DNA from: Sebaldella termitidis ATCC 33386
GTDB taxonomy: Bacteria; Fusobacteriota; Fusobacteriia; Fusobacteriales; Leptotrichiaceae
DNA: 64,000 nucleotides
Assembly: GCF_000024405.1 (NCBI RefSeq)
Contig: NC_013517.1
Span: 4,185,989-4,249,988 of the forward strand
Reading direction: 5' to 3'
Shown: positions 1 through 64,000 of the stretch, in pieces
How positions within the stretch are numbered: the first letter of the stretch is position 1
Layout of the letters: each line of letters starts with the position of its first letter
Position numbers and translations under genes: made by a program
Notes under the pieces: generated by a model
What the model was told of the DNA's origin: nothing
Seen by the model: the letters and a program-made list of their open reading frames with translations, nothing else
Database searches by the model: none

Positions 1-72
1 TCTTTGAAAGCTTACTGTTTTTCAGATAAAATAACCGCTTCCGCAATATTTTTTTATGCTTTGTTTCCGGCT

Positions 73-903
73 TCATTCACTTTTTCTGTTAATCTCCATT
101 ACTTTATCTGTTGCTTCAGCCACGCTTTTTACCACAAAAGCTGCCTGTTCCTTTATACTTTCTTCTGCATGTGCCATAGCAAAGCTGTATTTACACACTT
201 TAAAGCCGGGCAGATCATTATATGAATCACCTATGTATGCTGCTTCATCAGGGCTTATATCCAGATATTCAAGAAGCTTTATTACCGCACTTCCCTTGGA
301 ATTATTTTCAGGCCCTACCTCCACGCTTCTGCTGCCTGTTATAAATATCTCGCTTTCAAAAAATTCCTTCTGCATCTCTTCCAGCAGGCTGTATTTTTTC
401 TCTTTCCCTGTTCCAATATTTATTTTCAGTACTTTTTCACTATCTGATAATAAAAGTCTCAAATGTCCTCTGGTCAGATATTTTGTATTAAACCTTTTTT
501 TATACAGGAAATTCACAAATCTGCTCACAAAGGCCGCAGGTCTGAAATAATTATTGGACTTGTCAGTTACCAGTACATAAAAATAAATATCCTTCATATA
601 TTTCTTTTCCAGTTTTTTTATTATTTCCCGTACTGCACTCTTTTTCAAAAAGCTCTCATGTATTAATTTATTATTTATATCTGATACAACAGCACCATTT
701 ACACTTATTTTATATAAAGGAATTTTTAGATTTCGTTCTACTTCGTATATGGATTTTTCCAGACGTCCTGTTGCTACTGCAAGTTTGATATTATTATTTT
801 TCAGTTCATTCAGGGCTTTTTCATTTGCCTGATTCGGCCGCACATGATTTCTTGCCTTATATATTAATGTTCCATCCAGATCAGAGATAAATATTTTTAT
901 CAT
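73..903 (-). CDS. Cof-type HAD-superfamily phosphatase (copy 1)
   Basis: A 276-residue cytosolic haloacid-dehalogenase-fold hydrolase of the Cof/IIB type, which usually dephosphorylates sugar phosphates or similar small metabolites. Seen: motif I DLDGT at residues 8-12 (nucleophile D8, acid/base D10), ATGR at 44-47, and the metal-binding GDSYND motif at 225-230; the cap lies between. A GGGAGA site sits 7 bases before the ATG. It lies 23 bp downstream of a clear paralogue on the same strand and is probably co-transcribed with it. The substrate cannot be read from sequence; family membership is firm. Confidence 0.9.
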   Translation of the reverse strand: MIKIFISDLDGTLIYKARNHVRPNQANEKALNELKNNNIKLAVATGRLEKSIYEVERNLKIPLYKISVNGAVVSDINNKLIHESFLKKSAVREIIKKLEKKYMKDIYFYVLVTDKSNNYFRPAAFVSRFVNFLYKKRFNTKYLTRGHLRLLLSDSEKVLKINIGTGKEKKYSLLEEMQKEFFESEIFITGSRSVEVGPENNSKGSAVIKLLEYLDISPDEAAYIGDSYNDLPGFKVCKYSFAMAHAEESIKEQAAFVVKSVAEATDKVMEINRKSE

Positions 904-926
904 TAAAAATCTCCCGTAGTTTTATT

Positions 927-1763
927 TTAAAGTCCGTTTTCTCTGTTTATTTTTATTACTGTATCCACTGCATCTGCTACAGTGTCTACTACAAATGCCG
1001 CCCTGCTTTTTATAAAATCGTCTGCGTGAGACATGGCAAAGCTGTATTTGCATGCTTCAAAGCCGGAAATATCATTATAAGAATCTCCTATAAAGGCTAC
1101 TTCGTTTTCTTTCAGTTTTTTTTTCTCCATTACCACTCTCATGGCATTCCCTTTTGTATTGCCTTTGGGTACTATTTCAATACTTACAGGACCTGAAATA
1201 GTAATCTCGGCCTCAGAATGTCTTTCTCTTAGTTTTTCCTGGAGGATATATTTATTTTCAGAATCAGTAGCTATAAGGACTTTCATTATTTTTTCATTTC
1301 TTCCGGCAAGCTCTTTTATCAGATCTCCGGAATAGCTGATTGCATTAAATCGGCGCTGATATCCGTAAAAATTCACTGCTTTTTTCCAAAAATTCGGATA
1401 TTTAATATATCTTTTCGCTTCCACAGTCTGTAAGACCAGATAATTCAGTTCTTTCATATAATTTTTTTCAATATCGTTTTTTAATTTCTCGGCTTCCTCA
1501 TACGTAAAAGCATTTTCCCTTATAAGAGTATTGTCTTTTGCGTATATTGTCCCCCCGTTCAAACCTATTCTGTAGTTTTGTGATTCTATATACCCTTCTA
1601 TTTCCAGAATATGATAGTCAAACCTTCCTGTTGCTACTGCAAATTCAATATCGTTCTCATGTAGGAGTCTTATCGCATTTACATTTCTTTCATTAGGTTC
1701 AATGCCGGTTTTCGGCTCATGGATTAGTGTTCCGTCCAAATCTGATACAAATAATTTTATCAT
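927..1763 (-). CDS. Cof-type HAD-superfamily phosphatase (copy 2)
   Basis: A 278-residue paralogue of the gene just downstream, from tandem duplication. Seen: DLDGT at 8-12, ATGR at 44-47, GDSYND at 226-231 and a near-identical C-terminal block (CKYSFAM then H). Known for the family: Mg-dependent phosphoaspartate chemistry on phosphorylated sugars or cofactors. A GGGGAAAG ribosome site precedes the ATG, and a TATAAT with an upstream TGG (extended -10) lies at 1791-1799, so this gene probably starts the two-gene unit. The cap domains differ more than the cores, which suggests different substrates. Confidence 0.9.
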   Translation of the reverse strand: MIKLFVSDLDGTLIHEPKTGIEPNERNVNAIRLLHENDIEFAVATGRFDYHILEIEGYIESQNYRIGLNGGTIYAKDNTLIRENAFTYEEAEKLKNDIEKNYMKELNYLVLQTVEAKRYIKYPNFWKKAVNFYGYQRRFNAISYSGDLIKELAGRNEKIMKVLIATDSENKYILQEKLRERHSEAEITISGPVSIEIVPKGNTKGNAMRVVMEKKKLKENEVAFIGDSYNDISGFEACKYSFAMSHADDFIKSRAAFVVDTVADAVDTVIKINRENGL

Positions 1764-1790
1764 TTTTCTTTCCCCTTTATTTTTTATTTT

Positions 1791-1799
1791 ATTATACCA
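1791..1799 (-). promoter_or_regulatory. Extended -10 promoter of the HAD pair
   Basis: On the minus strand TATAAT is preceded by TGG, an extended -10. The hexamer 17 bp upstream (TGTAAT) is a poor -35. It lies about 30 bp before the start of the first HAD gene. Confidence 0.5.
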
Positions 1800-1871
1800 T
1801 ATAGCAGAAGAAAATTACATTCATGAAAACTTTCGGCATATAATATACTGACAAATAAAGATAGAAAACAA

Positions 1872-1911
1872 AAAAACCTGACTTGTTTTTTTTCGAACAG
1901 ATCAGGTTTTT
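1872..1911 (-). terminator. Intrinsic terminator of lipoprotein gene 1
   Basis: AAACCTGA (1874-1881) pairs with TCAGGTTT (1902-1909); the stem continues inward with few mismatches. On the minus strand a run of T follows. The flanking bases make it look bidirectional, but no plus-strand gene reads into it. Confidence 0.75.
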
Positions 1912-1944
1912 CATATAAATTTTTTCAAATATTTTATTAATAAA

Positions 1945-2649
1945 TTAAATTACAAGGCTCATATCCATTTTTTCTCCATTTATCATTGTCGGAAATATAA
2001 GTTTTTCAAGTAATTCAGGTACAAGGGAAGTTTTTGGCTCATCCTTCTGAATCAGTTTATCCCCCTGATAAATTTCCGTTATAATTTTATTTTTATCATT
2101 TAAATACAGCTTCATTGTCATTCCGTTTACCTCGGCAGCTCCGTCTTTAAATATAATTGTACTACCGTAAGCTGTCATTTCTCCGTTTATTTTACCGTCT
2201 ACATCTATTGTAAAATCCTGCTTTATTGCAGTTGTAAGTGTTTTCATCTCTATTTTCGTGGATTCAGGGCGTCCGTCTTTAAAAAATATCGTTACATTCC
2301 CTGTTTTATTCATTTTAGCTGCGTATTCCCCGTCGAATTTAGAATTTATGACATTGAATTTTGTATACTCCCCTTTTGTATTCTTAACTTCTGTCATTCC
2401 GTCCAAATGCCCGTCTTTCAGATTAATAAATCCGCTCCAGCCGGAGGTAAGCTTTTCTTTCGCACTTGTTGCTATTTTTCCTGTATACGGCTGCCCTTTA
2501 TAAGTAACCACTCCTTTATATACCTTACCCTTATGTGTAATCTCTCCCTTTTCATATTTCAGATTTTTATTGGGAAGAGCTACTTCTTTGGGCATGCATG
2601 ATATTACAAGACCTAAAATAAGAGTCAGCATTAATAAATATCTCTTCAT
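1945..2649 (-). CDS. MORN-like repeat lipoprotein, paralogue 1
   Basis: A 234-residue predicted lipoprotein: signal peptide ending in lipobox V-I-S-C with the lipidated Cys at 18. Beyond it is the family signature (LPNKNL), then degenerate MORN_2/YwqK-like repeat units such as YKGQPYTGK, KDGHLDG and FKDGRPE, each built round Tyr/Phe, Gly and an Asp-Gly turn. Three relatives lie just upstream. It is separated from them by a terminator and has its own promoter, so it is expressed independently. Function unknown; a periplasmic or outer-membrane-tethered beta-rich protein is inferred. Related repeat proteins are sometimes annotated as YwqK antitoxins, but nothing here supports a toxin pair. Confidence 0.8.
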   Translation of the reverse strand: MKRYLLMLTLILGLVISCMPKEVALPNKNLKYEKGEITHKGKVYKGVVTYKGQPYTGKIATSAKEKLTSGWSGFINLKDGHLDGMTEVKNTKGEYTKFNVINSKFDGEYAAKMNKTGNVTIFFKDGRPESTKIEMKTLTTAIKQDFTIDVDGKINGEMTAYGSTIIFKDGAAEVNGMTMKLYLNDKNKIITEIYQGDKLIQKDEPKTSLVPELLEKLIFPTMINGEKMDMSLVI

Positions 2650-2686
2650 AAAACTTCCTTTCTCAAGTTGTATATTTTAAAAAAAG

Positions 2687-2715
2687 ATAATAACACAAAA
2701 TAAACGGAAAATCAA
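2687..2715 (-). promoter_or_regulatory. Promoter of lipoprotein gene 1
   Basis: Minus strand: TTGATT, 17-bp spacer, TATTAT, with TGT directly before the -10. It lies between the terminator at 2734-2765 and the gene start at 2649, and shows that this paralogue is a separate transcription unit. Confidence 0.75.
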
Positions 2716-2733
2716 TTAATAATACAGCCGAAA

Positions 2734-2765
2734 GAAAAAAATACCGGAAATATAATCCCGGTATT
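2734..2765 (-). terminator. Terminator of the three-gene lipoprotein operon
   Basis: AATACCGG (2740-2747) and CCGGTATT (2758-2765) form an 8-bp stem followed on the minus strand by a T run. It sits 12 bp after the stop of lipoprotein gene 2. Confidence 0.8.
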
Positions 2766-2776
2766 AATCTATCTTT

Positions 2777-3421
2777 TTATTGCAGCCCTGTTACAGGTAA
2801 TAATTCCTCCGTAAAATCCTTTACTGTAAACAAAAGTATATTTTCTTCCCTTGCCATTAATTTATCTCCCTCATATACTTCTGTAACAAGCTTTTGCTTT
2901 GTTTCGGTATCCAAAAACATTTTTACTTTCAGAGTATCCTTTACAGCCACTCCGCCTTGAAAATCAAGCTGCTTACCGCCTTGTTCTATAAGACCGTTCA
3001 CATTGCCGTCTTTATCAAATATCAGATCCTGATTTATATCATTGGGAAATTTTCCTTTCAGTTCTTTTAGTTCTCCGTTTTCAAAGTTCATAACAAAATC
3101 CCCTATTAACGGATGCTTCAATATATATTCCCCGTTAAATTTTCCGCTTTTTACATCAAATTTGAAATGTGTTTTTGCAGCATCGTTTTTAAAATCCGTA
3201 ATTCCCTCCAGCTTCCCGTCCTTCACACTTATGTATCCTTCTTCAAACTGTTCCTTCTCAGCAATTTTCTTTAGTTTTACTTTTCCTGTGTAAGGCTTTT
3301 CATTATACAGAACTATATTGTCTTTATAATTAAGATGCTTATCCGGTACTGTTACTTCCTTCGGCACCCCGCAAGACAGAATTCCCAATGTACATATAAT
3401 AATTAATAGTAATCTTTTCAT
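2777..3421 (-). CDS. MORN-like repeat lipoprotein, paralogue 2
   Basis: A 214-residue predicted lipoprotein with lipidated Cys at 17 (lipobox I-L-S-C). The mature start carries the family VPDKHL signature, then YTGK and KDGKLEG repeat units that match its neighbours in order and spacing. A GGAGGA site precedes the ATG. It is the last gene of a three-gene operon; the gap to the gene upstream is 10 bp. Function unknown. It shares the overall plan of the other three but has diverged strongly in the C-terminal third, so the duplications are not recent. Confidence 0.8.
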   Translation of the reverse strand: MKRLLLIIICTLGILSCGVPKEVTVPDKHLNYKDNIVLYNEKPYTGKVKLKKIAEKEQFEEGYISVKDGKLEGITDFKNDAAKTHFKFDVKSGKFNGEYILKHPLIGDFVMNFENGELKELKGKFPNDINQDLIFDKDGNVNGLIEQGGKQLDFQGGVAVKDTLKVKMFLDTETKQKLVTEVYEGDKLMAREENILLFTVKDFTEELLPVTGLQ

Positions 3422-3431
3422 TTGTCCTCCT

Positions 3432-4103
3432 CTACTTTTGAGTTTTATAATCCTCTATGGAGCTAAATACTATGTCTTCTATTGTTTCCAAATTTATTCC
3501 CAAAAATTTTTCTGTTTTGGAATAAGATTTTCCGTCAACAAAGCTTTCCATTGTTATCATCCAGGTATTCTGATTTATTGAAAATTTTGCTTCCACATCT
3601 ATGTTGCCGTCATTTTCTATTTTCGCCATGCCGTCTGTAAATACAATTTCAGCTGTGTTTTTTTTATTCTCATGACGAAATACCCCGTTTGCAAGTCCGT
3701 CTGTAAATGTAAAGTTATACTCTGTCTTTTCTTTATCATTACTCATCTGCATAGAAAGTATTACTCCTTTGTCAACATTAAGAGTAAGCTGTCCGTCACC
3801 GCTTTTGTATAAAAGCTCTCCCTGAAATTTACCAGCGTTTATGTTATATTTTAACAGGAATCCGTCTTTTTCATTTTTTATCTCTGCATTTCCTTCCAGG
3901 TGACCGTCTTTTACATACATATATCCTTCATTGCCTCTGGGACTTTTCGGAAGAACCAGTTTGCCAGTGTATGGTTCTTTTTTGTATACTATTGTTCTGT
4001 CAGCCACATTTAAATTTTTATCCGGCAGGACTATTTCTTCCGGTGCTTTACATGCTGTAATTACCAGTAAAACCGGTAAAATAAATAAAAAAAATCTTTT
4101 CAT
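3432..4103 (-). CDS. MORN-like repeat lipoprotein, paralogue 3
   Basis: A 223-residue predicted lipoprotein: hydrophobic signal peptide, lipobox I-T-A-C with Cys at 18, then IVLPDKNL. Repeat units YTGKL, KDGHLEG and FTDGLANG follow. The FTDGLANG unit is almost the same as FVDGLANG in paralogue 4, marking these two as the closest pair. An AGGAGA site sits before the start. It is the middle gene of the operon, with short gaps on both sides. Envelope location is inferred from the signal; the molecular role is not recognisable. Confidence 0.8.
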   Translation of the reverse strand: MKRFFLFILPVLLVITACKAPEEIVLPDKNLNVADRTIVYKKEPYTGKLVLPKSPRGNEGYMYVKDGHLEGNAEIKNEKDGFLLKYNINAGKFQGELLYKSGDGQLTLNVDKGVILSMQMSNDKEKTEYNFTFTDGLANGVFRHENKKNTAEIVFTDGMAKIENDGNIDVEAKFSINQNTWMITMESFVDGKSYSKTEKFLGINLETIEDIVFSSIEDYKTQK

Positions 4104-4119
4104 TCCTATCTCCTATGCT

Positions 4120-4785
4120 TTATTTGTCCTTTCCTTTACTGTTTTCTTCCAGAATACTGGATATTGCTATTATTCTAAAATATTCCATTCCAAAAACTTT
4201 GTTTGGTTTCTCGTCTCTTCCTGCAGATTTCCCGTTAATAAAGAATTCCATTCCCATATCCCCGGTTTCCTGATTTACATAATATTTCACTTCTGTAGTA
4301 ATACCATCCTCTTCAAGAGTAAGTACCCCGTCAGAGAAAACAAATTTTTCACCTTCAGATTCAAACCAGCCGTTAGCCAGTCCGTCTACAAATGTAATGT
4401 CATACTTTACTGTTTTTGAATAATCTCCCAAAAGCTTTACTATTTTTCCGTTATTATAATTTACAGTCATGTTTATTCCCTGATCTGCATTTTTTACTAC
4501 TGTTTCACCTTCAAATTGGTTATTAACTATATTAAATTTTGTGTACATTTGTTTTTTGTCATTTTTCAGTTCAGTGGGACCGTCAAGATGACCGTCCTTA
4601 AATGTTATAAATCCGGATACACTATTTTTATCCTTTAGATTTATCTTTCCTGTATATTTTTCATTTTTAAAAAATACAGTTTCATTTTCTATTTTTATAT
4701 CTTTATCCGGAAGTGTTACTTTCTTTGAAGTTCCACAAGACAAGACCATTAAAACCAATAATATTATTAAGATTCCTTTCTTCAT
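4120..4785 (-). CDS. MORN-like repeat lipoprotein, paralogue 4
   Basis: A 221-residue predicted lipoprotein, first gene of the operon. Signal peptide ends in V-L-S-C with Cys at 17; the mature protein starts with the VTLPDKD signature and contains YTGKI, KDGHLDGPTELKN and FVDGLANG units. AAGGAGG lies 4-5 bases before the ATG. It is transcribed divergently from the metallo-hydrolase at 5001. A -10 TATAAT is seen at 4820-4825. Function unknown; the expanded paralogue set suggests a surface or periplasmic role under diversifying pressure, which is inference. Confidence 0.8.
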   Translation of the reverse strand: MKKGILIILLVLMVLSCGTSKKVTLPDKDIKIENETVFFKNEKYTGKINLKDKNSVSGFITFKDGHLDGPTELKNDKKQMYTKFNIVNNQFEGETVVKNADQGINMTVNYNNGKIVKLLGDYSKTVKYDITFVDGLANGWFESEGEKFVFSDGVLTLEEDGITTEVKYYVNQETGDMGMEFFINGKSAGRDEKPNKVFGMEYFRIIAISSILEENSKGKDK

Positions 4786-4819
4786 GCAACCTCCTTAAAG
4801 CTTACCAAATATACATAAA

Positions 4820-4861
4820 ATTATACCATAAAAATAAAATTAAATAAAGACTGCTGCAGTC
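4820..4861 (-). promoter_or_regulatory. Lipoprotein operon promoter with upstream palindrome
   Basis: Minus strand: TATAAT at 4820-4825 with a weak TTTATT -35 at 4843-4848 (17-bp spacer). Directly upstream, 4849-4861, is a 13-base palindrome, GACTGC-T-GCAGTC, which may be an operator for this promoter. Confidence 0.5.
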
Positions 4862-4939
4862 CAAATATTTTTTCTGTTCTTTCAAGCAGGATTGCATTAG
4901 CTGCTGCTTAAGCAATACAGGAATTATTTTTATATAAAA

Positions 4940-4968
4940 TTGATTTTTTTTCTTAAATGTCTTATAAT
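4940..4968 (+). promoter_or_regulatory. Promoter of the metallo-hydrolase gene
   Basis: TTGATT (4940-4945), 17-bp spacer, perfect TATAAT (4963-4968); the predicted transcript start is about 25 bases before the ATG at 5001. Confidence 0.8.
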
Positions 4969-5000
4969 TTATTATACAAAAATTAAATGAGGTGAAAAAT

Positions 5001-5741
5001 ATGCCTGTTATAAAGGAAATTAAGCTTGATTTTACATTTTCCGGAGAAAAAAATTTTATTTATCCTACTTTGATCAGATATAAAAATGAGCTCATTTTGG
5101 TAGATGCAGGATATCAGAATATGCTTTCAAATTTAGAAAAAGCTTTCCGCGAAAACGGAGAGTCATTTTCCGATCTCACACGTATCTGGATTACCCACCA
5201 TGATCATGACCATATAGGCTCTCTCCATGCCATAAGAGAAAAATATCCCCATATAAAAGTCTATGCAGGGGCAGGTGAGGTTCCCTTTATAGAAGGTAGG
5301 GAAACTCCTCTGAGATTGAAGCAGGCTGTAGAATTACAGGCCCGTCTTTCAGAAGAAAAGCAGAACGAGGGAATTATATTTCAAAAGTATTTAAAATCTG
5401 TTGAAGCTGATAAAGTAGATTTTCTTCTGTATGATGATATGCTGCTTTTGGACGGCAATGCAAAGGTTATCTCTACTCCGGGCCATACGAAAGGACATGT
5501 TTCTTTTTATTTTCCAAAAGAACAGACTTTGATCGCGGGAGATGCACTGGTAATAGAAAATAGCAAACTTGAAATTCCATTCCCGCAATTTTCGGAAAAT
5601 CCTGAAAAAGCAGAGGAATCAGTGAGAAAACTGGCACAATATTCTATCGGAAGAATTCTCTGCTACCACAGCGGAACCAAAGAAGGAAATCCATCTGATA
5701 TAAAAAGAGAAATATTAGATGCAGTCTCACAAAATAAATAA
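5001..5741 (+). CDS. Metallo-beta-lactamase-fold hydrolase
   Basis: A 246-residue cytosolic MBL-fold hydrolase. Seen: the metal-binding run T-H-H-D-H-D-H at 65-71, a variant with Asp in place of the second canonical His, then STPGHTKGHVSF and AGDAL, which supply the remaining ligands. Family enzymes cleave thioester, lactone or phosphoester bonds; the substrate is not predictable. I place the start at the ATG at 5001 because GAGGTG sits 7 bases before it; the GTG at 4992 lies within that ribosome site. It is a single-gene unit with its own promoter, and a short hairpin follows. Confidence 0.85.
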   Translation: MPVIKEIKLDFTFSGEKNFIYPTLIRYKNELILVDAGYQNMLSNLEKAFRENGESFSDLTRIWITHHDHDHIGSLHAIREKYPHIKVYAGAGEVPFIEGRETPLRLKQAVELQARLSEEKQNEGIIFQKYLKSVEADKVDFLLYDDMLLLDGNAKVISTPGHTKGHVSFYFPKEQTLIAGDALVIENSKLEIPFPQFSENPEKAEESVRKLAQYSIGRILCYHSGTKEGNPSDIKREILDAVSQNK

Positions 5742-5752
5742 TATTCACCCAT

Positions 5753-5773
5753 GGACAGTTCATGTCCTTTTTT
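5753..5773 (+). terminator. Short terminator after the metallo-hydrolase
   Basis: GGACA (5753-5757) and TGTCC (5763-5767) form a 5-bp stem followed by six T. The stem is small but the T run is good. Confidence 0.55.
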
Positions 5774-5806
5774 ATTCTGATAAAAATTTCCTCAAATACT
5801 AAAGAA

Positions 5807-5839
5807 GCTGTATTAAAACGTAAATTGTTTTAATACAGC
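5807..5839 (-). terminator. Terminator of the hcp operon
   Basis: A perfect 13-bp stem, GCTGTATTAAAAC (5807-5819) with its complement at 5827-5839 and a 7-base loop, lying 20 bp after the hcp stop. The T tract on the minus strand is broken (TTCTTT). Confidence 0.75.
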
Positions 5840-5859
5840 ATTCTTTTATATATAAATAT

Positions 5860-7515
5860 TCAAGCAAAAAACTCTCTTAAATCTGTTTCTACATCTGTTA
5901 TTCCTGTAAGACCTAGCTGCTCGTTCAGAAGCTTTGCCACGCTCGGTGATATAAATGCAGGCAGTGTCGGACCTACATGTATATTTTTTATTCCAAGATA
6001 CAATAATGCAAGCAATACTATTACTGCTTTTTGCTCATACCATGCAACATTAAACTCTATAGGAAGGTCATTTATATCATTTGCATTAAATATCTCTTTC
6101 AGCTTTAATGCTACTACTGCCCATGAGTATGAATCATTGCACTGTCCTGCATCAAGTACTCTCGGTATTCCTCCGATATCTCCGAGATTCAGCTTGTTAT
6201 ATCTGTATTTTGCACAGCCTGATGTAAGAATTACTGTATCTTTAGGAAGAGCCTCAGCAAACTTTGTATAATACTCCCTGTCATTCATTCTTGCATCGCA
6301 TCCGCTCATTACTATAAATTTCTTTATTGCACCGGATTTTACTGCATCTACTATTTTATCCGCAAGTGCAAATACCTGTGCATGTGCAAATCCTCCTACG
6401 ATTGTTCCTGTTTCTATCTCTTTCGGAGGATCACATTTTTTAGCCAGTTCTATTACTTCTGTAAAGTCAAATTTTCCGTTTTCATCTGCTTCTAATTTTT
6501 TCCATTCAGGATAACCAGTGGCATTTAGTGTAAATATTCTGTCATTATATGTAGAATTAGGTCTCGGCGGTACAAGACAGTTTGTAGTGAAAATTACTGG
6601 TCCGTTAAAAGTTTCGAATTCTTTTACCTGATGATACCATGCATTCCCGTAGTTCCCTGCCAGATGCTTATACTTTTTGAACTCAGGATAATAATGTGCC
6701 GGCAGCATTTCCGAATGTGTATATACATCCACTCCTGTTCCCTCTGTCTGTTCCAGCAGCTCTTTCATGTCCTTCAGATCATGTCCCGAAATCAAAATTG
6801 CAGGATTTTTTCTTACACCTATATTTACTTCTGTTATCTCAGGATTTCCAAATGTACTTGTATTAGCTTCATCTAATAAAGCCATTACGTCTACACCATG
6901 CTTCCCAGTCTCAAATACAAGATTCGTAAGCTCTTCCCCGCTAAGACTTTCATCTTCAGTAGCAAGAAGTGCTTTTTCATAAAAAGCATAAAGCTCTTCA
7001 CTTATTTTTCCAAGATTGTAAGCATGGAAGCCATAGGCTGATATCCCTTTTAATCCGTATAAAATTATTTCTCTCAGTGATCTTACATCCTCGTTTTCCG
7101 TTCTTAATACTCCTACCTTCGGAGCCAGCATTTCTGCTTCCTCTTTTGTAGTAAACTCCCATGTTGTAAGTGGTTTTCCCTCAAATTTAGGATCGAGCGT
7201 CACACCTTCTTTTTCCAGTTCCGCCTTAATGCTCTTTCTGTACTCTATGGCTTTTTTTATGTCTTCCACCATATCTTTCGCATCAAAGTTTGCATTTGTT
7301 ATTGTAGTAAAAAGAGCCTTAAACAAAAATCCGTCAATTTCGCTTGAAACCTTCTTTACCTTTCTTAACTGTGACGAATAATTTGCCATACCTTTTAAAG
7401 CAAATATTAATGCATCCTGCAGATTAGCAACATCGTCAGTTTTACCGCATACTCCTCTGACTGTACATCCGTGATTCTTAAATGTCTCCTGACATTGAAA
7501 ACAAAACATACTCAT
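5860..7515 (-). CDS. hcp: Hybrid-cluster protein / hydroxylamine reductase
   Basis: A 551-residue hybrid-cluster protein. Known: Hcp carries a [4Fe-4S] and a hybrid Fe-S-O cluster; it reduces hydroxylamine in vitro and acts as a nitric-oxide reductase in anaerobes. Seen: N-terminal C-x2-C-x8-C-x5-C (C5, C8, C17, C23), which marks a class I enzyme, and the conserved blocks for the hybrid cluster ([29 protein letters not shown]). I chose the ATG at 7515: GGAGGT is 7 bases upstream, whereas the TTG at 7530 lies in that site. It follows the cysteine protein at 7586-8041 in one operon under the palindrome at 8103-8116. Confidence 0.95.
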
Positions 7516-7585
7516 TCTCTTTACCTCCAAAAAATTTTTTCTTAACTTTTACTATATAAAAACTTTAAAAAAATTCTCTAAGTTA

Positions 7586-8041
7586 TTATAACATAATTTC
7601 ATCTTTTATATTACCTTTTAATCCGACAATTTTTATTTTTACCGGCGGCTTTAATTCGCTCTGACTGAGCGCCTCCCTTACCGTCTGCACCAGTCCCATA
7701 CAGCACGGTACTTCCATTACCAATACTGTAATAGATTTCACTTTCGCGTGGTCGATAAGCTGTCTTACTTTTTTTACATATACATCCTGATCTGAGTCCA
7801 GCTTTGGACAGGCTATAGCCACTGATTTTCCTTTCAGGTAATTAGTATGAAAATCACCCATTGCGAAGGCTGTACAGTCAGCAGCAAGCAGCAGATCACT
7901 CTCCTCATAATACGGAGCTGCCGGTGAAATCAGATGAAGCTGTATAGGCCACTGCTTTAATTGTGAATTCAAATCTCCTGATTTATTTTCACTGATATTT
8001 TCATTTAAGCTCATTGCTTTTGAGCCTGGACATCCTGTCAT
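7586..8041 (-). CDS. Hcp-associated cysteine-rich protein (stand-alone domain)
   Basis: A 151-residue protein that resembles the C-terminal part of the ferredoxin-like proteins commonly encoded beside hcp. Seen: GCPGS at 3-7, then WPIQL, APYY, LLAADCTAFA (C56), IACPKLD (C78) and VPCCMG (C113, C114), the usual conserved cysteine positions. What is absent is the N-terminal 2[4Fe-4S] ferredoxin module found in relatives I recall; here the protein begins at the first cysteine block. GGAGG precedes the ATG closely. It is the first gene of the hcp operon, so a role in electron delivery to Hcp or in its maturation is inferred. Confidence 0.75.
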   Translation of the reverse strand: MTGCPGSKAMSLNENISENKSGDLNSQLKQWPIQLHLISPAAPYYEESDLLLAADCTAFAMGDFHTNYLKGKSVAIACPKLDSDQDVYVKKVRQLIDHAKVKSITVLVMEVPCCMGLVQTVREALSQSELKPPVKIKIVGLKGNIKDEIML

Positions 8042-8074
8042 TTTTCCTCCTAAAGTTTCATTATTTACATGCTT

Positions 8075-8116
8075 ATTGTATAATAAATATTTCTTTTATT
8101 TCGTAACTTATGTTAC
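8075..8116 (-). promoter_or_regulatory. hcp operon promoter with HcpR-like operator
   Basis: A perfect palindrome GTAAC-TTAT-GTTAC lies at 8103-8116. On the minus strand TACAAT (8075-8080) can serve as -10, with an overlapping TATTAT at 8080-8085. With the first, the palindrome is centred at about -41.5, the classic position for a Crp/Fnr-type class II activator. A Crp/Fnr gene starts about 200 bp away in the opposite direction. Confidence 0.65.
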
Positions 8117-8246
8117 ACTTTATAAAAAATTATAAATAACTTTTTTGGTAAATATATAACATATACACTTCAGAAGATTTAAAGAGATTTATATGATAAA
8201 AATTCTGTTCAGGGAGGTTTCCTGTAAAACAAGATGCACATCCTTA

Positions 8247-8275
8247 TTTACATTCTTCTCACATTATTATATAAT
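8247..8275 (+). promoter_or_regulatory. Promoter of the Crp/Fnr regulator-msrB unit
   Basis: TTTACA (8247-8252), 17-bp spacer, TATAAT (8270-8275); the transcript would start about 28 bases before the TTG start codon at 8310. No copy of the GTAAC palindrome overlaps it. Confidence 0.8.
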
Positions 8276-8309
8276 AAATTAATATAACTAACGTAAGGAG
8301 GAGACCTTT

Positions 8310-8972
8310 TTGGAACTTCTAAATACCCTGAAAAATATTTCTATATTTAAGGATATGAATACTGAGGAAATAAAGCAGATTATTCTGAAACTAAATTACA
8401 AAATAAAAAAATATAAAAAGGATGAAACCATCTACTTTAGAGGTGATAAAATAAATTATGCCCTTATTAATCTGTCAGGAGAGCTTTATTCGGAAATGCA
8501 GAAATATAACGGGGATGTAATAGAAGTCGGTATCATTAAGACACATGAGCTTTTTGCCTCTGCATTTATCTTCGGAGATTCCAACACCACTCCCGTAGAT
8601 GTGGTAGCAAGAACAGACTGTGAAATCCTTTCCCTCGAAAAAGAAAAGCTTTTGGAATGTATGCAGGAAAATAAAAAATTTCTTAATAATTTTCTTGATG
8701 AAATATCTAATAAAAGCCAGTTTCTTTCAAAAAGGCTCTGGTTTAATTTTGTAAACAAAAGTATAGAGGATAAAATCATAGATTATATTGAACAAAACAG
8801 CAAGGATAATATTATTCACTTTAGACCGAGTATTTCGGAAATCTCAAGAAGATTCGGAGTTACACGTCCTTCCCTGTCTCGTGAAATTTCTAATTTATGC
8901 AGCAGAGGAGTATTACAGAGAATAGGGAAAAATAAGTATAATATTAATCGCAGAGAATTTGAAAAAATCTAA
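8310..8972 (+). CDS. Crp/Fnr-family regulator, HcpR-like
   Basis: A 220-residue transcription regulator. Seen: an N-terminal cyclic-nucleotide-binding-type beta-barrel (about 1-120), a long dimerisation helix, and a C-terminal winged helix-turn-helix of the Crp type ([21 protein letters not shown], in two parts near 165-190). There is no N-terminal cysteine cluster as in classical Fnr, so sensing is not through a [4Fe-4S] of that kind. Translation starts at TTG: AAGGAGGAG at 8295-8303 fits this codon. Facing the hcp operon across a palindrome suggests it is the hcp activator responding to NO or redox stress, perhaps with haem; that is inference from context. Confidence 0.85.
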
Positions 8973-8995
8973 TTTTCCAGACTGGAAGTGATATT

Positions 8996-9421
8996 ATGGA
9001 TAAAAAAGAACTAAAAGCAAAGCTTACTCAGCTTCAGTACAGCGTTACTCAGGAAGGCGGAACAGAACCTCCGTTTGATAATGAATATTGGGATAATAAA
9101 GAACCCGGATTATACGTGGATATTGTTTCAGGAGAACCTTTATTTTCCTCGGCAGATAAATTCGATTCGGGAACAGGCTGGCCAAGCTTCAGCAAGCCGC
9201 TGGACGAAAAGCTTCTTTTATTTTCAGATGATTATAAACTAAGGCTTCCGCGTACAGAAGTCAGAAGCAAAAATTCCGAGACACATCTCGGCCATGTTTT
9301 TCCTGACGGTCCCGCACCTGCCGGATTAAGATACTGTTTGAATTCAGCTTCACTAAGGTTTATTCCTTTGAAAGACCTTGAAAAAGAAGGCTATAGTGAG
9401 TATTTATCATTATTCAGATAA
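8996..9421 (+). CDS. msrB: Peptide methionine (R)-S-oxide reductase
   Basis: A 141-residue MsrB, which reduces the R epimer of methionine sulfoxide in damaged proteins. Seen: GTGWPSF, the signature [17 protein letters not shown], and RYCLNSASL with catalytic Cys114. This is the only cysteine: both zinc CxxC pairs are absent and the usual resolving cysteine in the GWPSF block is Thr, so recycling must use a direct reductant. It starts 23 bp after the Crp/Fnr gene on the same strand and shares its promoter, tying methionine repair to the nitrosative-stress regulator. Confidence 0.93.
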
Positions 9422-9440
9422 AATTTATTTAAATGTAATG

Positions 9441-9481
9441 AAGAACCGGAGTTCATAAAAATGCAAACGGTTCTTCTTTTT
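9441..9481 (+). terminator. Terminator after msrB
   Basis: AAGAACCG (9441-9448) pairs with CGGTTCTT (9468-9475), followed by CTTTTT. The 8-bp stem has a 19-base loop. Confidence 0.75.
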
Positions 9482-9485
9482 ATTT

Positions 9486-9854
9486 TTACATTAATCCGTT
9501 TGCTTTTAATAAATAATTCAGTCTGTCATTATTATAATTTTTATCATTCAAATAACGCTTCGCTGCATTTTGTGTTCCCGAACCCATTATACCGTCTATA
9601 CTTCCTTTATAATATCCGGAATCTTTCAAAAGCATCTGCATTTCCTTTATTTTATTTTCGGTTGTCGACTTCGATTTTACTTTTACTTTCTTTCCGCCGC
9701 TGCTTATTCCGCTGTTATGATAGTGATACCCTGTGCAAAGACCTTTTGCTCTTGATTTTGCAGAACAGTTATGTCCGCCGCTGCTGTCTGTTCTTCCTGA
9801 ATGTGGGTAACAGGCTATACTTACCGCGAATAATAAAAATAATATTTTTTTCAT
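9486..9854 (-). CDS. Secreted YHYH / peptidoglycan-binding protein
   Basis: A 122-residue exported protein. A signal peptide (about 1-17; the AC that follows could be a lipobox) leads into a small cysteine/histidine domain, HSGRTDSSGGHNCS...GLCTGYHYH, the YHYH motif family. A basic linker (KKVKVKSKS) and a C-terminal peptidoglycan_binding_1-like segment (about 66-122: MQMLLKDSGYYKGSIDGIMG) follow. AGGAGG precedes the ATG. It probably docks on cell wall. The YHYH domain is often seen beside metal-binding or nuclease modules, but no catalytic residues are recognisable here. The promoter carries a palindrome in its spacer. Confidence 0.8.
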   Translation of the reverse strand: MKKILFLLFAVSIACYPHSGRTDSSGGHNCSAKSRAKGLCTGYHYHNSGISSGGKKVKVKSKSTTENKIKEMQMLLKDSGYYKGSIDGIMGSGTQNAAKRYLNDKNYNNDRLNYLLKANGLM

Positions 9855-9884
9855 GAAGCCTCCTTTTTATTTTAACTCAATTTA

Positions 9885-9912
9885 ATTTTACCATGATTAA
9901 GATCATTGTCAA
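9885..9912 (-). promoter_or_regulatory. Promoter of the YHYH gene with operator in the spacer
   Basis: Minus strand: consensus TTGACA (9907-9912), 16-bp spacer, TAAAAT (9885-9890) with TGG before it. The spacer contains a perfect ATGAT-CTTA-ATCAT inverted repeat (9893-9906), ideally placed for repression and loosely Fur-box-like. Confidence 0.7.
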
Positions 9913-9922
9913 ATTTAGTATA

Positions 9923-9960
9923 TAAAAACAGAACCCTGCTGCCACAGAGTCCTGTTTTTT
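9923..9960 (-). terminator. Terminator of the autotransporter gene
   Basis: An imperfect hairpin (9928-9955, two symmetric mismatches in 11 pairs) with T runs on both strands, between the autotransporter stop and the next promoter. Confidence 0.6.
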
Positions 9961-9972
9961 TAATATTTTTTA

Positions 9973-12900
9973 TTATTTATCCAATATATATGAAATTCCT
10001 GCTTTAAAATTATGATTCTCATAATTTTCATTATTTTCATATTCATAACCTGATTTGATAATAATTTTATCAGTCAATCCGTAATTCAGATCTATATTGG
10101 CGCTCCAATTGTCTTGACCGTAATCCAATTTTGCCATTTTGTAATTATTTACCATATTTCTTTCTTTATGATAAGTATCGGTAAAGCTTCTCTCATATCC
10201 TATGCCTGCATTCCATCTTAATTTTCCTGTCGTATTCATAAGATTCAAGCCTATTTTTCCTGATAATCCGTCTCCTTTAACAGAGCTTATATCAGACATA
10301 TTTTCTGTTTTTATAGTTCCCTCGTAAACCGATGTATATTCTACCCCAAAATCAGGACGCAAAATTATACTGTCATTATACAGCTTTTGGTTATAACCAA
10401 AAGAAATTCCGGTTTTTACTACATTTGAATCATATCTGCCTTCCTGTATTCCCGCACCAAGCCAGTCTATTTTTTGCTTATGCCCGTTATGTCCATAGCC
10501 TGCGTGTGCATCAAAACTAAAATTTCCGGCCTGATATTTTCCAAATATATTGATATTGGCAGAATTAATTTCTTCAGTATCATTATTTGAATATCTTACG
10601 TCATTATCAATATAACCAATGGTAATTCCCGCAGATATATTATCATTTAATTTATGTACGATACTTCCGCTGATCCCGTCAGCATCTGTATCATAATTAT
10701 AATTATGCATACTGTTCTGGTTAAAATCCGTATTTCCTTTAGTTCCTATATATTCAAGCGATGTTATTGTTTCTCTCGGCTTCATAAAATCCACTTCTGT
10801 ATCAAGAATTTTTTCTGATATTGAAGTTATTTTATTCATATTATCCAAATCTGCTCTGTTTCTAGGAACATAATTAATTTTTACAGCTGCAGCCGGTTTT
10901 TTTGAATCATCAGAATTTGTATTTTTTTCTGCCGGATATATCGGATCTACGACAATTTCAGAGTCTCCCGATGTATTTTCATTATCCGAAGGAATTGCCT
11001 TTCCGTTATCTTCTGCAGGTTCTGCCGGACTTCCGCCTCCGCTGCTGTCTGTATCCGTATTTTCATCAATCGGATTCAAATCCGGTTCCACTGGCGGAAC
11101 AGGTACTTTTACATTAGTATATAATTCATCCAGTACAGTTACACCATTTTCTATTCTTGAAACTGTTTCGCTTATCCAGTCTTCTCCTGCTTTCATATCT
11201 TCTGAAGTGCTAAACTGAAATTCCGGATCTACTGCCTGCTGTTTGCTTGATATAACTATACTTTTTACCCTTATCTGATCTCCGGTATTTGTAAGTCCCG
11301 ATTCCTCTGTTATACTTTTAGCTGTTTTACCTCCGTTGCTTAATACTAAATCTCCATTTTGTACATTTATACTGTCTGCTATTATTTTACCTGTTTTTGA
11401 AGTTTCATCAGTTATTCCGTCATAGTCCACACCTACATTTATTGTTCCGGTTAATACAAGGTTTCCCAAAGAAGCCTCATTGGAAATATCCGTAAGATCT
11501 TTTGAGCTGCTGAATGCTGCTGTATAATAGTTCTCATTATTTGTCGGTTTTAAATATATATTTCCATTTAATGCCGTATCTCCCATTACCACGAGTTTGC
11601 TAAAATCAGTTAATTCATCCAGCTCCACATTTCCACTTACAATTACTGTGTTATCTCCTTCAGATCCCTGTATTTTACCGCTGATCTTACTTCCGTTATT
11701 TAATTCCAGCACATTATCACCGTTATTGAATTTTATTGCATAGTCCAAACCATTTATTTCACCCGTATTCAAAAAATGTCCGCTGTATTCATTACTTCCT
11801 GCTGTTATTTCGACACCGGCTGCCGAATTTATCACGCCGGTATTTATTGTTCCGGTGTTATTATCAGCATATATTCCTTTATTCCCAGATATTACAGTGC
11901 CTTCATTAAGGACATAAGAATTTGAAGATTCTATTCCGGTTCCATTTACACTATTTATAAGCTCTTTATTTATAACACTTGAAAAATTAGAAATGATCCC
12001 GCTGCTGTCCATACTTTTTATAATCCCGTAATTCTCAACAGAGCTGTCAAAAGCAGATATTCCTGAATTATATTCTGAACTTATTATCCCGCCTTTTGAA
12101 TTAAGAATAAAAGATCCTGTCGAAATTACACCTGTCCCGGTTCCGAATGCTTCTATCACTCCGTCATTTAATAATATACTGTTATCCTTCATATCTATTC
12201 CGGTTCCGTCTCCTGCTATTCTTCCGGTATTATCTATTCTTGAACTGTAAGAAGAAATTCCCTTGCTTTCCGGTCCCTTATTATTAATAGTTCCTGCATT
12301 TATCGTATAAGAGCCTGTACTTTCTATTCCAGTTCCATTATATATTGTTATATCTCCCAGATTCTGGAGATTTCCTTCTTCTGATCTTATCCCTGTATTA
12401 TCAGGTCCTCCGGATGAAACTACAGAACCAAAATTCACGAATGCGGTACCTGCTCTGTATATATGCACACCCGTTCCGCCTGCACCGTTTAAGTTTATAC
12501 TATTTTTATTTTCACCGATATTTCCGGAAGTTATATATATCCCAGTTCCGTTACCTTCCAGATTTATCGTTCCGTTATTTACTATATTTGAATTTACTGA
12601 ATCTGCTGAAATTCCTGTTCCGAAACCTCTTACTGTGATTGTTCCGATATTGTCGCCTTCATTTAAAGATGAATTTTGCAGCATAATTCCTGTCCCGTTA
12701 TTTACTGTTATATTACCTCTGTTATGTACATTTGCTGCATTCTGTGAATAGATTGCAACAGAGTCTTCTCCTTCGGCAGTAAGATTTGCATTATTATATA
12801 AATCGGCATTTCCTTCTCCTGTCACTCCACTCCCTACAGCTTTTAACAAAATTACATTTTGTTTATTCTGATCTGCAGTAATATCGGCATTATTTATGAG

Positions 12901-14019
12901 AGTTGCATTTGCTTCATCAAGATAGCCTCTTATTCGAATTCCTGTAGTGTTATTTCCGTTAATTTCTATAATTCCGTTATTTTCCACTGTTGATGCAACA
13001 CCATATATACCAGTACCATTTTCCTGTACTTGTATTATTCCATTATTTAAAACGATAGATGCAGGAACCTCTCCACTATATTTTGTTGACCTGATTCCCA
13101 CAGTTCCGGAACTTATTATACCGTTATTTACTACATCAGCTCCGATAACAAAAATCCCGTCCCCGTTTTCAGTCAGTATATAACCATCATTTATTACCTT
13201 ACTTTTATTAGAGTTATATGCATTTGAAACTTCTATTCCAACAGCATTATTCATACCTCTCAATATTCCATCGGCAGAATTGATAATTTGTCCCTGATTA
13301 ACCGCTGAAATCAGTGTAGTTTTTTCTGTTCCGATTGTTGTTCCGGAAATTTCACCATTATTTATAAATGTATTATATTCTCCGACATAAACACCAATAC
13401 TGTCTCCGCCGCCGTTCAACTCTATTTTACCGTTATTTTCTGCTGTTCCGCCGTCTCTATCTATAGCCCCGCTGATTCTTATTCCTGTTCCGGCACCGTC
13501 TATCGTTATAGTACCGTCATTCCGTATACTTCCGATAAAATTATTATACGGCCACCCTGCAGAGGCTATTCCTATTCCGGAATTTGAAACATTTATGATA
13601 CCAGTCTGTCTGTTTACCAAAGTTCCTGTACCGTCTCCCGTGAAAAGACCTATTCCGCCTTTTCCGTAAATATTAATAATTCCTGAATTTCCCGCTGAGC
13701 CGTTATTTTTGACCATAATACCGCTGTTATACTCACCGTTAAGATCTATAACATGATTATTTTCAAATATAAGCACATCGTCATCAATACTAACAAACCC
13801 GTCTCCATCAACACTATACCCGTTTAAGAATTTCGTATAGTCCATATCCTTTGGATCCCCACCGTTTTTATATGCACCGTCTCCATTTACAGTCATATCA
13901 TCTATAGAATTTATACGTTTACTTATATTTCTAGTATCTTGTGAACTATTAACAGTTATTTCTGCATTTGATATAACCGAAATTAAAGCCATTAAAAACA
14001 TTATTTTTTTCATTTTCAT
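9973..14019 (-). CDS. Type V autotransporter, large repeat passenger
   Basis: A protein of about 1348 residues that should be exported by its own C-terminal beta-barrel. Signal peptide: basic start, hydrophobic core, cleavage near SNA-E at about 19. The passenger (to about 900) is a long array of degenerate repeats of the type I-x-N-x-G-x-I-x-x-x-G-x-G-T-G-I, as expected for a right-handed beta-helix. An acidic Pro/Ser/Gly linker (about 960-1060) follows, then the autotransporter barrel (NISAGITIGYID..., FDAHAGYGHNGHK...). The last residues are SYILDK, not the usual terminal Phe/Tyr/Trp. Start: ATG at 14019; no strong ribosome site, and the ATG at 14013 is possible. Adhesin-like role inferred. 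Confidence 0.9.
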   Translation of the reverse strand: MKMKKIMFLMALISVISNAEITVNSSQDTRNISKRINSIDDMTVNGDGAYKNGGDPKDMDYTKFLNGYSVDGDGFVSIDDDVLIFENNHVIDLNGEYNSGIMVKNNGSAGNSGIINIYGKGGIGLFTGDGTGTLVNRQTGIINVSNSGIGIASAGWPYNNFIGSIRNDGTITIDGAGTGIRISGAIDRDGGTAENNGKIELNGGGDSIGVYVGEYNTFINNGEISGTTIGTEKTTLISAVNQGQIINSADGILRGMNNAVGIEVSNAYNSNKSKVINDGYILTENGDGIFVIGADVVNNGIISSGTVGIRSTKYSGEVPASIVLNNGIIQVQENGTGIYGVASTVENNGIIEINGNNTTGIRIRGYLDEANATLINNADITADQNKQNVILLKAVGSGVTGEGNADLYNNANLTAEGEDSVAIYSQNAANVHNRGNITVNNGTGIMLQNSSLNEGDNIGTITVRGFGTGISADSVNSNIVNNGTINLEGNGTGIYITSGNIGENKNSINLNGAGGTGVHIYRAGTAFVNFGSVVSSGGPDNTGIRSEEGNLQNLGDITIYNGTGIESTGSYTINAGTINNKGPESKGISSYSSRIDNTGRIAGDGTGIDMKDNSILLNDGVIEAFGTGTGVISTGSFILNSKGGIISSEYNSGISAFDSSVENYGIIKSMDSSGIISNFSSVINKELINSVNGTGIESSNSYVLNEGTVISGNKGIYADNNTGTINTGVINSAAGVEITAGSNEYSGHFLNTGEINGLDYAIKFNNGDNVLELNNGSKISGKIQGSEGDNTVIVSGNVELDELTDFSKLVVMGDTALNGNIYLKPTNNENYYTAAFSSSKDLTDISNEASLGNLVLTGTINVGVDYDGITDETSKTGKIIADSINVQNGDLVLSNGGKTAKSITEESGLTNTGDQIRVKSIVISSKQQAVDPEFQFSTSEDMKAGEDWISETVSRIENGVTVLDELYTNVKVPVPPVEPDLNPIDENTDTDSSGGGSPAEPAEDNGKAIPSDNENTSGDSEIVVDPIYPAEKNTNSDDSKKPAAAVKINYVPRNRADLDNMNKITSISEKILDTEVDFMKPRETITSLEYIGTKGNTDFNQNSMHNYNYDTDADGISGSIVHKLNDNISAGITIGYIDNDVRYSNNDTEEINSANINIFGKYQAGNFSFDAHAGYGHNGHKQKIDWLGAGIQEGRYDSNVVKTGISFGYNQKLYNDSIILRPDFGVEYTSVYEGTIKTENMSDISSVKGDGLSGKIGLNLMNTTGKLRWNAGIGYERSFTDTYHKERNMVNNYKMAKLDYGQDNWSANIDLNYGLTDKIIIKSGYEYENNENYENHNFKAGISYILDK

Positions 14020-14182
14020 CACAACTTTTCATTTTTTCGGAACTATACTCTGCTCCGTTATATTAATAATACATCCTTTTAATTTATGAATGCTTATTCT
14101 ATTCTTTTTTATTGATTAGAATGTTATAATATAATTCTAAGAAAAATTATTCATGATAAAAATTAAATTTTCTCTCTAAAAA

Positions 14183-14226
14183 AATACACCTCTATTTGTT
14201 AGCTTTATCTAACTTTTGAGGTATAT
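14183..14226 (-). terminator. Terminator of the GH38 gene
   Basis: Outer stem ACCTC/GAGGT (14188-14192, 14218-14222) and inner stem GTTAG/CTAAC (14198-14202, 14209-14213), followed on the minus strand by seven T. Confidence 0.7.
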
Positions 14227-14259
14227 TTTATACTAAATATACATGTTATGTTTATTTTT

Positions 14260-16950
14260 TTAATTCTTGATTTTTATACTTAGAGCATGACATTTTGCTA
14301 TATTATCAAGCTTTATATCAGAATTATTCCCTAGTTCTTTTACAAGCGTTTTTTCGTTAAACTTAACTTCTTCCGCATTTTTTATCTTTTCATTATAACA
14401 GATATTTTCCGAAGTCCCGCTTTCAAAATCAGGATTAAATAATCTGATTATCAATCCTTCTTCCTTTTCACATTTCTTTACAGTGCTTAATACCGTGTTA
14501 TTCTGCCCAAAGCTGAATAATGAATATTCTTCGGGTAAATCCTTAGCTCCCGGCTGATTCAGCAGAAAGAACATATCCACATTTTTAAAGTGCGCAGACT
14601 GATAGCTTGTAAACGGTGTTAGATATTCTTTCGCTTTTACTGCTATCTTATTTATGCTTTCATCTGTTGTGTAAATTTTTACAGCAAAATTAAATTTAAG
14701 TTTTTTCAAAAGCTGTGCGTCAGGTGTAGGCCAAGGCATTCCTGATGCTCTTCCCGGTCTGTCTTTCAGATCGGCTTTCCCCATTTCAGGCACTGATCTG
14801 AATAGTGTAAGAGCTATAGTATTGTATCCTTCACCTGTTATCTGATATTCTCTTACACAATCTGTAAAAACAGCTACACCATAATCAGTATTTTTTAATG
14901 TTACAAATGACTGCATAGGTTCTATTGTTCTTGGTTTTTCATTCCAGCCGTTTTCTTGCCAGTTCTCTACTTCTTTCAGATATGTAGGTCTCTTTATAGT
15001 CCCGAACTGCTGATCTGCAATAGAAAATTCCGAATCTATCCCTGTCTTAAACAAAACTCTTACTCTGTGTTCAATAGCAGTATTTTCAAGCTCTACATCA
15101 GCTTTCAAAAGATCAGAACCTTTTTCCAGAGTTATTTTTACATTTACATCCATCTTTTTTGATACTATGTGCTGTTCTCTTTCTTTAAGATCCGCCGGTA
15201 CTTCCAAAATTGCAGTATAGCTTAGAATACTGATTATATCACTTTTTTGTACTCTGATATTTTTTATTTCGTGTTTATCCGAATGTAAAATCCAGTCTTT
15301 TCTCGGCTCGGAATAATCATATGTATCTCCGTCATCACCGCTGTCTTCAAATACCAAAGAACCTTTTATCTCTTTTTGATTTACCTTGTTAAATATACTT
15401 ACTTCACCATTCTGTGAAATTTCCACCTTCAAAATATCATTTTCTATCCCACTGTTTCCAGCAGTATCAGAAAGTTTTTCAGGTGTAAAGCTTTCTTCTT
15501 CATTCTTTACATACAGTGTTTTATATCCCATCGCTTCTATATCAGTCATATAAAGTAATATTTTTGAAGAGAAAATTCTCACATCTTCCTGAACCCATCT
15601 TGGTTTTTCATTCCCGTCAAATCCTACCTCAGAAAGCATTTTATTTCTCACTCTTTCAGGAATTTCTTCCGAGTGAAGGAGGGTTACATCAAGTCTCTTT
15701 CCTGAAGCATCTGTAATGGTAAACTTATCAGACGGTGTAAATATTTCCAGTTCCACAATCCCGTTTCTTGTGTATGGTGAAAAATTATACACCTGAAACT
15801 GAAAAATATCCTTTTCAGGAATCTTCATTCCTATCAGTCTCATATTTATTTCGTTAAGGCTTTCCATTATTTCCTGTGAACGCTTAAATCTATACCATAT
15901 ATCCGAGTTTGTGTTATCGGAATTACACATTCCGCTGCTGTCGTGTGCAGCATTTTCACACATCAGCTTCCATACCTTTTCAAATACTTTTGTTTCATAT
16001 TTCAAGCCCAGCTTGTAAGCAATCGAGCTTAGTGGCTCTGATACATTTGTAATAAGGTTTTCAGTCTTATTGTTCATTATTTTCAAATCAGCCCTGTTTG
16101 AAAAAATAGACTTGTGAATTCTGCTGTATTCTCCTGATGTCATTTCTCCTTTTACTGTATCATATTCTATATCTTCATTTTCCATCTGCTCCATTACTTT
16201 TTCTACTGTAGAAATACTAAATTCACAATCCGGAAAAAGCAGCTTCATTTTCTCCATAATCTCAGGAAGATTCTTTCTTATAGGTCTCTGATCCTCCCCG
16301 TTATATAAAGTAAGAGTACTTATTCTTGATCTTTCGTCAGTTTCTTTTTTCAGTCTTTCAATTAATGCTCTCAGTGACTCTTCCTCGCTTGTAAAGTATG
16401 TAAAGTTCCCGTATCTATCCAGATAACAGTTAAATACTCTGCTTCCGTCCTCAGATTCCCAATAGTATTCATTCTTAGGATACTGCTCTGCTTTTATCCC
16501 TCTTTTAAAGGTATTTTTATAAATATCAAAACCATTTAAGATCTGGGGCATCTGTGCTGTCTGTCCGAATGAATCAGGCATATATCCTACCATCATACTT
16601 TTCCCCAGTTCTTCAGCCCTTGTAATTCCATAATAAAGATTTCTCAGTATTGACTCCCCGCCTATTACCAGCTGGTCTGTCTGTGTATACCATGGTCCCA
16701 CCGCAAGCCTGTCTTCCTTTATAAGCTTCTTTATTCTCTCCTCGTCTTCAGGATGAAATTCCAGATAATCATCTACTATTGATGTCTGTGCATCAAGCAG
16801 AAAATGCGGAAAATTTTCATTTTCTTCCAGAACCTCCATTACTTCAGAAAAATCTACAAGAGAGTATATAATTGATTTTGAAGTGGTAAAATACCATTCT
16901 CGATCCCAATGTGTATGCGGAATAATTGGAAATTTATATTTTTTAGACAT
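14260..16950 (-). CDS. mngB: GH38 alpha-mannosidase / mannosylglycerate hydrolase
   Basis: An 896-residue cytosolic glycoside hydrolase family 38 enzyme. MngB of E. coli (877 residues) splits 2-O-(6-phospho-alpha-mannosyl)-D-glycerate to mannose-6-phosphate and glycerate. Seen: the zinc-site motif PHTHWDREWY at 11-20, catalytic nucleophile D126 in MPDSFGQ, and the C-terminal beta-rich GH38 domains. AGGAGA precedes the ATG. It is the last gene of a PTS locus (regulator, IIA, IIB, IIC), the arrangement expected for a phospho-mannosyl glycoside. The exact aglycone is not proven: other phosphorylated alpha-mannosides are possible. Two hairpins separate it from the IIC gene. Confidence 0.85.
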   Translation of the reverse strand: MSKKYKFPIIPHTHWDREWYFTTSKSIIYSLVDFSEVMEVLEENENFPHFLLDAQTSIVDDYLEFHPEDEERIKKLIKEDRLAVGPWYTQTDQLVIGGESILRNLYYGITRAEELGKSMMVGYMPDSFGQTAQMPQILNGFDIYKNTFKRGIKAEQYPKNEYYWESEDGSRVFNCYLDRYGNFTYFTSEEESLRALIERLKKETDERSRISTLTLYNGEDQRPIRKNLPEIMEKMKLLFPDCEFSISTVEKVMEQMENEDIEYDTVKGEMTSGEYSRIHKSIFSNRADLKIMNNKTENLITNVSEPLSSIAYKLGLKYETKVFEKVWKLMCENAAHDSSGMCNSDNTNSDIWYRFKRSQEIMESLNEINMRLIGMKIPEKDIFQFQVYNFSPYTRNGIVELEIFTPSDKFTITDASGKRLDVTLLHSEEIPERVRNKMLSEVGFDGNEKPRWVQEDVRIFSSKILLYMTDIEAMGYKTLYVKNEEESFTPEKLSDTAGNSGIENDILKVEISQNGEVSIFNKVNQKEIKGSLVFEDSGDDGDTYDYSEPRKDWILHSDKHEIKNIRVQKSDIISILSYTAILEVPADLKEREQHIVSKKMDVNVKITLEKGSDLLKADVELENTAIEHRVRVLFKTGIDSEFSIADQQFGTIKRPTYLKEVENWQENGWNEKPRTIEPMQSFVTLKNTDYGVAVFTDCVREYQITGEGYNTIALTLFRSVPEMGKADLKDRPGRASGMPWPTPDAQLLKKLKFNFAVKIYTTDESINKIAVKAKEYLTPFTSYQSAHFKNVDMFFLLNQPGAKDLPEEYSLFSFGQNNTVLSTVKKCEKEEGLIIRLFNPDFESGTSENICYNEKIKNAEEVKFNEKTLVKELGNNSDIKLDNIAKCHALSIKIKN

Positions 16951-16983
16951 ATTTTCTCCTTTATTTGATTATGTATTTCTTTG

Positions 16984-17038
16984 AAAAATAAAGAGGCAGA
17001 CCTGTACCATAAAATTCAGTTTTACATTCTGCCCCTTT
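16984..17038 (-). terminator. Intra-operon terminator between PTS IIC and GH38 gene
   Basis: An 11-bp stem (16990-17000 with 17028-17038, one G-U pair) followed on the minus strand by ATTTTTC. It should reduce or stop read-through from the PTS genes into the hydrolase gene. Confidence 0.65.
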
Positions 17039-17051
17039 TTCCGGTTGTTAA

Positions 17052-17081
17052 TTACCCCTCTCATAATTCAAAGAGGGGTAA
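17052..17081 (-). other. Perfect 10-bp hairpin after the PTS IIC gene
   Basis: TTACCCCTCT (17052-17061) and AGAGGGGTAA (17072-17081) with a 10-base loop, 8 bp after the IIC stop. No T run follows on the minus strand, so mRNA-end protection or a processing site is more likely than termination. Confidence 0.6.
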
Positions 17082-17089
17082 GCTTAATA

Positions 17090-18268
17090 TTAATCTTCGT
17101 CTATTACTAATTTTCCTTTTTTGATAAGATTATTTCTGTAGTATACATTTACTACTGCTATTATTACTGCACCTATTAGTATTCCAAGTATATACACTCC
17201 CAGATTCTTTACAAGAGGCCATGCCCATATTGCCGATTCAGGGAACCATTGTTCCGCACCCAGTATAACACCTGACATAGCTCCTATTATAGAACCTACT
17301 ACGTATAATGGAATAGTAAAGCTTGGTCTTTCAAGGGCAAATGGTATAGCTCCTTCAGAAATCCCCATAAATGCAAGGAACATAGATGTTTTTCCTAATT
17401 CATAAAATTCGTCCTCATATACTTTTCTTCCTACCAGTCTTCTGTCAATTAATGTTGATAATCCAAGACCAATTGACGGTGTTACTATTGCTATTGTTCT
17501 TGCTGTAATAGGAAGTATTTTTTCTGTAGTGAATCCCAGAGCTACGAATCCTGCTGCTTTATTTACAGGTCCTCCAAGGTCAAAAGCTGTTGTTCCTGCA
17601 AGTACAAGTGAATAAACAAGCTGCCCGGCATTTCCTGCTGCTTCAAGTATTGCTCTTATCTGAAGATTCAGCCATCCCCCTACAGGAGTCAAAACAAAGA
17701 CCATCAGAACCATACAGAAAAAAGAAGATAATAAAGGTATCAGGAATGTACTCTTAAATGCAAGCCATTTATGAGGCATCTGTATTTTCTTATTCAAAAA
17801 CTTTACACAATATCCTACTGCAAAAGCTATTAATATAGCTCCTAAAAATCCTGACGGTACAGGTGTTACGCCTTCCCAGTTTCCGTCAATTAATTTTAGC
17901 ACTGATACAGGCTTGTTAGCTATATATCCGCCGATAAATCCACCGGCCAGCGCTGTTTTTCCGCCTATTGAGTTAGCAGTAAACGCTGCAAACATTGGTA
18001 TTGCGAAGCTGAACAATGTAAATCCGAAATTAGACATTATATCTGCAAGTCTCATTAACATAAGTGAAAATCCTGTAAACTGACCTGAAGCCACTGCATC
18101 TGCAATAGATACCGCAGGATCTACTTTATAAATTACATAAGGTATTATCTGAGAAAATGCTCCAATTAGTCCCCCCATTATCAATACGGGTATCATATAT
18201 GAAATTCCCGTCATTACGTGTTTATAAAGCTCTTTAATCACTTTATTATTTTTCTTCTTTTTTTCCAT
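17090..18268 (-). CDS. PTS fructose/mannosylglycerate-type IIC permease
   Basis: A 392-residue integral inner-membrane permease of the fructose-mannitol PTS family. Seen: an N-terminal amphipathic basic stretch, about nine to ten hydrophobic segments, and family blocks GGLIGAFSQ, GGKTALAGGFIGGYIANKP, FDLGGPVNKAA and GISEGAIPFA, the last two being substrate-site signatures. It stands alone as IIC; IIA and IIB are separate genes upstream, unlike the fused MngA of E. coli. I place the start at the ATG at 18268 since GGAGGG lies 6 bases before it; the upstream in-frame GTG lies in that site. Substrate inferred from the GH38 neighbour. Confidence 0.9.
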   Translation of the reverse strand: MEKKKKNNKVIKELYKHVMTGISYMIPVLIMGGLIGAFSQIIPYVIYKVDPAVSIADAVASGQFTGFSLMLMRLADIMSNFGFTLFSFAIPMFAAFTANSIGGKTALAGGFIGGYIANKPVSVLKLIDGNWEGVTPVPSGFLGAILIAFAVGYCVKFLNKKIQMPHKWLAFKSTFLIPLLSSFFCMVLMVFVLTPVGGWLNLQIRAILEAAGNAGQLVYSLVLAGTTAFDLGGPVNKAAGFVALGFTTEKILPITARTIAIVTPSIGLGLSTLIDRRLVGRKVYEDEFYELGKTSMFLAFMGISEGAIPFALERPSFTIPLYVVGSIIGAMSGVILGAEQWFPESAIWAWPLVKNLGVYILGILIGAVIIAVVNVYYRNNLIKKGKLVIDED

Positions 18269-18366
18269 AGTTCCCTCCACTATTATAATTTCAGTTTTTA
18301 TTTACTGATCATGTCAAAAATTTCTATATCCGCCAATTTAATCAAAAAAACTTTTTTAGTAAAGAA

Positions 18367-18666
18367 TCAGCATTCTTCTAATATTTCTTTGGCATTTCTA
18401 ATTGCCTCTTTCAAAGATACTTCATGTACATCATATCCGTCGAATCTTTCCACTTCCTGCGGCGTTACTGCAATAGCGTGTATTATTGCATCTGCTTCTC
18501 TTATATCCTTTTTTGTAAGTTCATTCTGAATTCCGTCAGCTCCCTGAGTTTCTATTTTTATTTCATAACCCAATTCATCTGCTGCCTTTTTTAAAGAATC
18601 CGCTGCCATAAATGTGTGTGCCAGACCCATAGGACAAGCACAAACTGCTACTATTTTTTTACTCAT
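18367..18666 (-). CDS. PTS fructose-type IIB component
   Basis: A 99-residue cytosolic phosphotransfer protein. The active cysteine is C11 or so in VAVCACPMGLAHTFMAA, the fructose-subfamily IIB signature; the IETQGADGIQN block also fits. It receives phosphate from IIA and passes it to the sugar bound by IIC. It lies 98 bp before the IIC gene and 47 bp after the IIA gene on the same strand. A GGAGG site precedes the ATG. Length matches a stand-alone IIB domain. Confidence 0.93.
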   Translation of the reverse strand: MSKKIVAVCACPMGLAHTFMAADSLKKAADELGYEIKIETQGADGIQNELTKKDIREADAIIHAIAVTPQEVERFDGYDVHEVSLKEAIRNAKEILEEC

Positions 18667-18713
18667 ATTTCTTTCCTCCTGCTAAATTTGTTTTTTATAA
18701 ATTATTATATTTA

Positions 18714-19151
18714 TTAACCGTTTATCATTTCCAAAACTTCCTCAAGACTTGCTGTATCTAGTTTTTCCCTGAACTTTTCATCAAGAATTTTCTGTGAAAG
18801 ACCGGCAAGCACTTCTATGTGCTTTGATGCTTCTCCGGCCGGAACCGCTATTAGAAAAACATATTTTACATACTCATCTTCATCTCCCCAGTTTATTTCC
18901 TTTGTTAGTCTTGCGAAAGCCAGTCTTGCATCTTTTATCCATTCAGATTTTCCATGAGGTATAGCCACGCCAAAGCCCACTGCAGTATTGTCCATTTCTT
19001 CACGGGCATATATATCCTTTAAGAAACCGTCAAAATTAGTTACTATTCCCTCCTTTTGAAGTTTCCCGGCTAAGCTGACTATTACTTCATCTTTTTTTTC
19101 TGTATCCATATCTAAAATTATATTCTCTTTTTTTAATAGTCCTGTACTCAT
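18714..19151 (-). CDS. PTS fructose-type IIA component
   Basis: A 145-residue IIA protein of the fructose/mannitol class. Seen: GVAIPHGKSEWI with the phosphorylated histidine in PHGK (near 66), and the AFARL and FLIAVPAGEASKHIEVLAGLS blocks. It takes phosphate from HPr and hands it to IIB. Its ATG overlaps the stop of the regulator gene as ATGA, with GGAGGAATAG as ribosome site, so the two are translationally coupled. Confidence 0.93.
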   Translation of the reverse strand: MSTGLLKKENIILDMDTEKKDEVIVSLAGKLQKEGIVTNFDGFLKDIYAREEMDNTAVGFGVAIPHGKSEWIKDARLAFARLTKEINWGDEDEYVKYVFLIAVPAGEASKHIEVLAGLSQKILDEKFREKLDTASLEEVLEMING

Positions 19152-21238
19152 CTATTCCTCCTATTTATCAAAAAATTTTCTAATTCCTTTCTTGTATTAA
19201 TTTTCAAAAGTTCTTTTTCAAATTCAGGATCTCTGAAATAATTATTTAATTCAAGTATTGCATTTATATGTTCATGTTTAGCCACAGATGCCAGGCATAT
19301 GGCTATTTTTATCTTCGAACCGAAAAATGAAATGGGATTTTTTAATGAAACAAAGCTGAAACCTGTCTTTTTTACACTTTCATTTAGTTTCCCATGCGGA
19401 AGAATAGTATTGCTGCCCATTACCACATAATCCCCGAAATTTCTTATCTGTTCCTTCATCTCCTCTATATATTCAGAAACAATATACCCCGAATCCAAAA
19501 GAAGCTTTCCCGAATACTCAATCACTTCCTCCCAGTTTTTCAGATCTATATTCAATGCTGTATTTCTTTCATCCAACAGCTCCAGAAAATTAGAGGTTTT
19601 TTCTGTTTCAACATCATTTTTCACATATTCTTTCAGCTGTTTTTTGATATTTTCTATAATAAACGCTTCATTTTCTATATGCTTATTTTCTTTTATTACT
19701 TTCAAAATTTTTGATATAGGAATTTTTGATGATTTTCTGGTTAATGCATATTCCTCCAGCTTCTCAATATCTTCTTTTTGGAGTATAGGATTTACCTTTA
19801 CTACCTCCATCCCTTCCATCTCTATATCTATAGTGGATATTACCAGATCCACCGACTTTATATATTCAAAATTTTCCAGCTGATTAAACGGAATTATATC
19901 TACAATATTTACTTCAAATCTTTCATTTATATTCTCAGCAAGAAACTGTGAACTGCTGTACCCCAAACCACAGACCAGAAGAATATTTCTCTTTTCTTCG
20001 CCCATAAGCTTTTCCTGATTTCTGTTTATTGCCCTTTTAAACATTATTGTAATAAAGGCAATTTCATCCTCATCTATATTTTCATCCAGGAATTCATTTA
20101 TTACTCCCAGACTCACTCTTGTTTTTTCATAAAGATCAGCATATTCGGATTTTACATCCTCAAGTATGGAAACTTTCAGACTCATTTTGTTTTTTATTCT
20201 GTAAATCGCGGGCTTCATATGATTAATCAGCTCTTTTATCAGTATCTGGTCATTTTTGAAATTAATGTCAAATACTTTTGCTGCATCTTCAAGTATTCTT
20301 CCCACAAGTGTTTCTATTTTCATCCAGTTTAGATAAAAAGAAAACTTTGTATTGTATGAATAAGACCCCATATAAAAATCCGTAAATATTATCAGGTCTT
20401 TTTCTCTGTAATCTATGTCCTCATTCTGAAAAATTTCTTTTATTATCTTATATTCCTCAGTACCTTTTATGAAATTTGAATTGCTTATATCGTCTGTTAT
20501 AAAATGGCTGTTTCTGTTTCGTATGCTTGTAATAATCATATTTAGCAAAAGGGCGTCATAAGCCTCGTCTGTTATTATTTTTTTTGTTTTCTGCTGTATT
20601 TTCAAAAGAATACTTTTATAAAGGTTTATACGCTCATTTTGAAAATATTTTTTCTTTTTTTCAAAGATTAAAAGCTTTACTATTTGCAGATTATTTATGT
20701 CTTCTTTTTCTATCTCCTCGATAAAACCGCCGTATTTATGAAGTATATTTATCATCAGCTGTCTTATGCTGCTTTCTTCCCCTGTAAGCATATATCCCTG
20801 ATTATTGTTAATGTCTATTTTTACATTGAATTCTTTTATTTTTTCATTCATGTCCTTTATATCTTTTCTGAGTGTTGCCTTACTTATCAGCAGTTCGTCA
20901 GACAGAGCCTGAAGTGTGAATTTTTCCCTGAAAAGCAGTATTTCCAAAAGAAGTATCTCTATTCTCTCCTCACTTGTAAAAATATATTTCTGCGGAAGTA
21001 TATTTTTTATAAGAGAAGTCAGCTCCTCTTTATTTATGTTAGAAACCAGTTTTCCCTCTTCCATTTCTATGATATTAGTATTTTTATTGTTTATGAATTC
21101 CTCATTTATCTCTTTTATGTCATATCTTATACTTCTTTCAGAAACCTGAAAATATTCAGAGATATATTTTATATCCATAATTTTGTCATTTTGGAAAACA
21201 AGATTTAGTATTTCTATATGTCTTTGTTTTAAACTCAT
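19148..21238 (-). CDS. PRD-domain PTS-controlled transcription activator
   Basis: A 696-residue regulator of the MtlR/LicR type. Order: winged HTH (about 1-55), second HTH of the Mga kind (about 75-155), PRD1 and PRD2 (about 170-400), a IIB-Gat-like domain with LLVCGLGYSSSQF (about 410-490), and a IIA-like domain with ILPHGKL (about 545-690). Known: phosphorylation of PRD histidines and of the IIA/IIB domains by PTS proteins sets activity by sugar supply. Start set at ATG 21238, with GGAGGTG 7 bases upstream; the in-frame ATG at 21262 would overlap the promoter. First gene of the PTS operon, which it presumably activates. Confidence 0.9.
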   Translation of the reverse strand: MSLKQRHIEILNLVFQNDKIMDIKYISEYFQVSERSIRYDIKEINEEFINNKNTNIIEMEEGKLVSNINKEELTSLIKNILPQKYIFTSEERIEILLLEILLFREKFTLQALSDELLISKATLRKDIKDMNEKIKEFNVKIDINNNQGYMLTGEESSIRQLMINILHKYGGFIEEIEKEDINNLQIVKLLIFEKKKKYFQNERINLYKSILLKIQQKTKKIITDEAYDALLLNMIITSIRNRNSHFITDDISNSNFIKGTEEYKIIKEIFQNEDIDYREKDLIIFTDFYMGSYSYNTKFSFYLNWMKIETLVGRILEDAAKVFDINFKNDQILIKELINHMKPAIYRIKNKMSLKVSILEDVKSEYADLYEKTRVSLGVINEFLDENIDEDEIAFITIMFKRAINRNQEKLMGEEKRNILLVCGLGYSSSQFLAENINERFEVNIVDIIPFNQLENFEYIKSVDLVISTIDIEMEGMEVVKVNPILQKEDIEKLEEYALTRKSSKIPISKILKVIKENKHIENEAFIIENIKKQLKEYVKNDVETEKTSNFLELLDERNTALNIDLKNWEEVIEYSGKLLLDSGYIVSEYIEEMKEQIRNFGDYVVMGSNTILPHGKLNESVKKTGFSFVSLKNPISFFGSKIKIAICLASVAKHEHINAILELNNYFRDPEFEKELLKINTRKELENFLINRRNR

Positions 21239-21266
21239 TTTAGACACCTCCATATACTCCATTTAA

Positions 21267-21295
21267 TTTATACCTTTATTTTATGTATTTACCAA
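21267..21295 (-). promoter_or_regulatory. Promoter of the PTS operon
   Basis: Minus strand: TTGGTA (21290-21295), 17-bp spacer, TATAAA (21267-21272), about 30 bp before the regulator start. The stretch from here to 21600 is AT-rich and holds no gene that I can support. Confidence 0.55.
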
Positions 21296-21603
21296 GATTT
21301 AAAGTTTTTCATGAATTAGTGAAAAGAAATTAAGGGGTAAAAAAAATTCTTTCTATATTCTATCAAGCAATGCTTATTGTAAAGAATTTTTTTACACTAA
21401 CACATGATATCCCTTTTTGTAGACAATGTTTTTATTAATGTAAACTCATTGATTCTTTACTATATATCTGAAATTTTTAAAATTATTATTTCCGGCATTA
21501 AGTCTGACAACTTATTCTGATGATACATTCCATAAAAAAATATAATTATTATAAAAGCTTCTTTTATGGCTGTACAAGCAGTTGTAATAATAACTGCGGT
21601 ATG

Positions 21604-21640
21604 TTGCTCTTAAGATAATATTTTATTATATTTCAGGGGG
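21604..21640 (+). promoter_or_regulatory. Relic promoter and ribosome site of the Ntn-hydrolase remnant
   Basis: TTGCTC (21604-21609), 17-bp spacer, TATATT (21627-21632), then AGGGGG at 21635-21640, nine bases before an ATG. The predicted start point falls almost in the ribosome site, so this promoter assignment is weak. Confidence 0.35.
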
Positions 21641-21648
21641 TTTTGAAA

Positions 21649-21756
21649 ATGTGCACAAGCTTCACAATACGCAGTAAAAATATCTTAACTGCTATGAATT
21701 TTGATAATGCAATGCCTTTTCATATTAAGAAAAATTCAAAAATAATTTCTTATACA
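21649..21756 (+). pseudogene. 5' remnant of an Ntn-hydrolase (choloylglycine/linear amide) gene
   Basis: The frame opens ATG-TGC with the residues MCTSFTIRSKN and then AMNFD, which fits the N-terminus of linear-amide C-N hydrolases (bile salt hydrolase and penicillin V acylase family), where Cys2 becomes the nucleophile after Met removal and the N-F-D block follows. A good ribosome site remains. After about 36-45 codons similarity stops: the frame runs through a terminator and then antisense through the aldolase gene to 21924. Full-length members exceed 300 residues, so this is a truncated copy. The recognition is by motif, from a short stretch. Confidence 0.5.
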
Positions 21757-21786
21757 AAAATAGGACTGCCAAAAAATGACAGTCCT
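21757..21786 (-). terminator. Terminator of the tagatose-bisphosphate aldolase gene
   Basis: AGGACTG (21762-21768) and CAGTCCT (21780-21786) form a 7-bp stem, followed on the minus strand by ATTTTTG, immediately after the lacD stop. Confidence 0.75.
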
Positions 21787-21792
21787 TATTTA

Positions 21793-22803
21793 TTATTTTA
21801 CCTCTATTTTTTCCAGTCCTCCATAAGTACTCCACCAAGGTACCGCACTTTTCTCCAGAACATCATTAAGCTCAAGAACATTTTGTTTACCTTCTGTTCT
21901 CAGCCATTCCGTCAATCCTTGTAAACCTTTTTCTGCATATACTTTCACACCATTCTGCCATGTTGCTCTTCCGCAGAGTACACCGCTAAAAGGAGTTTTC
22001 GCTTCGGCAGCGAGCTTTATCGTCTCACGAAACTGCTCTGCTGTTACACCGGCACTCAGGTAAATAAAAGGCAGTGTAGCAAGATCTGCTGCTTCCTGAA
22101 AATGTTTTATGGCTTCTTTTTTAGTATAAGCAGTTTCTCCGTCTGTATATCCCTCTGTAAAGTGTAAATTTATCGGTACTTCCAGTTTCAGTACATCTAT
22201 ACCATACTGCGGTTTTGTAAGCTCCTTGATTGTATTCTTTACTTTATGAGGTTTTATTCTTGCATATTCTATGCTTTTTGCATCTTCTATTTTACTGTCA
22301 TATGTAACAGGCTCCAGAAAGAAGGGTATGTCTATCCCTTTACATTCTGCTCCCACTCTTTCTATGAAAGCATGCTTTATTTCATTTATTTCTGCCGGTT
22401 CGTCAGGATCGTAATAGATCAAAAGCTTTACGGCATTTGCTCCATATTCCTTAATTCTGAGGGCTGATAAATCATCTATCAAATCAGGAAGCCGCCCAGC
22501 TTCTGTAGCGTCATATCCTGTTTTTTCATAGGCTATCAATAGTCCTGTATCAGGATTTTTGGCTGTTATTGCTGTAGTTCCGTACTCCAGATCCAGCAAT
22601 ATTGCCGAAGTATATGGTGTAAGCTCTTTTGATACTGCTTCCTTGAATTCTTCTATATCTTCTAATTTTACAGAACTTCCCTTAGCTTTGGAAAGCATTT
22701 TTTCTATAGAACCACGCTGGTCAATAGCCAGAGCTTCTATTATTCCATTTTTATTTGACAATCTTTTTAATCCTTCAAACTTTCCTTTTGTAATTTTTAC
22801 CAT
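21793..22803 (-). CDS. lacD: Tagatose-1,6-bisphosphate aldolase (class I)
   Basis: A 336-residue class I aldolase of the LacD family: it splits tagatose-1,6-bisphosphate (and usually fructose-, psicose- and sorbose-bisphosphate) to DHAP and glyceraldehyde-3-phosphate. Seen: ALAIDQRGS near the N-terminus, LLDLEYG, VKLLIYYDPD, the Schiff-base lysine in the DVLKLEVP block, and LSAGVTAEQF plus GVLCGRATWQ for phosphate binding. Length matches the family (about 325). AGGAGG precedes the ATG. No lacA/B/C neighbours are present, so it may serve general ketose-bisphosphate catabolism, perhaps linked to the nearby PTS. Confidence 0.92.
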   Translation of the reverse strand: MVKITKGKFEGLKRLSNKNGIIEALAIDQRGSIEKMLSKAKGSSVKLEDIEEFKEAVSKELTPYTSAILLDLEYGTTAITAKNPDTGLLIAYEKTGYDATEAGRLPDLIDDLSALRIKEYGANAVKLLIYYDPDEPAEINEIKHAFIERVGAECKGIDIPFFLEPVTYDSKIEDAKSIEYARIKPHKVKNTIKELTKPQYGIDVLKLEVPINLHFTEGYTDGETAYTKKEAIKHFQEAADLATLPFIYLSAGVTAEQFRETIKLAAEAKTPFSGVLCGRATWQNGVKVYAEKGLQGLTEWLRTEGKQNVLELNDVLEKSAVPWWSTYGGLEKIEVK

Positions 22804-22950
22804 TTGAATTCCTCCTAAATTATCAATATATTATTTATTAAAATTAATAATAAACTCTTTGATGTAAAACAATCTGCCAGACAAGAAACTTCCCGGAATT
22901 TATCAGCTTAAATTTCAAGTGTAAATTGTAAAAATTTACATTCACAATAC

Positions 22951-24450
22951 TTAAATTATTCCTGTCAGCTCCTGATACAAAGTCTTCGCATAGGTATCTG
23001 TCATTCCGCATATATAATCAGTCACCAGAAGAAGTCTCAGATATAGTTTATAGGCAAATAATTTTTCTTCTGATTCGCCTTCGTTATTCTTTATGTATTT
23101 TTCAGTATAGTATCTGTAAATATGCATATAATTATCAGAAATAATATTCAAAAACCTTTTGTCTACTCCCTTTAAATATTTTTCATTAAACGGAGTATCA
23201 TAATACAGCACTGAATTCATAAAGTGTTCAAGAAAAAAGCTGATAATATTATGTGCTGTTATTTCCATCTTTATTATTGCAAATGATCTGTATATCTTTT
23301 TTGCCGCAAGCCCTTTCAGTCTTTTTACCAGCTCCTTTGAATTAGTTTCTTCAAAAAGGTCGTATTTATATTCTCCGTGCATGATACTCTCATAATTATT
23401 TATAAATGAGCTGACTGCCGAGTTTATCATATAACCCTGTGCAAAAATAATCCATCTCTGTACAGCATACATCTCCGGCTTTTCATAATTCTTCTCTATA
23501 GCTCTCTCTTTATAATAAACCAGTTTCTGATAACAGCATAATGAAGGATTCTCTTCATTTTTAAGCGGTTCTACTATTTTTGCAAGATCTTCATATGTAA
23601 TATAATCCTTTTTGAATCCGTCTTCTATATCAGCTGTAGAATATGCTATATCATCTGCTGCTTCCAGCAAAAATGTAAGCGGATGTCTGCTTATTTTCCC
23701 GGTTTTCTTATTTAAAGTACCAGTTTCTTCTATTATTGAGTCAAACAAATCCTTTTCTGCAAAATAATATCCCATTTTTTTATCTTTTATATCACCGCTC
23801 TTTTTATTTATTTCAAGTGAGCTTCCCGGATACTTAATCAGGGTATTCAGTAATGCATATGTAAGATTCATACCATTTTCATCAATAAGAAAGTGAAGCT
23901 TTGATACCAGTCTTATCGCCTGGGCATTTCCTTCAAAATTCTTGAAATCCTCACACATCTGCGGTGTTAGTATTTCTGACAGCTTTTGCATATTGTTTGT
24001 AACGGGATTTTCTATTGTGATTTCATCAAGCTTTTCATTAAACCAGCTTCTTATAGTATCTTCCCCGAAATGTCCGAAAGGAGGATTTCCTATATCATGA
24101 AGAAGACCGGCACTTGCAAGGATGTCAGATATAAATCCGGCATCTTCCTGCGTGAATTCCTCATCTATTTTATCATTAATCAGTCTGTTTGATATAGACT
24201 GTGCAATTGACTTCGCAAAAGACGACACTTCTATTGAGTGTGTGAGCCTCGTTCTTACAAAATCGTTTTTATCCAGAGGGAAAACCTGAGTTTTATCCTG
24301 TAATCTTCTGAAAGAAGCACTTATCAATATACGATGATAGTCCTTTTCAAATTCTGTTCTCAGATCATTATTATTTATGCTTTTATTCCGCCCTCTTCTG
24401 CTTTTGCTTTCCTGTGAAAGCAAGTTTTTCCAACTCATTCTATTTGTCAT
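22951..24450 (-). CDS. dgt: Deoxyguanosinetriphosphate triphosphohydrolase
   Basis: A 499-residue HD-domain dGTPase: removes triphosphate from dGTP (and often other dNTPs), adjusting nucleotide pools and limiting phage replication. Seen: the N-terminal block RRGRNKS, FRRLQDKTQVFPL, TRLTHSIEVS (first metal His), LLHDIGNPPFGHFGE (HD motif) and EAADDIAYSTADIEDG. Length and block order match the long Dgt class of E. coli (505). AAGGA lies before the first ATG. It is a single gene; 22804-22950 between it and lacD carries the lacD upstream region. Confidence 0.92.
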   Translation of the reverse strand: MTNRMSWKNLLSQESKSRRGRNKSINNNDLRTEFEKDYHRILISASFRRLQDKTQVFPLDKNDFVRTRLTHSIEVSSFAKSIAQSISNRLINDKIDEEFTQEDAGFISDILASAGLLHDIGNPPFGHFGEDTIRSWFNEKLDEITIENPVTNNMQKLSEILTPQMCEDFKNFEGNAQAIRLVSKLHFLIDENGMNLTYALLNTLIKYPGSSLEINKKSGDIKDKKMGYYFAEKDLFDSIIEETGTLNKKTGKISRHPLTFLLEAADDIAYSTADIEDGFKKDYITYEDLAKIVEPLKNEENPSLCCYQKLVYYKERAIEKNYEKPEMYAVQRWIIFAQGYMINSAVSSFINNYESIMHGEYKYDLFEETNSKELVKRLKGLAAKKIYRSFAIIKMEITAHNIISFFLEHFMNSVLYYDTPFNEKYLKGVDKRFLNIISDNYMHIYRYYTEKYIKNNEGESEEKLFAYKLYLRLLLVTDYICGMTDTYAKTLYQELTGII

Positions 24451-24594
24451 TTTTTATCCTTATATTTCTATATTTTATAACTTGATTATACCACATTTTC
24501 ATGATTAAGTGACAAATAAATGATTATTAATTTCATATTTCTCTTATTACTCTGCTGTTTCTTACTAATATTCTTCAATTATTGCTTCTAAATA

Positions 24595-24603
24595 TGTTAT
24601 AAT
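24595..24603 (+). promoter_or_regulatory. Extended -10 promoter of the membrane-protein tandem
   Basis: TGT directly followed by TATAAT, with only a weak TTCAAT as -35 18 bp upstream, about 30 bases before the first gene of the cluster. Confidence 0.65.
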
Positions 24604-24634
24604 AATATAACTTATAATTTGGAGGGACAATTTT

Positions 24635-24997
24635 ATGAATAACTATGACAGCAGTATAAAATCAATGTATCTTACAATATTTATTCTGGGACTTGTTGAA
24701 TTACTGTTAGCCTTTGTCGGAATTGCTACATTTATAATAGCTCTTATTTTACAGTCCAAACTCACTGAAGCAGGTAAACCGACTTCTCCTGGAATTAAAT
24801 TAATGCTCATAGGCAGCGGAATGCACATTAGCATATTCGTTCTCTCATTGGCTTCTATGGTTTCAGGTCTATTTTTTATGGCTCCATTTTTTGGTATCTT
24901 TTCTGCAATATTAACTGTTCTTCTTTATATTGCATCATTTGTTATATTAATCATAGGAGCTGTTATGATTTATAAAGAATATGATGCAATCAATTAG
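24635..24997 (+). CDS. Small four-helix membrane protein, paralogue 1
   Basis: A 120-residue protein with four predicted transmembrane helices (about 10-40, 55-75, 78-100 and 92-115 by hydrophobicity). It shares the family plan: a short polar N-terminus with the motif S-x-K-S-x-Y-L-T, the block FIxALILxSKL, and an IMIYKEYDAI C-terminus. GGAGGGAC precedes the ATG. It is the first of four tandem paralogues on the plus strand. I do not recognise a named family. Position next to an unrelated dGTPase gives no functional hint. Confidence 0.75.
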   Translation: MNNYDSSIKSMYLTIFILGLVELLLAFVGIATFIIALILQSKLTEAGKPTSPGIKLMLIGSGMHISIFVLSLASMVSGLFFMAPFFGIFSAILTVLLYIASFVILIIGAVMIYKEYDAIN

Positions 24998-25015
24998 ACT
25001 TAATTTTTATAATTT

Positions 25016-25051
25016 TATATTCAAAACAAAGTATTTTTAGTTTTGAATATA
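25016..25051 (+). other. Intercistronic 12-bp RNA hairpin
   Basis: TATATTCAAAAC (25016-25027) pairs perfectly with GTTTTGAATATA (25040-25051) around a 12-base loop, between the first two membrane-protein genes. No T run follows, so it is more likely to affect stability or stoichiometry than to terminate. Confidence 0.6.
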
Positions 25052-25080
25052 ATATTCTAAATATTGAAAGGAGATTTTTT

Positions 25081-25455
25081 ATGGAAAACAAAGAAAGCAT
25101 AAAATCAACGTATTTTATAGTATTTATTCTTGGTATTATTGAAACTGTACTGGCATTTTTCGGTGGTCCTCTTGTCGGGATTGCAGTTCTTATAATAGCT
25201 CTCAGCCTGCGTTCAAAACTTATAAATGCGGGGGAGCCGGTTACAAATGGGGTTAAGTTAATACTGATTGCCAGCGGGATTCATATCGCCTCTCTTTTAC
25301 TTTGGATTTTTAACTTTATTATGGGATTTTTGGCTATCGCTGGAATTTTTGTATTTTTTACTTCTTTATTGTACCTGCTTATTGTATTTGGAGTTTTTAT
25401 TACTCTGATTGTTGCCTGCATCTTTATTTATCAGGAATACAGTGCTATTAAATAA
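25081..25455 (+). CDS. Small four-helix membrane protein, paralogue 2
   Basis: A 124-residue paralogue with the same four hydrophobic segments. Seen: MENKESIKSTYFIVFILGIIE at the start (polar head, then helix 1), ALSLRSKLINAGEP in the first cytoplasmic loop, NGVKLILIASGIHIASL for helix 2, and IYQEYSAIK at the end, matching paralogue 1's IYKEYDAIN. GAAAGGAGA precedes the ATG. A perfect hairpin lies in the gap before it. Function unknown; repeated local duplication is the clearest fact. Confidence 0.78.
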   Translation: MENKESIKSTYFIVFILGIIETVLAFFGGPLVGIAVLIIALSLRSKLINAGEPVTNGVKLILIASGIHIASLLLWIFNFIMGFLAIAGIFVFFTSLLYLLIVFGVFITLIVACIFIYQEYSAIK

Positions 25456-25487
25456 ATCTTTTATTTTTATATCGAAAGGGGTATTTT

Positions 25488-25871
25488 GTGGAAAATAAAG
25501 AAAATGTGAAGTCTGCATATCTTACCCTGCTTATTTTGGGTATTATTGAAGCTGTATTAACCCGTTTTGCAGGTAATCTTATCGCTATAGCAGTCTTCAT
25601 TACTGCTTTGATAATTCGTTCCAAACTTTCTAAAAATGATCCTCCTGTTCCTACACCAGCAGGAATCAAATTTATGCTGGCAGGAAGTGCGGTTCATTTT
25701 AGTACTATTATCATTACTTTAATTGGTGTTATGTTTTTTCTTTCAAGCAGGGAATATCAAATGATATTTTCTATGCAAAAATTAATTAATTTTCTTATGG
25801 GTACGGCTTTTGTTCTTATTGTTATCGGCTGCATTATGGTCTATAAGGAATACAAGGATATTAGAGCATAA
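25488..25871 (+). CDS. Small four-helix membrane protein, paralogue 3
   Basis: A 127-residue paralogue starting at GTG 25488; AAAGGGG at 25475-25481 sits 6 bases before it and no ATG is better placed. Same layout: polar MENKENVKSAYLT head, helix 1, RSKLS loop, PAGIKFMLAGSAVHFS helix 2, two more helices, and the MVYKEYKDI tail. The gap to the gene before is about 32 bp, so these are co-transcribed. No known domain recognised. Confidence 0.78.
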   Translation: MENKENVKSAYLTLLILGIIEAVLTRFAGNLIAIAVFITALIIRSKLSKNDPPVPTPAGIKFMLAGSAVHFSTIIITLIGVMFFLSSREYQMIFSMQKLINFLMGTAFVLIVIGCIMVYKEYKDIRA

Positions 25872-25896
25872 ACCATTAAATTGCAAAGGAGATTTT

Positions 25897-26301
25897 ATGG
25901 AAAATAATAATGTAAAATCATTATATCTTACATTATTCATTCTTAGTATTATAGAAACAGTATTTTTAATACTTCCTATATTATGTTTACTTGCAATTTT
26001 CTTTGATATTGCGATTTTCATAATAATAATGATTTTAAAAACAAGATTTCCTAAAGGTACACTTATGCCTTCCGGATTAAAATTTTTATTAATCTCATGT
26101 ATCATCCACTTTATTTCTGCTGTTTTATCCGGAATCTCAACAGTACTTGGTTTTATTATAGCTTATGAGGCGGGGTATGCCTTCAGCAATCTTGTTCTTC
26201 TGCCTCTAAATATTGTTTATATTTTAGGGCTGATTGCTTCACTGGTTCTGATGATAATCAGCTGTATAAAAATTTATAAAGAATATACCGCTATTAATTA
26301 A
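25897..26301 (+). CDS. Small four-helix membrane protein, paralogue 4
   Basis: A 134-residue paralogue, the last of the tandem. I start it at ATG 25897 (MENNNVKSLYLT, like its sisters) with AAAGGAGA 6 bases upstream; an earlier in-frame ATG at 25810 lies inside paralogue 3 and would add a tail the others lack. It has the same helices and the IKIYKEYTAIN end. A terminator at 26432-26470 closes the unit. Function unknown. Confidence 0.78.
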   Translation: MENNNVKSLYLTLFILSIIETVFLILPILCLLAIFFDIAIFIIIMILKTRFPKGTLMPSGLKFLLISCIIHFISAVLSGISTVLGFIIAYEAGYAFSNLVLLPLNIVYILGLIASLVLMIISCIKIYKEYTAIN

Positions 26302-26431
26302 AAAAAGTGTGTGTGATCTAAATTCTTTACAGCAGCATTAATTCTCTTATATTGGCTGCTACTTATTTTTAACTGTAATATTGTTATTATGTAAAAGTTA
26401 CTGAATTATTTAATAAAAGCATATAATTGAG

Positions 26432-26470
26432 ACTATCTGACTTTCCAAAAGCCACATGATAGTTTTTTTA
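26432..26470 (+). terminator. Terminator of the membrane-protein tandem
   Basis: ACTATC (26432-26437) pairs with GATAGT (26458-26463), with an inner CTTT/AAAG stem (26441-26451) and a seven-T tail. The 26302-26431 gap before it shows only a short AGCAGC/GCTGCT hairpin. Confidence 0.6.
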
Positions 26471-26514
26471 TTATCCGCTATTTTCCCATATAATAAATAG
26501 AAAATACAAACCAA

Positions 26515-26549
26515 ATAAAAAAACCACCCTTAGTTTTCACTAAAAATGG
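26515..26549 (-). terminator. Terminator of the ribosomal supercluster
   Basis: On the minus strand an 11-bp stem (26524-26534 with 26539-26549, three G-U pairs) closes a GAAA-type tetraloop and is followed by eight T, 17 bp after the rplQ stop. Confidence 0.85.
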
Positions 26550-26566
26550 AATTCTTATTATATAAA

Positions 26567-26917
26567 TTATACTAATTCAATTATTGCCATTTCAGAAGAA
26601 TCTCCTCTTCTTACGTCAGTCTTGATGATTCTAGTGTAACCACCATTTCTTTCAGCATATTTAGGAGCTAATTCCTTAAATATTTTGGCTACTGTTTCTT
26701 CATGTCTTAAGAAAGCGAAAGCTGTTCTTCTGTTATGAATACTTCCTTTTTTTCCTAAAGTAATCATTTTTTCAGCAAACTTTCTTAGTTCTTTTGCTCT
26801 TGTTACAGTAGTTTCTATTCTTTCATTCTGGATCAGCGATATAGTCATGCTTTTCATCATAGCTTTTCTTTGTGCTGGTCTTCTTCCTAGTTTTCTATAT
26901 GATTTATTATGATTCAT
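26567..26917 (-). CDS. rplQ: 50S ribosomal protein L17
   Basis: A 116-residue L17, last gene of the alpha operon. The [17 protein letters not shown] start and the [22 protein letters not shown] block are diagnostic. L17 sits near the peptide exit tunnel. AAGGAGG lies before the ATG and the rpoA stop is 17 bp away. A strong terminator follows, so supercluster transcription ends here. Confidence 0.97.
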
Positions 26918-26934
26918 TTTACTTTCTTCCCTCC

Positions 26935-27900
26935 TTAGATAGAGTTATCGTTTAGGTCAAAGCCTAATTCTTTCATTTTATCTATTATTTCATTTAATGA
27001 CTTTCTTCCAAGATTCTTGATCTTTAGAAGCTCTGCATAAGTCATTTTTCCTAAATCACCTATTGTATTTACCCCTGCCTTTTTCAGACAGTTATATGAT
27101 CTGACAGTGAAATCAAGCTCTTCTATCTTCATGTCATCCATATTATTTTCACTTATTACTTCAATACTTGATTCTACTTCATCTTCTGATCTGAATTTTT
27201 CCATGCTGTTTCCTATGTTAGTAAACGGATTCAGATGAAAGCTTATCAGCTCTACTGCATATGATAAAGCATCTCTTATTTCTATACTTCCGTCTGTTGT
27301 AATATCAAGAGTTAATTTATCATAATCTGTTGCTCTTCCAACCATTGTATCTTCCACTGAGTAGCTGATCTTCTTTATAGGAGTATATATTGCATCTACT
27401 GCGATATATCCTATAGGCCAGTTTTCAGTTTCGATTTCTTCAGATACAACAAATCCTTCTCCTGAATCAACCAAAAATTCCATATTTATTTCTCTTTTAG
27501 TCGTAATAGTAGCTATCACCTGATCAGGGTTGATTATCTTTAAACCAGGTTCAAGTATTATATCTCTAGCTGTAATTTCTCTTGGTCCTTTTACAGATAA
27601 AGACATTTTTTTCTCTCCGGGTTCATCTGATTCTACTACTATTTCTTTTATATTCAGGATAATATCTGTAACAGCTTCTTTTACACCTTCTATAGTAGAA
27701 AACTCATTAAGAACACCGTCTATTTTTACTCCTTTTATTGCACTCCCAGGAATTGAAGATAATAGAACTCTTCTTAATGCATTTCCAATAGTAGCTCCAT
27801 AGCCTCTATATAAAGGTTCTAATGTATAAATAGCATGAAAATCATCAGTTTTATCTTCTTTCAATTTTATACTTTTTGCTATTTTTTCAATTTTTAACAA
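26935..27900 (-). CDS. rpoA: RNA polymerase alpha subunit
   Basis: A 321-residue alpha subunit. The N-terminal domain (about 1-230) carries [26 protein letters not shown]-type assembly residues (the conserved R of NALRR and the SS). A flexible linker follows, then the C-terminal domain (about 250-318) with [12 protein letters not shown] and NLGRKSL, which binds UP elements and activators. It sits between rpsD and rplQ as in most bacteria. Intact. Confidence 0.97.
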
Positions 27901-27929
27901 ATTTAATCAACTCCTCGAATTGAAAATTA

Positions 27930-28517
27930 TTATCTTGAATAGAATTCTATTATCATTGCTTCGTTAATGTCAAAATCCACAGCTTCTCTTGTAGGGTTTT
28001 CCAATACCTTTGCTGATAAAGCATTCTCATCCAGTGTTAACCATCCTGGTACGCTTTTTTGGTTAAGAGATTCTTTTATTATAGCTAAATCTCTTGATTT
28101 TTCTCTTACAGTAATTACATCTCCCTGTTTTACTCTGTAAGAAGCAATGTTAACTCTTTTTCCGTTTATTTCAAGGTGTCCGTGACTTACTAACTGTCTT
28201 GCTTGTCTTCTTGTAGTTGTTAGTCCTAATCTATATACTACATTGTCGAATCTTCTTTCAAGATACTGAAGTAATAACTCACCCGTTACTCCTTCTTTTC
28301 TTGTTGCTTCTTCGTATAATTTATAAAATTGTTTTTCCATTATTCCATAAACAAATCTAGCTTTTTGTTTTTCTCTTAATTGAATTCCGTAATCTGTTAA
28401 TTTTTTATTTGCATTTGGTCTTAAGCCTCTTTTTGATTTTTTATTTACGCCTAAAATACTTGGATCAAGACCAAGAGTTCTACATTTCTTAAGAACAGGC
28501 TGTCTATCTCTTGCCAT
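27930..28517 (-). CDS. rpsD: 30S ribosomal protein S4
   Basis: A 195-residue S4, primary 16S rRNA binder and usual translational repressor of the alpha operon. The S4 RNA-binding domain is at about 85-150 (YRLGLTTTRRQARQLVSHGHLEINGKRVN). The N-terminus has a single cysteine, so this is the zinc-free form. Preceded by AGGAGG. Confidence 0.97.
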   Translation of the reverse strand: MARDRQPVLKKCRTLGLDPSILGVNKKSKRGLRPNANKKLTDYGIQLREKQKARFVYGIMEKQFYKLYEEATRKEGVTGELLLQYLERRFDNVVYRLGLTTTRRQARQLVSHGHLEINGKRVNIASYRVKQGDVITVREKSRDLAIIKESLNQKSVPGWLTLDENALSAKVLENPTREAVDFDINEAMIIEFYSR

Positions 28518-28545
28518 CTATCTATTTCCTCCTTATTTTCTTATT

Positions 28546-28938
28546 TTATGGTCTTCTCTTTTTTGGCGGTCTTGCGCCATTATGAGGTACTGGTGTTATA
28601 TCAACTATTTTAGTTACTTCTAAACCAGCAGCTTGAATAGATCTTATAGAAGCTTCTCTTCCTGATCCAGGTCCTTTTATTTTTACCTCAACTTGTTTCA
28701 TTCCGTTTTCCATAGCAGTTACAGCTGCTTGCTCAGCTGCTATCTGTGCAGCAAACGGTGTTCCTTTTTTAGTTCCTTTGAATCCAGACGTTCCGCCTGA
28801 TTTCCATATAACTACTTTTCCTTCAGTGTCAGTTATAGTTACTACAGTATTATTAAATGTAGAATGTATATATGCTATTCCGTTAGGAATATTTTTTAAT
28901 TTTTTCTTTTTAGAAGTTACTGATGTCTTCTTAGCCAC
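28546..28938 (-). CDS. rpsK: 30S ribosomal protein S11
   Basis: A 130-residue S11 of the 30S platform. Seen: [37 protein letters not shown] and the end [18 protein letters not shown], all standard. The N-terminal lysine-rich extension is short. 19 bp separate it from rpsM. No unusual features. Confidence 0.97.
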
Positions 28939-28957
28939 TTAAAAATTCCTCCTTATA

Positions 28958-29323
28958 TTATTTTTTCTTAGCTACGGCAGCTTTTACCGGTCCTTTTCTT
29001 GTTCTTGCATTTGTCTTTGTCTTTTGTCCTCTTACCGGAAGTCCGTTTCTGTGTCTTAAGCCTCTGTAGCTTTTTATATCCATAAGTCTTTTAATGTTAA
29101 GTCTTATTTCTTTTCTAAGTTCACCTTCGATTTTGAACTCATCAACGATTGTTCTGATTTGTCCAACCTGCTCTTCTGACAAGTCCTTAACCTTGATATT
29201 TTTATCAACATTCGCTTTTTCTAAAATTTTGTTAGCAGTACTTCTTCCTATTCCAAAAATGTATGTCAGTGAAATCTCTACTCTTTTATTTCTAGGAATA
29301 TCTACTCCTGCGATTCTAGCCAA
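28958..29323 (-). CDS. rpsM: 30S ribosomal protein S13
   Basis: A 121-residue S13 of the small-subunit head, contacting L5 in bridge B1. [21 protein letters not shown], a GIGR helix-hairpin element and the basic tail [27 protein letters not shown] (in two parts) identify it. Gene order infA-rpmJ-rpsM-rpsK is the standard one. Confidence 0.97.
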
Positions 29324-29463
29324 ATCTTTTCCTCCTTAATAATTTTTTCTTAATTTTATTAACCTTCATCAATATGCCTTATGTGATAAAACATAAGAAT
29401 AAGCTCTACAGCCCAACATACCTTTACAATTTTCATATATATATAAAGACAGTTAAACTCATA

Positions 29464-29577
29464 TTATCCTTGAACCTGTTTATGTTTCGGATTTTCACAG
29501 ATCACTCTTACTTTTCCGTGACGTTTTATCAATTTACATTTGTCGCATATTGGTTTCACTGATGCTTTTACTTTCAT
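29464..29577 (-). CDS. rpmJ: 50S ribosomal protein L36
   Basis: A 37-residue L36 that I translated directly: it begins [14 protein letters not shown] and ends NPKHKQVQG. It has the zinc-ribbon ligands C11, C14, C27 and H32, so it is the zinc-binding form. GGAGAG precedes the ATG. It lies between infA and rpsM; the gap to rpsM (29324-29463) is longer than its neighbours' and shows no clear gene or hairpin. Confidence 0.95.
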
Positions 29578-29597
29578 AGAAACTCTCCTTCCACATA

Positions 29598-29816
29598 TTA
29601 TTTCTTTCTGTAAATTATTCTACCTCTGGAAAGGTCATACGGAGAAATCTCCACTGTTACCTTATCGCCGGGAAGAATTTTTATGTAGTGCATTCTCATT
29701 TTTCCTGAGATATGTCCTAGAATCTCGTGTCCGTTCTCCAGCTTTATCTTAAACATCGCATTTGGCAATGCTTCGAGAATTTCGCCCTCTAATTCTATTA
29801 CGTCTTGTTTTGCCAT
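29598..29816 (-). CDS. infA: Translation initiation factor IF-1
   Basis: A 72-residue IF-1, single OB fold (S1-like), which blocks the A site during initiation. [20 protein letters not shown], then [20 protein letters not shown] and [12 protein letters not shown] are the standard blocks. Full length; 20 bp before rpmJ. Confidence 0.97.
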
Positions 29817-29879
29817 AAAAAATCACCTCAGATCCTTGTTATTATATCAAATTTATTGAAATTTGTCTATTATTTTTTC

Positions 29880-30653
29880 TTATGATTTCAAACTTAAAAT
29901 CAGCGGTTTTCCGTCCACAATAGCAATACTGTGTTCGAAATGCGCAGATCTCTTATAATCTTTTGTTACTGCTGTCCATTGGTCATTAAGTATTCTTACA
30001 CGATAAGTCCCTACATTTACCATAGGCTCTATAGCAATTACCATTCCTTCTTCTATTTTTGGCCCCAGACCTTTTATTCCATAATTAGGCACCATAGGAT
30101 CTTCGTGCATCTCTTTTCCCACACCATGTCCGGCAAAATCTCTTACCACTGAAAAACCGTTTTTTTCCACGTATTCCTGTATCGCTGCTGATATATCCCC
30201 TATTCTGTTACCTGCCACAGCCTGCTCTATCCCGATTGTTCTTGCATGTTCAGTGACCTCAAGAAGCTTTTTAGATTCTTCATCTATTTCTCCTACGGGA
30301 AAAGTCACTGCTGCGTCTCCTACGTAGCCGTCAAGCACTGTTACAGTATCCAGACTTATAATATCTCCCTCTTTCAGCAGCTCGTCAGCTCTTGGTATAC
30401 CATGAACCACCTTATTATTAATGGAAGTACACAAACTTGCAGGGTAAGGTCTGTTTGTATGACCGCTGCCATAGCCTTTTGTTCCGGGAATTGCACCCTG
30501 ACTTCTTATATAGTCTTCTGCTATTTTATCCAGTTCTAATGTAGATATCCCCGGTTTTATATACTTCGGAATTATATCTTCATAAAATCTGGCTATTATT
30601 TCATTAGCCTTTTTTATTTTCTTTATTTCATCTAAAGTCTTTATAATTGTCAT
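29880..30653 (-). CDS. map: Methionine aminopeptidase, type I
   Basis: A 257-residue type I enzyme that removes the initiator methionine. The five metal ligands of the pita-bread fold are visible: D in SLDTVTV, D in GDAAVTFPVG, H in FAGHGVGKEMHEDP, E in IAIEPMV, and E in HFEHSIAI. No zinc-finger extension. It follows adk by 10 bp. Confidence 0.96.
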   Translation of the reverse strand: MTIIKTLDEIKKIKKANEIIARFYEDIIPKYIKPGISTLELDKIAEDYIRSQGAIPGTKGYGSGHTNRPYPASLCTSINNKVVHGIPRADELLKEGDIISLDTVTVLDGYVGDAAVTFPVGEIDEESKKLLEVTEHARTIGIEQAVAGNRIGDISAAIQEYVEKNGFSVVRDFAGHGVGKEMHEDPMVPNYGIKGLGPKIEEGMVIAIEPMVNVGTYRVRILNDQWTAVTKDYKRSAHFEHSIAIVDGKPLILSLKS

Positions 30654-30663
30654 TATGTTCTCC

Positions 30664-31296
30664 TTATAATGAGTCTAATACTCTTAGAATGTCCTCTGTA
30701 ATTTTGGCTACTTCCTGTTTTCCGTTGATTATTACTGTTTTCCCAAGGTTTTTATAGTAGTCAAATAAAGGGGACGTTTGCTCTTTGTATGCTTTCAGCC
30801 TTGTTTTCACTGCTGTTTCGTTGTCATCTTCCCTTTGGTAGATATCTTCTTCATTTTCATCCACAGGAGGATTATATTTTACATGATATATTTTTCCGGT
30901 CTTTCTTGACATTCTTCTCCCGGTAATTCTTTCAAGTATCTCATTGTCATCTACATCAAGAACTACTACCTTATCTATTGTTTTTCCCAGCTTATCCAAT
31001 ATTTTCTGCAATTCTTCAGCCTGATGCAGAGTTCTCGGAAACCCGTCAAGTATAAATCCTTTTCCGCAATCTTCCTTTGCAAGTCTTTCTTCTACTATTC
31101 CAATTGTTACATCATCAGGAACAAGCTGTCCGTCATCCATATATGTCTTCGCTTTTTTTCCTAGCTCCGTACCATTGGCTATAGCCGCTCTAAACATATC
31201 TCCAGTTGATATCTGCGGTATTCCGTATTTTTCAACAAGTAACTTTGCCTGTGTTCCTTTTCCTGCCCCCGGCGCTCCAAATAAAATAATATTCAT
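30664..31296 (-). CDS. adk: Adenylate kinase
   Basis: A 210-residue kinase interconverting ATP, ADP and AMP. Walker A GAPGAGKGT at 7-15, FPRT, and a full LID domain (GRRMSRKTGKIYHVKYNPP). The LID lacks the four zinc cysteines typical of Gram-positive enzymes. It lies after secY; the 182-bp gap (31297-31478) is the longest inside the supercluster. Confidence 0.96.
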   Translation of the reverse strand: MNIILFGAPGAGKGTQAKLLVEKYGIPQISTGDMFRAAIANGTELGKKAKTYMDDGQLVPDDVTIGIVEERLAKEDCGKGFILDGFPRTLHQAEELQKILDKLGKTIDKVVVLDVDDNEILERITGRRMSRKTGKIYHVKYNPPVDENEEDIYQREDDNETAVKTRLKAYKEQTSPLFDYYKNLGKTVIINGKQEVAKITEDILRVLDSL

Positions 31297-31478
31297 ACTC
31301 TACCTATCCTTCCTGTTTTTTGTCCCTTTATCATACTCTTCAAAAATTATATTTTAGCAACCCTGCTGAAAATTCAGTATTTTGAAGAAATCTATTTTAT
31401 TTCTTAAAAGTCACTTACAAAATATAGAATATTTATAAATTTATTTAAAAAATAAAATAAAAAGCTGGGGCTTATATC
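31297..31478 (-). promoter_or_regulatory. Longest gap inside the supercluster; possible internal promoter
   Basis: AT-rich gap between secY and adk. On the minus strand a TATAAT near 31345-31350 could be a -10 for adk and the alpha operon, but no good -35 goes with it. A 4-bp AAGC/GCTT hairpin with a T-rich tail just after secY is too weak to call a terminator. Confidence 0.35.
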
Positions 31479-32768
31479 TTATTTTGATATAAACCCTTTG
31501 TAACTTTTTACTGCTAAATGTGAATCTATTTGTTGTAGTAAATCTACTGCTACCCCTACCAGGATCAGTAAGCTTGTTCCACTCATCAGTACCGGCATTT
31601 TCAGGAAATAACCAAAGAAAATATTTGGCAGTACACCTAAAACTGCTAAGAATACAGCACTTCCAAAAGTAATTCTCGTAGCTACCCCTTCAAGATAATC
31701 TACAGTTTCACTTCCGGGTCTTTTTCCAGGCACTGTTGCTCCTCCCTGCTTTAAGTTATCTGCTACTTTTTCTGGATCAAAAACTATTGATGTATAGAAA
31801 AATGCAAATAATACCACAAGGACTGCATAAAGCACAAGATATCCGACTCCTGTCTGAGAAAACAGATTTTTTAGTTTGGCATTCAGACTTGGATCTTTTA
31901 CCAGACTAATTAATACAGACGGCACTGCCATCAATACTGAAGCAAAGATTATAGGCATTACCCCTGACATATTTATTTTTAACGGCAGAAAAGTTTTCTG
32001 TCCTACGCTGCTTCTTCCTGTTCTGCCTTTTCCCACGTACTGAATAGGTATTCTTCTTTCAGCAAGCTGTATGAGTACTATTACTGCTATTAAGATCACA
32101 AACAATACTATTGTTATCAGCATTAAAACAAGACCCATTCCCCCGCTTGTTGACAGATTTTTCCCTATCTGATACATTTCAGCAGGCAATCTTGATACTA
32201 TACTCAGGAATATAAGCATAGAAGTTCCGTTTCCGATACCTTTTAATGATATTCTCTCTGCTACCCACATCAGGAATGCAGTACCGCCGGTCATCAATGT
32301 TACAGTTACCAATGTAAACATCGGTCCCGGTTCGTATACAAGCTGCTGCTGCTGCAAAAGAATAGTCAAACCAAAAGACTGTGCAATTGCTACACCTATT
32401 GTAAGATATCTTGTCCACTGTGTAACTTTTTCTTTTTCCTTACCGCCCTCTTTTTGCATCTCCTCTAATTTTGGCACAACTACCCCGAGTAGCTGGAAAA
32501 TTATTGACGAGTTAATATAAGGTATTATCCCTAAGGCGAACATAGAGGCATTTTGAAATCCCCCGCCCGAAAAAGTATTAATAAATCCTGCAAGCGAGTT
32601 TCCCTGCATTGCGCTGGAAAGTCTGCTTACATCTATTCCCGGTACCTGAATATGAACTCCTACTCTGGCAACCAAAAACATAATTAGTGTAAATACTACT
32701 CTTTTTCTAAGCTCAGGAATTTCAATTATAGATTTTACTTTATGAACCACTTCTTCTACTAAAGTCAA
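31479..32768 (-). CDS. secY: Protein translocase subunit SecY
   Basis: A 429-residue SecY, the ten-helix channel of the Sec translocon. Seen: RVGVHIQVPGID, the plug region after helix 1, QLAERRIPIQYVG with ribosome-contact loop residues, and the long cytoplasmic loop DNLKQGGATVPGKRPG. It sits after rplO as in the spc operon. Full length. Confidence 0.97.
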   Translation of the reverse strand: MTLVEEVVHKVKSIIEIPELRKRVVFTLIMFLVARVGVHIQVPGIDVSRLSSAMQGNSLAGFINTFSGGGFQNASMFALGIIPYINSSIIFQLLGVVVPKLEEMQKEGGKEKEKVTQWTRYLTIGVAIAQSFGLTILLQQQQLVYEPGPMFTLVTVTLMTGGTAFLMWVAERISLKGIGNGTSMLIFLSIVSRLPAEMYQIGKNLSTSGGMGLVLMLITIVLFVILIAVIVLIQLAERRIPIQYVGKGRTGRSSVGQKTFLPLKINMSGVMPIIFASVLMAVPSVLISLVKDPSLNAKLKNLFSQTGVGYLVLYAVLVVLFAFFYTSIVFDPEKVADNLKQGGATVPGKRPGSETVDYLEGVATRITFGSAVFLAVLGVLPNIFFGYFLKMPVLMSGTSLLILVGVAVDLLQQIDSHLAVKSYKGFISK

Positions 32769-32804
32769 GTTATCACCTCATTCTCAAGAAAAAGTAAGAT
32801 ATTC

Positions 32805-33413
32805 TTACTTTTCCTCTTTTTTATTGTTCCCGGCAACAGTAGAATAAGATTTTATTTCTAAAATTTCTACTTTTCCCCCAGCTTTTTCCACTAATTCCTT
32901 AGTTTTTTCAGAAATTCTGTGAACTTTGAAATTTAATTTTTTAGTAACTTCTGCTTCTCCGATGATTTTCAGAATACTTTTGAAATCTTTTTCTTTTACA
33001 TAAGAATCGATATTTTCTTCAAGATATTCCTTTACTAATTTTCTACCTTTAAGGTTTCTTAGTTTTTCATCGCTGTATTTTTTTATGAATCTGGCATTTT
33101 TTATGATTCCGTTATCTGCTAATGTAGCAATACTAACTTCTTCTCCATCTTCAAATCTGTTTACTATATCTTTAATATTTAATACTATTAAATCTTTTTT
33201 AAATGGTGAATTACTGAACCCTCTTTTTGGAATTCTTCTGATCAAAGGCATTTGTCCGCCTTCAAAAGCTGGAGATACATAACTTCCTGATCTCTGCTTC
33301 TGACCGTTGTGACCTTTTCCGGCTGTTTTTCCCCAACCAGATCCGTGTCCTCTTCCTACTCTTCTTCTTCCTTTTTTCGAACCCTCTGAAGGTCTTAACT
33401 CATTTATGTTCAT
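32805..33413 (-). CDS. rplO: 50S ribosomal protein L15
   Basis: A 202-residue L15, longer than the usual 145-150. The N-terminal half is typical: [53 protein letters not shown]. The extra residues lie in the middle and C-terminal part (around 85-150), which is lysine-rich. Its ATG is one base after the rpmD stop, with the ribosome site inside the last rpmD codons, so translation is coupled. Confidence 0.95.
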
Positions 33414-33414
33414 C

Positions 33415-33594
33415 CTAAACCTCCTCTACTTGAAGTAAATAAGAAACTAATTTTATTTTTCCTTCTATATCCGCTGTTTTTTCATGTAATGCACTGTGCC
33501 CTATTTTTCTCAGGCCAAGTGATTTAACAGTTTCGACATGGTTAGGTTTTCTTCCATTAATTCCTTTTACTAGCGTTACTCTAATTTTAGACAT
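33415..33594 (-). CDS. rpmD: 50S ribosomal protein L30
   Basis: A 59-residue L30 that I translated directly: [19 protein letters not shown]..., then [19 protein letters not shown] and [13 protein letters not shown]. It contains the LGL-x-K block and standard length. AGGAGG-type site before the ATG. Its last codons (GAG GAG GTT) serve as the ribosome site for rplO. Not present in all Firmicutes or Fusobacteria, so worth noting as intact. Confidence 0.93.
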
Positions 33595-33612
33595 TAATTT
33601 TACCTCCTAGCC

Positions 33613-34119
33613 TTATCCTAAAATCTCATCTACTGATTTTCCTCTTAATCTTGCTACTTCTTCTACGCTTCTTAACTGCTTTAATCCTTCGATTGTAGCT
33701 CTTGCCACATTATCTTTATTTTTTGATCCTCTTATTTTAGTAAGTACATCATGTACACCAACAAGCTCCAGAATTTCTCTTGCTGCTGATCCGGCGATAA
33801 CTCCTGTTCCTTTCGATGCAGGTTTTAATAATACACTTGTTGAATTATATTTACCTATTTGATCATGTGGAAGTGTTCCACCTTTTAAAGATACAGTTAC
33901 AAGATTTTTTTTCGCATTAGCTACCGCTTTCTTGATAGCATCAGGTACACCATTAGCTTTTCCTAGTCCTATACCTACTTTTCCTTTTTCATTTCCTACA
34001 GCCGCTAAAACAGAAAAAGATATTCTTCTTCCTCCTTTTACCGTCTTAGAAACTCTGTTTATTCTTAAAAGACTTTCTTTATATTCACTTTGTTTAGTCT
34101 CTCTAGGTTCTCTAGCCAA
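33613..34119 (-). CDS. rpsE: 30S ribosomal protein S5
   Basis: A 168-residue S5, with the N-terminal double-stranded-RNA-binding fold (ESLLRINRVSKTVKGGRRISFSVLAAVGN, in parts) and C-terminal S5 domain (GTGVIAGSAAREILELVGVHDVLTK). Involved in decoding accuracy. Standard order after rplR. Confidence 0.97.
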   Translation of the reverse strand: MAREPRETKQSEYKESLLRINRVSKTVKGGRRISFSVLAAVGNEKGKVGIGLGKANGVPDAIKKAVANAKKNLVTVSLKGGTLPHDQIGKYNSTSVLLKPASKGTGVIAGSAAREILELVGVHDVLTKIRGSKNKDNVARATIEGLKQLRSVEEVARLRGKSVDEILG

Positions 34120-34137
34120 AACAAGTCCTCCTTTTTT

Positions 34138-34506
34138 CTAGAATTTTAATCCTGCTTCTCTTGCAGCATCTGCTAGGGCTTTCACTCTACCAGTATAAAC
34201 ATATCCTGATCTGTCGAATACCACTTCAGTGATTCCTTTGTCTATTGCTCTTTTTGCTATTGCTTCGCCTATTTTTTTAGCAGCATCCATATTTCCGCCT
34301 TTAGCTATATCGGCTTTTAGTTCTTTGTCAATACTTGACGCAGATGCAATAGTTTTTCCAGTTGAATCATCTATTACTTGAACAAAAATATTAGTTAAGC
34401 TTCTGAAAACAGATAATCTAGGTCTTTCAGCAGTTCCAACTATTTTGTTTCTGATTCTACCGTGCTTTTTTTGTCTAGCTTTATTTCTATTTAATTTTTT
34501 TACCAC
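34138..34506 (-). CDS. rplR: 50S ribosomal protein L18
   Basis: A 122-residue L18 that binds 5S r[41 protein letters not shown] and [24 protein letters not shown] are diagnostic. AGGAGG precedes the start; 14 bp from rplF. Confidence 0.97.
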
Positions 34507-34519
34507 TATGAACTACCTC

Positions 34520-35053
34520 CTATCCTTTCTTACCTTCTTTTCTTCTTATTTGCTCATCAGCATATTTTACACCTTTTCCTTTGTATGGTTCAGGCGGTCT
34601 TTTTGCTCTGATATTAGCGGCAATCTGCCCTACTAATTCTTTATTTATACCTTCTACTGATATTTTTGTATTTCCTTCTACTTTAAAAGTGATTCCTTCT
34701 ACAGGTTCTATTTCTACCGGATGAGAAAATCCTAATGATAATGTTAACCCTTTTCCTGCTGCCTGTACTCTGTATCCTACTCCCACAAGCTCTAATTTTT
34801 TCTCAAATCCTTGGTTTACACCAACAATCATATTATTCAAAACTGCTCTTGTTGTTCCGTGTAGTGCTCTGATATCTGGCAGATCATTTGGTCTTGTTAC
34901 ATTTATTTCACCATTCTCTACTTTTACAGTTATCTCCGGGCTGAATTCTCTTTCTAACTGTCCTTTAGGTCCTTTTACGGTTATCTTATTACCTTCCTGC
35001 TTCAATTCAACTCCGCTAGGTATAGTTATAACTTTTCTACCTACTCTTGACAT
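34520..35053 (-). CDS. rplF: 50S ribosomal protein L6
   Basis: A 177-residue L6 with its two related domains. [37 protein letters not shown] and the end [29 protein letters not shown] (in parts) match. Located near the factor-binding site. Standard order. Confidence 0.97.
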
Positions 35054-35086
35054 TTATTTTTCCTCCTAATATATAAAATGCGTAAA

Positions 35087-35482
35087 TTACCACACGTAGC
35101 AAAGAACTTCTCCGCCTACGCTATGCTTTCTGCATTCCTTGTCTGTAATAACACCTTTTGGTGTTGAGACAATTGCAATTCCCAATCCACCTAATACCTT
35201 AGGTAAATCTTCCACACCTGAATAAACTCTTCTTCCAGGTTTTGATATTCTTTTTAGTCCTTTTATTACATTTTCACCGTCAACATATTTCAGTGAAACG
35301 ACTACATCTTTTTTAGAACCATCTTCTTTTATTTCAAAATCTTTTATATATCCTTCATTTTTCAATATGTTAGCTATTCCAAGTTTCATATTTGAATAAG
35401 GAATTTTAACATTTTCATGCTTAGCACTATTAGCATTTCTAATTCTTGTAAGCATATCTGCAATAGGATCTGTTAAGTTCAT
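35087..35482 (-). CDS. rpsH: 30S ribosomal protein S8
   Basis: A 131-residue S8, central 16S rRNA binder and usual translational repressor of the spc operon. [35 protein letters not shown] and the end [16 protein letters not shown]...GGEVLCYVW are all typical. Full length. Confidence 0.97.
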
Positions 35483-35504
35483 TAAATGTGCCTCCTTTCA
35501 ATTT

Positions 35505-35792
35505 TTACCAGCTTGATTTTTTTATCCCAGGAATTAATCCTTCTCCTGCTAATTTTCTGAATACAACTCTTGAAACACCAAATTCTCTCATGTATCCTCT
35601 TGGTCTTCCATTTACCATACATCTGTTTCTAAGTCTAGTCGGTGATGCATTTCTAGGTAATTTAGCAAGCTCTTTTATTGCTTCTCTGTCGCCTTTTCTG
35701 ATTCTTTCTTTCAGCTCGGCTCTTTTTGCTGCATATTTTTCTACAGTTTTTGCTATTTTAAGGTTTTTTTCCATCATTGCTACTTTAGCCAT
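35505..35792 (-). CDS. rpsN: 30S ribosomal protein S14 (long, zinc-free form)
   Basis: A 95-residue S14 of the long type: [17 protein letters not shown], then [14 protein letters not shown] and [10 protein letters not shown]...[11 protein letters not shown]. Only one cysteine, so the zinc CxxC pairs of the short 61-residue form are absent. This contrasts with the zinc-binding L36 in the same cluster. The start [11 protein letters not shown] has AGGAGG-type site upstream. Confidence 0.96.
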
Positions 35793-35809
35793 CTTGTTTC
35801 AACACCTCC

Positions 35810-36364
35810 TTATTTTTGGAATGGCATACCGAATGCTGCCAGTAATGCTTGTCCTTCTTCATCTGTTTTTGCTGTAGAAACAATAGTTATTCCCAATCCA
35901 AACATTTTATCTACTTTATCGATTTCTATTTCAGGGAAAACTATCTGTTCTCTTATTCCTAAAGTATAGTTACCTCTTCCGTCAAATCCTTTTTTAGAAA
36001 CTCCCTCGAAATCTCTAACTCTTGGAAGGGCTACTGTTACTAATCTATCTAAAAATTCATACATTTTTTCTTTTCTAAGAGTTACCATTGTACCGATCTT
36101 CTGACCTTCTCTTAATTTAAATCCTGCCTCAGATTTCTTTGCTTTTTTGGCAACAGGTTGCTGTCCTGTAATTATTTTAAGATCGTTCATTGCTGCATCT
36201 AGTAATTTTGCATTTCCAGCTGCTTCACCAACTCCGATATTTACGATTATTTTATCCAATTTCGGTACTTCCATTACATTTTTCAGGTTTAATTCCTTAA
36301 ATAATGCAGGTACAATCTCTTCTCTATACATAGCATAGAATCTTGGTATATATTTTTCAGCCAC
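35810..36364 (-). CDS. rplE: 50S ribosomal protein L5
   Basis: A 184-residue L5, 5S rRNA binder at the central protuberance. [40 protein letters not shown] (in parts), [21 protein letters not shown] and [15 protein letters not shown] identify it. Standard length and order after rplX. Confidence 0.97.
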
Positions 36365-36382
36365 TGTGTATTATCCTCCTTC

Positions 36383-36751
36383 CTATATTTCTTTTCCAGA
36401 AACTACTGAAATTCTTACTTTTTTATCATTTTTGATTTCTTTTCTTACTCTAGTACCTTTTTTTGCTTTTTCATCCCAAAGCATTACTTTTGATGCAAAA
36501 ATAGGCATTTCTTTCTCTACAACTTCACCTTGTGGGTTCATTTGATTAGGTTTAATATATTTCTTTCTTACATTTACACCCTCAACAACTACTTTTCCTG
36601 TGCTTCTCATTACTCTTAGCACTTTTCCCACTTTATCCTTGTCTCCTGGCTTTTCAGCAGCATCCTTTGATCTTCCGCTTACTACTACTACCATATCTCC
36701 TGTTTTCACATGTAATTTTTTAGGTACTGATTTTACTTTTGATTTTATCAC
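36383..36751 (-). CDS. rplX: 50S ribosomal protein L24
   Basis: A 122-residue L24, assembly initiator, with a KOW motif: VKTGDMVVVVSGRSKD then DKVGKVLRVMRSTGKVVVEGVN. About fifteen residues longer than usual, through an insert after the KOW glycine (DAAEKPGDKD) and a basic tail. Overlap-free, 15 bp from rplN. Confidence 0.96.
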   Translation of the reverse strand: MIKSKVKSVPKKLHVKTGDMVVVVSGRSKDAAEKPGDKDKVGKVLRVMRSTGKVVVEGVNVRKKYIKPNQMNPQGEVVEKEMPIFASKVMLWDEKAKKGTRVRKEIKNDKKVRISVVSGKEI

Positions 36752-36766
36752 AGCAAATCCTCCTTC

Positions 36767-37135
36767 CTATAATACTTCTGGTGCAAGAGATACTATTCTC
36801 ATAAAGTTTTTCGCTCTCAATTCTCTTGCCACTGGGCCAAATATTCTTGTTCCTCTTATTTCAAGGTTAGCGTTTAATACAACTGCTGCGTTGTCATCAA
36901 ACTTTATATATGAACCGTCTGCTCTTTTTAATTCTTTTCTTGTTCTTACTACAACTGCCTTAACGACATCTCCCTTTTTTACGTTTCCATTAGGAATAGC
37001 TTCTTTAACAGAGGCTACTACGATATCTCCGATTCTTCCGAATCTTCTTCTTGATCCGCCAAGAACTCTGATTACCATAATTTTTTTGGCACCCGTATTA
37101 TCAGCAACATTAAGTACTGTTTGTTGTTGAACCAT
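36767..37135 (-). CDS. rplN: 50S ribosomal protein L14
   Basis: A 122-residue L14. [42 protein letters not shown] and [28 protein letters not shown] (cited in parts) are among the most conserved bacterial ribosomal signatures; all present. Gap to rpsQ 14 bp. Confidence 0.97.
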
Positions 37136-37149
37136 CCTAATCCTCCTCT

Positions 37150-37410
37150 CTACTTAGCTCTTTCTAAAATAGTTACTACTCTCCATCTTTTGTCTTTGCT
37201 TAATGGTCTAGTTTCCATTATTCTCACTTTATCTCCGACTTTACAATCGTTATTTTCATCATGTGCTTTATGTTTTTTTGAAACTTTTAGTCTTTTTTTG
37301 TATAATTTATGGAATTTCATTGTTTCTTCAAGAACAACTACAGTTTTTTCCATTTTATCAGAAACAACTATACCTTCTCTAACTTTTCTATAGTTACGTT
37401 TGATTTCCAC
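37150..37410 (-). CDS. rpsQ: 30S ribosomal protein S17
   Basis: An 86-residue S17, OB-fold 16S rRNA binder. [40 protein letters not shown] and [11 protein letters not shown] are typical. GGAGG precedes; 16 bp from rpmC. Confidence 0.97.
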
Positions 37411-37426
37411 AGTCTACCTCCTTCAA

Positions 37427-37618
37427 TTATCCATTTTTCTTTTCAGTAAGTATTGTTTTTATTCTTGCTATTGTTCTCTTCATATCTCTGATTTTAGCTG
37501 TATTTTCTAATTGTCCCAAAGAGTGCTGAAATTTCAAATTAAACAATTCCTCTTTTAAATCTTTTTCCTGTGATATTAATTCATCGATAGACAAATCTCT
37601 AATTTCTTTAGATAACAT
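37427..37618 (-). CDS. rpmC: 50S ribosomal protein L29
   Basis: A 63-residue L29 beside the exit tunnel. Two helices: EIRDLSIDELISQEKDLKEE and FNLKFQHSLGQLENTAKIR, then RTIARIKTIL. Its ATG overlaps the rplP stop by one base (TAATG), so it is translated by coupling. Confidence 0.96.
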   Translation of the reverse strand: MLSKEIRDLSIDELISQEKDLKEELFNLKFQHSLGQLENTAKIRDMKRTIARIKTILTEKKNG

Positions 37619-38043
37619 TAATTATCACCACCCATTTCTTCTTTTTTTACAAATCTACATTTTATAGGCAGTTTGTGAGCAGCTTTTCTTAATGCTTCTT
37701 TTGCTCTTTCTTCAGGTACTCCGCCAACTTCAAACATAATTTTGTCTCTTTTTACTACTGCTACCCAACCTTCAGTGTTTCCTTTACCTTTACCCATTCT
37801 TGTTCCTTCTGGTCTTTTTGTATAAGGCTTATCAGGAAAAATTCTGATCCAAATTTTTCCTTCCCTTTTGAAGGTTCTATTTATAGTTACCCTGCACGCT
37901 TCGATTTGTCTTGATGTTATCCATCCAAATTCCTTTGCAGCAAGTCCGTATTCACCAAAATCTACATTGTTTCCTTTTGTAGCAACTCCGCCGATTTTTC
38001 CTCTGAATTGCTTTCTGTATTTCGTTCTTTTAGGTATTAACAT
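37618..38043 (-). CDS. rplP: 50S ribosomal protein L16
   Basis: A 141-residue L16 at the A-site tRNA elbow. [38 protein letters not shown] and [19 protein letters not shown] are standard. Its start overlaps the rpsC stop by one base (TAATG), and its stop overlaps the rpmC start the same way. Confidence 0.97.
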
Positions 38044-38699
38044 TATGCATTTCCTCCTTCCTTCTTGCTAGGAAGTACTTCTCCATTAAATATCCATACT
38101 TTAATCCCTAATGCACCGTATGTAGTAAATGCAGTAGCTGTAGCATAGTCAACATCAGCTCTTAAAGTGTGTAATGGTACTCTTCCTGATAATGTCCATT
38201 CGCTTCTTGCGATTTCTGCTCCGTTTAATCTTCCAGAAACAGCTATTTTGATCCCTTTTACTCCTGATTTTTCTGCTCTTTGTATTGCCTGGCTTACAGC
38301 TCTTTTATAAGCAACCCTTTTTTCTATTGCTGTGGCTATACTTTCAGCAACTAACTGTGAATTTTTATTAGGATTTTTTACTTCCTGTACTTTTACCTGC
38401 ACTTTTTTCCCAGTCAGATTTTCTATTTTTCCTTTTAATGCTTCGATTTCTGCACCTTTTCTACCTATTAATATCCCGGCTTTCCCTGTATCTATTATTA
38501 TAGTAAGTTCAGTCGGTGATGTTCTTTCTATCTGAATGCACGAAACTCCGGCATGATAATAATTCTTTTTAATAAATTCTCTTATTTTCAGGTCTTCGTG
38601 AAAATTATTTAAATATTCCTTACCTTCAGCAAACCATTTAGAATCCCATGTTCTAGTAATTCCTAATCTAATTCCCCTAGGATCAACCTTTTGTCCCAC
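38043..38699 (-). CDS. rpsC: 30S ribosomal protein S3
   Basis: A 218-residue S3 at the mRNA entry site. [22 protein letters not shown] domain with [16 protein letters not shown], and the C-terminal S3 domain [20 protein letters not shown]. Complete. Confidence 0.97.
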
Positions 38700-38715
38700 A
38701 GAAATACCTCCTTAA

Positions 38716-39069
38716 TTAATTTCTTTCGCTCACTTCCACTGTAATATGAGCTGTTGGCTTTCTTATTATATCCGCTCTTCCCATAGCTCTTGGATTTACT
38801 CTTTTTAGTACCGGTCCTTTGTCTATAAGTATTCTTGATACATATAGCTTATCAGGATCCATTCCAAAGTTATGTTCTGCATTTGCTATAGCAGATTTCA
38901 ATGTTTTCTCTATATAAACTGCTGCCTTTTTATTTGTAAATTTAAGCATTGCTAACGCCGGTAAAGCGTCTTTTCCTCTTACTATGTCAGCTACTAACCT
39001 AGCTTTCTGAGGACTTAATCTTTGATAACGAAGTTTTGCTACCACTGCCACGATAGGCCTCCTTTCCAA
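38716..39069 (-). CDS. rplV: 50S ribosomal protein L22
   Basis: A 117-residue L22, whose loop lines the exit tunnel near the macrolide site. [39 protein letters not shown] and [23 protein letters not shown] are typical. A short N-terminal [10 protein letters not shown] extension is present; a start a few codons later cannot be excluded. Confidence 0.95.
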
Positions 39070-39075
39070 CCCTTA

Positions 39076-39351
39076 CTATTTTCTCTTGTCTTTTTTTGCA
39101 TCTTTTCCGTGTCCGTAAAACGTTCTAGTAGGTGCGAATTCTCCTAATTTATGTCCCACCATCTCTTCAGTTACATAAACTGGTATATGTTTTTTTCCGT
39201 TATATACTGCAAAAGTTTGTCCAATAAATTGTGGAAAAATTGTTGATCTTCTTGACCATGTCTTAATTACTTGCTTTTTCTCACCCATTGCTTCTACTTT
39301 TTTTAGTAAGTATCCATCAACAAATGGTCCTTTTTTTAATGAACGAGCCAT
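39076..39351 (-). CDS. rpsS: 30S ribosomal protein S19
   Basis: A 91-residue S19 of the head. [42 protein letters not shown] and [21 protein letters not shown] are all canonical. 25 bp after rplB. Confidence 0.97.
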
Positions 39352-39376
39352 TTAGTTCCTCCTTGCTAATTTAGAT

Positions 39377-40204
39377 TTATTTTTTTCTTTTTCTTACTAT
39401 AAATTTATCGCTTAATTTCTTACCTCTAGTTTTCTTACCTAATGTTGGTTTACCCCAAGGTGTAACAGGAGATTTTCTTCCTATCGGCGATCTTCCTTCT
39501 CCCCCTCCGTGCGGGTGATCTACCGGATTCATCGCTGATCCTCTAACATGAGGTTTTCTTCCTAAGTGTCTGTTTCTTCCTGCTTTACCTAATGATACAA
39601 GCGAATGTTCTGAATTTCCTACAGAACCTATAGTGGCTGTACATTCTCTGTGTATTAGTCTTAATTCTCCAGATGGAAGTTCCACGTGTGAGTAAACTCC
39701 GTCTTTTGCTACCAGTCTTGCAGATGTTCCTGCTGATCTTGCCAGCTGTCCGCCTTTTCCGGGTATTAGTTCCACATTATGAATAACTGTACCTATCGGT
39801 AAGTCTTTTAATTTTAATGCATTTCCAGGTTTGATTTCCGCACCTTCTCCAGATAACACAGTATCTCCCTTTTTCAGACCGTTTGGAGCAAGAATATATC
39901 TTTTTTCTCCGTCAGCATAGTGTAAAAGAGCAATATTTGCAGTTCTGTTAGGATCATATTCTATTGTTGCTACCTTTGCAGGCACTCCGTTTTTATCTCT
40001 TTTCCAGTCAATTACTCTGTAAAGTCTTTTATGTCCTTTGTGTCTGTTTCTTCCAGTTCTGTGACCGTAGTTATCAATCCCGTAAGATGAATTTAACGGT
40101 TCTACTAATGATTTTTCCGGTCTTACTTTATCCAGATCATTATTGACTAATATAGACATATGCCTTGTACCATTAGTCATTGCTTTTAATTTTTTAATTG
40201 GCAT
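39377..40204 (-). CDS. rplB: 50S ribosomal protein L2
   Basis: A 275-residue L2, close to the peptidyl-transferase centre. Conserved [41 protein letters not shown] and the catalytic-region block [20 protein letters not shown] with its key His. Full length. Confidence 0.97.
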
Positions 40205-40239
40205 ATTAATACTTCCCTCCGTGTTATTTATTTATTTTA

Positions 40240-40524
40240 TTAAAATTCAAATCCTGCGATTTCGTCTCCGTCTTTAAGCTTAACCATAGCTTTTTTTACT
40301 ATAGGTGTTTTATACATAGAAAATCTGAATCTTTTATTTTTAGATTTTACTGTAAGTGTATTTACGCTTACTACTTTTACATCAAATAATTTTTCCACTG
40401 CCTGTCTGATTTCGATTTTATTTGCTCTTCTGTCTACTTCGAAAACATATTCATTATTTTCTCTTCTGATCATTTCACCTTTTTCAGATTTAACAGGTCT
40501 TTTGATTACATCAAATATATTCAT
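40240..40524 (-). CDS. rplW: 50S ribosomal protein L23
   Basis: A 94-residue L23 at the exit tunnel, docking site for trigger factor and SRP. IKRPVKSEKG, YVFEVDRRANKIEIRQAVEK and VNTLTVKSKNKR fit. Its ATG abuts the rplD stop. Confidence 0.96.
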   Translation of the reverse strand: MNIFDVIKRPVKSEKGEMIRRENNEYVFEVDRRANKIEIRQAVEKLFDVKVVSVNTLTVKSKNKRFRFSMYKTPIVKKAMVKLKDGDEIAGFEF

Positions 40525-40525
40525 A

Positions 40526-41164
40526 TTATGCTAGCACCTCCTCGATCTGTGCAAGTGCTTCTCTTGTCATGATTATTTTGTCCTGTTTCAATAACCAGTA
40601 AACACTTAACTCATTTGGCATTAGTACATATGATTTTTCTATATTTCTTATAGACAGATATGCGTTATATTCATTCTCTATATATAAGTCATTTAGTATG
40701 TAAAGCTGTTTTGCCCCTGCCATATCTAATTTTTTAGAAAAATCAATAATTGTTTTTGTTTTTGGTTTTTCCAGTTCAAAAGCATCTATTATAATGATTT
40801 CTCCCTTATTAACCTTAGCTGATAAAGCTGATCTTATAGCTAATTTTCTTACTTTTTTATTTACTTTTTTTACATAGTCTCTTGGTTTCGGTCCGTGTGA
40901 AACACCGCCGCCAACCATGTGAGGAGCTCTTGTCGAACCTTGTCTTGCTCTTCCAGTACCTTTTTGTCTGAAAGGCTTTCTTCCTCCACCTCTTACTTCA
41001 GCTCTAGTTTTTGTAGAAGCTGACCCTTGTCTTACTTCTGCTAGTTCTGCAGTTAATACTTCGTGCATTACTGCTTTGTTAGGCTTTATACCAAATATTT
41101 CTTCCTTTACATCGACAGTTCCTGCTTTTGTACCGTCAATAGTATATATATCTAAAACTGGCAT
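40526..41164 (-). CDS. rplD: 50S ribosomal protein L4
   Basis: A 212-residue L4, tunnel protein and S10-operon autoregulator in enterics. Seen: [31 protein letters not shown] (in parts), the tunnel loop, and [19 protein letters not shown]. The [13 protein letters not shown] block is present. No known resistance change can be judged. Standard order. Confidence 0.96.
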
Positions 41165-41189
41165 TTTGTCCTCCTCTCTTTCTTCTCAA

Positions 41190-41816
41190 TTAGTATTTTT
41201 TCACTGATTTTTTTATTACTAAATATCCGTTTTTAGGACCCGGTATTGCACCTTTTACTAATAAAAGATTATTTTCCACATCAAATTTTACTACTCTCAG
41301 GTTTTGAACAGTAACATTTTCATTTCCTAATCTTCCTGCCATTTTCTTACCTTTTGGTACATTACTGTTTGATGCGGCACCGCCGGCATTCGATCCTCCA
41401 AGTCTGTGGTTTCTAGAAACCCCGTGAGTTGCTCTGTTTCCTCCGAAGTTATGTCTTTTCATAACCCCTGCTGTTCCTTTACCTTTTGAAGTTCCCGAAA
41501 CATCTACAAACTCTATTCCTTCGAATGAATCTACTTTGATTTCCTGTCCTAATTCATAGCTATCTAAATTATCAGTTCTGAATTCTTTTAAGAATTTTTT
41601 TGGAGTTACTCCTGCTTTTTTAAATACTCCCATTTCTGGCTTTATAGTATTTTTTTCTTTCTTTTCGTCGTAACCTAAAGTTAATGCGTTATATCCGTCT
41701 TTTTCGACGTTCTTTTTCTGGATAACAAAGTTCGGTCCTGCTTCTATAACAGTAACAGGTATTAATTTTTCACCTTCAAATATTTGTGTCATCCCTATTT
41801 TTTTTCCTAGTAACAT
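41190..41816 (-). CDS. rplC: 50S ribosomal protein L3
   Basis: A 208-residue L3, near the peptidyl-transferase centre. MLLGKKIGMTQIFEGEKLIPV, GTSKGKGTAGVMKRHNFGG, GSNAGGAASNSNVPKGKKMAG and GAIPGPKNGYLVIKKS are typical. Preceded by AAGGAGG; 61 bp after rpsJ. Confidence 0.97.
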   Translation of the reverse strand: MLLGKKIGMTQIFEGEKLIPVTVIEAGPNFVIQKKNVEKDGYNALTLGYDEKKEKNTIKPEMGVFKKAGVTPKKFLKEFRTDNLDSYELGQEIKVDSFEGIEFVDVSGTSKGKGTAGVMKRHNFGGNRATHGVSRNHRLGGSNAGGAASNSNVPKGKKMAGRLGNENVTVQNLRVVKFDVENNLLLVKGAIPGPKNGYLVIKKSVKKY

Positions 41817-41877
41817 TATTTTTCCTCCTTAATATATTGGTTGACTGCTCTTTTTTATAAGCCAACTTGTATTAAGC

Positions 41878-42183
41878 CTATAATTGCTTTATCTCGATTC
41901 CTACACCCGACGGCAGACTTAATGAAGTTAATGCTGAAATTATTTGTTGACTAGAGTTTTTGATTTCCACAACTCTTCTGTGAACTCTCATTTCAAACTG
42001 CTCTCTTGAATCTTTATTTACATGCACTGATCTTAATACTGTGTATTTCTTTGTCTTAGTTGGTAAAGGAAGGGGCCCAGTTACCTCTGAGCCATTCTTC
42101 TTAACAACTTCAGCTATTTTCTTTGCTGATTGATCCAGCAATTTATGATCATACGATTTAAGATATATTCTTAATTTATCCAA
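41878..42183 (-). CDS. rpsJ: 30S ribosomal protein S10
   Basis: A 101-residue S10, which also partners NusB in antitermination. RIYLKSYDHKLLDQSAKKI, GPLPLPTKTKKYTVLRSVHVN and QFEMRVHRR are canonical. It follows tuf by only 24 bp, so the str and S10 operons are joined here with no leader for L4-type control. Confidence 0.97.
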   Translation of the reverse strand: MDKLRIYLKSYDHKLLDQSAKKIAEVVKKNGSEVTGPLPLPTKTKKYTVLRSVHVNKDSREQFEMRVHRRVVEIKNSSQQIISALTSLSLPSGVGIEIKQL

Positions 42184-42207
42184 AGTTTTTCCCTCCTACT
42201 TAATAAA

Positions 42208-43392
42208 CTATTTCGTAATAGTAGCAACTACACCAGAAGCAACTGTTCTTCCGCCTTCTCTGATGGCGAATCTTAATCCTTCTTCCATTGCTATTGGGTG
42301 GATTAATTCTACTGTCATTTCTATGTTATCTCCAGGCATTACCATTTCAATACCTTCTGGCAGATTTACCATTCCTGTTATATCTGTCGTTCTGAAATAG
42401 AACTGCGGTCTGTATCCTGTAAAGAATGGTGTATGTCTTCCGCCTTCTTCTTTTGTCAATACATATACTTCTGATTTAAAGTTAGTATGTGGTGTTATTG
42501 ATCCCGGCTTAGCTAGTACCTGTCCTCTTTCCACATCCTCTTTCTTTGTTCCTCTTAATAATGCTCCGATATTATCTCCTGCTTCTCCTGAATCTAATAA
42601 CTTTCTGAACATTTCTACTCCTGTTACTGTTGTCTTTGTTGTAGGTCTTATTCCTATGATCTCTACTTCTTCTCCAACATTAACTTTTCCTCTTTCTACT
42701 CTTCCTGTTACTACTGTTCCTCTTCCTGTTATAGTAAATACATCCTCTATTGGTAATAGGAACGGCTGATCTACCGGTCTTTCAGGTGTTGGTATATATG
42801 AATCCACTGCATTCATTAATTCCATTATTGCATCTATCCATTTTTCTTCTCCGTTTAACGCTCCTAATGATGATCCTTGTATTACCGGTATATCGTCTCC
42901 AGGGAATCCATACTCTGTTAGTAATTCTCTTACTTCCATTTCTACTAATTCCAATAATTCTTCGTCATCTACCATATCTACTTTGTTTAAGTATACTACG
43001 ATATAAGGAACTCCAACCTGTCTTGCAAGCAGGATATGTTCTCTTGTCTGAGGCATTGGACCGTCAGCTGCTGATACTACTAAGATTGCTCCATCCATTT
43101 GTGCTGCTCCTGTTATCATGTTCTTTACATAATCCGCATGGCCTGGACAGTCTACGTGTGCGTAGTGTCTTGCTTCTGTTTCATACTCTATGTGAGCTGT
43201 ATTTATTGTTATTCCTCTTTCTCTTTCTTCAGGTGCCTGGTCAATATTTTCAAAATCTACTTTTTGAGCCAGTCCTTTATCCGATAATACTTTTGATATT
43301 GCTGCTGTTGTTGTTGTTTTTCCGTGATCTACGTGACCGATTGTTCCCACGTTTACGTGTGGTTTACTTCTTTCGAATTTAGCTTTTGCCAT
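42208..43392 (-). CDS. tuf: Elongation factor Tu
   Basis: A 394-residue EF-Tu delivering aminoacyl-tRNA. G1 GHVDHGKT at 19-26, switch region [17 protein letters not shown]3 DCPGHADY, G4 NKVD, then domains II and III. GGAGGA precedes the ATG. Only copy seen in this window; many bacteria have a second elsewhere. Confidence 0.98.
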
Positions 43393-43434
43393 TCTACTCT
43401 TCCTCCTAAAAATTTAAAATTTTATTTTAAAGGC

Positions 43435-45510
43435 TTATCCTTTTCTTTCAGTTATTATTTGATTAGCTATGTTTGTAGGCACTTGCTCATATTTTTCAAA
43501 TTCCATTGAATATGATGCTCTACCTTGTGTTTTTGATCTTAAGTCAGTTGCATATCCGAACATTTCTGATAACGGTACAAATGCGTTTATTATCTTTGCT
43601 CCGTTTCTGTCTGTCATCCCTGAAACCTGACCTCTTCTTGAGTTAAGATCTCCTATTACGTCTCCCATGTACTCTTCCGGAGTAGTTACTTCTACTTTGA
43701 AGATAGGTTCAAGTAATATTGGAGTTGCTTTTCTCATACCGTCTTTTACCGCCATCGATCCTGCGATTTTAAATGCCATTTCGCTCGAATCCACTTCATG
43801 GTAAGTTCCGTCATATAATGTTACTTTTACATCCTGCACAGGATATCCTGCAACTACTCCTGCTTCCATAGCTTCCTGTATCCCTTTGTCTACTGCAGGA
43901 ATATATTCTCTCGGGATTGCTCCCCCTGTAATTTTGTTAATGAACTCATAACCTTTTCCGTTATTTGGTTCTACTATTATCTTAACGTGTCCGTATTGTC
44001 CTCTACCACCTGATTGTTTTGCATACTTAGTTTCTACATTAGCTTCGCCAATGATAGTTTCTCTGTAAGCAACCTGCGGTTTACCGACATTTGCTTCTAC
44101 CTTAAATTCTCTTTTCATTCTGTCTACCAGAATTTCCAAGTGTAACTCACCCATACCGGCTATTAGTGTCTGCCCTGTTTCCTGATTAGTTGTTACCTTG
44201 AAAGTAGGATCTTCTTCTGCAAGTTTAGATAGTGCTGTTCCCATTTTTTCTTGGTCAGCTTTTGTTTTAGGCTCTACAGCAACCTGGATAACCGGATCTG
44301 CGAATTCCATTTTTTCAAGTATAATCGGAGCTGATTCATCACAAAGTGTATCTCCTGTAGTAGTATCTTTCAATCCTACTGCTGCTGCTATATCCCCAGC
44401 GTGAACTTCATCTTTTTCTTCTCTCTTGTTAGCATGCATCTGAAGGAGTCTTCCCATTCTTTCTTTCTTACCTTTAGTAGAGTTTAGTACATAAGAACCT
44501 TTTTCAAGTATTCCTGAATACACTCTGAAGAAAGCAAGCTTTCCTACGAAAGGATCTGTCATGATCTTAAATGCTAAGGCTGCGAATTTTTCATCATCAG
44601 ATGGTTTTCTTGTGATTTCTTCATCTGTTTTAGGGTTAGTTCCTTTTACTTCCCCTACATCTTCAGGTGAAGGCATTATTTCTACTACTTTATCAAGTAA
44701 AGGCTGTATCCCTTTGTTTTTAAATGCTGTTCCGCATACACAAGGTACTACTATTCCTTCAATTGTAGCTTTTCTTAATGCTTTTATCAGTTCTTCCTCT
44801 GTAATTTCTTCTCCGCTGAAAAATTTCTCCATTAACTCATCATCAGTTTCAACGATAGATTCTATCATGTATTCTCTTGCTTCTTTAGCTTTATCTGCTA
44901 ATTCCGCTCTTATTTCTTTCACATCATAGTTTGCACCCATTGTTTCATCTATGAAAAGTAATTCCTGCATTTTTATTAAGTCAATTACACCTTCAAAAGC
45001 TTCTTCAGCTCCTATTGGAAGCTGTATTGGAAGTGCGTTTCCTCCAAGCTTTTCTTTAATGTCATTTACACACATGTCAAAGTCGGCACCGACTCTGTCC
45101 ATTTTATTAAAGAATGCCATTCTTGGAACTTTGTATTTATCAGCCTGTCTCCACACTGTTTCAGACTGCGGCTGAACTCCGTCAACTGCAGAAAAAACCG
45201 CAACAGCACCATCTAATACTCTTAGAGATCTTTCTACCTCTACTGTAAAGTCCACGTGACCTGGTGTGTCTATTATGTTAATTCTGTGATTTTTCCAGAA
45301 ACAAGTAGTCGCAGCAGATGTTATTGTGATTCCTCTTTCCTGCTCCTGTTCCATCCAGTCCATTGTAGCGGCACCTTCGTGTACTTCTCCTATTTTATGT
45401 GTAACTCCTGTATAAAATAAAATTCTCTCTGTTGTTGTTGTTTTCCCGGCATCTATATGTGCCATGATTCCGATATTTCTTGTGTCTTTCAAAGCAACTT
45501 CTCTTGCCAT
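43435..45510 (-). CDS. fusA: Elongation factor G
   Basis: A 691-residue EF-G, the translocase. G1 AHIDAGKT at 17-24, [11 protein letters not shown] switch, [12 protein letters not shown], then domains II-V (the loop of domain IV ends near [12 protein letters not shown]). Standard place between rpsG and tuf. Complete. Confidence 0.98.
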
Positions 45511-45537
45511 TTTTAAAATATCCTCCTTGTCTTAAAG

Positions 45538-46008
45538 TTACCATCTATAATGTGCGAAAGCTCTGTTTGCTTCTGCCATTTTATAAGTGTCATCTTTCTT
45601 TTTCATAGCTCCGCCTTCATTGTTAGCAGCTGCTATTATTTCTTTTCTTAATTTTTCTATCATACCGTATTCTTTTCTTTCTCTTGAGTATCTGATAAGC
45701 CATCTGATAGCCAGAGCTTGCTGTCTCTCTACTCTTACTTCAACCGGTACTTGGTATGTAGCTCCACCGATTCTTCTTGATCTTACCTCTAGCTGCGGTT
45801 TCAAATTTTCCATTGCTTTTCTAAATACTTCTATACCTTCTTCATTAGTTTCAGCTGTAATTTGATCTAATGCAGTATAGAAAATACTTTCTGATATAGA
45901 TTTCTTACCATCATACATAAGGCTGTTAATAAATTTAGTTACTAATTTATCTCCATATCTTGAATCTGGTAATACATCTCTTCTTTCGGCTCTTCTTCTT
46001 CTTGACAT
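45538..46008 (-). CDS. rpsG: 30S ribosomal protein S7
   Basis: A 156-residue S7, head assembly initiator and usual str-operon autoregulator. [54 protein letters not shown] and [12 protein letters not shown] are typical. 21 bp after rpsL. Confidence 0.97.
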
Positions 46009-46029
46009 GCCTAAAGTTACCTCCTAATC

Positions 46030-46404
46030 TTATTTTTTATCTTTCTTAGTTCCGTATCTTGATCTTGCCTGTTTTCTGTTTACTACTCCTGCAGTATCCA
46101 GCGCACCTCTGATTATCTTATATCTTACCCCCGGTAAATCTTTTGTTCTTCCTCCTCTGATTAACACAATCGAGTGTTCCTGTAAGTTATGCCCAATTCC
46201 AGGTATGTAAGCAGTTACTTCAATACCATTTACTAATTTAACCCTTGCTACTTTTCTTAATGCCGAGTTTGGTTTCTTAGGTGTAGTAGTATATACTCTT
46301 ACACAAACTCCTCTTTTTTGTGGGTTACCTTTTAGAGCTGGTGATTTTTTCTTTTTTTCCGAAGTTGATCTCCCGTGTCTAACTAATTGATTAATAGTAG
46401 GCAT
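46030..46404 (-). CDS. rpsL: 30S ribosomal protein S12
   Basis: A 124-residue S12 of the decoding centre. [32 protein letters not shown] and [12 protein letters not shown] are present; the lysines whose change gives streptomycin resistance (K43, and the Lys in GRTKDLPG) are unaltered. Start at ATG 46404 with GGAGGAGG upstream; the in-frame upstream start at 46419 lies in that site. First gene of the supercluster. Confidence 0.98.
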
Positions 46405-46504
46405 TTTTCCTCCTCCCAAATTTTTAATTTTAGATTTTATATATGAAAAATATCATTAACAAAATTACACAAAAATTGCCATGATTTTTAGTCATAACTT
46501 AGTT

Positions 46505-46533
46505 AGTTTACACCATTTCAGTTCCAATGTCAA
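46505..46533 (-). promoter_or_regulatory. Strong promoter of the ribosomal supercluster
   Basis: Minus strand: perfect TTGACA (46528-46533), 17-bp spacer, TAAACT (46505-46510). The leader to rpsL is about 93 bases. No other promoter of this quality is seen within the 20-kb cluster. The rest of 46534-46734 is AT-rich with no gene. Confidence 0.85.
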
Positions 46534-46734
46534 GAATATTTCAGCTATTATTTTCAAATTTATCTTATATGTTATATATTTTTTATATCATTATGATATA
46601 TCAATTATATAGTTTTTTATTTTCAGTATTTCTATTATGTTTCAACACATTTTTTTATTTTATAAAATAAAATTTTTTTAGTATATTTTCAAAACAATGC
46701 AGCAGTCTGTTTATTTTTTATTTGAGCATTATTC

Positions 46735-46781
46735 TATTAAAAAAGGGAAATGCACCAAAGTTTTCTCCAGATACATTTCCC
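46735..46781 (-). terminator. Terminator of the VIT/VWA gene
   Basis: GGGAAATG (46745-46752) pairs with CATTTCCC (46774-46781), with a six-T tail on the minus strand, 21 bp after the stop. Confidence 0.8.
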
Positions 46782-46802
46782 TGTTATTTTTACATCTTAT
46801 TT

Positions 46803-49682
46803 TTACTTTCCGTCATACATAAATTTTCCTATATCAATAAACTCTCTTACATTTTCTACTCTTCTTGTTATTATCTGTCTTTTTTCATTTTTTGACCCGT
46901 AGTTTGTAATGATTTCCAGTCTGATTATTACAGGCTCTCTCAAAGTCTGCGACTGATCTGCATAATACTCCACCTTTATTTCATACTCACCTTTTTTGGC
47001 TTTCTTTATAAGAAGCTCTTCAGGCCCGTATCTGAATGTAGTATGGTTATAAATAACTGCATTATTATCAGGCGTCTGTGAATTACTGTAATAAACTCTC
47101 ACTCCGTCAGGCTGTGTCAGCCACAAATCTATTTCCTGGTTATCCTTTGACCAGTCCAGCACCACCCTGTAATCTACAGGCATCGGATAAATCAGTCTTT
47201 TATCTATCATGTTTGTATTCAGCTTGTTTTTATTTTTTTCTATAAGGTTATTCATTTCATTTATTACTATCCCTTTTAATTCCAGTTCATTCGGAGTTCT
47301 TTTCTCCAGTATGCTGTTCATCAGCTCAAGCGCTTTCTGCTTTTCTCCGTTTATTTCATAGGCTATGGCCAGATCCCGTATCGACTGGAGATCCTCTCCC
47401 TTTAGATCCAGAACTTTTTCAAATATTTTTACCGCAAGTCCGTTATCTCCTGTTTCCAAAAGCTTATATCCGAGAATTCTGTAATACTCATGGTTTTCCA
47501 AAGACAGCTCCGGTATATTTGTCAATACTTTCAGAGCCGTATTTCTCTGATTGTTCTTAATCAGATAATCAGCTGTATCTATGTAGAAGAAAGGATTTTT
47601 TCCATATTTTGTTTTCATTTCCAGATATTTTTCATAAATATTTTCCGGTTTTACTTTTTTATATTCATTAATATATTCACTGTTTCTGTCCTTATCCTCA
47701 TAAACAATTACTCTCAGATTTTTTCCGCCTGTGTCTTTACTGCCGACAGCTGTTTCATCCTGTTTCATATCAGAATAAGCAGCCTTTCCGCTTGAAGTCA
47801 CAGCCGATTTATTTAAAGCCGGTTCACTCTGCATTTCGGCAGCAGGTATTGAAGGCTGCGGTATATAATCATTTACAGCTGTATTTTTTTCGACTTTCGT
47901 AACATTTTCTCTTGCTCTTTCAGACTTTAGCACAGGTTTGACATACCATTCTTTTCTTCTTTCAAGCACTTCCACACTTTCCTTCAAACCATTTTTCTTT
48001 TCATCCTGTTCATTTTTCCTTCTGTATGCCATCTGTCTGTTATATTCATCCAGCAGCTCTGCAGGCGGGATTATTTCATAGCTGACATAATCCTCTACTC
48101 TGTCCAGTACTATAAGGGAAGTTTCGTTTGTAACAAGAGTATATTTCTTGGCAGTTTTCAATATTTCCTTTTTATTTTTTTCATAATTTCCGCTTAAATT
48201 CTCTATTTTTTTCTCTGCCCATATCTTACTTATATTATGCGAATTAGTATCTGCTGAAATAAGAATTTTTCTTGTTTCTGTAATAATATTCCCAAAGCCG
48301 AGATTTACAGTTATTTCTGCCCTGCTGCCCTTAAGTATACCTGAAAAATCAAAGCTTCCTCTGATATCAGATTCTGATTTCGGATATACCTCATCTATCT
48401 CAGATTTATTATATTCATATGATATCAGATTCAAGTAGTTATATTTCATTTTATCAAATTCCGTATCAATATCTTCTCTGTTCAGATCTATTACTTTTCC
48501 ATTACTGGTATCAGCCATATATTTTATAAACCCGCTGTCTGATTCTTTAGATGAATTTATAACTATAAACGGTATATTTGCCAGCTTAAATTCACTGGAA
48601 TCTATGGTATTCACACCGTCTGTAACAAAAATGACCTCATCGGCATTATCTTTAAAGCTTATCTTATTAAACCGCGTCCCTCCGTCGTATACAAAATTAT
48701 TTATTGTATTTTTCAGCTGATCCCAGCTGCCGTTCTTTATCTGAAAGCTTCCTCTGCTCAAAAAATCATTATCAATTGAATACAAGCTGATATTTACATT
48801 TCCCAGATAGGAAAAATATTTTCCCAGCAGTGTAAGCTCTTTTTCAGTATCTCTTTTTTCACCTGAATTTGAAGTATCCCAGATAAGCACAATATTTTTC
48901 GCCTTTGGTTTTTCTGTATAATAATTATTTTCCAGATTCAGCTTAGCTGTAAAATAAGCAGTGTCATCAGCTTTCTCAGTATAAACCTTATCCTTTTTAT
49001 CAAGCGGCAGACTGATCCTTACATTTTTATCAGGCGTGTAGTTTTTCAGTGAAGTTTTCGCATAATAACCGCTTTCCATTTTATCAAATTCCAGTCTGTC
49101 TATTTTTTCTATCCAGTTTGGTCTGCTTTCCTGCTTAAGCATTTTTATCTCAAGAGAAAAATTATTTACTTTCTGACTGTAATTTAGCGGAAGAAAATAA
49201 TCAAGGCTTCCGTTTTTGTTTTTCAATACCTCCGTATAGGCTATTACCACTCTTTTATAGCCGTTTGACGGTATTGGATATATTCTGGTTTTGTAATTAT
49301 TTCCAGCTGTTTTTTCTATTATTCCGGGATCTATCTTCTGTCTTATTGTATTTTCATATGCTGTTCTTGCTTTTTCCTTTTCCGCAGCCACACCTTCTCT
49401 GAGCTTTCCGTTCACATCAAGAGCATACCTTGTTACCTTCTGTCCCTCCTGAAGAGGAAAAGAGAATTCTCCCTCCAGAATTCTGGTGTTTGGATTATAA
49501 AACGTCATGTCATATGTGGTAACACTTATATCGCCGTTTATTTCCACATTAACAGACATTGTATCCAAAACAACAGCTTTTTCACCGGGATTTTTTATTT
49601 CAAGCCTGATACTGCTTATTTCATTTCCCCGGATAATTACTCCTAAAATCATAAAAAATGCTAACAATAACTTTTTACTCAT
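46803..49682 (-). CDS. VIT-VWA-TPR-DUF2135 envelope protein
   Basis: A 959-residue exported protein. Order: signal peptide (about 1-19), VIT domain (about 20-140, with FSFPLQEGQKV), VWA domain (about 255-400) with MIDAS motif D-T-S-N-S and VIFVTDGVN, an Ala/Pro/Ser-rich linker, TPR-like helices (about 690-810), and a C-terminal DUF2135/YfaP-like domain (DWSKDNQEIDLWLTQPDG, YGPEELL). Start at ATG 49682, with AAGGAG 8 bases upstream; the earlier start lacks a site and spoils the signal peptide. Relatives are linked to metal-dependent adhesion or cell-envelope maintenance. No clear operon partner. Confidence 0.85.
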   Translation of the reverse strand: MSKKLLLAFFMILGVIIRGNEISSIRLEIKNPGEKAVVLDTMSVNVEINGDISVTTYDMTFYNPNTRILEGEFSFPLQEGQKVTRYALDVNGKLREGVAAEKEKARTAYENTIRQKIDPGIIEKTAGNNYKTRIYPIPSNGYKRVVIAYTEVLKNKNGSLDYFLPLNYSQKVNNFSLEIKMLKQESRPNWIEKIDRLEFDKMESGYYAKTSLKNYTPDKNVRISLPLDKKDKVYTEKADDTAYFTAKLNLENNYYTEKPKAKNIVLIWDTSNSGEKRDTEKELTLLGKYFSYLGNVNISLYSIDNDFLSRGSFQIKNGSWDQLKNTINNFVYDGGTRFNKISFKDNADEVIFVTDGVNTIDSSEFKLANIPFIVINSSKESDSGFIKYMADTSNGKVIDLNREDIDTEFDKMKYNYLNLISYEYNKSEIDEVYPKSESDIRGSFDFSGILKGSRAEITVNLGFGNIITETRKILISADTNSHNISKIWAEKKIENLSGNYEKNKKEILKTAKKYTLVTNETSLIVLDRVEDYVSYEIIPPAELLDEYNRQMAYRRKNEQDEKKNGLKESVEVLERRKEWYVKPVLKSERARENVTKVEKNTAVNDYIPQPSIPAAEMQSEPALNKSAVTSSGKAAYSDMKQDETAVGSKDTGGKNLRVIVYEDKDRNSEYINEYKKVKPENIYEKYLEMKTKYGKNPFFYIDTADYLIKNNQRNTALKVLTNIPELSLENHEYYRILGYKLLETGDNGLAVKIFEKVLDLKGEDLQSIRDLAIAYEINGEKQKALELMNSILEKRTPNELELKGIVINEMNNLIEKNKNKLNTNMIDKRLIYPMPVDYRVVLDWSKDNQEIDLWLTQPDGVRVYYSNSQTPDNNAVIYNHTTFRYGPEELLIKKAKKGEYEIKVEYYADQSQTLREPVIIRLEIITNYGSKNEKRQIITRRVENVREFIDIGKFMYDGK

Positions 49683-49779
49683 TACATCACTCCTTATTAT
49701 TTTTTTAAACAATAATACTTACTATATTTTAACCTATATTTTTAAAAAGCAAAATTATTTTTTTACATATAATAAAAGC

Positions 49780-49848
49780 CTGTGTACAATCAGCAGTTTT
49801 ACATATCCTATACAGATATCTCCTGTTTTAACACAGCCTTATTTTATT
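49780..49848 (-). terminator. Possible long stem-loop terminator of the 181-residue gene
   Basis: AAGCCTGTGT near 49785 and ACACAGCCTT near 49835 pair with one mismatch across a large loop, with a TTTTATT tail on the minus strand. The long loop makes the call tentative. Confidence 0.4.
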
Positions 49849-49850
49849 AC

Positions 49851-50396
49851 TTATTTTATATCTTTCATATTTGCCATTGCCTTAAACCACTCTGTCTCAT
49901 TTTTATCTAAGCTTTCAAGCCACTTTTTATAAGCCGGCGTTCCGGGCTTGTCATATATTCTGTATGAAAACTGATAAGTCACCACATGTCCGTCTTTTAT
50001 TAATACTCTGTAAATATTATACTCCGATACATTCCCCGCTGTAATAATAAGACTTGCCATTGTTTCCGTATTATCATCATTCTCAAGAATTTCTCTTGGC
50101 GTGATTTTGTAAGAGGTATTGGAGTTTCTAATCAGATTCCCTGTAAATATCTTTACATCCTTAGCGTTGGGATATTCCCATATAGAAAACATCTTCTCAA
50201 ATTTTTCCAGCGTTTCCCCGCTTTTCAAATATTCCGTTACCTTGTCCGAAGTTTTCCCGTTCCCAGCCTGATAAACCTGTTTATAGACTTCTTTATTAAA
50301 TTTTATTTCTGACGGTACCTTTACTTCTGCCAATACTATTGTATATAAAAATAATAAGCTAAATAAAAAAACTAATGTTTTTATACTTTTTTCCAT
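49851..50396 (-). CDS. Exported protein of unknown function
   Basis: A 181-residue protein with a clear signal peptide (hydrophobic core FLFSLLFLYTIVLA, cleavage near A-E at about 23). The mature part is charged, with aromatic-rich beta-like stretches (YNIYRVLIKDGHVVTYQFSYRIYDKPGTPAYKKW, cited in pieces: VVTYQFSYRIYD). AGGAGG lies before the ATG. It follows the racemase gene by 18 bp and is probably co-transcribed with it. No known family recognised. Confidence 0.7.
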   Translation of the reverse strand: MEKSIKTLVFLFSLLFLYTIVLAEVKVPSEIKFNKEVYKQVYQAGNGKTSDKVTEYLKSGETLEKFEKMFSIWEYPNAKDVKIFTGNLIRNSNTSYKITPREILENDDNTETMASLIITAGNVSEYNIYRVLIKDGHVVTYQFSYRIYDKPGTPAYKKWLESLDKNETEWFKAMANMKDIK

Positions 50397-50414
50397 TTTT
50401 CCTCCTTATATTGC

Positions 50415-51110
50415 CTATCCGTTTAACATCTCTTTTACTATTGCATCGGCATGCAGCTTCATAGAATCAAATACTCTTATATCCAGATCCTTCTGCTCTA
50501 TAAGCATTGGTATTTCTGTACAGCCAAGAATGACTCCTTCCGCACCCTTATCCTTCAGATTATTTATTATAGTTATAAATTCAGCTTTTGACTGGCTTTT
50601 TACTATCCCGCAGCAAAGCTCGTCATAAATAACCCTGTGCACTCTTTCTCTTTCCATTTTTTCAGGAATCATTACTTCTATATTATACTTATCATTCAGA
50701 CGTTTTTTGTAAAAATCCTCAGACATAGTAAAATCCGTTCCTAGCAGCCCTACTATATTTTTATTTTTTTGTATTATAGCTTCTGCAGTGACATCTGCTA
50801 TATGAAGAACTTTCAGTCCGGTTTTTTCTGCTACTTCATCAGCTACCTTATGCATTGTATTTGTGCATATTGCCAAAAAATCTGCTCCGGCTTTTTTTAA
50901 TCTTGTTCCTGCATCTACAAGCATTTCAGTAAGCTCATCCCATTGATTTTTATGCTGAAGAGCTTCAATCTCATCAAAATCAAAAGAGTACATCAGTATT
51001 TTACCGGAATGAAATCCGCCGAGCTGTTCTTTTATTCCTTCATTTATTTTTTTATAATATTCCGAAGTTGATTCCCAACTCATTCCGCCTATTAATCCTA
51101 CAGTTTTCAT
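50415..51110 (-). CDS. Aspartate/glutamate racemase family protein
   Basis: A 231-residue cytosolic, cofactor-independent amino-acid racemase. The two catalytic cysteines are C82 in ICTNTMHK and C197 in LGCTEIPM; the N-terminal GLIGGMSWEST block is that of the aspartate racemase/YgeA group. These invert Asp or other amino acids, often for peptidoglycan or D-amino-acid use. GGAGAGAA lies before the ATG. Substrate uncertain. An extra adjacent Cys pair (166-167) is present near the second half. Confidence 0.88.
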   Translation of the reverse strand: MKTVGLIGGMSWESTSEYYKKINEGIKEQLGGFHSGKILMYSFDFDEIEALQHKNQWDELTEMLVDAGTRLKKAGADFLAICTNTMHKVADEVAEKTGLKVLHIADVTAEAIIQKNKNIVGLLGTDFTMSEDFYKKRLNDKYNIEVMIPEKMERERVHRVIYDELCCGIVKSQSKAEFITIINNLKDKGAEGVILGCTEIPMLIEQKDLDIRVFDSMKLHADAIVKEMLNG

Positions 51111-51170
51111 AACGTTCTCTCCTTTACTTTTTTTGTATGTTTATTCTATTTTTTATAACATAAAAACAGA

Positions 51171-51199
51171 TAAAAAGCCACCAAAAATTATGGTGGCTT
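51171..51199 (-). terminator. Terminator behind the gene remnant
   Basis: AAGCCACCA (51175-51183) pairs with TGGTGGCTT (51191-51199), 7-base loop, and a T run on the minus strand. It lies just after the frame that ends at 51217, so the decayed gene still has its terminator. Confidence 0.75.
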
Positions 51200-51216
51200 A
51201 TAATTCCGGAATATAT

Positions 51217-51365
51217 TTATGCTTTAATCCCAAAAAACTCTTTTAAAATATTAATATCATCTGTTCTAAAAGCCTGCGGTCTATCCTCAGGATGTTCCTG
51301 TCCGAAATAAAACTATCATCATCAGACAGCTGAAGATACACCGGATCTTTTACTCTTCCACATTA
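51217..51365 (-). pseudogene. Frameshifted 3' gene remnant
   Basis: Reading the minus strand, one frame gives RVKDPVYLQLSDDDSF and the next frame continues FYFGQEHPEDRPQAFRTDD then INILKEFFGIKA-stop. The two join if one T is restored in a four-T run near 51310. The composition (acidic, aromatic, proline turns) is protein-like and unlike the AT-rich non-coding background. The upstream frame is closed by a stop and no good start is seen, so only a C-terminal piece of about 47 codons remains. The parent family is not certain; an SMI1/immunity-like protein is a guess. Confidence 0.45.
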
Positions 51366-51405
51366 ACACATCTCCAAATACATTATTTTTAAACTTTTTT
51401 CAAAT

Positions 51406-51759
51406 TTACTTTATCATCTTTGACTGTATCTCTTTGCCTATTTCTGTCATATAGTTTGCAAATTTTTCTGCTTCTTTAGGATCAGACGATAACTTTTGCG
51501 TTATTTCACTGCTTTTTGATGACAATTCCTGAAATTTCTGCGATAACTCCCCTGCTTTCTCAGGTGTCATATTATCATACTCCTTTGAAAGTTCTGTATA
51601 TGCTTCTGCTAGCTTCTGCACATCAGGATCCTTGAACTTTGGTGTGCTGCTTTCGCTTTCTGCATTCACAGTTCCGCTGTTTTCCATACTGCTTTCTTCT
51701 TTTTTCCCGCAGGAAAACATAACTCCCAGTAACAGCAGACTTAATAATACTTTTTTCAT
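51406..51759 (-). CDS. Small lipoprotein with helical C-terminus
   Basis: A 117-residue predicted lipoprotein: MKKVLLSLLLLGVMFSC, lipobox M-F-S-C with Cys at 17, a Ser/Glu-rich spacer, then a helical region of heptad-like charged residues (about 45-115: LAEAYTELSKEYDNM, LSQKFQELSSKSSEITQKL). I chose the ATG at 51759 because the signal peptide begins there; GGAGGAAC is upstream. Function unknown; not a member of the MORN-like lipoprotein set. Confidence 0.75.
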   Translation of the reverse strand: MKKVLLSLLLLGVMFSCGKKEESSMENSGTVNAESESSTPKFKDPDVQKLAEAYTELSKEYDNMTPEKAGELSQKFQELSSKSSEITQKLSSDPKEAEKFANYMTEIGKEIQSKMIK

Positions 51760-52123
51760 ATTTCCCTGTTCCTCCGTTGTCTGATTCTTCATATATGAAT
51801 TTAAATTTTCGGGTACCCTGCTAACTTTTTTTCCTTGGCTTAAGCTTAATTAATAATATCATATAAAGTCCACAAATTCAATGTTTTCAGCTAATACAAT
51901 ACATTCTGTTTTTTCACTTTTTAAAACTGATGTTTCAAAAATTATTTTGTTGTGATTTTCCGGCTATATTTTTTAAAAAACATGATCAAATCCATATTTC
52001 ACAATGCTTTTTATCTTTACAATATAATTTTTATTTTTATGAATTTAAAGTATTTTATTCAAATTTTATATTGGCATTTTTCATATTTTTTCAGGTCTTT
52101 CCATTTTTTTTATACTGTTAAAT

Positions 52124-52151
52124 TTGACAAAATATAGTTTTCTTATATAAT
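52124..52151 (+). promoter_or_regulatory. Promoter of the XRE-TPR regulator gene
   Basis: Consensus TTGACA (52124-52129), 16-bp spacer, TATAAT (52146-52151). The leader also contains a GTGTA/TACAC inverted repeat at about 52171-52191. The upstream stretch 51793-52123 is AT-rich with no gene that I can support. Confidence 0.8.
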
Positions 52152-52210
52152 TAAACTATAATTTACATCCGGTGTATTGCTGTCATTACACTGATAAAGG
52201 AGTTTTTTAC

Positions 52211-53497
52211 ATGTTAAAAGAAAGAATCAATTACCTGTGCAGACAAAAAGACATAAACAGGAAAGAGCTGGTACACGGTCTTGTTGCCACCACACACTTT
52301 GCCAATATACTTGCCGGGCGTTACCCGCTCCCTGAGGATGTTGCCGAAAAAATTGCCGAAAGGCTGGGAGTAGAGAAAGACTATCTGCTAAAAGCCGGAT
52401 ATATTGATGATAGTATTCTCAGTCAGGCAGAAAGTATTACCAATAAAATTTTTTCTTATGATTTGAACGAGGAATTCATAAGCAGCTTTCCGAAAAGCAG
52501 TGATTTCCTCACATTAGAGCTTATTCAAAAACTGGCTGAAGCTTCTTTTTTACTTTTGATGTCCAGAAAAGAGGAAGCAGCGACTATATCAGAAGAATAT
52601 TTAGACTTTTATCTGAAACAGTTTGAAAATTCTGAAACAGAAGTCTCACTTCCCCTGAAAAAAGCAATACTTTTTTACCAAATGCTGGCTTCGAGAACAG
52701 AGCAGTTTTCAGAGGATTCCCTGCGTTACTGTATGGAGCTTCAAAAATTTTCATATGATAATCCCAATGTTTTGGTTCGTTTACAGACATTTCAAATAGA
52801 ATTTCTTATACAGATACGTAGATTTGAGGCAGTGGAAGGATTAATAGATAAAGCTCTTGCTTACTGTTATTATGAAGGTCTTCTTTTTCAGCTGACTCAG
52901 CTGCATATTATGTACAGTGGTTTTTATTATAAAATAGGCTTTATAAATAAGGCCCTGAAATATCTTGAAAAAGCTGAAAGCTCACTGCAGTACAATGCCT
53001 TGGAAGATCAGCTTGGTTATTCGGTAACCATTGCCAATAACCGCATTATTATGAAAATGAAGCTGAAGCTCTGGCATGAAATGGACAATGATATCAATGT
53101 CTATGAAAGAATAAGCAGAAATGTCAAAGATAACTCCCAGTTTTCCACACAGGTTCTTTGCTATAAATGTGAGCTTTATTATCAGACAGATAATCTGCCC
53201 GCACTTGAGACTGCCTTAAAAACTCTCGTGAAGCTGGACAGGAATTTTGATCAGGATATGTCCCTGAAATTTTACCTTGGTATCATTGAGGCTTCAAAGG
53301 AAAACGAGGAGAAATTTATGGAATATATGAAAATATGCGTACCATATTATGAAAAATACAGAGTTCATGACAGACTCACTGATATTTACAAGATACTCGC
53401 TTCACAGGCTGAAGATAAAAGACAATACAAAACATCTGCCGAATATTATGCTAAGCTTGTTGCTATACTGGAAGAATCCGGAGTCGGATATATTTAA
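52211..53497 (+). CDS. XRE-type HTH regulator with TPR-like helical domain
   Basis: A 428-residue predicted regulator. N-terminal HTH (about 1-60): LKERINYLCRQKDINRKELV then AERLGVEKDYLLKAGY. The rest is a helical repeat array that looks like TPRs (KALKYLEKAESSL, YETDNLPALE-type, AEYYAKLVAILEE). This plan resembles the peptide-sensing RRNPP regulators of Gram-positives (PlcR/Rgg), but no peptide gene is nearby. Start at ATG 52211: AAGGAG lies 9 bases upstream and the preceding in-frame ATG adds a non-conserved tail. Single-gene unit with its own promoter and terminator. The target is unknown. Confidence 0.75.
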   Translation: MLKERINYLCRQKDINRKELVHGLVATTHFANILAGRYPLPEDVAEKIAERLGVEKDYLLKAGYIDDSILSQAESITNKIFSYDLNEEFISSFPKSSDFLTLELIQKLAEASFLLLMSRKEEAATISEEYLDFYLKQFENSETEVSLPLKKAILFYQMLASRTEQFSEDSLRYCMELQKFSYDNPNVLVRLQTFQIEFLIQIRRFEAVEGLIDKALAYCYYEGLLFQLTQLHIMYSGFYYKIGFINKALKYLEKAESSLQYNALEDQLGYSVTIANNRIIMKMKLKLWHEMDNDINVYERISRNVKDNSQFSTQVLCYKCELYYQTDNLPALETALKTLVKLDRNFDQDMSLKFYLGIIEASKENEEKFMEYMKICVPYYEKYRVHDRLTDIYKILASQAEDKRQYKTSAEYYAKLVAILEESGVGYI

Positions 53498-53508
53498 CCG
53501 AATAATAT

Positions 53509-53552
53509 AAAAAGGTTTGCAGAAATTCTCTTTCTTACAAACCTTTTTCTTC
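53509..53552. terminator. Bidirectional terminator between convergent genes
   Basis: AAAAAGGTTTG (53509-53519) and CAAACCTTTTT (53538-53548) form an 11-bp stem with T runs for both strands; it serves the regulator on the plus strand and the 255-residue gene on the minus strand. Confidence 0.8.
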
Positions 53553-53611
53553 TTATGAAAATATGCTTCTCCTGACAGGTAGTATTCAGATATACTTTCA
53601 GATTATTATAT

Positions 53612-54379
53612 TCAATTCATTTTTCCTGTATCTATAACATCTTTATATCTATACGAAAAAGAAATAAAAGGGAATATATCCCATAATTCTCTCAGCCCTT
53701 CTTCATCATCTGTTGTTATTTTCTCAAAACTAAATTTTTCTATTTTTTTAAACTGATTTTCTGTTAAAATGCCGTATATTTTATCCGGCAGCTCAACTCG
53801 GTAAGTTTCCTGTATTCTCAATCTGTGAATTTCAGAAAATTTAAGTTCATAATATCTGTTTCTCCCTATTTTTATACTCCAAAAAGACTTATCAGTTCCG
53901 GAATAATTATAACTGATCTGTTTATGAATATTATTTAGCTCCATTTGCTTCAGATATTTTATTCTTTCATTAGTCATTCTGCTAAATACAAACAGACAGT
54001 CATTCATGGAATACCAGTAATTTTCCATGTCTATCCTGCAGGAAATATTTACTGTATTTTCAGTTTTTGACACAGTGATTTCCGATATTTTTCCCGCTTT
54101 TCCTGCTTCTTCTATTTCCTCTATATCCAGTTCTTTTTCATATATCAGATTGTCAATATTGTTGTCTATTTCAAATCCTCCCCTGTTATATATAGTAAAC
54201 AGTGTAGGCTTATACTTTATAAAAGTTACCCCGTCATAATTATTTAAGAGCTCCTGTATTTCTTTTTTCGAGCTTTTTTCATTTTCATATTTAAAAAGCA
54301 TTACTATATTTGATAATATCAAAAAAATTATTACTACAGGCATTGTTAAAATAAATATCCATTTCAAAAACTTCCTCAA
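53612..54379 (-). CDS. Membrane-anchored protein of unknown function
   Basis: A 255-residue protein with one N-terminal transmembrane segment (about 7-28: WIFILTMPVVIIFLILSNIVM) and a charged, mostly beta-rich extracytoplasmic domain. A GAGGTG-type site precedes the start. Seen: many Lys/Glu and Tyr residues; no conserved enzyme motif. It lies downstream of the ABC-F terminator and faces the XRE-TPR gene, so it is a single-gene unit. No family recognised. Confidence 0.65.
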   Translation of the reverse strand: MRKFLKWIFILTMPVVIIFLILSNIVMLFKYENEKSSKKEIQELLNNYDGVTFIKYKPTLFTIYNRGGFEIDNNIDNLIYEKELDIEEIEEAGKAGKISEITVSKTENTVNISCRIDMENYWYSMNDCLFVFSRMTNERIKYLKQMELNNIHKQISYNYSGTDKSFWSIKIGRNRYYELKFSEIHRLRIQETYRVELPDKIYGILTENQFKKIEKFSFEKITTDDEEGLRELWDIFPFISFSYRYKDVIDTGKMN

Positions 54380-54407
54380 TTAAAACACCTCTTTTTTATA
54401 TTTTCTC

Positions 54408-54465
54408 ATGAAAAAAACCAAAAATTTTATATTTATTATTCTACTTAATATATAAAATTTTTGGT
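54408..54465 (-). terminator. Terminator of the ABC-F gene
   Basis: A perfect 16-bp stem (54417-54432 with 54450-54465, 17-base loop) followed by seven T on the minus strand, 15 bp after the ABC-F stop. Confidence 0.88.
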
Positions 54466-54480
54466 TATATAATTTCCAGA

Positions 54481-56406
54481 CTAAAGCTGCTCCCCTTCGA
54501 TTTCTTCCAGCTCAAGATTTATTTTTTCCCATTCATCCATTTTATCAGTTTCCTGCTGTTCCAGAATACCTATTTTTTCCTGTATCTCCATCAAAAGTCC
54601 AATATCATTTTTTCTGCCTGCTTTATCATATTCATCTGCAAGGTTTTCTTTTTCCAGCTCTATTTCCTCTATCTCTTTTTCCAGCTTCGTCAGGGCATTT
54701 TTAAGTCTTGAAACCTGCCGTCCTCTTTCCTTCTGCTCTTCATAGGTTAACTTTTTCTCCTGCTTATCCGCACTGTCTTTTACGGCTTTCCCCGCAATAC
54801 CTTCCTTGTAATCTTCATAATTACCGTCAAATACCTCAAGACCATTTTCATCAAGATAGTATATTTTATTACATATACTGTCCAGGAAGTGTCTGTCATG
54901 GGAAACTATAAGCATTGTCCCCTCGTAATCCTCCAATGAATCCTCCAGTACCTCTATAGAATAAATATCCAGATGGTTCGTAGGCTCATCTAATATGAGA
55001 AAATTGGGCTTTTCCATAATAAGCTTCATAAAAGACACTCTTACTTTTTCGCCCCCGCTCAGATTTTCTATTTTCTTGGAAGTCTCCTCACCTGTGAATA
55101 AAAAACCTCCTGCCATGTTTCTCAGATACTCCTCTGTAAGATCAAGCCTTGTATTAAGCTCTGTAATTATATCATTTCTGTAATCCAGATTTTGATGATT
55201 TTGATCATAATAACCTGTTTTTACCCTGCTTCCAAATTCTACCGTTCCGTTATCCTGCTTCTCGTTTCCTGTTATTATTTTCAGAAGAGTGGATTTTCCT
55301 ATTCCGTTTTTTCCTATTATCCCTACCCTGTCGCCTTTGTAAAGGTCAAAGCTTATATTATTCAAAACTTTCTTTCCGTTATAGCTTTTCTCTATATTTT
55401 TTACTTTTAATACATTATCCCCTGTAGCTGACAATATTTCAAATTTCAGCTTCATTCTCCCGGGATTAAAAACAGGATCATCCATTCTTTCAAGTCTGTC
55501 CAGTATTTTCTGCCTTCCTCTTGCCTGCTTGGACTTTATACCGGCTTTATATCTGGCTATGTATTCTTCTGTTTTCTTTATTTTCTCCTGTTCCTTATCG
55601 TATCTTTTCATTTCCCCTTTTAATATGAGCTCCTTTTGAATTATAAAATCAGAAAAATTTCCGTCATATTTATATAATTTTTTATTTTCCAGCTCAAACA
55701 TCTTATTACATACATTATCCAAAAAATATCTGTCATGAGATACAAGCAGGAATGCCTTGTTATATTTCTTCAAAAAGTCTTCCAGCCATTCTATGGAATA
55801 TAAATCAAGATGATTCGTAGGCTCATCGAGAATAAGAAGTTCAGGCTCCTGAAGCAGAAGCTTTGCAAGTGAAACCCTTGCTCTTTCTCCTCCGCTTAAT
55901 TTTTCCAGCATTCTGTCGTAATACTCCGTTCCCAGTTCCAGACCTGTAAGAATCTGCTTTATTTTATATTCTAAAGTGTAGGCATCTTTTGCTTCATATT
56001 CCGAATTCAGTCTTTCCAGTTCCTCAAGCAATCCCTCAAGCTCTGCGGGCTCTGCCACGGAAAGCTTCATATTAGTCTTCTGTATTTTTCTCCATAATTC
56101 CATCTCATCATGAAATACAGAAAGCATTTCCTCATACACGGTATTTTTTTCATCGGAAAAATTATATTCCTGCGATAAGTATCCTATACGCAGATCGGGA
56201 CTCTTTGTTATTTCTCCGAATTCATTATATTCATTCTGATCATGTGTCTCAAGACCCAGAAGTATTCTTATAAGAGTGGATTTTCCGGCTCCGTTTAGTC
56301 CCACAAGACCTATCTTATCTCTGTTTTCTATACTGAATGATATTTTATTCAGTATATACTCCCCGGAAAATTGTTTATATACATTTTTTAATTGAATTAT
56401 AGCCAT
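54481..56406 (-). CDS. ABC-F family ATPase
   Basis: A 641-residue ABC-F protein: two ATPase domains, no membrane part. Walker A GLNGAGKST and GKNGIGKST; signatures LSGGERAR and LSGGEKVR; both LLILDEPTNHLD Walker B blocks; a charged linker (about 250-310, RYDKEQEKIKKTEEY) and a C-terminal coiled coil (about 540-641). ABC-F proteins act on the ribosome, relieving stalls or protecting against antibiotics. Start at ATG 56406 with GGAGAAGAG upstream; the longer frame opening at 56496 begins in the leader terminator. The leader at 56494-56582 suggests regulated expression. A housekeeping (Uup/YdiF-like) role is as likely as resistance. Confidence 0.88.
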   Translation of the reverse strand: MAIIQLKNVYKQFSGEYILNKISFSIENRDKIGLVGLNGAGKSTLIRILLGLETHDQNEYNEFGEITKSPDLRIGYLSQEYNFSDEKNTVYEEMLSVFHDEMELWRKIQKTNMKLSVAEPAELEGLLEELERLNSEYEAKDAYTLEYKIKQILTGLELGTEYYDRMLEKLSGGERARVSLAKLLLQEPELLILDEPTNHLDLYSIEWLEDFLKKYNKAFLLVSHDRYFLDNVCNKMFELENKKLYKYDGNFSDFIIQKELILKGEMKRYDKEQEKIKKTEEYIARYKAGIKSKQARGRQKILDRLERMDDPVFNPGRMKLKFEILSATGDNVLKVKNIEKSYNGKKVLNNISFDLYKGDRVGIIGKNGIGKSTLLKIITGNEKQDNGTVEFGSRVKTGYYDQNHQNLDYRNDIITELNTRLDLTEEYLRNMAGGFLFTGEETSKKIENLSGGEKVRVSFMKLIMEKPNFLILDEPTNHLDIYSIEVLEDSLEDYEGTMLIVSHDRHFLDSICNKIYYLDENGLEVFDGNYEDYKEGIAGKAVKDSADKQEKKLTYEEQKERGRQVSRLKNALTKLEKEIEEIELEKENLADEYDKAGRKNDIGLLMEIQEKIGILEQQETDKMDEWEKINLELEEIEGEQL

Positions 56407-56493
56407 TATACTCTTCTCCATTTTTTTATTATAAATATTATAGTATAATTTTCTTTTATTTAGTAGTCTTTTAAGTAATATTTTTTTACAAAA

Positions 56494-56518
56494 CAAAAAA
56501 AGGCCTTACTCAAGCCTT
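56494..56518 (-). terminator. Leader terminator (attenuator) of the ABC-F gene
   Basis: On the minus strand AAGGCTT pairs with AGGCCTT (7 bp with one G-U, 5-base loop) and six T follow. It lies after a promoter and about 90 bp before the ABC-F start, so it would end most transcripts early unless bypassed. Confidence 0.65.
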
Positions 56519-56553
56519 CTTTTGAATATATTGTAGAAGCCAAATCTTAGTTT

Positions 56554-56582
56554 ATTTTAGCATATCTGATTTTAAAAGTAAA
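56554..56582 (-). promoter_or_regulatory. Promoter of the ABC-F leader
   Basis: Minus strand: TTTACT (56577-56582), 17-bp spacer, TAAAAT (56554-56559) with TGC before it (extended -10). The predicted start is about 56547, giving a leader of some 54 bases to the terminator. A second TATAAT nearer the gene (about 56440) could be a minor promoter. The stretch 56583-56825 is AT-rich without a gene. Confidence 0.65.
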
Positions 56583-56825
56583 GCCTTAATTCTTTAGAAG
56601 TACAGTTTTTTCAGTATTTTTCAATTTTTTTTATATTTACAAAATTTTCAGCACTTTTTAAAATGCCTTTTTTTCTTAATCCAAAGCAATTCCGACTTTT
56701 AGTATTTTTTACTTTATAATATATAATTTTTCATAATTCAAATATAGCATCAATATCTAAAAAATCCTTTAATTTTTAAATTTAAATTATATTCTGTTAT
56801 TTAAAGTACTACGGACACATAAATT

Positions 56826-56864
56826 CAAAAAAACAGAAAGACACTTTAAAAGGTATCTTTCTGT
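56826..56864 (-). terminator. Terminator of the ABC transporter-dehydrogenase operon
   Basis: ACAGAAAGA (56833-56841) pairs with TCTTTCTGT (56856-56864), extending to 12 bp, with seven T on the minus strand, about 95 bp after the dehydrogenase stop. Confidence 0.85.
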
Positions 56865-56958
56865 CCGCTGTTTTTTCATTTACAGCTGTCAAAGGATGAG
56901 AATGTTACAAATATAGAAAATCATGCAAAACCTCTGATAAATAAGGAGTACATTCATG

Positions 56959-57972
56959 CTATATCTTTGTTAATTTACCACTTTCAAAAGCCTCTTTACA
57001 CTTATATGCTATTTCTGTGGTTTTAGTACCGTCATAAACTGTAACACCGGGTTTTCTTTTTTCAATAATACAGTTTATAAACTCGTTCACTTCATTTAGA
57101 TAAGATTCTTCAAATCTTTCGAGAAAATCCTGCGAGCATTCTTTTCTTACCCCGCTGTTGTCCAGTATTTCCACCATATTCTTCTGAGGAACGCTTCCTA
57201 TTCTGAGAATTCCTTTCGTACCTATAATTTCTGTTTCTACATTATAACCATGGGGTGCTGTTCTCCCGGCAAATAAAAACGCCATTGCCCCGTTTTTGAA
57301 TTTCATAAGGGCAGATACGTTATCCCCGTCTTTATACTGTGCAAATTCAGGATGAGCATAGCACCCTCCTATAGCATAAACTTCCTCAGGCTCTGCTCCC
57401 AGATACCACCTTGCCAGATCAATATCATGTACCGACATATCTATAAACTGTCCTCCGCTGTGTCCTGCATAAGCAATGGCTCCCTCTATGAACCTTTCGG
57501 GATCCTGGCTGTATGCCCGAAACAAAATCGGTACGCCTATTTCTCCGCTGTCTATTTTTTCTTTTGCATATTTATATGAGGCATCATATCTTCTCATAAA
57601 GCCGAGCATAAATACTTTATCATTATATTTTTCCACAGCCTTTTCAGCTTCTCTGCATTCCTCTACTGTTGTCCCGAGTGGTTTTTCAGAGAATACGTGC
57701 AGCCCTGCTGCAAGAGCTTTTGATATCTGATCTGTATGAAGCCCCGAAGGTGATGCTATAAGAACTGCATCCAGTTCTGAATTCTTTATCATATCTTCAA
57801 AATTTTTATATGTATACGGTACTCCCCAGTCTTTCTTTACCTGTTCCAGTCTGTCTTCCTCCATGGCACACACTGCTGTGAGCTCTGCATTCGGAATCTT
57901 GAAAGCCAGATTTTCAGCATGCTTATAACCGAGTCTTCCCAGACCTATTACCCCAATTTTTACTTTTTCCAT
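56959..57972 (-). CDS. Gfo/Idh/MocA dehydrogenase, inositol 2-dehydrogenase-like
   Basis: A 337-residue NAD(P)-dependent oxidoreductase. N-terminal Rossmann fold (GVIGLGRLGYKHAENL); catalytic Lys in FSEKPLG (about 96); GFMRRYDASYKYAK as in inositol dehydrogenases; and GQFIDMSVHDIDLARW with the catalytic Asp and His. The best guess is oxidation of myo-inositol or a derivative at C2. Start at ATG 57972, with GGGGGCAGAT immediately upstream; the 57999 start would overlap the permease gene. Last gene of the transporter operon, so its substrate is probably the transported sugar. Confidence 0.85.
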   Translation of the reverse strand: MEKVKIGVIGLGRLGYKHAENLAFKIPNAELTAVCAMEEDRLEQVKKDWGVPYTYKNFEDMIKNSELDAVLIASPSGLHTDQISKALAAGLHVFSEKPLGTTVEECREAEKAVEKYNDKVFMLGFMRRYDASYKYAKEKIDSGEIGVPILFRAYSQDPERFIEGAIAYAGHSGGQFIDMSVHDIDLARWYLGAEPEEVYAIGGCYAHPEFAQYKDGDNVSALMKFKNGAMAFLFAGRTAPHGYNVETEIIGTKGILRIGSVPQKNMVEILDNSGVRKECSQDFLERFEESYLNEVNEFINCIIEKRKPGVTVYDGTKTTEIAYKCKEAFESGKLTKI

Positions 57973-57982
57973 ATCTGCCCCC

Positions 57983-58993
57983 TTAAGCTTTCTTAGCATG
58001 TTTTCTCATGTCGATAACAACTGCTCCTACTATTATCGCCCCTTTGATTATCTGCTGCCAGTATGCCGAAACTCCCAGAAGATCAAGACCGTTATTCAGA
58101 ACCCCGAGTATCAGTGCTCCTGCAAAGGCTCCGCCTATTGTCCCTATTCCTCCTGAATGGCTTGTTCCACCTATTGTAGTAGCCGCTATTGCATCAAGCT
58201 CGTATGAAACTCCCATCCCGGGCTGACCTGTATTTACTCTCGCGGTAAGTACCAGACCTGCAAGACCTGCAAGCAGTCCTGCATACAGATATATCATTAT
58301 TATATTCTTCTTTACTTTTACTCCCGATACTTCGGCAGCATTTATATTACCGCCTATTGCATATACATTTTTTCCGAATCTGGTATAATTAAGCATTACC
58401 CATGTAATCCCTATCATAACAAGATATATAAGAACAGGTACCGGAATTCCCAATACATATCCCTGACCTATAAACTGATATGAAGGTGTTAGTGAGCTTA
58501 CCGGTCTTCCGTCTGTATACAAAAGAGCCGCTCCTCTCGCCGCCACCATCATCCCAAGCGTGGCTATAAAAGGCGGAATTCCCGTGGTTGCTATAAGACT
58601 TCCGTTTATTAACCCGCAGATACTCCCTACTGCTAAAGCTGCAATAATCGGAACTATTACAGGCAGAACCCCCATATTAGGATACATTTTCTGTGTCCAG
58701 CCTGCTGTCTGTGCAAAGCTCGCAGCTATAACCCCTGCCAATGCAAGTACAGATCCTGATGACAGATCTATTCCTTTAGCTATTATTGCCAGAGTAACTC
58801 CAAGTGAAATCAGTCCTATCACAGAAACCTGCCTTACTACATTCAGCAGATTCTTCTGGCTCAAAAATACCGGTCTCATCATGCTTATTACTACTATCAT
58901 AAATAACAGAATTAAGTATATCCCGTACCTTGACATTATTTTTTTTAAATCTATATTAGTTCCCTTTTTTTCATATTTAATCATATCTTCCAT
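57983..58993 (-). CDS. Ribose/inositol-type ABC transporter permease
   Basis: A 336-residue inner-membrane permease of the RbsC family with about ten hydrophobic segments. Blocks seen: LSQKNLLNVVRQVSVIGLIS, KGIDLSSGSVLALAGV, GICGLINGSLI-like loop, and the EAA-like PEVSGVKVKK loop that contacts the ATPase. It lies 11 bp after the ATPase gene and 10 bp before the dehydrogenase. Sugar class uncertain; inositol suggested by the neighbours. Confidence 0.93.
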   Translation of the reverse strand: MEDMIKYEKKGTNIDLKKIMSRYGIYLILLFMIVVISMMRPVFLSQKNLLNVVRQVSVIGLISLGVTLAIIAKGIDLSSGSVLALAGVIAASFAQTAGWTQKMYPNMGVLPVIVPIIAALAVGSICGLINGSLIATTGIPPFIATLGMMVAARGAALLYTDGRPVSSLTPSYQFIGQGYVLGIPVPVLIYLVMIGITWVMLNYTRFGKNVYAIGGNINAAEVSGVKVKKNIIMIYLYAGLLAGLAGLVLTARVNTGQPGMGVSYELDAIAATTIGGTSHSGGIGTIGGAFAGALILGVLNNGLDLLGVSAYWQQIIKGAIIVGAVVIDMRKHAKKA

Positions 58994-59004
58994 AATTTCC
59001 TCCT

Positions 59005-60507
59005 TTATGCCGGAACATTTCCAGTCGCATACTTCATAATAAGTTCCTGGGTAGCTTCTCCCCTGTTCAAAATACCTGTTATCTTACCTTCGTGCATAAC
59101 CACTATTCTGTCACTCATCCCGAGAATTTCGGGAAGTTCAGACGATATTAAGATAATTGACTTACCCTGACCTGCCAGAGCTGATATGAGCGAATGAATC
59201 TCTGATTTTGCTCCCACATCTATCCCTCTTGTAGGTTCATCCAGTATCAGTATTTCCGGCTCTGTAAGAAGCCATCTTGCTATAAGCACTTTCTGCTGGT
59301 TTCCCCCGCTCAGGTTTTTTATCTGTTCTGTTATGCTCGGAGTTTTTATTCTTATTTCATTTTTATATTTTTCACAGTCTTTTTGTATTTTTTTATTATT
59401 CAGCAATATTCCGCGTAAGTATAAATCCATGTTGGAAATAACAATATTATCCTTTACCGAAAGCATGGGGAAAATCCCTGTATCTCTCCGGTCCTCGGTA
59501 AGCATTGCTATTTTGTTCTTTATTCCGTCATTTGGAGTATTTATTTCTACTTCTTTATCATTTATAGTTATTTTTCCGCCGCTTTTTCTTCTCACTCCAA
59601 AAAGAGTCTCCATTACTTCTGTTCTTCCTGATCCTACAAGCCCTGCAAAACCAAGTATTTCTCCTTTTTTTACTTCAAAATTTATATTTTCAAAAACATT
59701 TCCTGCCGAAAGATTCTCTACTTTTATCTTAACATCTCCAATGGTACATTCTGTTTTTGGAAACATATCTTTTATTTCTCTTCCCACCATAAGATTTATG
59801 AGCTGTTCCCTGCTCACATCCTTTGTCTCATATGTACCAATATATTTTCCGTCTCTGAAAATAGTTATATCATCGGCTATTTTGTATATTTCATCCATTT
59901 TATGTGAAATATATACTATTGCTTTATTTTGTTCCTTTAATTTTTCTATTATTCTGAAAAGATGGTCCACTTCCTTTGAAGTAAGTGATGAAGTAGGCTC
60001 ATCCATTATTACTATTTCCGAATTATAAGAAACCGCTTTTACTATTTCCACCATCTGCATTTGTGCTACTGTGAGATTTCTCATTTTTTCTTTCGGATCC
60101 AAATCCAGCTCCAGCTCCTTCAAAAGTCTTACTGTGTCGCTGTACATCTTTTTATGATCTACAAGTCCCACTTTTCCTCTCAATGGTTCGCGTCCGAGCC
60201 ATATATTTTCCATTATGCTTCTTTCTATCACGGGATTCAGCTCCTGATGTATCATGGAAATTCCCATATTCAAAGCTTCATGAGGATTTTTTATTGCTAC
60301 TTCATTACCTCTGAAAGTTATTTTTCCGCTATTGGGAGTATAAATACCAAGAAGCACCTTCATCAAGGTAGACTTTCCCGCACCGTTTTCTCCCATCAAA
60401 GCACATACTCTTCCTCTGTGCAACGTTAATTCCACATTATCCAAAGCCTTTACGCCCGGAAATTCCTTGCTTATACCGCGCATTTCCAGTATTCTTCTCT
60501 CTTCCAA
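59005..60507 (-). CDS. Sugar ABC transporter ATPase, double domain
   Basis: A 500-residue ATPase of the RbsA/MglA type with two nucleotide-binding domains. First: Walker A GENGAGKST, signature region LTVAQMQ, Walker B VIMDEPTSSL. Second: GLVGSGRTE in place of a full Walker A (the usual degenerate site), LSGGNQQK and LILDEPTRGID. It energises import. AGGAGG lies before the start. An 80-bp gap to the binding-protein gene holds a weak hairpin. Confidence 0.94.
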   Translation of the reverse strand: MEERRILEMRGISKEFPGVKALDNVELTLHRGRVCALMGENGAGKSTLMKVLLGIYTPNSGKITFRGNEVAIKNPHEALNMGISMIHQELNPVIERSIMENIWLGREPLRGKVGLVDHKKMYSDTVRLLKELELDLDPKEKMRNLTVAQMQMVEIVKAVSYNSEIVIMDEPTSSLTSKEVDHLFRIIEKLKEQNKAIVYISHKMDEIYKIADDITIFRDGKYIGTYETKDVSREQLINLMVGREIKDMFPKTECTIGDVKIKVENLSAGNVFENINFEVKKGEILGFAGLVGSGRTEVMETLFGVRRKSGGKITINDKEVEINTPNDGIKNKIAMLTEDRRDTGIFPMLSVKDNIVISNMDLYLRGILLNNKKIQKDCEKYKNEIRIKTPSITEQIKNLSGGNQQKVLIARWLLTEPEILILDEPTRGIDVGAKSEIHSLISALAGQGKSIILISSELPEILGMSDRIVVMHEGKITGILNRGEATQELIMKYATGNVPA

Positions 60508-60588
60508 ATCAAAATCCCTCCTAATAATAAAATGTTTTTCACGACTGCCCTCTTTTTACAGAAAGACAGCCGGAAATTTTAAAAAAGT

Positions 60589-61548
60589 TTATTTTTTAAA
60601 TTCATTTATATTTTCAGGAGTTACTAATTTGAACGGAACCCAAGTTTCTTTTACTACTGTTTCTCCGTTAGCTGCTTTTTTGGCTACTTCTACTGCTCCT
60701 CCGCCCTGTCCGTCAGCATCCTGGAATACAGTCGCACTGATATCACCTGCTGCCAGTGCAGCAAGTCCATCCGGTGTCGCATCCACACCTATTACAAATA
60801 TACCTGTTTTACCTGAATCTTTTAATGCCTGAACTGCTCCGAGAGCCATATCATCATTATTAGATACTATTGCATTAATCTCATTTCCATATTTGTTAAG
60901 CCAGTTTTCAGTTTTAGCCATTCCGTCTGTTCTCTGCCATAAACCTGTCTGTTTATCCAGAATTTTTATATCAGGATATTTTTTTGCTATTTCTTCTACA
61001 CCCTCAGTTCTCTTTATAGTACCCTCGTTATCCAGTTTTCCCATAAGAATAACAATATTTCCTTTTCCTCCCATTTTTTCGGCAAGATATTCCATTTGCA
61101 TTATTCCTGCTTTTTTCTCCTCTGATCCTACATAATAAGCACCGTCTGGAAGATTTCCCGGATTTCTGTTTACATATACTATTTTTGTACCATTAGTTAC
61201 AGCTGCATTAGTCATAGGATCTGCCGCACTTGTATCTACCGGTACTACTATTATTACATCTTTTCCCTGAGTTACGAAGTTTTCCACCTGATTCATCTGT
61301 TTTGCGATATCCTCCTTGGCATCAACAAATTCAAGCTCTATATCACCTTCCTTTTCAGCAGCTTTTTTCATTCCGTCCATCATATATGTGAGGAAAGTAT
61401 CGTCAAAATTAGCTATTGATACTCCCACCTTTATTTTTTTTCCACCTTGTCCACCATCAGCCGTGTCCCCTTTTTGCGAACAACTTATTAAAAAAATAGA
61501 TAGCATTGACACTAATCCCATTATTACATAATTTCTAAACTTTTTCAT
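60589..61548 (-). CDS. Sugar-binding lipoprotein of the ABC transporter
   Basis: A 319-residue periplasmic-binding protein, lipid-anchored: signal peptide with lipobox L-I-S-C, Cys at about 23. Peripla_BP_4 fold. The blocks VPVDTSAADP, VYVNRNPG, GAYYVGSEEKKAG, and GVDATPDG are like those of inositol- and rhizopine-binding proteins I recall. First gene of the operon, with GGGAGG before the ATG; being first and followed by a gap fits higher expression of the binding protein. Confidence 0.92.
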   Translation of the reverse strand: MKKFRNYVIMGLVSMLSIFLISCSQKGDTADGGQGGKKIKVGVSIANFDDTFLTYMMDGMKKAAEKEGDIELEFVDAKEDIAKQMNQVENFVTQGKDVIIVVPVDTSAADPMTNAAVTNGTKIVYVNRNPGNLPDGAYYVGSEEKKAGIMQMEYLAEKMGGKGNIVILMGKLDNEGTIKRTEGVEEIAKKYPDIKILDKQTGLWQRTDGMAKTENWLNKYGNEINAIVSNNDDMALGAVQALKDSGKTGIFVIGVDATPDGLAALAAGDISATVFQDADGQGGGAVEVAKKAANGETVVKETWVPFKLVTPENINEFKK

Positions 61549-61632
61549 ACCTTGTTACCTCCCAAAAATATTAAAACTCCGGGCAAAATTAACTATACCT
61601 GATTATGTATATCTGTGTTTTGTCTGAGATAT

Positions 61633-61705
61633 ATTGAGTCCTCAATGTCAAAACATCTGTACTCATCCCTGATTCATATTATTGGAAATATGATCAGAGA
61701 TGAGT
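61633..61705 (-). promoter_or_regulatory. Upstream control region of the sugar operon
   Basis: Two structures: a perfect palindrome ATTGAG-TC-CTCAAT (61633-61646) and a long inverted repeat (61661-61705, about 18 pairs with one mismatch and one bulge). A TATAGT at about 61598 may be the -10, with no good -35. An operator pair or an activator site is plausible. No regulator gene lies adjacent. Confidence 0.5.
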
Positions 61706-61762
61706 GTCGATTATGTCCGGAGTATTTTTAATTATTATTTTAAATAAATAGCGTGTAAACTG

Positions 61763-61801
61763 GTACTGTAACTGTAAAAGCCTTTAGAGCTTCCACAGTA
61801 C
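61763..61801. repeat. Nested inverted repeat downstream of the phosphoesterase
   Basis: GTACTGT (61763-61769) with ACAGTAC (61795-61801) encloses a smaller AAGC/GCTT stem. No T run follows on either strand. It lies about 100 bp after the phosphoesterase stop; the rest of 61802-61900 is AT-rich and empty. Confidence 0.5.
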
Positions 61802-61900
61802 GTATTATTAAGTTTTATTATGCATATAATTATCTATTTTTGATTGTTCAATTTTTAGATCATTAAAATAATTATATCTTCCACCCTGTTGCCTTCCCTC

Positions 61901-63958
61901 TTATTTCATTCTGTTTGTATTTTTACTTAAGTCCGTAATCTCTTTTTTATTAAAATCCACTATAAATTTATCACTTGGTGTATCATTTGTAAAATTATAC
62001 ATAGTTCTGAACAGTCTGCTAAAATAATAGTTATATGTATCATTTGATACATCAGTACTGTTTTTCCCCTTAAAATTATGATAAATAAGCGAATATTCCT
62101 TCACTCTTTCCCTGCTTACCTTTTTTAAAGCCAGCTCATCTGCATTCATAAATCTGTAAAAGTCTACTGCAAGATCAAAGCCTTTCCATTTTTCAAAATT
62201 TTTGATATTCAGTCCGTTTTTCTTGGCAGTGCTTTGTGCCTTCTTTTCTGCATCTTTCCATAATTTCAGAACACTTTTATCAAGATCTGCCGTATTTCCG
62301 GATTTTATTTTGTTCATATCTTCCATGGAAATAACTCCGCCGAGCTCTGAATAGACCAGTATGTCTTTACCGTTCACAGTATCCAGTATTTTTCTCAAAT
62401 CCTCAGGCCACTGCTGCGGAAGAAATCTCTTTCTTGTAAGCTCTACCAGATGCCAGTCAGCGAATTCCCCGTAATTTTTAGAATCAAGTACTCTTATATC
62501 CCAGTTTTTTTCCGGTTTATTTTCAGAAAGATATTTATGCTCTTCCCTGTAATGCTCAAATAACTCGTCAAATCCCGGTACATCTTTTATTTCTACAGTT
62601 TCTACTTCAAGAATATTCTGTCCTTTCATGGTAAGAACCTTATATCCCGGCACATAGGCTGCAAGTGACGGAACCTGTATATTTACCAGAAAATCACCGT
62701 TTTCATATTTTCTTACGCCTGTATCATTGAAATGAAGATGTCCCGCTACATTGAATCTTACTCCTGTCTGTGCCATTTTCTCTGCTGTTTCTTCTGTAGG
62801 CAGTCTTCTCAGATCCAGCTTATTTTTCCCGAAAATTTCTTCCAGATCTTTTGCATTTCTGTCATAAAAATCTATCATAGGAAAATGACTGAATGTAATT
62901 AGTGTTTTTCCTTCTTTTTCAGCATTTTTTACTACTTCTGCGATCCATTCCACAGTTGCTGCTTTATGCGTAATCATTTTATTGTATCCTGCATTTCCCG
63001 AGCCTTCAAAATTTGCCGGATTTGACGGATTCTTTGTATCTGCATCCTTTACAGGAAGATATACATTTGCATCTATTGCAAGAAGCCATATTCCTTTAAC
63101 AGGCTCTACCACATAAGTAGGATCTTCTACCATAAAACAGTTTGTGTACGATCCTTTCTTATATTTTCCGCCTGTACCTTCAAGACATTCCTCATATTTT
63201 CTCTTAGCCATCGGAGATTCCGACAATGCTTTATCATATGTATAATCCTTATATTCATAAGTACTGTAAGGAGTTGCCCAGTATATGTAGTCCTTTTGCG
63301 GCATAAAACCATATTTGCCCATTTCTCCCGCTATTTTTTCGTAGCCCAGTTCAAGGATTTCCTGTGTACATACTGTGGGATTGCCGCTTCCTGTGTCTAT
63401 CAAAGCCTTATCTCCGCTGTAATTAACACATTCCTTGGCTCCCTTGCTGAAAATTCTCTGCTCCATTCCGCCTTTTCCCAGAAAATCACTTTTTCCGTTT
63501 GGATTGTCTACCGGCTTCACGGGATCATGGTTTCCCATAACCGCAAAAAACTGCATATCATATTTTTCAGTATATGAGTCCAGTATCTTTTTCAGTCCTC
63601 TTATATGAACTATCTGCCCGTCATCGCTGAAATCTCCTGCAAGTCCCACATACTTTATTCTCTGTTCCGCTACCTTATCCAAAGCAGCTGTCAAAGCATA
63701 ATAATTTTCGTTAAAAAGTCTTGTGGAAGTTAATTCCGCTTCCATTGTTCTTATTTTGGCATTTTTACCAGTTTTGCTGTTTTTCAGTCCTTCAAATGAT
63801 CCATCTTCAAAATCAGCATATACATCATGAAAATGAGCGTCTGATATAAATGCTATCTTGAATTCCTCCGTCATTTTTTCATCTCCAAATACATTAATAT
63901 GAATTATTAAAAGAAGTATGATGAAAAGTGCCAATTTTATTTTTCTTTTCACAACCAT
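61901..63958 (-). CDS. Exported calcineurin-like metallophosphoesterase
   Basis: A 685-residue secreted phosphoesterase. Signal peptide (about 1-25, LALFIILLLIIHINVFG). Metal-binding motifs of the calcineurin fold in order: FISDAHFHD (about 35), GLAGDFSDDG (about 105), VMGNHDP (about 140), ITFSHFPM (about 355) and NVAGHLHFND (about 400). The C-terminal third (about 460-685) is a charged, helical extension with no known motif. Possible substrates are nucleotides, phospholipids or teichoic-type polymers. A TATAAT on the minus strand at 63994-63999, at the window edge, may be its promoter. Single gene, apparently complete. Confidence 0.88.
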   Translation of the reverse strand: MVVKRKIKLALFIILLLIIHINVFGDEKMTEEFKIAFISDAHFHDVYADFEDGSFEGLKNSKTGKNAKIRTMEAELTSTRLFNENYYALTAALDKVAEQRIKYVGLAGDFSDDGQIVHIRGLKKILDSYTEKYDMQFFAVMGNHDPVKPVDNPNGKSDFLGKGGMEQRIFSKGAKECVNYSGDKALIDTGSGNPTVCTQEILELGYEKIAGEMGKYGFMPQKDYIYWATPYSTYEYKDYTYDKALSESPMAKRKYEECLEGTGGKYKKGSYTNCFMVEDPTYVVEPVKGIWLLAIDANVYLPVKDADTKNPSNPANFEGSGNAGYNKMITHKAATVEWIAEVVKNAEKEGKTLITFSHFPMIDFYDRNAKDLEEIFGKNKLDLRRLPTEETAEKMAQTGVRFNVAGHLHFNDTGVRKYENGDFLVNIQVPSLAAYVPGYKVLTMKGQNILEVETVEIKDVPGFDELFEHYREEHKYLSENKPEKNWDIRVLDSKNYGEFADWHLVELTRKRFLPQQWPEDLRKILDTVNGKDILVYSELGGVISMEDMNKIKSGNTADLDKSVLKLWKDAEKKAQSTAKKNGLNIKNFEKWKGFDLAVDFYRFMNADELALKKVSRERVKEYSLIYHNFKGKNSTDVSNDTYNYYFSRLFRTMYNFTNDTPSDKFIVDFNKKEITDLSKNTNRMK

Positions 63959-64000
63959 AAATATTTTCCACCTGTCCCGTTATTTTCTTATCAATTATAC

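What the first reader, a model, noticed from the sequence alone, without database searches (positions are those of the whole stretch)
1945..4785. Four paralogous MORN-like lipoproteins in two transcription units
Four neighbouring genes share signal peptide, lipobox, the post-Cys V/I-x-L/V-P-D/N-K signature and the order of Tyr-Gly and KDG-H-LDG repeats, yet are strongly diverged. The last copy has gained its own promoter and is insulated by a terminator. The repeats resemble YwqK/MORN_2 units. An expanded set of anchored beta-solenoid-like proteins with separate control suggests functional diversification at the cell surface.
Basis: partly seen in the sequence, partly recalled or inferred. Interest (0 to 1): 0.5.

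Follow-up and report, generated by a model that had tools for sequence, protein, structure and literature searches.

The report
Four old tandem MORN-like lipoprotein genes
A termite-gut bacterium carries four neighbouring genes for lipid-anchored envelope proteins that look like strongly drifted relatives of the common "MORN" repeat proteins; the duplications are old and selectively maintained, and the most likely role is as binding scaffolds in the cell envelope.

Summary
Four minus-strand genes (4785-4120, 4103-3432, 3421-2777, 2649-1945) encode 214-234 aa paralogous lipoproteins, 33-42% identical, sharing signal peptide, Cys, P-[DN]-K, YTGK and K-D-G-[HK]-L-[DE]-G. A terminator-like hairpin separates copies 3 and 4, and copy 4 has a promoter-like site; both recur in a sister genome. 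The genome matches Sebaldella termitidis NCTC 11300 in size.

No copy scores as Pfam MORN_2, but a mature-only profile finds Pfam-certified MORN_2 lipoproteins elsewhere in the phylum (E 1.6e-5 to 5e-9; best reversed decoy 0.24). AlphaFold models of copies 1 and 4 (pLDDT 87.6, 78.6) are beta-hairpin sheets with a C-terminal helix, nearest to MORN1, radial-spoke proteins and OspA. "Beta-solenoid" is not supported.

The set is old, not recently expanded: one-to-one in one sister genome, three of four in another, under purifying selection (dN/dS 0.04-0.31). The genome holds 8-9 members at four or five places, without a shared toxin neighbour. Best reading: anchored binding or oligomerisation scaffolds, each with its own partner (inferred). 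Exported MORN2 proteins are already known to be expanded in Fusobacterium, so this is a new variant of a known kind.

The parts
4120..4785 (-). copy 1, MORN-like lipoprotein, 221 aa, Cys17
   Evidence: AlphaFold2 model mean pLDDT 87.6, pTM 0.76
3432..4103 (-). copy 2, MORN-like lipoprotein, 223 aa, Cys18
2777..3421 (-). copy 3, MORN-like lipoprotein, 214 aa, Cys17
1945..2649 (-). copy 4, MORN-like lipoprotein, 234 aa, Cys18, with 11 extra residues before the YTGK hairpin that read as an imperfect copy of the following 11 (6 of 11 identical, by eye)
   Evidence: AlphaFold2 model mean pLDDT 78.6, pTM 0.68
4820..4830 (-). extended -10 site TATGGTATAAT upstream of copy 1, the same in G025 and G026, TATGTTATAAT in G024
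   Evidence: alignment of four upstream regions; position read; not in the consensus list
2740..2765 (-). intrinsic-terminator-like hairpin between copies 3 and 4
   Evidence: kept in G025 and G026
2687..2715 (-). promoter-like site of copy 4, TTGATT-17-TATTAT with TG before the -10; layout kept in G025
1866..1915 (-). terminator-like hairpin plus T run after copy 4 (-16.4 kcal/mol, 0 of 200 shuffles fold as well)
   Evidence: not listed by the consensus scan

Best explanation
The four genes encode exported, lipid-anchored proteins. Each mature part is a single-layer antiparallel beta-sheet of MORN-type hairpins (about 22-24 residues per repeat in the first half) closed by a C-terminal helix. 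They descend from MORN_2-type lipoproteins; the repeats have drifted beyond Pfam's MORN_2 model.

They most likely work as envelope scaffolds. The lipid fixes the N-terminus in the outer membrane and the sheet offers a long, two-faced surface for binding a partner protein or for pairing with another sheet. Each paralogue would have its own partner, and copy 4 is expressed under separate control.

Shown: paralogy, the signal and Cys motif, profile homology, age of the copies, purifying selection, conserved hairpin. Predicted: the fold (copies 1 and 4). Inferred: lipidation, outer-membrane location, binding role, separate expression of copy 4.
For: Fold: model of copy 1 is beta-hairpins plus helix 200-219; Foldseek's first PDB row is T. 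gondii MORN1 (E 7e-3, probability 0.99). VIA-align gives OspA 8.3 and MORN1 or radial-spoke proteins 7.0-7.6. Of 12 viral models at E <= 1e-3, 5 carry a name and all 5 are MORN-repeat proteins; 7 are unnamed.

Sequence: a profile without the signal peptide finds five lipoproteins that pass Pfam MORN_2 (71-169 bits) at E 5.1e-9 to 1.6e-5; best reversed decoy 0.24. Of 23 positions invariant in the 9-sequence alignment 9 are Gly and most others belong to YTGK and K-x-G-x-L-x-G; there is no invariant His, Asp, Ser, Cys or Arg.

Constraint: dN/dS 0.04-0.31 for 9 orthologue pairs of the array copies.

Published frame: MORN1 crystal structures led their authors to call MORN repeats protein-protein interaction modules (PMC7725318, abstract and outline).
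Against: A repeat-unit profile from true MORN_2 proteins finds copy 4 (0 of 250 shuffles as good) but not copy 1, and only weakly copies 2 (4 of 250) and 3 (27 of 250). MORN_2 is not listed for any of 20 family members in Pfam up to E 10 (HMMER's filters drop most matches above 0.1). No PDB hit of either model reaches Foldseek E 1e-3, and TM-scores in the listed rows stay below 0.4. Among the first 12 rows for copy 1 are also Mon1-Ccz1 complexes and an OspA mutant, and OspA, which is not called a MORN protein (recalled), ranks first for copy 4. VIA Z of 7-8 is common for unclear models (note). I found no binding-partner, expression or location data for these proteins.
Confidence: 0.6

Rival explanations
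1. Surface-exposed adhesins or host-contact proteins in the termite gut, in the way proposed for MORN2 proteins of invasive Fusobacterium.
For: MORN2 proteins are enriched in the predicted secretome (PMC5551000, passages) and found in vesicles of F. nucleatum (PMC10434195, passages); a 2026 review places them in a likely docking and invasion network (PMC12940168, passages). The fold also resembles OspA, a surface lipoprotein.
Against: The vesicle paper says the function is unproven, the review that it is unknown. The copies are under purifying selection over the whole gene, not diversifying (site tests not done). The genes directly beside the array are two HAD hydrolases, a metallo-beta-lactamase-fold protein and a prismane protein, not adhesins.
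Confidence: 0.2
2. Immunity or antitoxin lipoproteins (YwqK-like): each copy protects against a different envelope-acting toxin, which would explain an array of diverged copies.
For: YwqK, a MORN_2-type protein by its usual annotation (recalled), is listed as the putative antitoxin partner of the LXG toxin YwqJ in B. subtilis (PMC8321402, passages). In G025 a family member without the lipobox Cys lies directly before a gene with a TPS secretion domain (L037:4119-4787 and 41-3580). The 939 kb member lies between a putative HNHc nuclease gene and two DKNYY-family genes, with a TPR protein gene nearby, the sort of mixed company that an immunity island could have.
Against: The array's own neighbours are HAD, HAD, metallo-beta-lactamase-fold and prismane. 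Around the 50 kb pair are a zinc-binding dehydrogenase and an L-PSP protein, around the 3,875 kb member a Bax1-I protein, around the two G004 members an ECF transporter and DUF4116, YcxB, HTH proteins: no shared partner. In G000 the TPS genes lie about 55 kb or more from family members, and in G024 and G026 on other contigs. Best PADLOC E is 0.037. Not all neighbours were scanned.
Confidence: 0.1
3. An OspA-type single-layer sheet that is only analogous to MORN proteins; the likeness to MORN_2 is convergence on Gly-rich beta turns.
For: OspA entries fill the top of the Foldseek list for copy 4 (best E 1.2e-3) and rank first for copy 1 in VIA-align (8.3).
Against: The mature-only profile aligns MORN_2 lipoproteins through the first repeats with far better scores than decoys. 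The profile of 20 members does not list OspA in the PDB by sequence up to E 10.
Confidence: 0.1

Closest known systems
Exported MORN_2 (MORN2, YwqK-type) lipoproteins of Fusobacteriota, Pfam PF07661
   Same: Signal peptide and Cys; K-E-V shortly after the Cys (copies 3 and 4; L067, L069), K-P-[YF]-T-G-K and then K-D-G-K-L-E-G are visible in both groups; profile match without the signal peptide; several copies per genome.
   Different: MORN_2 is not listed for any copy in Pfam. The known ones tested have 4-15 clear repeats; these have a fixed length of 214-234 aa and a predicted C-terminal helix.
Eukaryotic MORN-repeat proteins (MORN1, radial-spoke protein, junctophilin)
   Same: Predicted hairpin sheet; among the first Foldseek rows of copy 1.
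   Different: No lipid anchor of this kind (recalled); only about 8-16% sequence identity in the structural alignments.
OspA of Borrelia
   Same: Lipoprotein (recalled) with a single-layer beta-sheet; top VIA and Foldseek rows for copy 4.
   Different: No sequence match.
   Same: An N-terminal stretch of about 160-185 residues matches the mature-only profile; YARHG confirmed by Pfam in L045, L046, L066.
   Different: The window copies have no YARHG.

Membership tests
Pfam PF07661 MORN_2 | score above the curated cut-off of 29.6 bits | tested here: not met
   MORN_2 is listed for 0 of 4 window copies and 0 of 20 family members at E <= 10
Pfam PF07661 MORN_2 | profile homology to certified members outside the signal peptide | tested here: met
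   mature-only profile, E 5.1e-9 to 1.6e-5 for L061, L063, L067, L069, L070, decoys >= 0.24, all five MORN_2 by Pfam. The loci had been picked by the same family's profile.
Pfam PF07661 MORN_2 | repeat units of about 22-24 residues | tested here: inconclusive
   hairpin strand starts 56, 80, 104, 126 in the copy 1 model; unit profile finds copy 4 (0 of 250 shuffles), weak for 2 (4 of 250) and 3 (27 of 250), none for 1
MORN fold (single-layer hairpin sheet) | structural match to solved MORN proteins | tested here: inconclusive
   copy 1: MORN1 first, probability 0.99, E 7e-3, Z 7.0-7.6; copy 4: MORN1 and radial-spoke rows below OspA. Best rows, but none at E 1e-3, TM below 0.4, predicted models only.
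Bacterial lipoproteins | N-terminal signal with a Cys at the cleavage site | tested here: met
   Cys 17 or 18 after a hydrophobic stretch in 4 of 4; Cys column held in 15 of 20 family members. Lipidation not tested; no signal-peptide program was run.
YwqK-type antitoxin or immunity protein | partner toxin gene next door | tested here: inconclusive
   none recognised by Pfam directly beside the array, and no shared partner in the other loci scanned; one TPS-domain neighbour in G025, one HNHc-nuclease neighbour at 939 kb
Beta-solenoid | coiled, closed rungs | tested here: not met
   secondary structure is successive antiparallel-type hairpins and the best matches are single-layer sheets

The most novel reading that the evidence does not exclude
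Fusobacteriota share an unannotated N-terminal lipoprotein module (Cys, often K-E-V, then a hairpin ending in [YF]-[TSN]-G). It works as the membrane-proximal docking unit and is fitted to different outer parts: MORN_2 arrays, a diverged fixed-length MORN sheet with helix (Sebaldella), a YARHG domain, or almost nothing (70-aa mini-lipoproteins). All would plug into one common envelope partner.
Probability: 0.15. Interest if true: 0.5.

Novelty: new variant of a known kind. Interest (0 to 1): 0.3.

Why it matters
Exported MORN2 proteins are numerous and poorly understood envelope proteins of Fusobacterium, suspected of roles in adhesion and invasion without proof (passages). Sebaldella offers a compact set of short, old, individually maintained copies, from a genus not known to me as a pathogen, that Pfam misses. 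It could be used to ask what these sheets bind. It also suggests that Pfam counts of MORN_2 underestimate the family.

Tried and rejected
Pfam, NCBIfam, PADLOC and PHROGs scans of the four copies gave nothing better than E 0.0018 (a PHROG of unknown function, residues 1-61 of copy 1); no Pfam or NCBIfam hit passed its curated cut-off.

PDB sequence search with the first profile hit designed beta-trefoils (best E 5.6e-4, residues 72-135); with the broader profile they are not listed, so they were treated as chance. SET7/9, MORN4 and SdeC appeared weakly (E 0.005-0.23) for a MORN_2 protein of the same phylum.

Immunity-array idea: tested by reading neighbours of the array, of the 50 kb pair, of the 939 kb and 3,875 kb members, of two G004 members and of the extra G025 member (the listing was cut), and by Pfam on 20 neighbouring or nearby genes. 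The loci L041, L042, L048, L049 and L050 were fetched but their neighbours were not read.

OspA-MORN link: no sequence support, and a whole-word search of the held papers for OspA with MORN found only one 1891 text.

Antisense ORFs over the array (for example 3931-4419, + strand) were read as a by-product of coding conservation: a similar one lies opposite copies 1-2 in L009. Not tested further.

Literature: the Manson McGuire 2014 mBio paper, which the passages cite for the MORN2 expansion, is not held under the DOI I tried, given from memory; I did not see it. Genome paper PMC3035275 and family paper PMC5093955 do not contain the word MORN in the text held. Search listings were also seen; one further passage each was read in PMC13076502 and PMC10269558.

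Full report
What was checked. The window lies at 4185989-4249988 of the first contig of a 4,486,650-base, three-contig genome. Its 4,418,842-base contig and total size equal those published for Sebaldella termitidis NCTC 11300 (PMC3035275, passages). On the minus strand four genes follow one another: copy 1 (4785-4120), copy 2 (4103-3432), copy 3 (3421-2777), copy 4 (2649-1945). They align from end to end, with 33-42% identity. All four have the signal peptide, Cys, P-[DN]-K, YTGK and K-D-G-[HK]-L-[DE]-G. Copy 4 has 11 extra residues just before YTGK, which read as an imperfect copy of the following hairpin (6 of 11 identical, counted by eye).

Transcription. Gaps of 16 and 10 bases put copies 1-3 in one likely unit. 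Behind copy 3 there is a hairpin with a T run (-13.4 kcal/mol; 1 of 200 shuffles as good), present with nearly the same sequence in G025 (3 of 200) and G026 (0 of 200). Before copy 4 is TTGATT-17-TATTAT; G025 has TTGATT-17-TATATT at the matching place with a different spacer, which suggests a kept promoter (spacers counted by eye). Promoter-like sites as a class are no commoner than chance in this region, so the conservation carries the argument. In G024 the gaps are 108 and 71 bases and I saw no such hairpin there (by eye, not folded). So the insulated fourth gene is real as a layout, but whether it was gained in one lineage or lost in the other is open. Behind copy 4 is a second strong hairpin (-16.4 kcal/mol; 0 of 200).

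Age. The profile of the four finds 8 places in the chromosome: the four, a pair at 50-51 kb, one at 939 kb, one short one at 3,875 kb. The broader profile A4 adds a ninth match at 2,845 kb (E 2.3e-4). Of 33 genomes of the family 16 match at E <= 0.001, but only the four of the same genus and G004 match strongly (best E 5.5e-34 or better; next 2.7e-13). In 98 Fusobacteriota genomes 56 match at E <= 0.001, and 5 of 98 below 1e-20. In the tree of 22 rows the orthologues of copy 1, copy 2 and copy 3 from G000, G025 and G026 each form a clade with bootstrap 100, as do copy 4 of G000 and G025; copies 1 and 3 also have a G024 partner (bootstrap 80 and 98). Eight of 19 inner forks are open and the deeper order of the copies is unresolved. 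The duplications therefore precede the G000-G025 split. G026 lacks copy 4 on its contig: its gap between copy 3 and the HAD gene begins with the copy-3 hairpin and ends with the HAD promoter region (by eye). Since G025 has copy 4 and branches outside G000 plus G026 in the copy 1 and copy 3 clades, loss in G026 is the simplest reading, misassembly aside. G024 has a third gene with an in-frame stop in the assembly; its place in the tree is unresolved.

Selection. dN/dS for the 9 orthologue pairs of array copies runs from 0.04 to 0.31; the flanking HAD (two pairs), Hcp and MBL genes give 0.04-0.13, and the 50 kb pair 0.10 and 0.18. Several dS values are near or above 1, so these are rough. Copies 2 and 4 are the least constrained between G000 and G025 (0.19 and 0.22) and copies 1 and 3 the most (0.04 and 0.07). 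There is no sign of gene-wide diversifying selection; sites were not tested.

Family. MORN_2 is not listed for any copy, although the genome has 14 MORN_2 unit matches in 7 other reading frames, one frame over the cut-off. Two lines join the family to MORN. First, sequence: profile-profile comparison with a 15-repeat MORN_2 lipoprotein gives 97% probability (E 4.4e-11), but that includes the signal peptide. I therefore rebuilt the profile without it. It still finds lipoproteins from other genera of the order that Pfam certifies as MORN_2 at E 5.1e-9 to 1.6e-5, and lipoproteins of the YARHG type at 1.1e-6 to 3.4e-13, while reversed decoys start at 0.24 (YARHG confirmed by Pfam in three, the others by likeness). 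A caution: those loci had been chosen by the same family's profile, and E-values are for a small set. Second, fold: copy 1 is predicted well (pLDDT 87.6, five models 68-88, nine sequences) as hairpins plus a C-terminal helix, copy 4 less well (78.6) with the same elements. Solved MORN1, radial-spoke proteins and junctophilin are among the first Foldseek rows for copy 1, together with unrelated ones; OspA leads for copy 4, and VIA-align mixes the two. Both are single-layer sheets. No hit is strong in absolute terms.

Against this, a profile of single MORN_2 units recognises copy 4 but not copy 1. I conclude that these are drifted MORN-type proteins, not members by the Pfam rule.

Function. Of the 23 invariant positions 9 are glycines and most others belong to the YTGK and KxGxLxG motifs, without an invariant His, Asp, Ser, Cys or Arg, which fits a scaffold better than an enzyme. 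The published crystal work on MORN1 calls MORN repeats protein-protein interaction modules; it found no binding to membranes but did find interaction with single phospholipids (PMC7725318, abstract). In Fusobacterium, exported MORN2 proteins are numerous, occur in vesicles and are suspected in adhesion, but their function has not been validated (PMC10434195 passages; PMC12940168 passages; PMC5551000 passages). I therefore favour lipid-anchored binding scaffolds with copy-specific partners. The array sits between two HAD hydrolase genes and a metallo-beta-lactamase-fold gene followed by a prismane gene, and other members have other company, so no partner gene stands out. A TPS-domain gene beside the extra G025 member and an HNHc-nuclease and DKNYY genes beside the 939 kb member keep the immunity reading alive.

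Verdict. It is a new variant of a known and poorly understood kind, moderately interesting.

Noticed in passing
L075-L081, L083 (for example L079:1429-1641): Mini-lipoproteins of about 70 aa in genomes of another family of the order consist of little more than signal, Cys, K-[EQ]-V and one L-F-T-G hairpin, like the cap of the window family standing alone (two of them Pfam-scanned without a hit over cut-off).
   Followed up: partly
L045:7547-8641, L046:6670-7815, L066:1297-2565: Lipoproteins of another genus of the same family carry a matching N-terminal module with a C-terminal YARHG domain.
   Followed up: partly
L037:4119-4787 and 41-3580: In G025 a family member without the lipobox Cys lies directly before a TPS-domain gene, beyond the array and the two HAD genes; next to the array in the window's genome there is no such pair.
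   Followed up: partly
L038:9109-9768 and L041:8710-9369: The second gene of the 50 kb pair has Phe in place of the lipobox Cys in both genomes, so a lipoprotein appears paired with an unanchored exported paralogue.
   Followed up: no
L039:6817-10698: The 939 kb member stands among a TPR protein, a putative HNHc nuclease and two DKNYY-family genes.
   Followed up: partly
L010:7479-8105: Third array gene of G024 is interrupted by an in-frame TAA in the assembly; real pseudogene or assembly error not decided.
   Followed up: no
window 73-903 and 927-1763: Two neighbouring Hydrolase_3 (HAD) genes stand next to the array; two alike genes keep this place in G025.
   Followed up: partly
L084:12638-13147: A signal peptidase II gene (Peptidase_A8, the enzyme that cleaves lipoproteins) lies about 7 kb outside the window on the side of the array.
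   Followed up: no

What the first reader, a model, noticed from the sequence alone, without database searches (positions are those of the whole stretch)
8103..8116. GTAAC-N4-GTTAC operator between hcp and a Crp/Fnr regulator
A perfect 14-bp palindrome lies 62 bp before the hcp operon start, centred at about -41.5 from the best -10. The Crp/Fnr gene next door lacks an Fnr cysteine cluster and is co-transcribed with msrB. I recall HcpR-type regulators in clostridia and others using sites of this form. Together it forms a small regulon: NO/hydroxylamine removal plus methionine-sulfoxide repair.
Basis: partly seen in the sequence, partly recalled or inferred. Interest (0 to 1): 0.5.

Follow-up and report, generated by a model that had tools for sequence, protein, structure and literature searches.

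The report
NO-defence switch upstream of hcp operon
A 14-base palindrome beside a nitric-oxide-defence gene is almost certainly the landing site of the neighbouring regulator, a type of switch already described in 2005, and following it through related bacteria points to a little-studied metal-handling gene cassette that appears to be under the same control.

Summary
In detail: GTAACTTATGTTAC lies exactly at 8103-8116, between a frdX-like/hcp operon (minus strand) and a CRP/FNR gene (plus strand). It is the published HcpR2 operator (GTAACnnnnGTTAC; Rodionov 2005), and the neighbour carries the published specificity pair (Arg-Pro, CRP 180/181). Genome-wide the motif is no commoner than a reversed control; position is decisive. 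An exact site precedes hcp or its operon in 36 of 44 Fusobacteriota genomes (hcp present, sites fully listed). In 46 of 64 operator-like sites a -10 box starts exactly 22 nt after the palindrome: centre -41.5, class II activation. Genomes whose related regulator has Ser/Thr at 181 mostly carry GTTGCnnnnGCAAC before hcp instead, at the same spacing.

Correction: msrB is probably not driven from the palindrome; the regulator has its own promoter-like sequence 130 bp away. A more constant partner is a cassette elsewhere in this genome (DUF1858-solute-binding protein with a ferric-binding-protein-like fold, HypB-like GTPase, ABC ATPase), with an exact site 60 bp upstream. Across 98 genomes, 50 of 53 with the cassette have the regulator, against 48 of 65 with hcp.

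Verdict: new member of a known kind. The cassette is the part worth testing.

The parts
8103..8116 (.). HcpR2-type operator GTAACTTATGTTAC
   Evidence: exact match; present between the hcp operon and the regulator in all 4 genomes of the genus, this one included; published HcpR2 consensus
8075..8080 (-). -10 box TACAAT of the frdX-hcp promoter, 22 nt past the palindrome (operator centre at -41.5); no good -35
   Evidence: the 22-nt spacing holds in 46 of 64 operator-like sites
7586..8041 (-). first gene of the operon, 151 aa, homologous to the C-terminal part of a FrdX-like protein but without the N-terminal ferredoxin-like part
   Evidence: ORF; 250-aa homologue with CxxCxxCxxxC motifs in L101 and in-frame stops upstream of the window ATG; no Pfam or NCBIfam hit up to E 1; the name frdX is by analogy
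5860..7515 (-). hcp, hybrid cluster protein / hydroxylamine reductase
   Evidence: Prismane 1.2e-173, NF003658 6e-247
8310..8972 (+). HcpR2-type CRP/FNR regulator, 220 aa; recognition helix R186-P187-S188-L189-S190-R191; Met63 aligned with the heme-ligand Met68 of P. gingivalis HcpR
   Evidence: cNMP_binding 3.2e-13
8247..8275 (+). probable separate promoter of the regulator (TTTACA-17-TATAAT, 11 of 12)
   Evidence: best of 13 consensus matches in 7400-9600, where shuffles give 9.4 on average; inferred
8996..9421 (+). msrB, probably co-transcribed with the regulator; not clearly under the palindrome
   Evidence: TIGR00357 3.7e-58; 23-bp gap

Best explanation
The palindrome is the operator of the adjacent HcpR2-type CRP/FNR regulator. 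When NO (or nitrite-derived NO) reaches the cell, the regulator, probably through a bound heme with Met63 as one ligand, becomes able to bind DNA. A dimer then sits on GTAAC-N4-GTTAC centred at -41.5 and recruits RNA polymerase in class II fashion to a promoter that has a -10 but no good -35, switching on the frdX-like/hcp operon so that Hcp removes NO. The same protein very probably also activates a second operon of this genome (DUF1858-SBP, HypB-like GTPase, ABC ATPase; site at C1:2108110) and perhaps pflB. Shown here: site, position, conservation, spacing, residue-base correlation, regulator-target co-occurrence. Inferred from studied relatives: NO and heme sensing, and activation. Not shown: binding.
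For: (1) Exact published HcpR2 consensus and the published R180/P181 rule (helix TRPSLSRE). (2) Site between hcp operon and regulator in all 4 genomes of the genus. (3) Exact site 0-300 bp upstream of an hcp gene in 32 of 44 genomes (32 of 67 hcp genes, many genomes having several copies), plus the 4 genus members where hcp is second in the operon, against about 4e-4 expected per 300 bp; 5 more genomes carry 1- or 2-mismatch versions. (4) -10 exactly 22 nt past the palindrome in 46 of 64 operator-like sites, next best offset 10 of 64. (5) Natural switch: relatives with R-S/T at 180/181 go with GTTGCnnnnGCAAC in 9 of 11 hcp upstreams (L206-L216), and 9 of 9 of those have the -10 at 22 nt. (6) All 65 genomes with an R-P regulator hold hcp and/or the cassette. 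(7) Relatives: in C. difficile hcp and frdX rise about 200-fold with NO in wild type and not in the hcpR mutant; in B. thetaiotaomicron hcpR deletion abolishes hcp transcription, HcpR binds heme, and an AlphaFold3 model of an HcpR-RNA-promoter complex places Pro187/Ser188/Arg191 at the recognition site; P. gingivalis HcpR Met68 aligns with Met63, which is Met in 64 of 64 orthologues counted.
Against: The motif is not enriched genome-wide. No binding or expression data for this organism. In the other Leptotrichiaceae examined the regulator is not next to hcp, and in one genus of 13 genomes the sites before the cassette are decayed. The cassette site of this very genome has only TAAGAT (4 of 6) at 22 nt. 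Outside the close clade Met63 is often replaced (Lys, Ser, Ile, Arg and others), so sensor chemistry may vary. 17 of 65 hcp genomes lack a detected R-P regulator: 10 have the S/T181 type, 7 are draft assemblies of 62-99% completeness. R-P homologues also occur in 6 of 16 genomes whose cassette lacks the palindrome.
Confidence: 0.93

Rival explanations
1. One dimer at the palindrome also controls the divergent regulator-msrB operon (autoregulation plus methionine-sulfoxide repair in the regulon).
For: Divergent arrangement, 23-bp gap to msrB; the regulator-msrB order recurs in G088, G089 and G066.
Against: The site is about 170 bp from the likely start of the regulator transcript, which has its own TTTACA-17-TATAAT. 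A full msrB follows the regulator in only 4 of 69 loci, 15 of which end soon after the regulator. The side of the operator facing away from the target shows a -10 at 22 nt in only 1 of 64 sites.
Confidence: 0.2
2. The palindrome is a repressor site: the regulator or another factor blocks the hcp promoter until NO appears.
For: Palindromic operators near promoters are often repressor sites (general knowledge).
Against: Fixed -41.5 spacing and lack of a good -35 are activator geometry; hcpR mutants of C. difficile and B. thetaiotaomicron lose hcp induction or expression.
Confidence: 0.04
3. Another CRP/FNR protein of this genome binds here.
For: 28 first-look candidates exist in the genome.
Against: Only one match at E <= 1e-10; the neighbour has the specificity pair that predicts this motif; adjacency in all 4 genomes of the genus.
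Confidence: 0.03
4. Chance palindrome.
For: Not enriched genome-wide.
Against: 17 of 100,000 simulations of the intergenic region; conservation and spacing.
Confidence: 0.002

Closest known systems
HcpR2 regulon of Rodionov et al. 2005 (PMC1274295; passages read)
   Same: Same operator consensus, same Arg-Pro specificity pair, hcp target, no Fnr cysteine motif; they list F. nucleatum with an hcp-only regulon
   Different: Here hcp is the second gene behind a truncated frdX-like gene; the regulon inferred for the phylum is wider than hcp (cassette, globin, flavodiiron-type protein, DUF1858 and other genes); 17 of 65 regulator genomes lack hcp, whereas the paper says the branch always co-occurs with it
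C. difficile hcpR-frdX-hcp (PMC12915319; passages)
   Same: HcpR-type regulator needed for NO induction of frdX and hcp
   Different: C. difficile HcpR2 has Ser at 181 and a different motif (PMC1274295); the frdX-like protein here lacks the ferredoxin-like part
B. thetaiotaomicron HcpR-SnoA-hcp (PMC13370916, preprint; passages)
   Same: HcpR of 222 aa with Pro187/Ser188/Arg191 at the modelled DNA contact; heme binding; hcp activation
   Different: No regulatory RNA was identified at the window locus (no Rfam hit in L005; no dedicated search)
P. gingivalis HcpR (PMC12750200; passages)
   Same: CRP/FNR family and heme-ligand methionine aligned
   Different: Gln at position 181 and another operator (PMC1274295)
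HcpR1 of delta-proteobacteria (PMC1274295, passages)
   Same: hcp/frdX targets
   Different: Motifs wTGTGAnnnnnnTCACAw or TTGACnnnnGTCAA; the paper contrasts their Glu181 with Pro in HcpR2

Membership tests
HcpR2 regulator (Rodionov 2005) | Operator GTAACnnnnGTTAC upstream of hcp | tested here: met
HcpR2 regulator (Rodionov 2005) | Arg180 and Pro181 in the recognition helix | tested here: met
   R186-P187 in the window protein; R and P in 64 of 64 orthologue loci counted and in G074, read separately
HcpR2 regulator (Rodionov 2005) | No canonical FNR cysteine motif | tested here: met
   Cys at 104, 117, 197 only
HcpR2 regulator (Rodionov 2005) | Own branch in the CRP/FNR tree | not tested
   No tree built; best solved relatives by sequence are 1o5l (3.9e-23; a Thermotoga protein as I recall) and 9day/5v30 (P. 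gingivalis HcpR, organism from recall)
HcpR2 regulator (Rodionov 2005) | Co-occurrence with hcp | tested here: inconclusive
   Met in the window genome; in the phylum 48 of 65 regulator genomes have hcp, Fisher p 0.04, and the 17 without hcp hold the cassette
Heme/NO-sensing HcpR | Heme-ligand methionine | tested here: met
   Met63 aligned to Met68 by phmmer; Met in 64 of 64 orthologue loci; heme binding itself not tested
Heme/NO-sensing HcpR | NO-dependent DNA binding and activation | not testable with these tools
   needs the bench
Class II CRP-type promoter | Operator centred at -41.5, weak or absent -35 | tested here: met
   transcription start not mapped
HcpR1 | Glu181 with TTGAC or TGTGA half-sites | tested here: not met
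   Pro187, GTAAC half-sites
FNR | N-terminal cysteine cluster for [4Fe-4S] | tested here: not met

The most novel reading that the evidence does not exclude
The most constant partner of this regulator is not hcp but a cytoplasmic cassette: a DUF1858-solute-binding protein without an obvious signal peptide and without a permease gene, whose fold is nearest ferric-iron-binding proteins; a HypB/CobW-like GTPase; an ABC ATPase; and often an 80-aa zinc-ribbon protein. It is switched on through the same GTAACnnnnGTTAC site in Fusobacteriota, Marinifilaceae-type Bacteroidota, some Clostridia/Tissierellia and an Aminicenantes MAG, and in 14 of 80 loci hcp lies downstream. It would be an NO-induced iron-delivery, metal-centre assembly or repair system, acting on Hcp's hybrid cluster where Hcp exists and on other NO-damaged clusters elsewhere.
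Probability: 0.33. Interest if true: 0.75.

Novelty: new member of a known kind. Interest (0 to 1): 0.42.

Why it matters
As an operator it bears out a 2005 prediction on a much larger sample and adds three quantitative points: a fixed 22-nt spacing to the -10, a natural residue-181/half-site switch inside one phylum, and a regulon wider than hcp. The cassette under the same control makes a concrete question testable: whether anaerobes carry a dedicated NO-induced system for building or mending metal centres such as the hybrid cluster.

Tried and rejected
Genome-wide enrichment of the motif as evidence: rejected; in the own genome it equals or falls below the reversed control, and in the phylum some genomes have more and others fewer than the control.

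msrB as a regulon member: down-weighted.

Cassette as an obligate Hcp maturase: not supported. In 98 genomes hcp and cassette are independent (35 both, 30 hcp only, 18 cassette only, 15 neither; Fisher p = 1.0); many Leptotrichiaceae have the cassette and regulator without hcp.

The -10 control from sites taken as unassigned gave 12 of 48 flanks with at least 5 of 6 TATAAT at offset 22, far more than I expected. Nine of the 12 come from sites that turned out operator-like (pflB in L003, L123, L125; a conserved leader in L106, L109, L112, L115, L117, L118). Restricting, after the fact, to the 13 control sites that marks as inside an ORF leaves 3 of 26 flanks, two of them from L167 (recount). 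By genus, 8 of 10 genera have a median hcp site with at least 5 of 6 at offset 22. The 64 sites (23 hcp, 21 cassette, 20 other) were chosen by target type and many come from related genomes, so they are not independent.

Rows dropped: from the residue counts, L048 (extraction failed; read later and it has R-P and the Met), L101, L102, L103 (divergent relatives, R-S, R-E, R-S, Lys at the Met position) and the window itself. From, three N-terminally incomplete hcp rows (G013:C244, G004:C28, G004:C35) and one cassette row (G067:C90); one search covers 58 of the 98 genomes, those whose exact sites were fully listed. Of the palindrome-positive cassette loci outside the phylum 15 of 25 were given to (one genome not held), of the negative ones 16 of 41. 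One search kept the best 80 of 334 relatives. L267 is titled Aliarcobacter but its genes are close to Fusobacteriaceae ones, so that MAG may be mis-binned. In one search, 13 of the 19 loci given had a near-motif site (at most 2 mismatches) that passed the script's filter.

Rfam search of six loci gave nothing up to E 0.1. The structure model of the window regulator, made without an alignment, is useless (mean pLDDT 40.8). In the fold search the DUF1858 part (residues 1-81 of the model) was barely covered.

Literature searches for the cassette (DUF1858 with nitric oxide; DUF1858 with hybrid cluster protein, no paper; HcpR regulon in Fusobacteria; hybrid cluster protein with maturation, ABC and HypB) listed no paper whose title or shown abstract describes it; of the papers they listed, passages were read in three (PMC6710368; PMC6344411; PMC1274295). 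RegPrecise and the supplements of PMC1274295 could not be read.

Full report
What is there. The palindrome GTAACTTATGTTAC is at 8103-8116. It lies between a minus-strand operon, whose first gene (7586-8041) is a 151-aa frdX-like protein and whose second is hcp (5860-7515), and a plus-strand CRP/FNR gene (8310-8972) followed 23 bp later by msrB (8996-9421). The window is part of a 4.49-Mb genome in 3 contigs. The cassette gene of the congeneric G088 and that of a contig titled Sebaldella sp. are both 63% identical to the window genome's, so the genus is probably Sebaldella (Leptotrichiaceae, Fusobacteriota). That it is S. termitidis is my recollection of the genome size, not a result.

Is it more than chance? 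The motif itself is not rare enough: 5 exact copies in the genome against 5 for the reversed pattern, 101 against 145 with up to one mismatch. In the 268-bp intergenic region the exact motif appears in 17 of 100,000 first-order simulations. Conservation is the real evidence. All 4 genomes of the genus have an exact copy between the frdX-hcp operon and the regulator. Among 58 genomes of the phylum whose sites were fully listed, 44 have hcp; 32 have an exact site 0-300 bp upstream of an hcp gene (32 of 67 genes), and the 4 of the genus have it upstream of the operon's first gene: 36 of 44. Of the other 8, G082 and G086 have one-mismatch and G074, G076 and G078 two-mismatch versions, G031 and G033 have a different regulator and motif (below), and G008 is 67% complete. 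The density of exact sites predicts about 4e-4 per 300 bp.

How it works. TACAAT starts exactly 22 nt after the palindrome on the minus strand, putting the operator centre at -41.5; the -35 position reads CGAAAT (1 of 6 against TTGACA) at a 17-nt spacer, at best 3 of 6 at 18 nt. Over 64 operator-like exact sites in the phylum (23 hcp, 21 cassette, 20 other), 46 have at least 5 of 6 TATAAT at offset 22; the next best offset has 10. Of 13 decayed sites in Leptotrichiaceae that passed the script's filter, 12 keep such a hexamer at 22 or 23 nt. This is the geometry of a class II activator. My control for this was contaminated; see Tried and rejected.

The regulator. Its recognition helix is TRPSLSRE. 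Rodionov et al. 2005 (PMC1274295; passages) reported an HcpR2 branch of CRP/FNR proteins that recognises GTAACnnnnGTTAC, linked to Pro at CRP position 181, with other motifs where 181 is Ser or Gln. All 64 orthologue loci counted here have R-P, and so has G074. A natural test exists in the phylum: genomes G030-G037 and G048 carry relatives with R-S or R-T at these positions, and 9 of the 11 hcp upstream regions examined from them (L206-L216) have GTTGCnnnnGCAAC, in 9 of 9 cases with a -10 at 22 nt. The two without it, L208 and L211, belong to genomes whose other hcp copy has it. G049, with an R-S relative near an hcp, was not examined upstream of its hcp. Met63 aligns with Met68 of P. gingivalis HcpR, a heme ligand there (PMC12750200, passages), and is Met in 64 of 64, but it is often replaced in homologues of clostridial and spirochaete genomes. 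C. difficile hcpR is required for NO induction of hcp and frdX (PMC12915319, passages), and B. thetaiotaomicron HcpR binds heme and the hcp promoter and is needed for hcp transcription (PMC13370916, preprint, passages). NO sensing and activation in the window organism are inferred from these.

The regulon. Of the 5 exact sites in this genome two (L001, L004) lie inside ORFs. One (C1:2108110) is 60 bp upstream of a three-gene operon: a 398-aa protein with DUF1858 and SBP_bac_6 domains, a HypB/CobW-like GTPase and an ABC ATPase; its hexamer at 22 nt is only TAAGAT (4 of 6). One (C1:2896356) has a perfect TATAAT at 22 nt and lies upstream of pflB, as in two congeners, although pflB also has a promoter-like sequence nearer its start (by eye). 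The cassette has an exact site in 27 of 42 genomes; of the other 15, 13 belong to one Leptotrichiaceae genus with decayed sites and G066 and G003 have one mismatch. In several Fusobacteriaceae-type genomes the regulator is divergent from the cassette rather than from hcp. Presence across 98 genomes: cassette with regulator 50 of 53 (Fisher p 6e-11), hcp with regulator 48 of 65 (p 0.04), hcp with cassette independent (p 1.0); no regulator genome lacks both. Shared ancestry inflates these values.

Beyond the phylum. A scan of genome contigs kept the best 80 of 334 relatives of the cassette protein. An exact site lies 20-230 bp upstream in 38 of 80: 13 of 14 titled as Fusobacteriota and 25 of 66 others; hcp lies downstream on the same strand in 14 of 80. 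Of 15 palindrome-positive outside loci given, 14 genomes were held, and 14 of 14 have a homologue of the regulator with R-P. Of 16 palindrome-negative ones 7 have a homologue and 6 have an R-P one; in two of these six an exact site lies close to such a regulator beside hcp (L323, L334). A model of the cassette protein of locus L232 (mean pLDDT 86.2) is nearest ferric-binding proteins: 3od7, Z 22.9, rmsd 3.5, 285 aligned residues, with 1y4t first by Foldseek; sugar-phosphate, polyamine and metal-citrate binding proteins of the same fold follow closely, so the ligand is not settled.

Other operator-like sites in Fusobacteriaceae-type genomes precede a globin, a flavodiiron-type protein, DUF1971, cupins, NIR_SIR, a small zinc-ribbon protein (HypA match below Pfam's cut-off), a PAS-hemerythrin-DUF1858 protein and the Hcp-associated redox-disulfide protein TIGR03980 (one or two examples of each were scanned). 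A DUF1858 protein under another NO regulator, NnrR of Bradyrhizobium diazoefficiens, is in print (PMC6710368, one table row seen).

A full msrB follows the regulator in 4 of 69 loci, 15 of which end soon after the regulator. The best promoter-like site of the region, TTTACA-17-TATAAT at 8247-8275, would serve the regulator and is 130 bp from the palindrome. I therefore treat msrB as a passenger of the regulator's operon until shown otherwise.

Novelty. The operator, the regulator type and the hcp target are published. What I did not find in print are the spacing rule, the within-phylum switch and the wider regulon, above all the cassette; for the cassette four literature searches listed no description, but the library is partial, RegPrecise was not available, and I ran no search for the spacing rule or for the GTTGC motif beyond a find in PMC1274295 (no occurrence in the main text; its Figure 3 was not seen). 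'HcpR2' is used in Rodionov's sense; a Desulfovibrio paper seen only as a reference also uses the name, I think for a different protein.

Noticed in passing
L106, L107, L109, L112, L115, L117, L118 (one Leptotrichiaceae genus), around 1501: An exact palindrome with a -10-like hexamer at 22 nt (23 in L107), followed by a leader without a conserved ORF and a terminator-like hairpin (by eye), upstream of a 224-aa DtxR/MntR-like gene (name by eye): possibly a small RNA under HcpR2. Folding z-scores -1.3, -2.5 and -2.3 in the three of seven folded; no Rfam hit in the five of seven searched.
   Followed up: partly
L003 (G000 C1:2896356), L123, L125: Exact palindrome with TATAAT at 22 nt upstream of pflB (formate C-acetyltransferase), suggesting a glycyl-radical enzyme under NO control.
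   Followed up: partly
7586-8041: frdX-like gene without the N-terminal ferredoxin-like part that the relative in L101 carries.
   Followed up: partly
L235, L240, L248, L273: In Cloacimonadota and Spirochaetes loci the cassette with hcp is accompanied by an Rrf2-like regulator gene (by eye), as if NsrR-type control replaces HcpR.
   Followed up: no
9973-14022 and 1945-4785: A 1349-aa autotransporter-like protein, and four similar-looking lipoprotein-like genes in tandem (both by eye).
   Followed up: no

What the first reader, a model, noticed from the sequence alone, without database searches (positions are those of the whole stretch)
56494..56582. Attenuator-like leader in front of an ABC-F ATPase gene
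The promoter (TTTACT, 17 bp, extended TGC-TAAAAT) is followed 54 bases on by a 7-bp hairpin with a six-T tail, and only then by the ABC-F gene. The true terminator of the upstream operon is elsewhere (56833-56864), so this one sits inside the ABC-F leader. Upstream of it, CTTCT could pair with AGAAG that overlaps the left arm, a possible antiterminator. ABC-F resistance genes in Firmicutes (vga, vmlR, lmo0919 types) are controlled by ribosome-mediated attenuation; a case in Fusobacteriota would be unusual. A TTG-started frame of 27 codons spans the leader and could be the leader peptide, but its ribosome site is poor.
Basis: partly seen in the sequence, partly recalled or inferred. Interest (0 to 1): 0.62.

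Follow-up and report, generated by a model that had tools for sequence, protein, structure and literature searches.

The report
Conserved short RNA before ABC-F gene
A termite-gut bacterium carries a strongly conserved unit of about 55 bases (promoter, short RNA, stop signal) just before a housekeeping ribosome-associated gene; it looks more like a small RNA gene than the antibiotic-sensing switch first proposed, and a switch of that kind sits before a different gene of the same genome.

Summary
In detail: in Sebaldella termitidis a promoter (P1) is followed, about 23 bases after its predicted start site, by a 13-bp intrinsic terminator inside the ABC-F upstream region.

The drug-sensing reading is not supported. 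This ABC-F is a core gene found in all 33 family genomes. The leader has no reading frame with a ribosome site, and the TTG frame ends differently in one of three genomes.

Comparison shows a compact transcription unit. The P1 boxes and 34 of 35 bases from the predicted start are identical in a relative whose four-fold sites match only 31%. The terminator keeps all its pairs although its loop changed. Between hairpin and ABC-F lies a second conserved box pair with constant 17-bp spacing (P2), probably the real ABC-F promoter. In G025 a mobile element has split the unit from ABC-F, and the RNA part is intact. I favour an independent small RNA (0.5) over a cis attenuator of ABC-F (0.25). No expression data were available.

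The parts
56577..56582 (-). P1 -35 box TTTACT, inside a 13-base block CTTTACTTTTAAA (56583-56571) identical in G000, G024 and G025
56554..56562 (-). P1 extended -10, TGC-TAAAAT
56489..56547 (-). predicted short RNA (start near 56547, end about 56494-56489); ends inferred, not measured
   Evidence: position of P1 and terminator; conservation begins at 56549
56525..56549 (-). invariant 5' block TAAGATTTGGCTTCTACAATATATT, predicted unpaired
   Evidence: identical in three genomes; fold
56535..56539 (-). CTTCT, left arm of the possible antiterminator (pairs with AGAAG 56520-56516)
   Evidence: -4.6 kcal/mol in the nascent RNA
56494..56524 (-). intrinsic terminator, 13 pairs, loop 56511-56507
56437..56466 (-). 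P2, probable ABC-F promoter: CTACTAAATA (56466-56457, with TACTAA 17 bp before the -10) and TATAAT (56442-56437)
   Evidence: 10/10 and 6/6 identical to G024 across a 7/14 spacer; poor -35 consensus match
56413..56419 (-). ribosome site GGAGAAG of the ABC-F gene
   Evidence: sequence
54481..56406 (-). core ABC-F ATPase gene, 641 aa
56460..56543 (-). 27-codon TTG frame; judged not to be a leader peptide
   Evidence: no ribosome site; frame not kept in G024

Best explanation
Promoter P1 (56582-56554) starts an RNA near 56547 that ends about 55-60 bases later at the intrinsic terminator 56524-56494. Its first two dozen bases are predicted unpaired and are invariant. I read this as a small RNA gene limited to Sebaldella, whose exposed 5' region (UUUGGCUUCUAC...) would pair with target mRNAs. 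The ABC-F gene downstream is probably transcribed mainly from its own promoter P2 (56466-56437) with a leader of about 25 bases, so the hairpin ends the small RNA rather than gating ABC-F. Shown: conservation pattern, terminator structure, adjacency, separation by a mobile element in one relative. Inferred: start and end sites, use of P1 and P2, action in trans. Targets are unknown.
For: Against G024, whose ABC-F four-fold sites are 31% identical, the P1 -35 block is 13/13, the -10 box 6/6 and the RNA block 34/35, while spacer, start-proximal bases and loop are not conserved. The terminator keeps every pair through five one-sided changes. In G025 the unit lies apart from ABC-F, with a tyrosine integrase gene next to it, and the RNA block is 35/35. 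A second conserved box pair with constant 17-bp spacing lies between hairpin and gene. The arrangement resembles FoxJ of F. nucleatum: strong internal terminator, weak second start, formerly annotated as a 5' UTR.
Against: No expression data. P2 matches the sigma-70 consensus poorly. The unit is next to ABC-F in two of three genomes, as a leader would be. The insertion in G025 cannot be dated, so intactness there is weak evidence. No conserved target was found. Only three genomes carry it.
Confidence: 0.5

Rival explanations
1. Conditional termination in the ABC-F leader without a leader peptide: ABC-F is transcribed from P1, most transcripts stop at 56494, and an unknown factor bound to the conserved 5' region favours the CTTCT/AGAAG hairpin and read-through.
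For: P1 is the best-scoring promoter match in the window's and in G024's upstream region; unit and ABC-F are adjacent in both; the two arms of the possible antiterminator are invariant and the left part of the terminator is shared with it.
Against: The antiterminator is weak (-3.3 to -4.6 against about -15.6 kcal/mol); a conserved downstream box pair makes P1 unnecessary for ABC-F; Leptotrichia relatives show an ordinary promoter and no hairpin before the same gene; no known ligand motif.
Confidence: 0.25
2. Ribosome-mediated, drug-responsive attenuation through the TTG frame, as in vmlR.
For: A 27-codon TTG frame runs through the hairpin.
Against: No ribosome site; the frame stops at codon 11 in G024; wobble positions are invariant although third positions at conserved ABC-F residues are only 50% identical; the gene is a core paralogue.
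Confidence: 0.04
3. An ordinary insulating terminator plus a chance promoter match, without a functional short RNA.
For: Terminators between operons are common, and P1 scores no better than the best match in shuffled sequence.
Against: It does not explain 34 of 35 invariant bases from the predicted start site (about 1e-9 at 50% background identity) nor the conserved P1 boxes.
Confidence: 0.1

Closest known systems
FoxJ small RNA of Fusobacterium nucleatum (PMC11005410)
   Same: Short RNA with its own promoter and strong terminator in what was taken for the 5' UTR of a downstream gene, which has a further weak start site; strong primary-sequence conservation.
   Different: FoxJ is about 156 nt and sigma-E dependent, upstream of ylmH, and shown by northern blot; this unit is about 55-60 nt, has another neighbour, no tested sigma factor and no RNA evidence. 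No homology is claimed.
Ribosome-mediated attenuators of resistance ABC-F genes (vmlR, PMC9226507; cplR, PMC10201436; lmo0919/rli53)
   Same: Promoter, premature terminator, then an ABC-F gene.
   Different: vmlR and cplR leaders are about 210-220 nt with a translated uORF that has a ribosome site, and vmlR has alternating anti-antiterminator, antiterminator and terminator helices; the genes are resistance-type. None of these was found here.
Predicted attenuator of the Lsa-like ABC-F in the same genome (L091, this work)
   Same: Same genome, also an ABC-F gene with an upstream terminator.
   Different: That leader has promoter, ribosome site, uORF and three mutually exclusive helices, kept in relatives; the window's leader has none of the translated parts.

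Membership tests
Ribosome-mediated attenuator of a resistance ABC-F gene | Translated uORF with a ribosome site in the leader | tested here: not met
   Only a TTG frame without a ribosome site; frame not kept in G024
Ribosome-mediated attenuator of a resistance ABC-F gene | Downstream gene is a resistance-type ABC-F | tested here: not met
   Core gene in 33/33 family genomes; far below Vga, Lsa, Msr and Sal cut-offs, though above the generic ribosomal-protection-like model
Ribosome-mediated attenuator of a resistance ABC-F gene | Intrinsic terminator between promoter and gene | tested here: met
Ribosome-mediated attenuator of a resistance ABC-F gene | Stable antiterminator that excludes the terminator | tested here: inconclusive
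   Conserved CTTCT/AGAAG pairing, but weak
Ribosome-mediated attenuator of a resistance ABC-F gene | Drug-dependent read-through | not testable with these tools
   needs RNA data
Bacterial small regulatory RNA gene | Own promoter and intrinsic terminator bounding a short non-coding transcript | tested here: met
   In sequence and by conservation in three genomes; transcription itself not shown
Bacterial small regulatory RNA gene | Constraint on RNA sequence rather than on a peptide | tested here: met
Bacterial small regulatory RNA gene | Found independently of the downstream gene | tested here: inconclusive
   Separated by a mobile element in G025 only; insertion not datable
Bacterial small regulatory RNA gene | Discrete RNA and target regulation | not testable with these tools
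   No RNA data; exact complement search gave no conserved target
Rfam families | Match at the gathering score | tested here: not met
   Best is Thr_leader, 25.2 bits against 55

The most novel reading that the evidence does not exclude
A short RNA that gates a housekeeping ABC-F translation factor by factor-dependent conditional termination through its invariant 5' region, possibly also acting in trans; I know of no such control for a housekeeping ABC-F.
Probability: 0.15. Interest if true: 0.65.

Novelty: new member of a known kind. Interest (0 to 1): 0.45.

Why it matters
Few small RNAs are known in Fusobacteriota. This one is defined by conservation over a distance at which synonymous sites are close to saturated, so it can be tested at once by northern blot.

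Tried and rejected
Leader peptide from the TTG frame: rejected (no ribosome site, unequal ends, invariant wobble positions). Rfam match to Thr_leader: far below the gathering score. Wider distribution: 98 Fusobacteriota genomes searched with a covariance model; only three strong hits, and the next ones that I read are ordinary terminators without the 5' block. Paralogues in the same genome: none convincing. The same promoter block elsewhere in the genus: only this locus. Trans targets: the 14-base complement with at most one mismatch finds the unit itself and sites without a conserved 5'-UTR position. Pairing of the RNA with the ABC-F ribosome site: not notably better than shuffled. Viral contigs with the RNA block or the mobile-element junction: none.

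Full report
What the window is. The genome (G000, 4,486,650 bases in 3 contigs, chromosome 4,418,842) has exactly the sizes published for Sebaldella termitidis NCTC 11300 (PMC3035275), a fusobacterium of the family Leptotrichiaceae from termite gut.

The observation. All stated elements are present: promoter P1 (TTTACT, 17 bp, TGC-TAAAAT), hairpin 56524-56494 followed by T-rich sequence, a separate terminator of the upstream operon at 56866-56831, and the ABC-F gene starting at ATG 56406. The hairpin has 13 pairs and folds better than shuffled sequence (z -2.5). P1 on its own is not better than the best promoter-like match in shuffled sequence, so its support is comparative.

The gene. The ABC-F protein (641 aa) has one match at E below 1e-150 in each of 33 genomes of the family, with identity falling from 95% to 52% with distance. 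It passes the generic model of ribosomal-protection-like ABC-F proteins but is far below the cut-offs of Vga, Lsa, Msr and Sal; by sequence its best matches among solved structures are EttA and YheS. It behaves as a core gene, not as an acquired resistance gene.

Comparison. The unit exists in three of four Sebaldella genomes: the window's own, G024 (a metagenome-assembled genome; ABC-F 79% identical) and G025 (94%). Against G024, four-fold sites in ABC-F are only 31% identical, so unconstrained sequence should be largely randomised. Yet the -35 block (13/13), the -10 box (6/6) and 34 of 35 bases from the predicted start are identical, while spacer (6/11), the bases between -10 and start (1/4) and the inner stem and loop (1/9) are not. 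The terminator keeps all its pairs, through one-sided changes only. This is the footprint of a promoter plus an RNA whose sequence matters. The wobble positions of the TTG frame are as invariant as the others, and the frame stops at codon 11 in G024, so the constraint is on RNA and not on a peptide.

What drives ABC-F. Between the hairpin and the gene, CTACTAAATA (10/10) and TATAAT (6/6) are conserved at constant distance across a diverged spacer (7/14). With TACTAA read as the -35 box the spacing is 17 bp. F. nucleatum promoters have a pronounced -10 and a weaker -35 box and a median 5' UTR of 39 nt (PMC11005410), so a promoter here with a leader of about 25 nt is plausible. It scores poorly against the sigma-70 consensus, which is the main weakness of my reading. 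Leptotrichia relatives of the gene have an ordinary promoter and no hairpin.

The mobile element. In G025 the unit lies on contig C86 downstream of the same oxidoreductase gene as here, but about 60 bases after the hairpin the sequence leaves homology and a tyrosine integrase gene with a small HTH (excisionase-like, by eye) gene follows. Contig C100 begins with about 69 bases of unrelated sequence, then AAATTATACTATAAT and the ABC-F gene. G026 has a related foreign end at the same point. Both foreign ends place TTGAAA 17 bp before TATAAT, making a good promoter match (score 11.3). The two G025 contigs are not joined in the assembly, so the insertion is inferred from its two ends. The unit therefore exists apart from ABC-F in G025, although the insertion cannot be dated. 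G026 shows neither the unit nor the upstream oxidoreductase gene; it is 86% complete, so absence there is not informative.

Mechanism. I favour an independent small RNA of about 55-60 nt with an exposed 5' pairing region, arranged like FoxJ of F. nucleatum, which was first annotated as the 5' UTR of the next gene and has a strong internal terminator followed by a weak second start. The main rival is conditional termination controlling ABC-F; the proposed antiterminator is conserved but weak. Both are inferences from sequence.

The contrast. The same genome has a second, Lsa-like ABC-F gene at C1:3310562-3312013 (727 bits against a cut-off of 750 for the Lsa model). Its leader has a promoter (TTGACT, TATAAT), a ribosome site and a uORF GTGAATAATATTTCTTGCTAA (ending I-S-C-stop). 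The uORF's end can pair with GCAGGAAAGTT, which alternatively pairs with AACTTTCCTGC, which otherwise forms part of a terminator. Close relatives of the gene occur in 14 of 98 Fusobacteriota genomes. Seven of these have the same competing segments: G000, G025, four genomes of another family of the same order (uORF MKKISC) and G004 (MYNFSC). One antiterminator pair is G-C, G-U or A-U in different genomes. G025 has a one-base difference that changes its uORF ending (VNNNLAN). The other seven leaders show no such arrangement by eye. This uORF differs from the MAGN consensus published for LsaA (PMC10201436). No paper on ABC-F attenuation in Fusobacteriota was found in the held library, which lacks most subscription journals. 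This second leader is also a prediction, with no expression data.

Noticed in passing
L091 2200-2560 (-) = G000:C1 about 3311999-3312359, outside the window; also L092, L095-L099: Predicted ribosome-mediated attenuator before a Lsa-like ABC-F gene: uORF ending [I/F]-S-C-stop (G025 differs), competing anti-antiterminator, antiterminator and terminator segments, found in seven Fusobacteriota genomes of two families.
   Followed up: partly
window 56437-56451; L035 from 2009; L042 1-80; L041 near 1510: Apparent attachment site of integrative elements inside the ABC-F promoter region (core AAATTATACTAT): G025 has an integrase-bearing element there and G026 a related foreign end, each bringing TTGAAA 17 bp before the host TATAAT.
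   Followed up: partly
window 56650-56793; L036 1501-1644: A 144-base intergenic stretch is 97% identical to the end of contig C45 of G024, although the two genomes are near saturation at synonymous sites: recent transfer, a repeat, or contamination of the metagenome bin.
   Followed up: no
L028, L029, L030, L032, just upstream of the ABC-F start: In one related genus the core ABC-F gene follows an upstream gene through a short hairpin with a T-run, probably the terminator of the upstream gene, very close to the ABC-F start.
   Followed up: no
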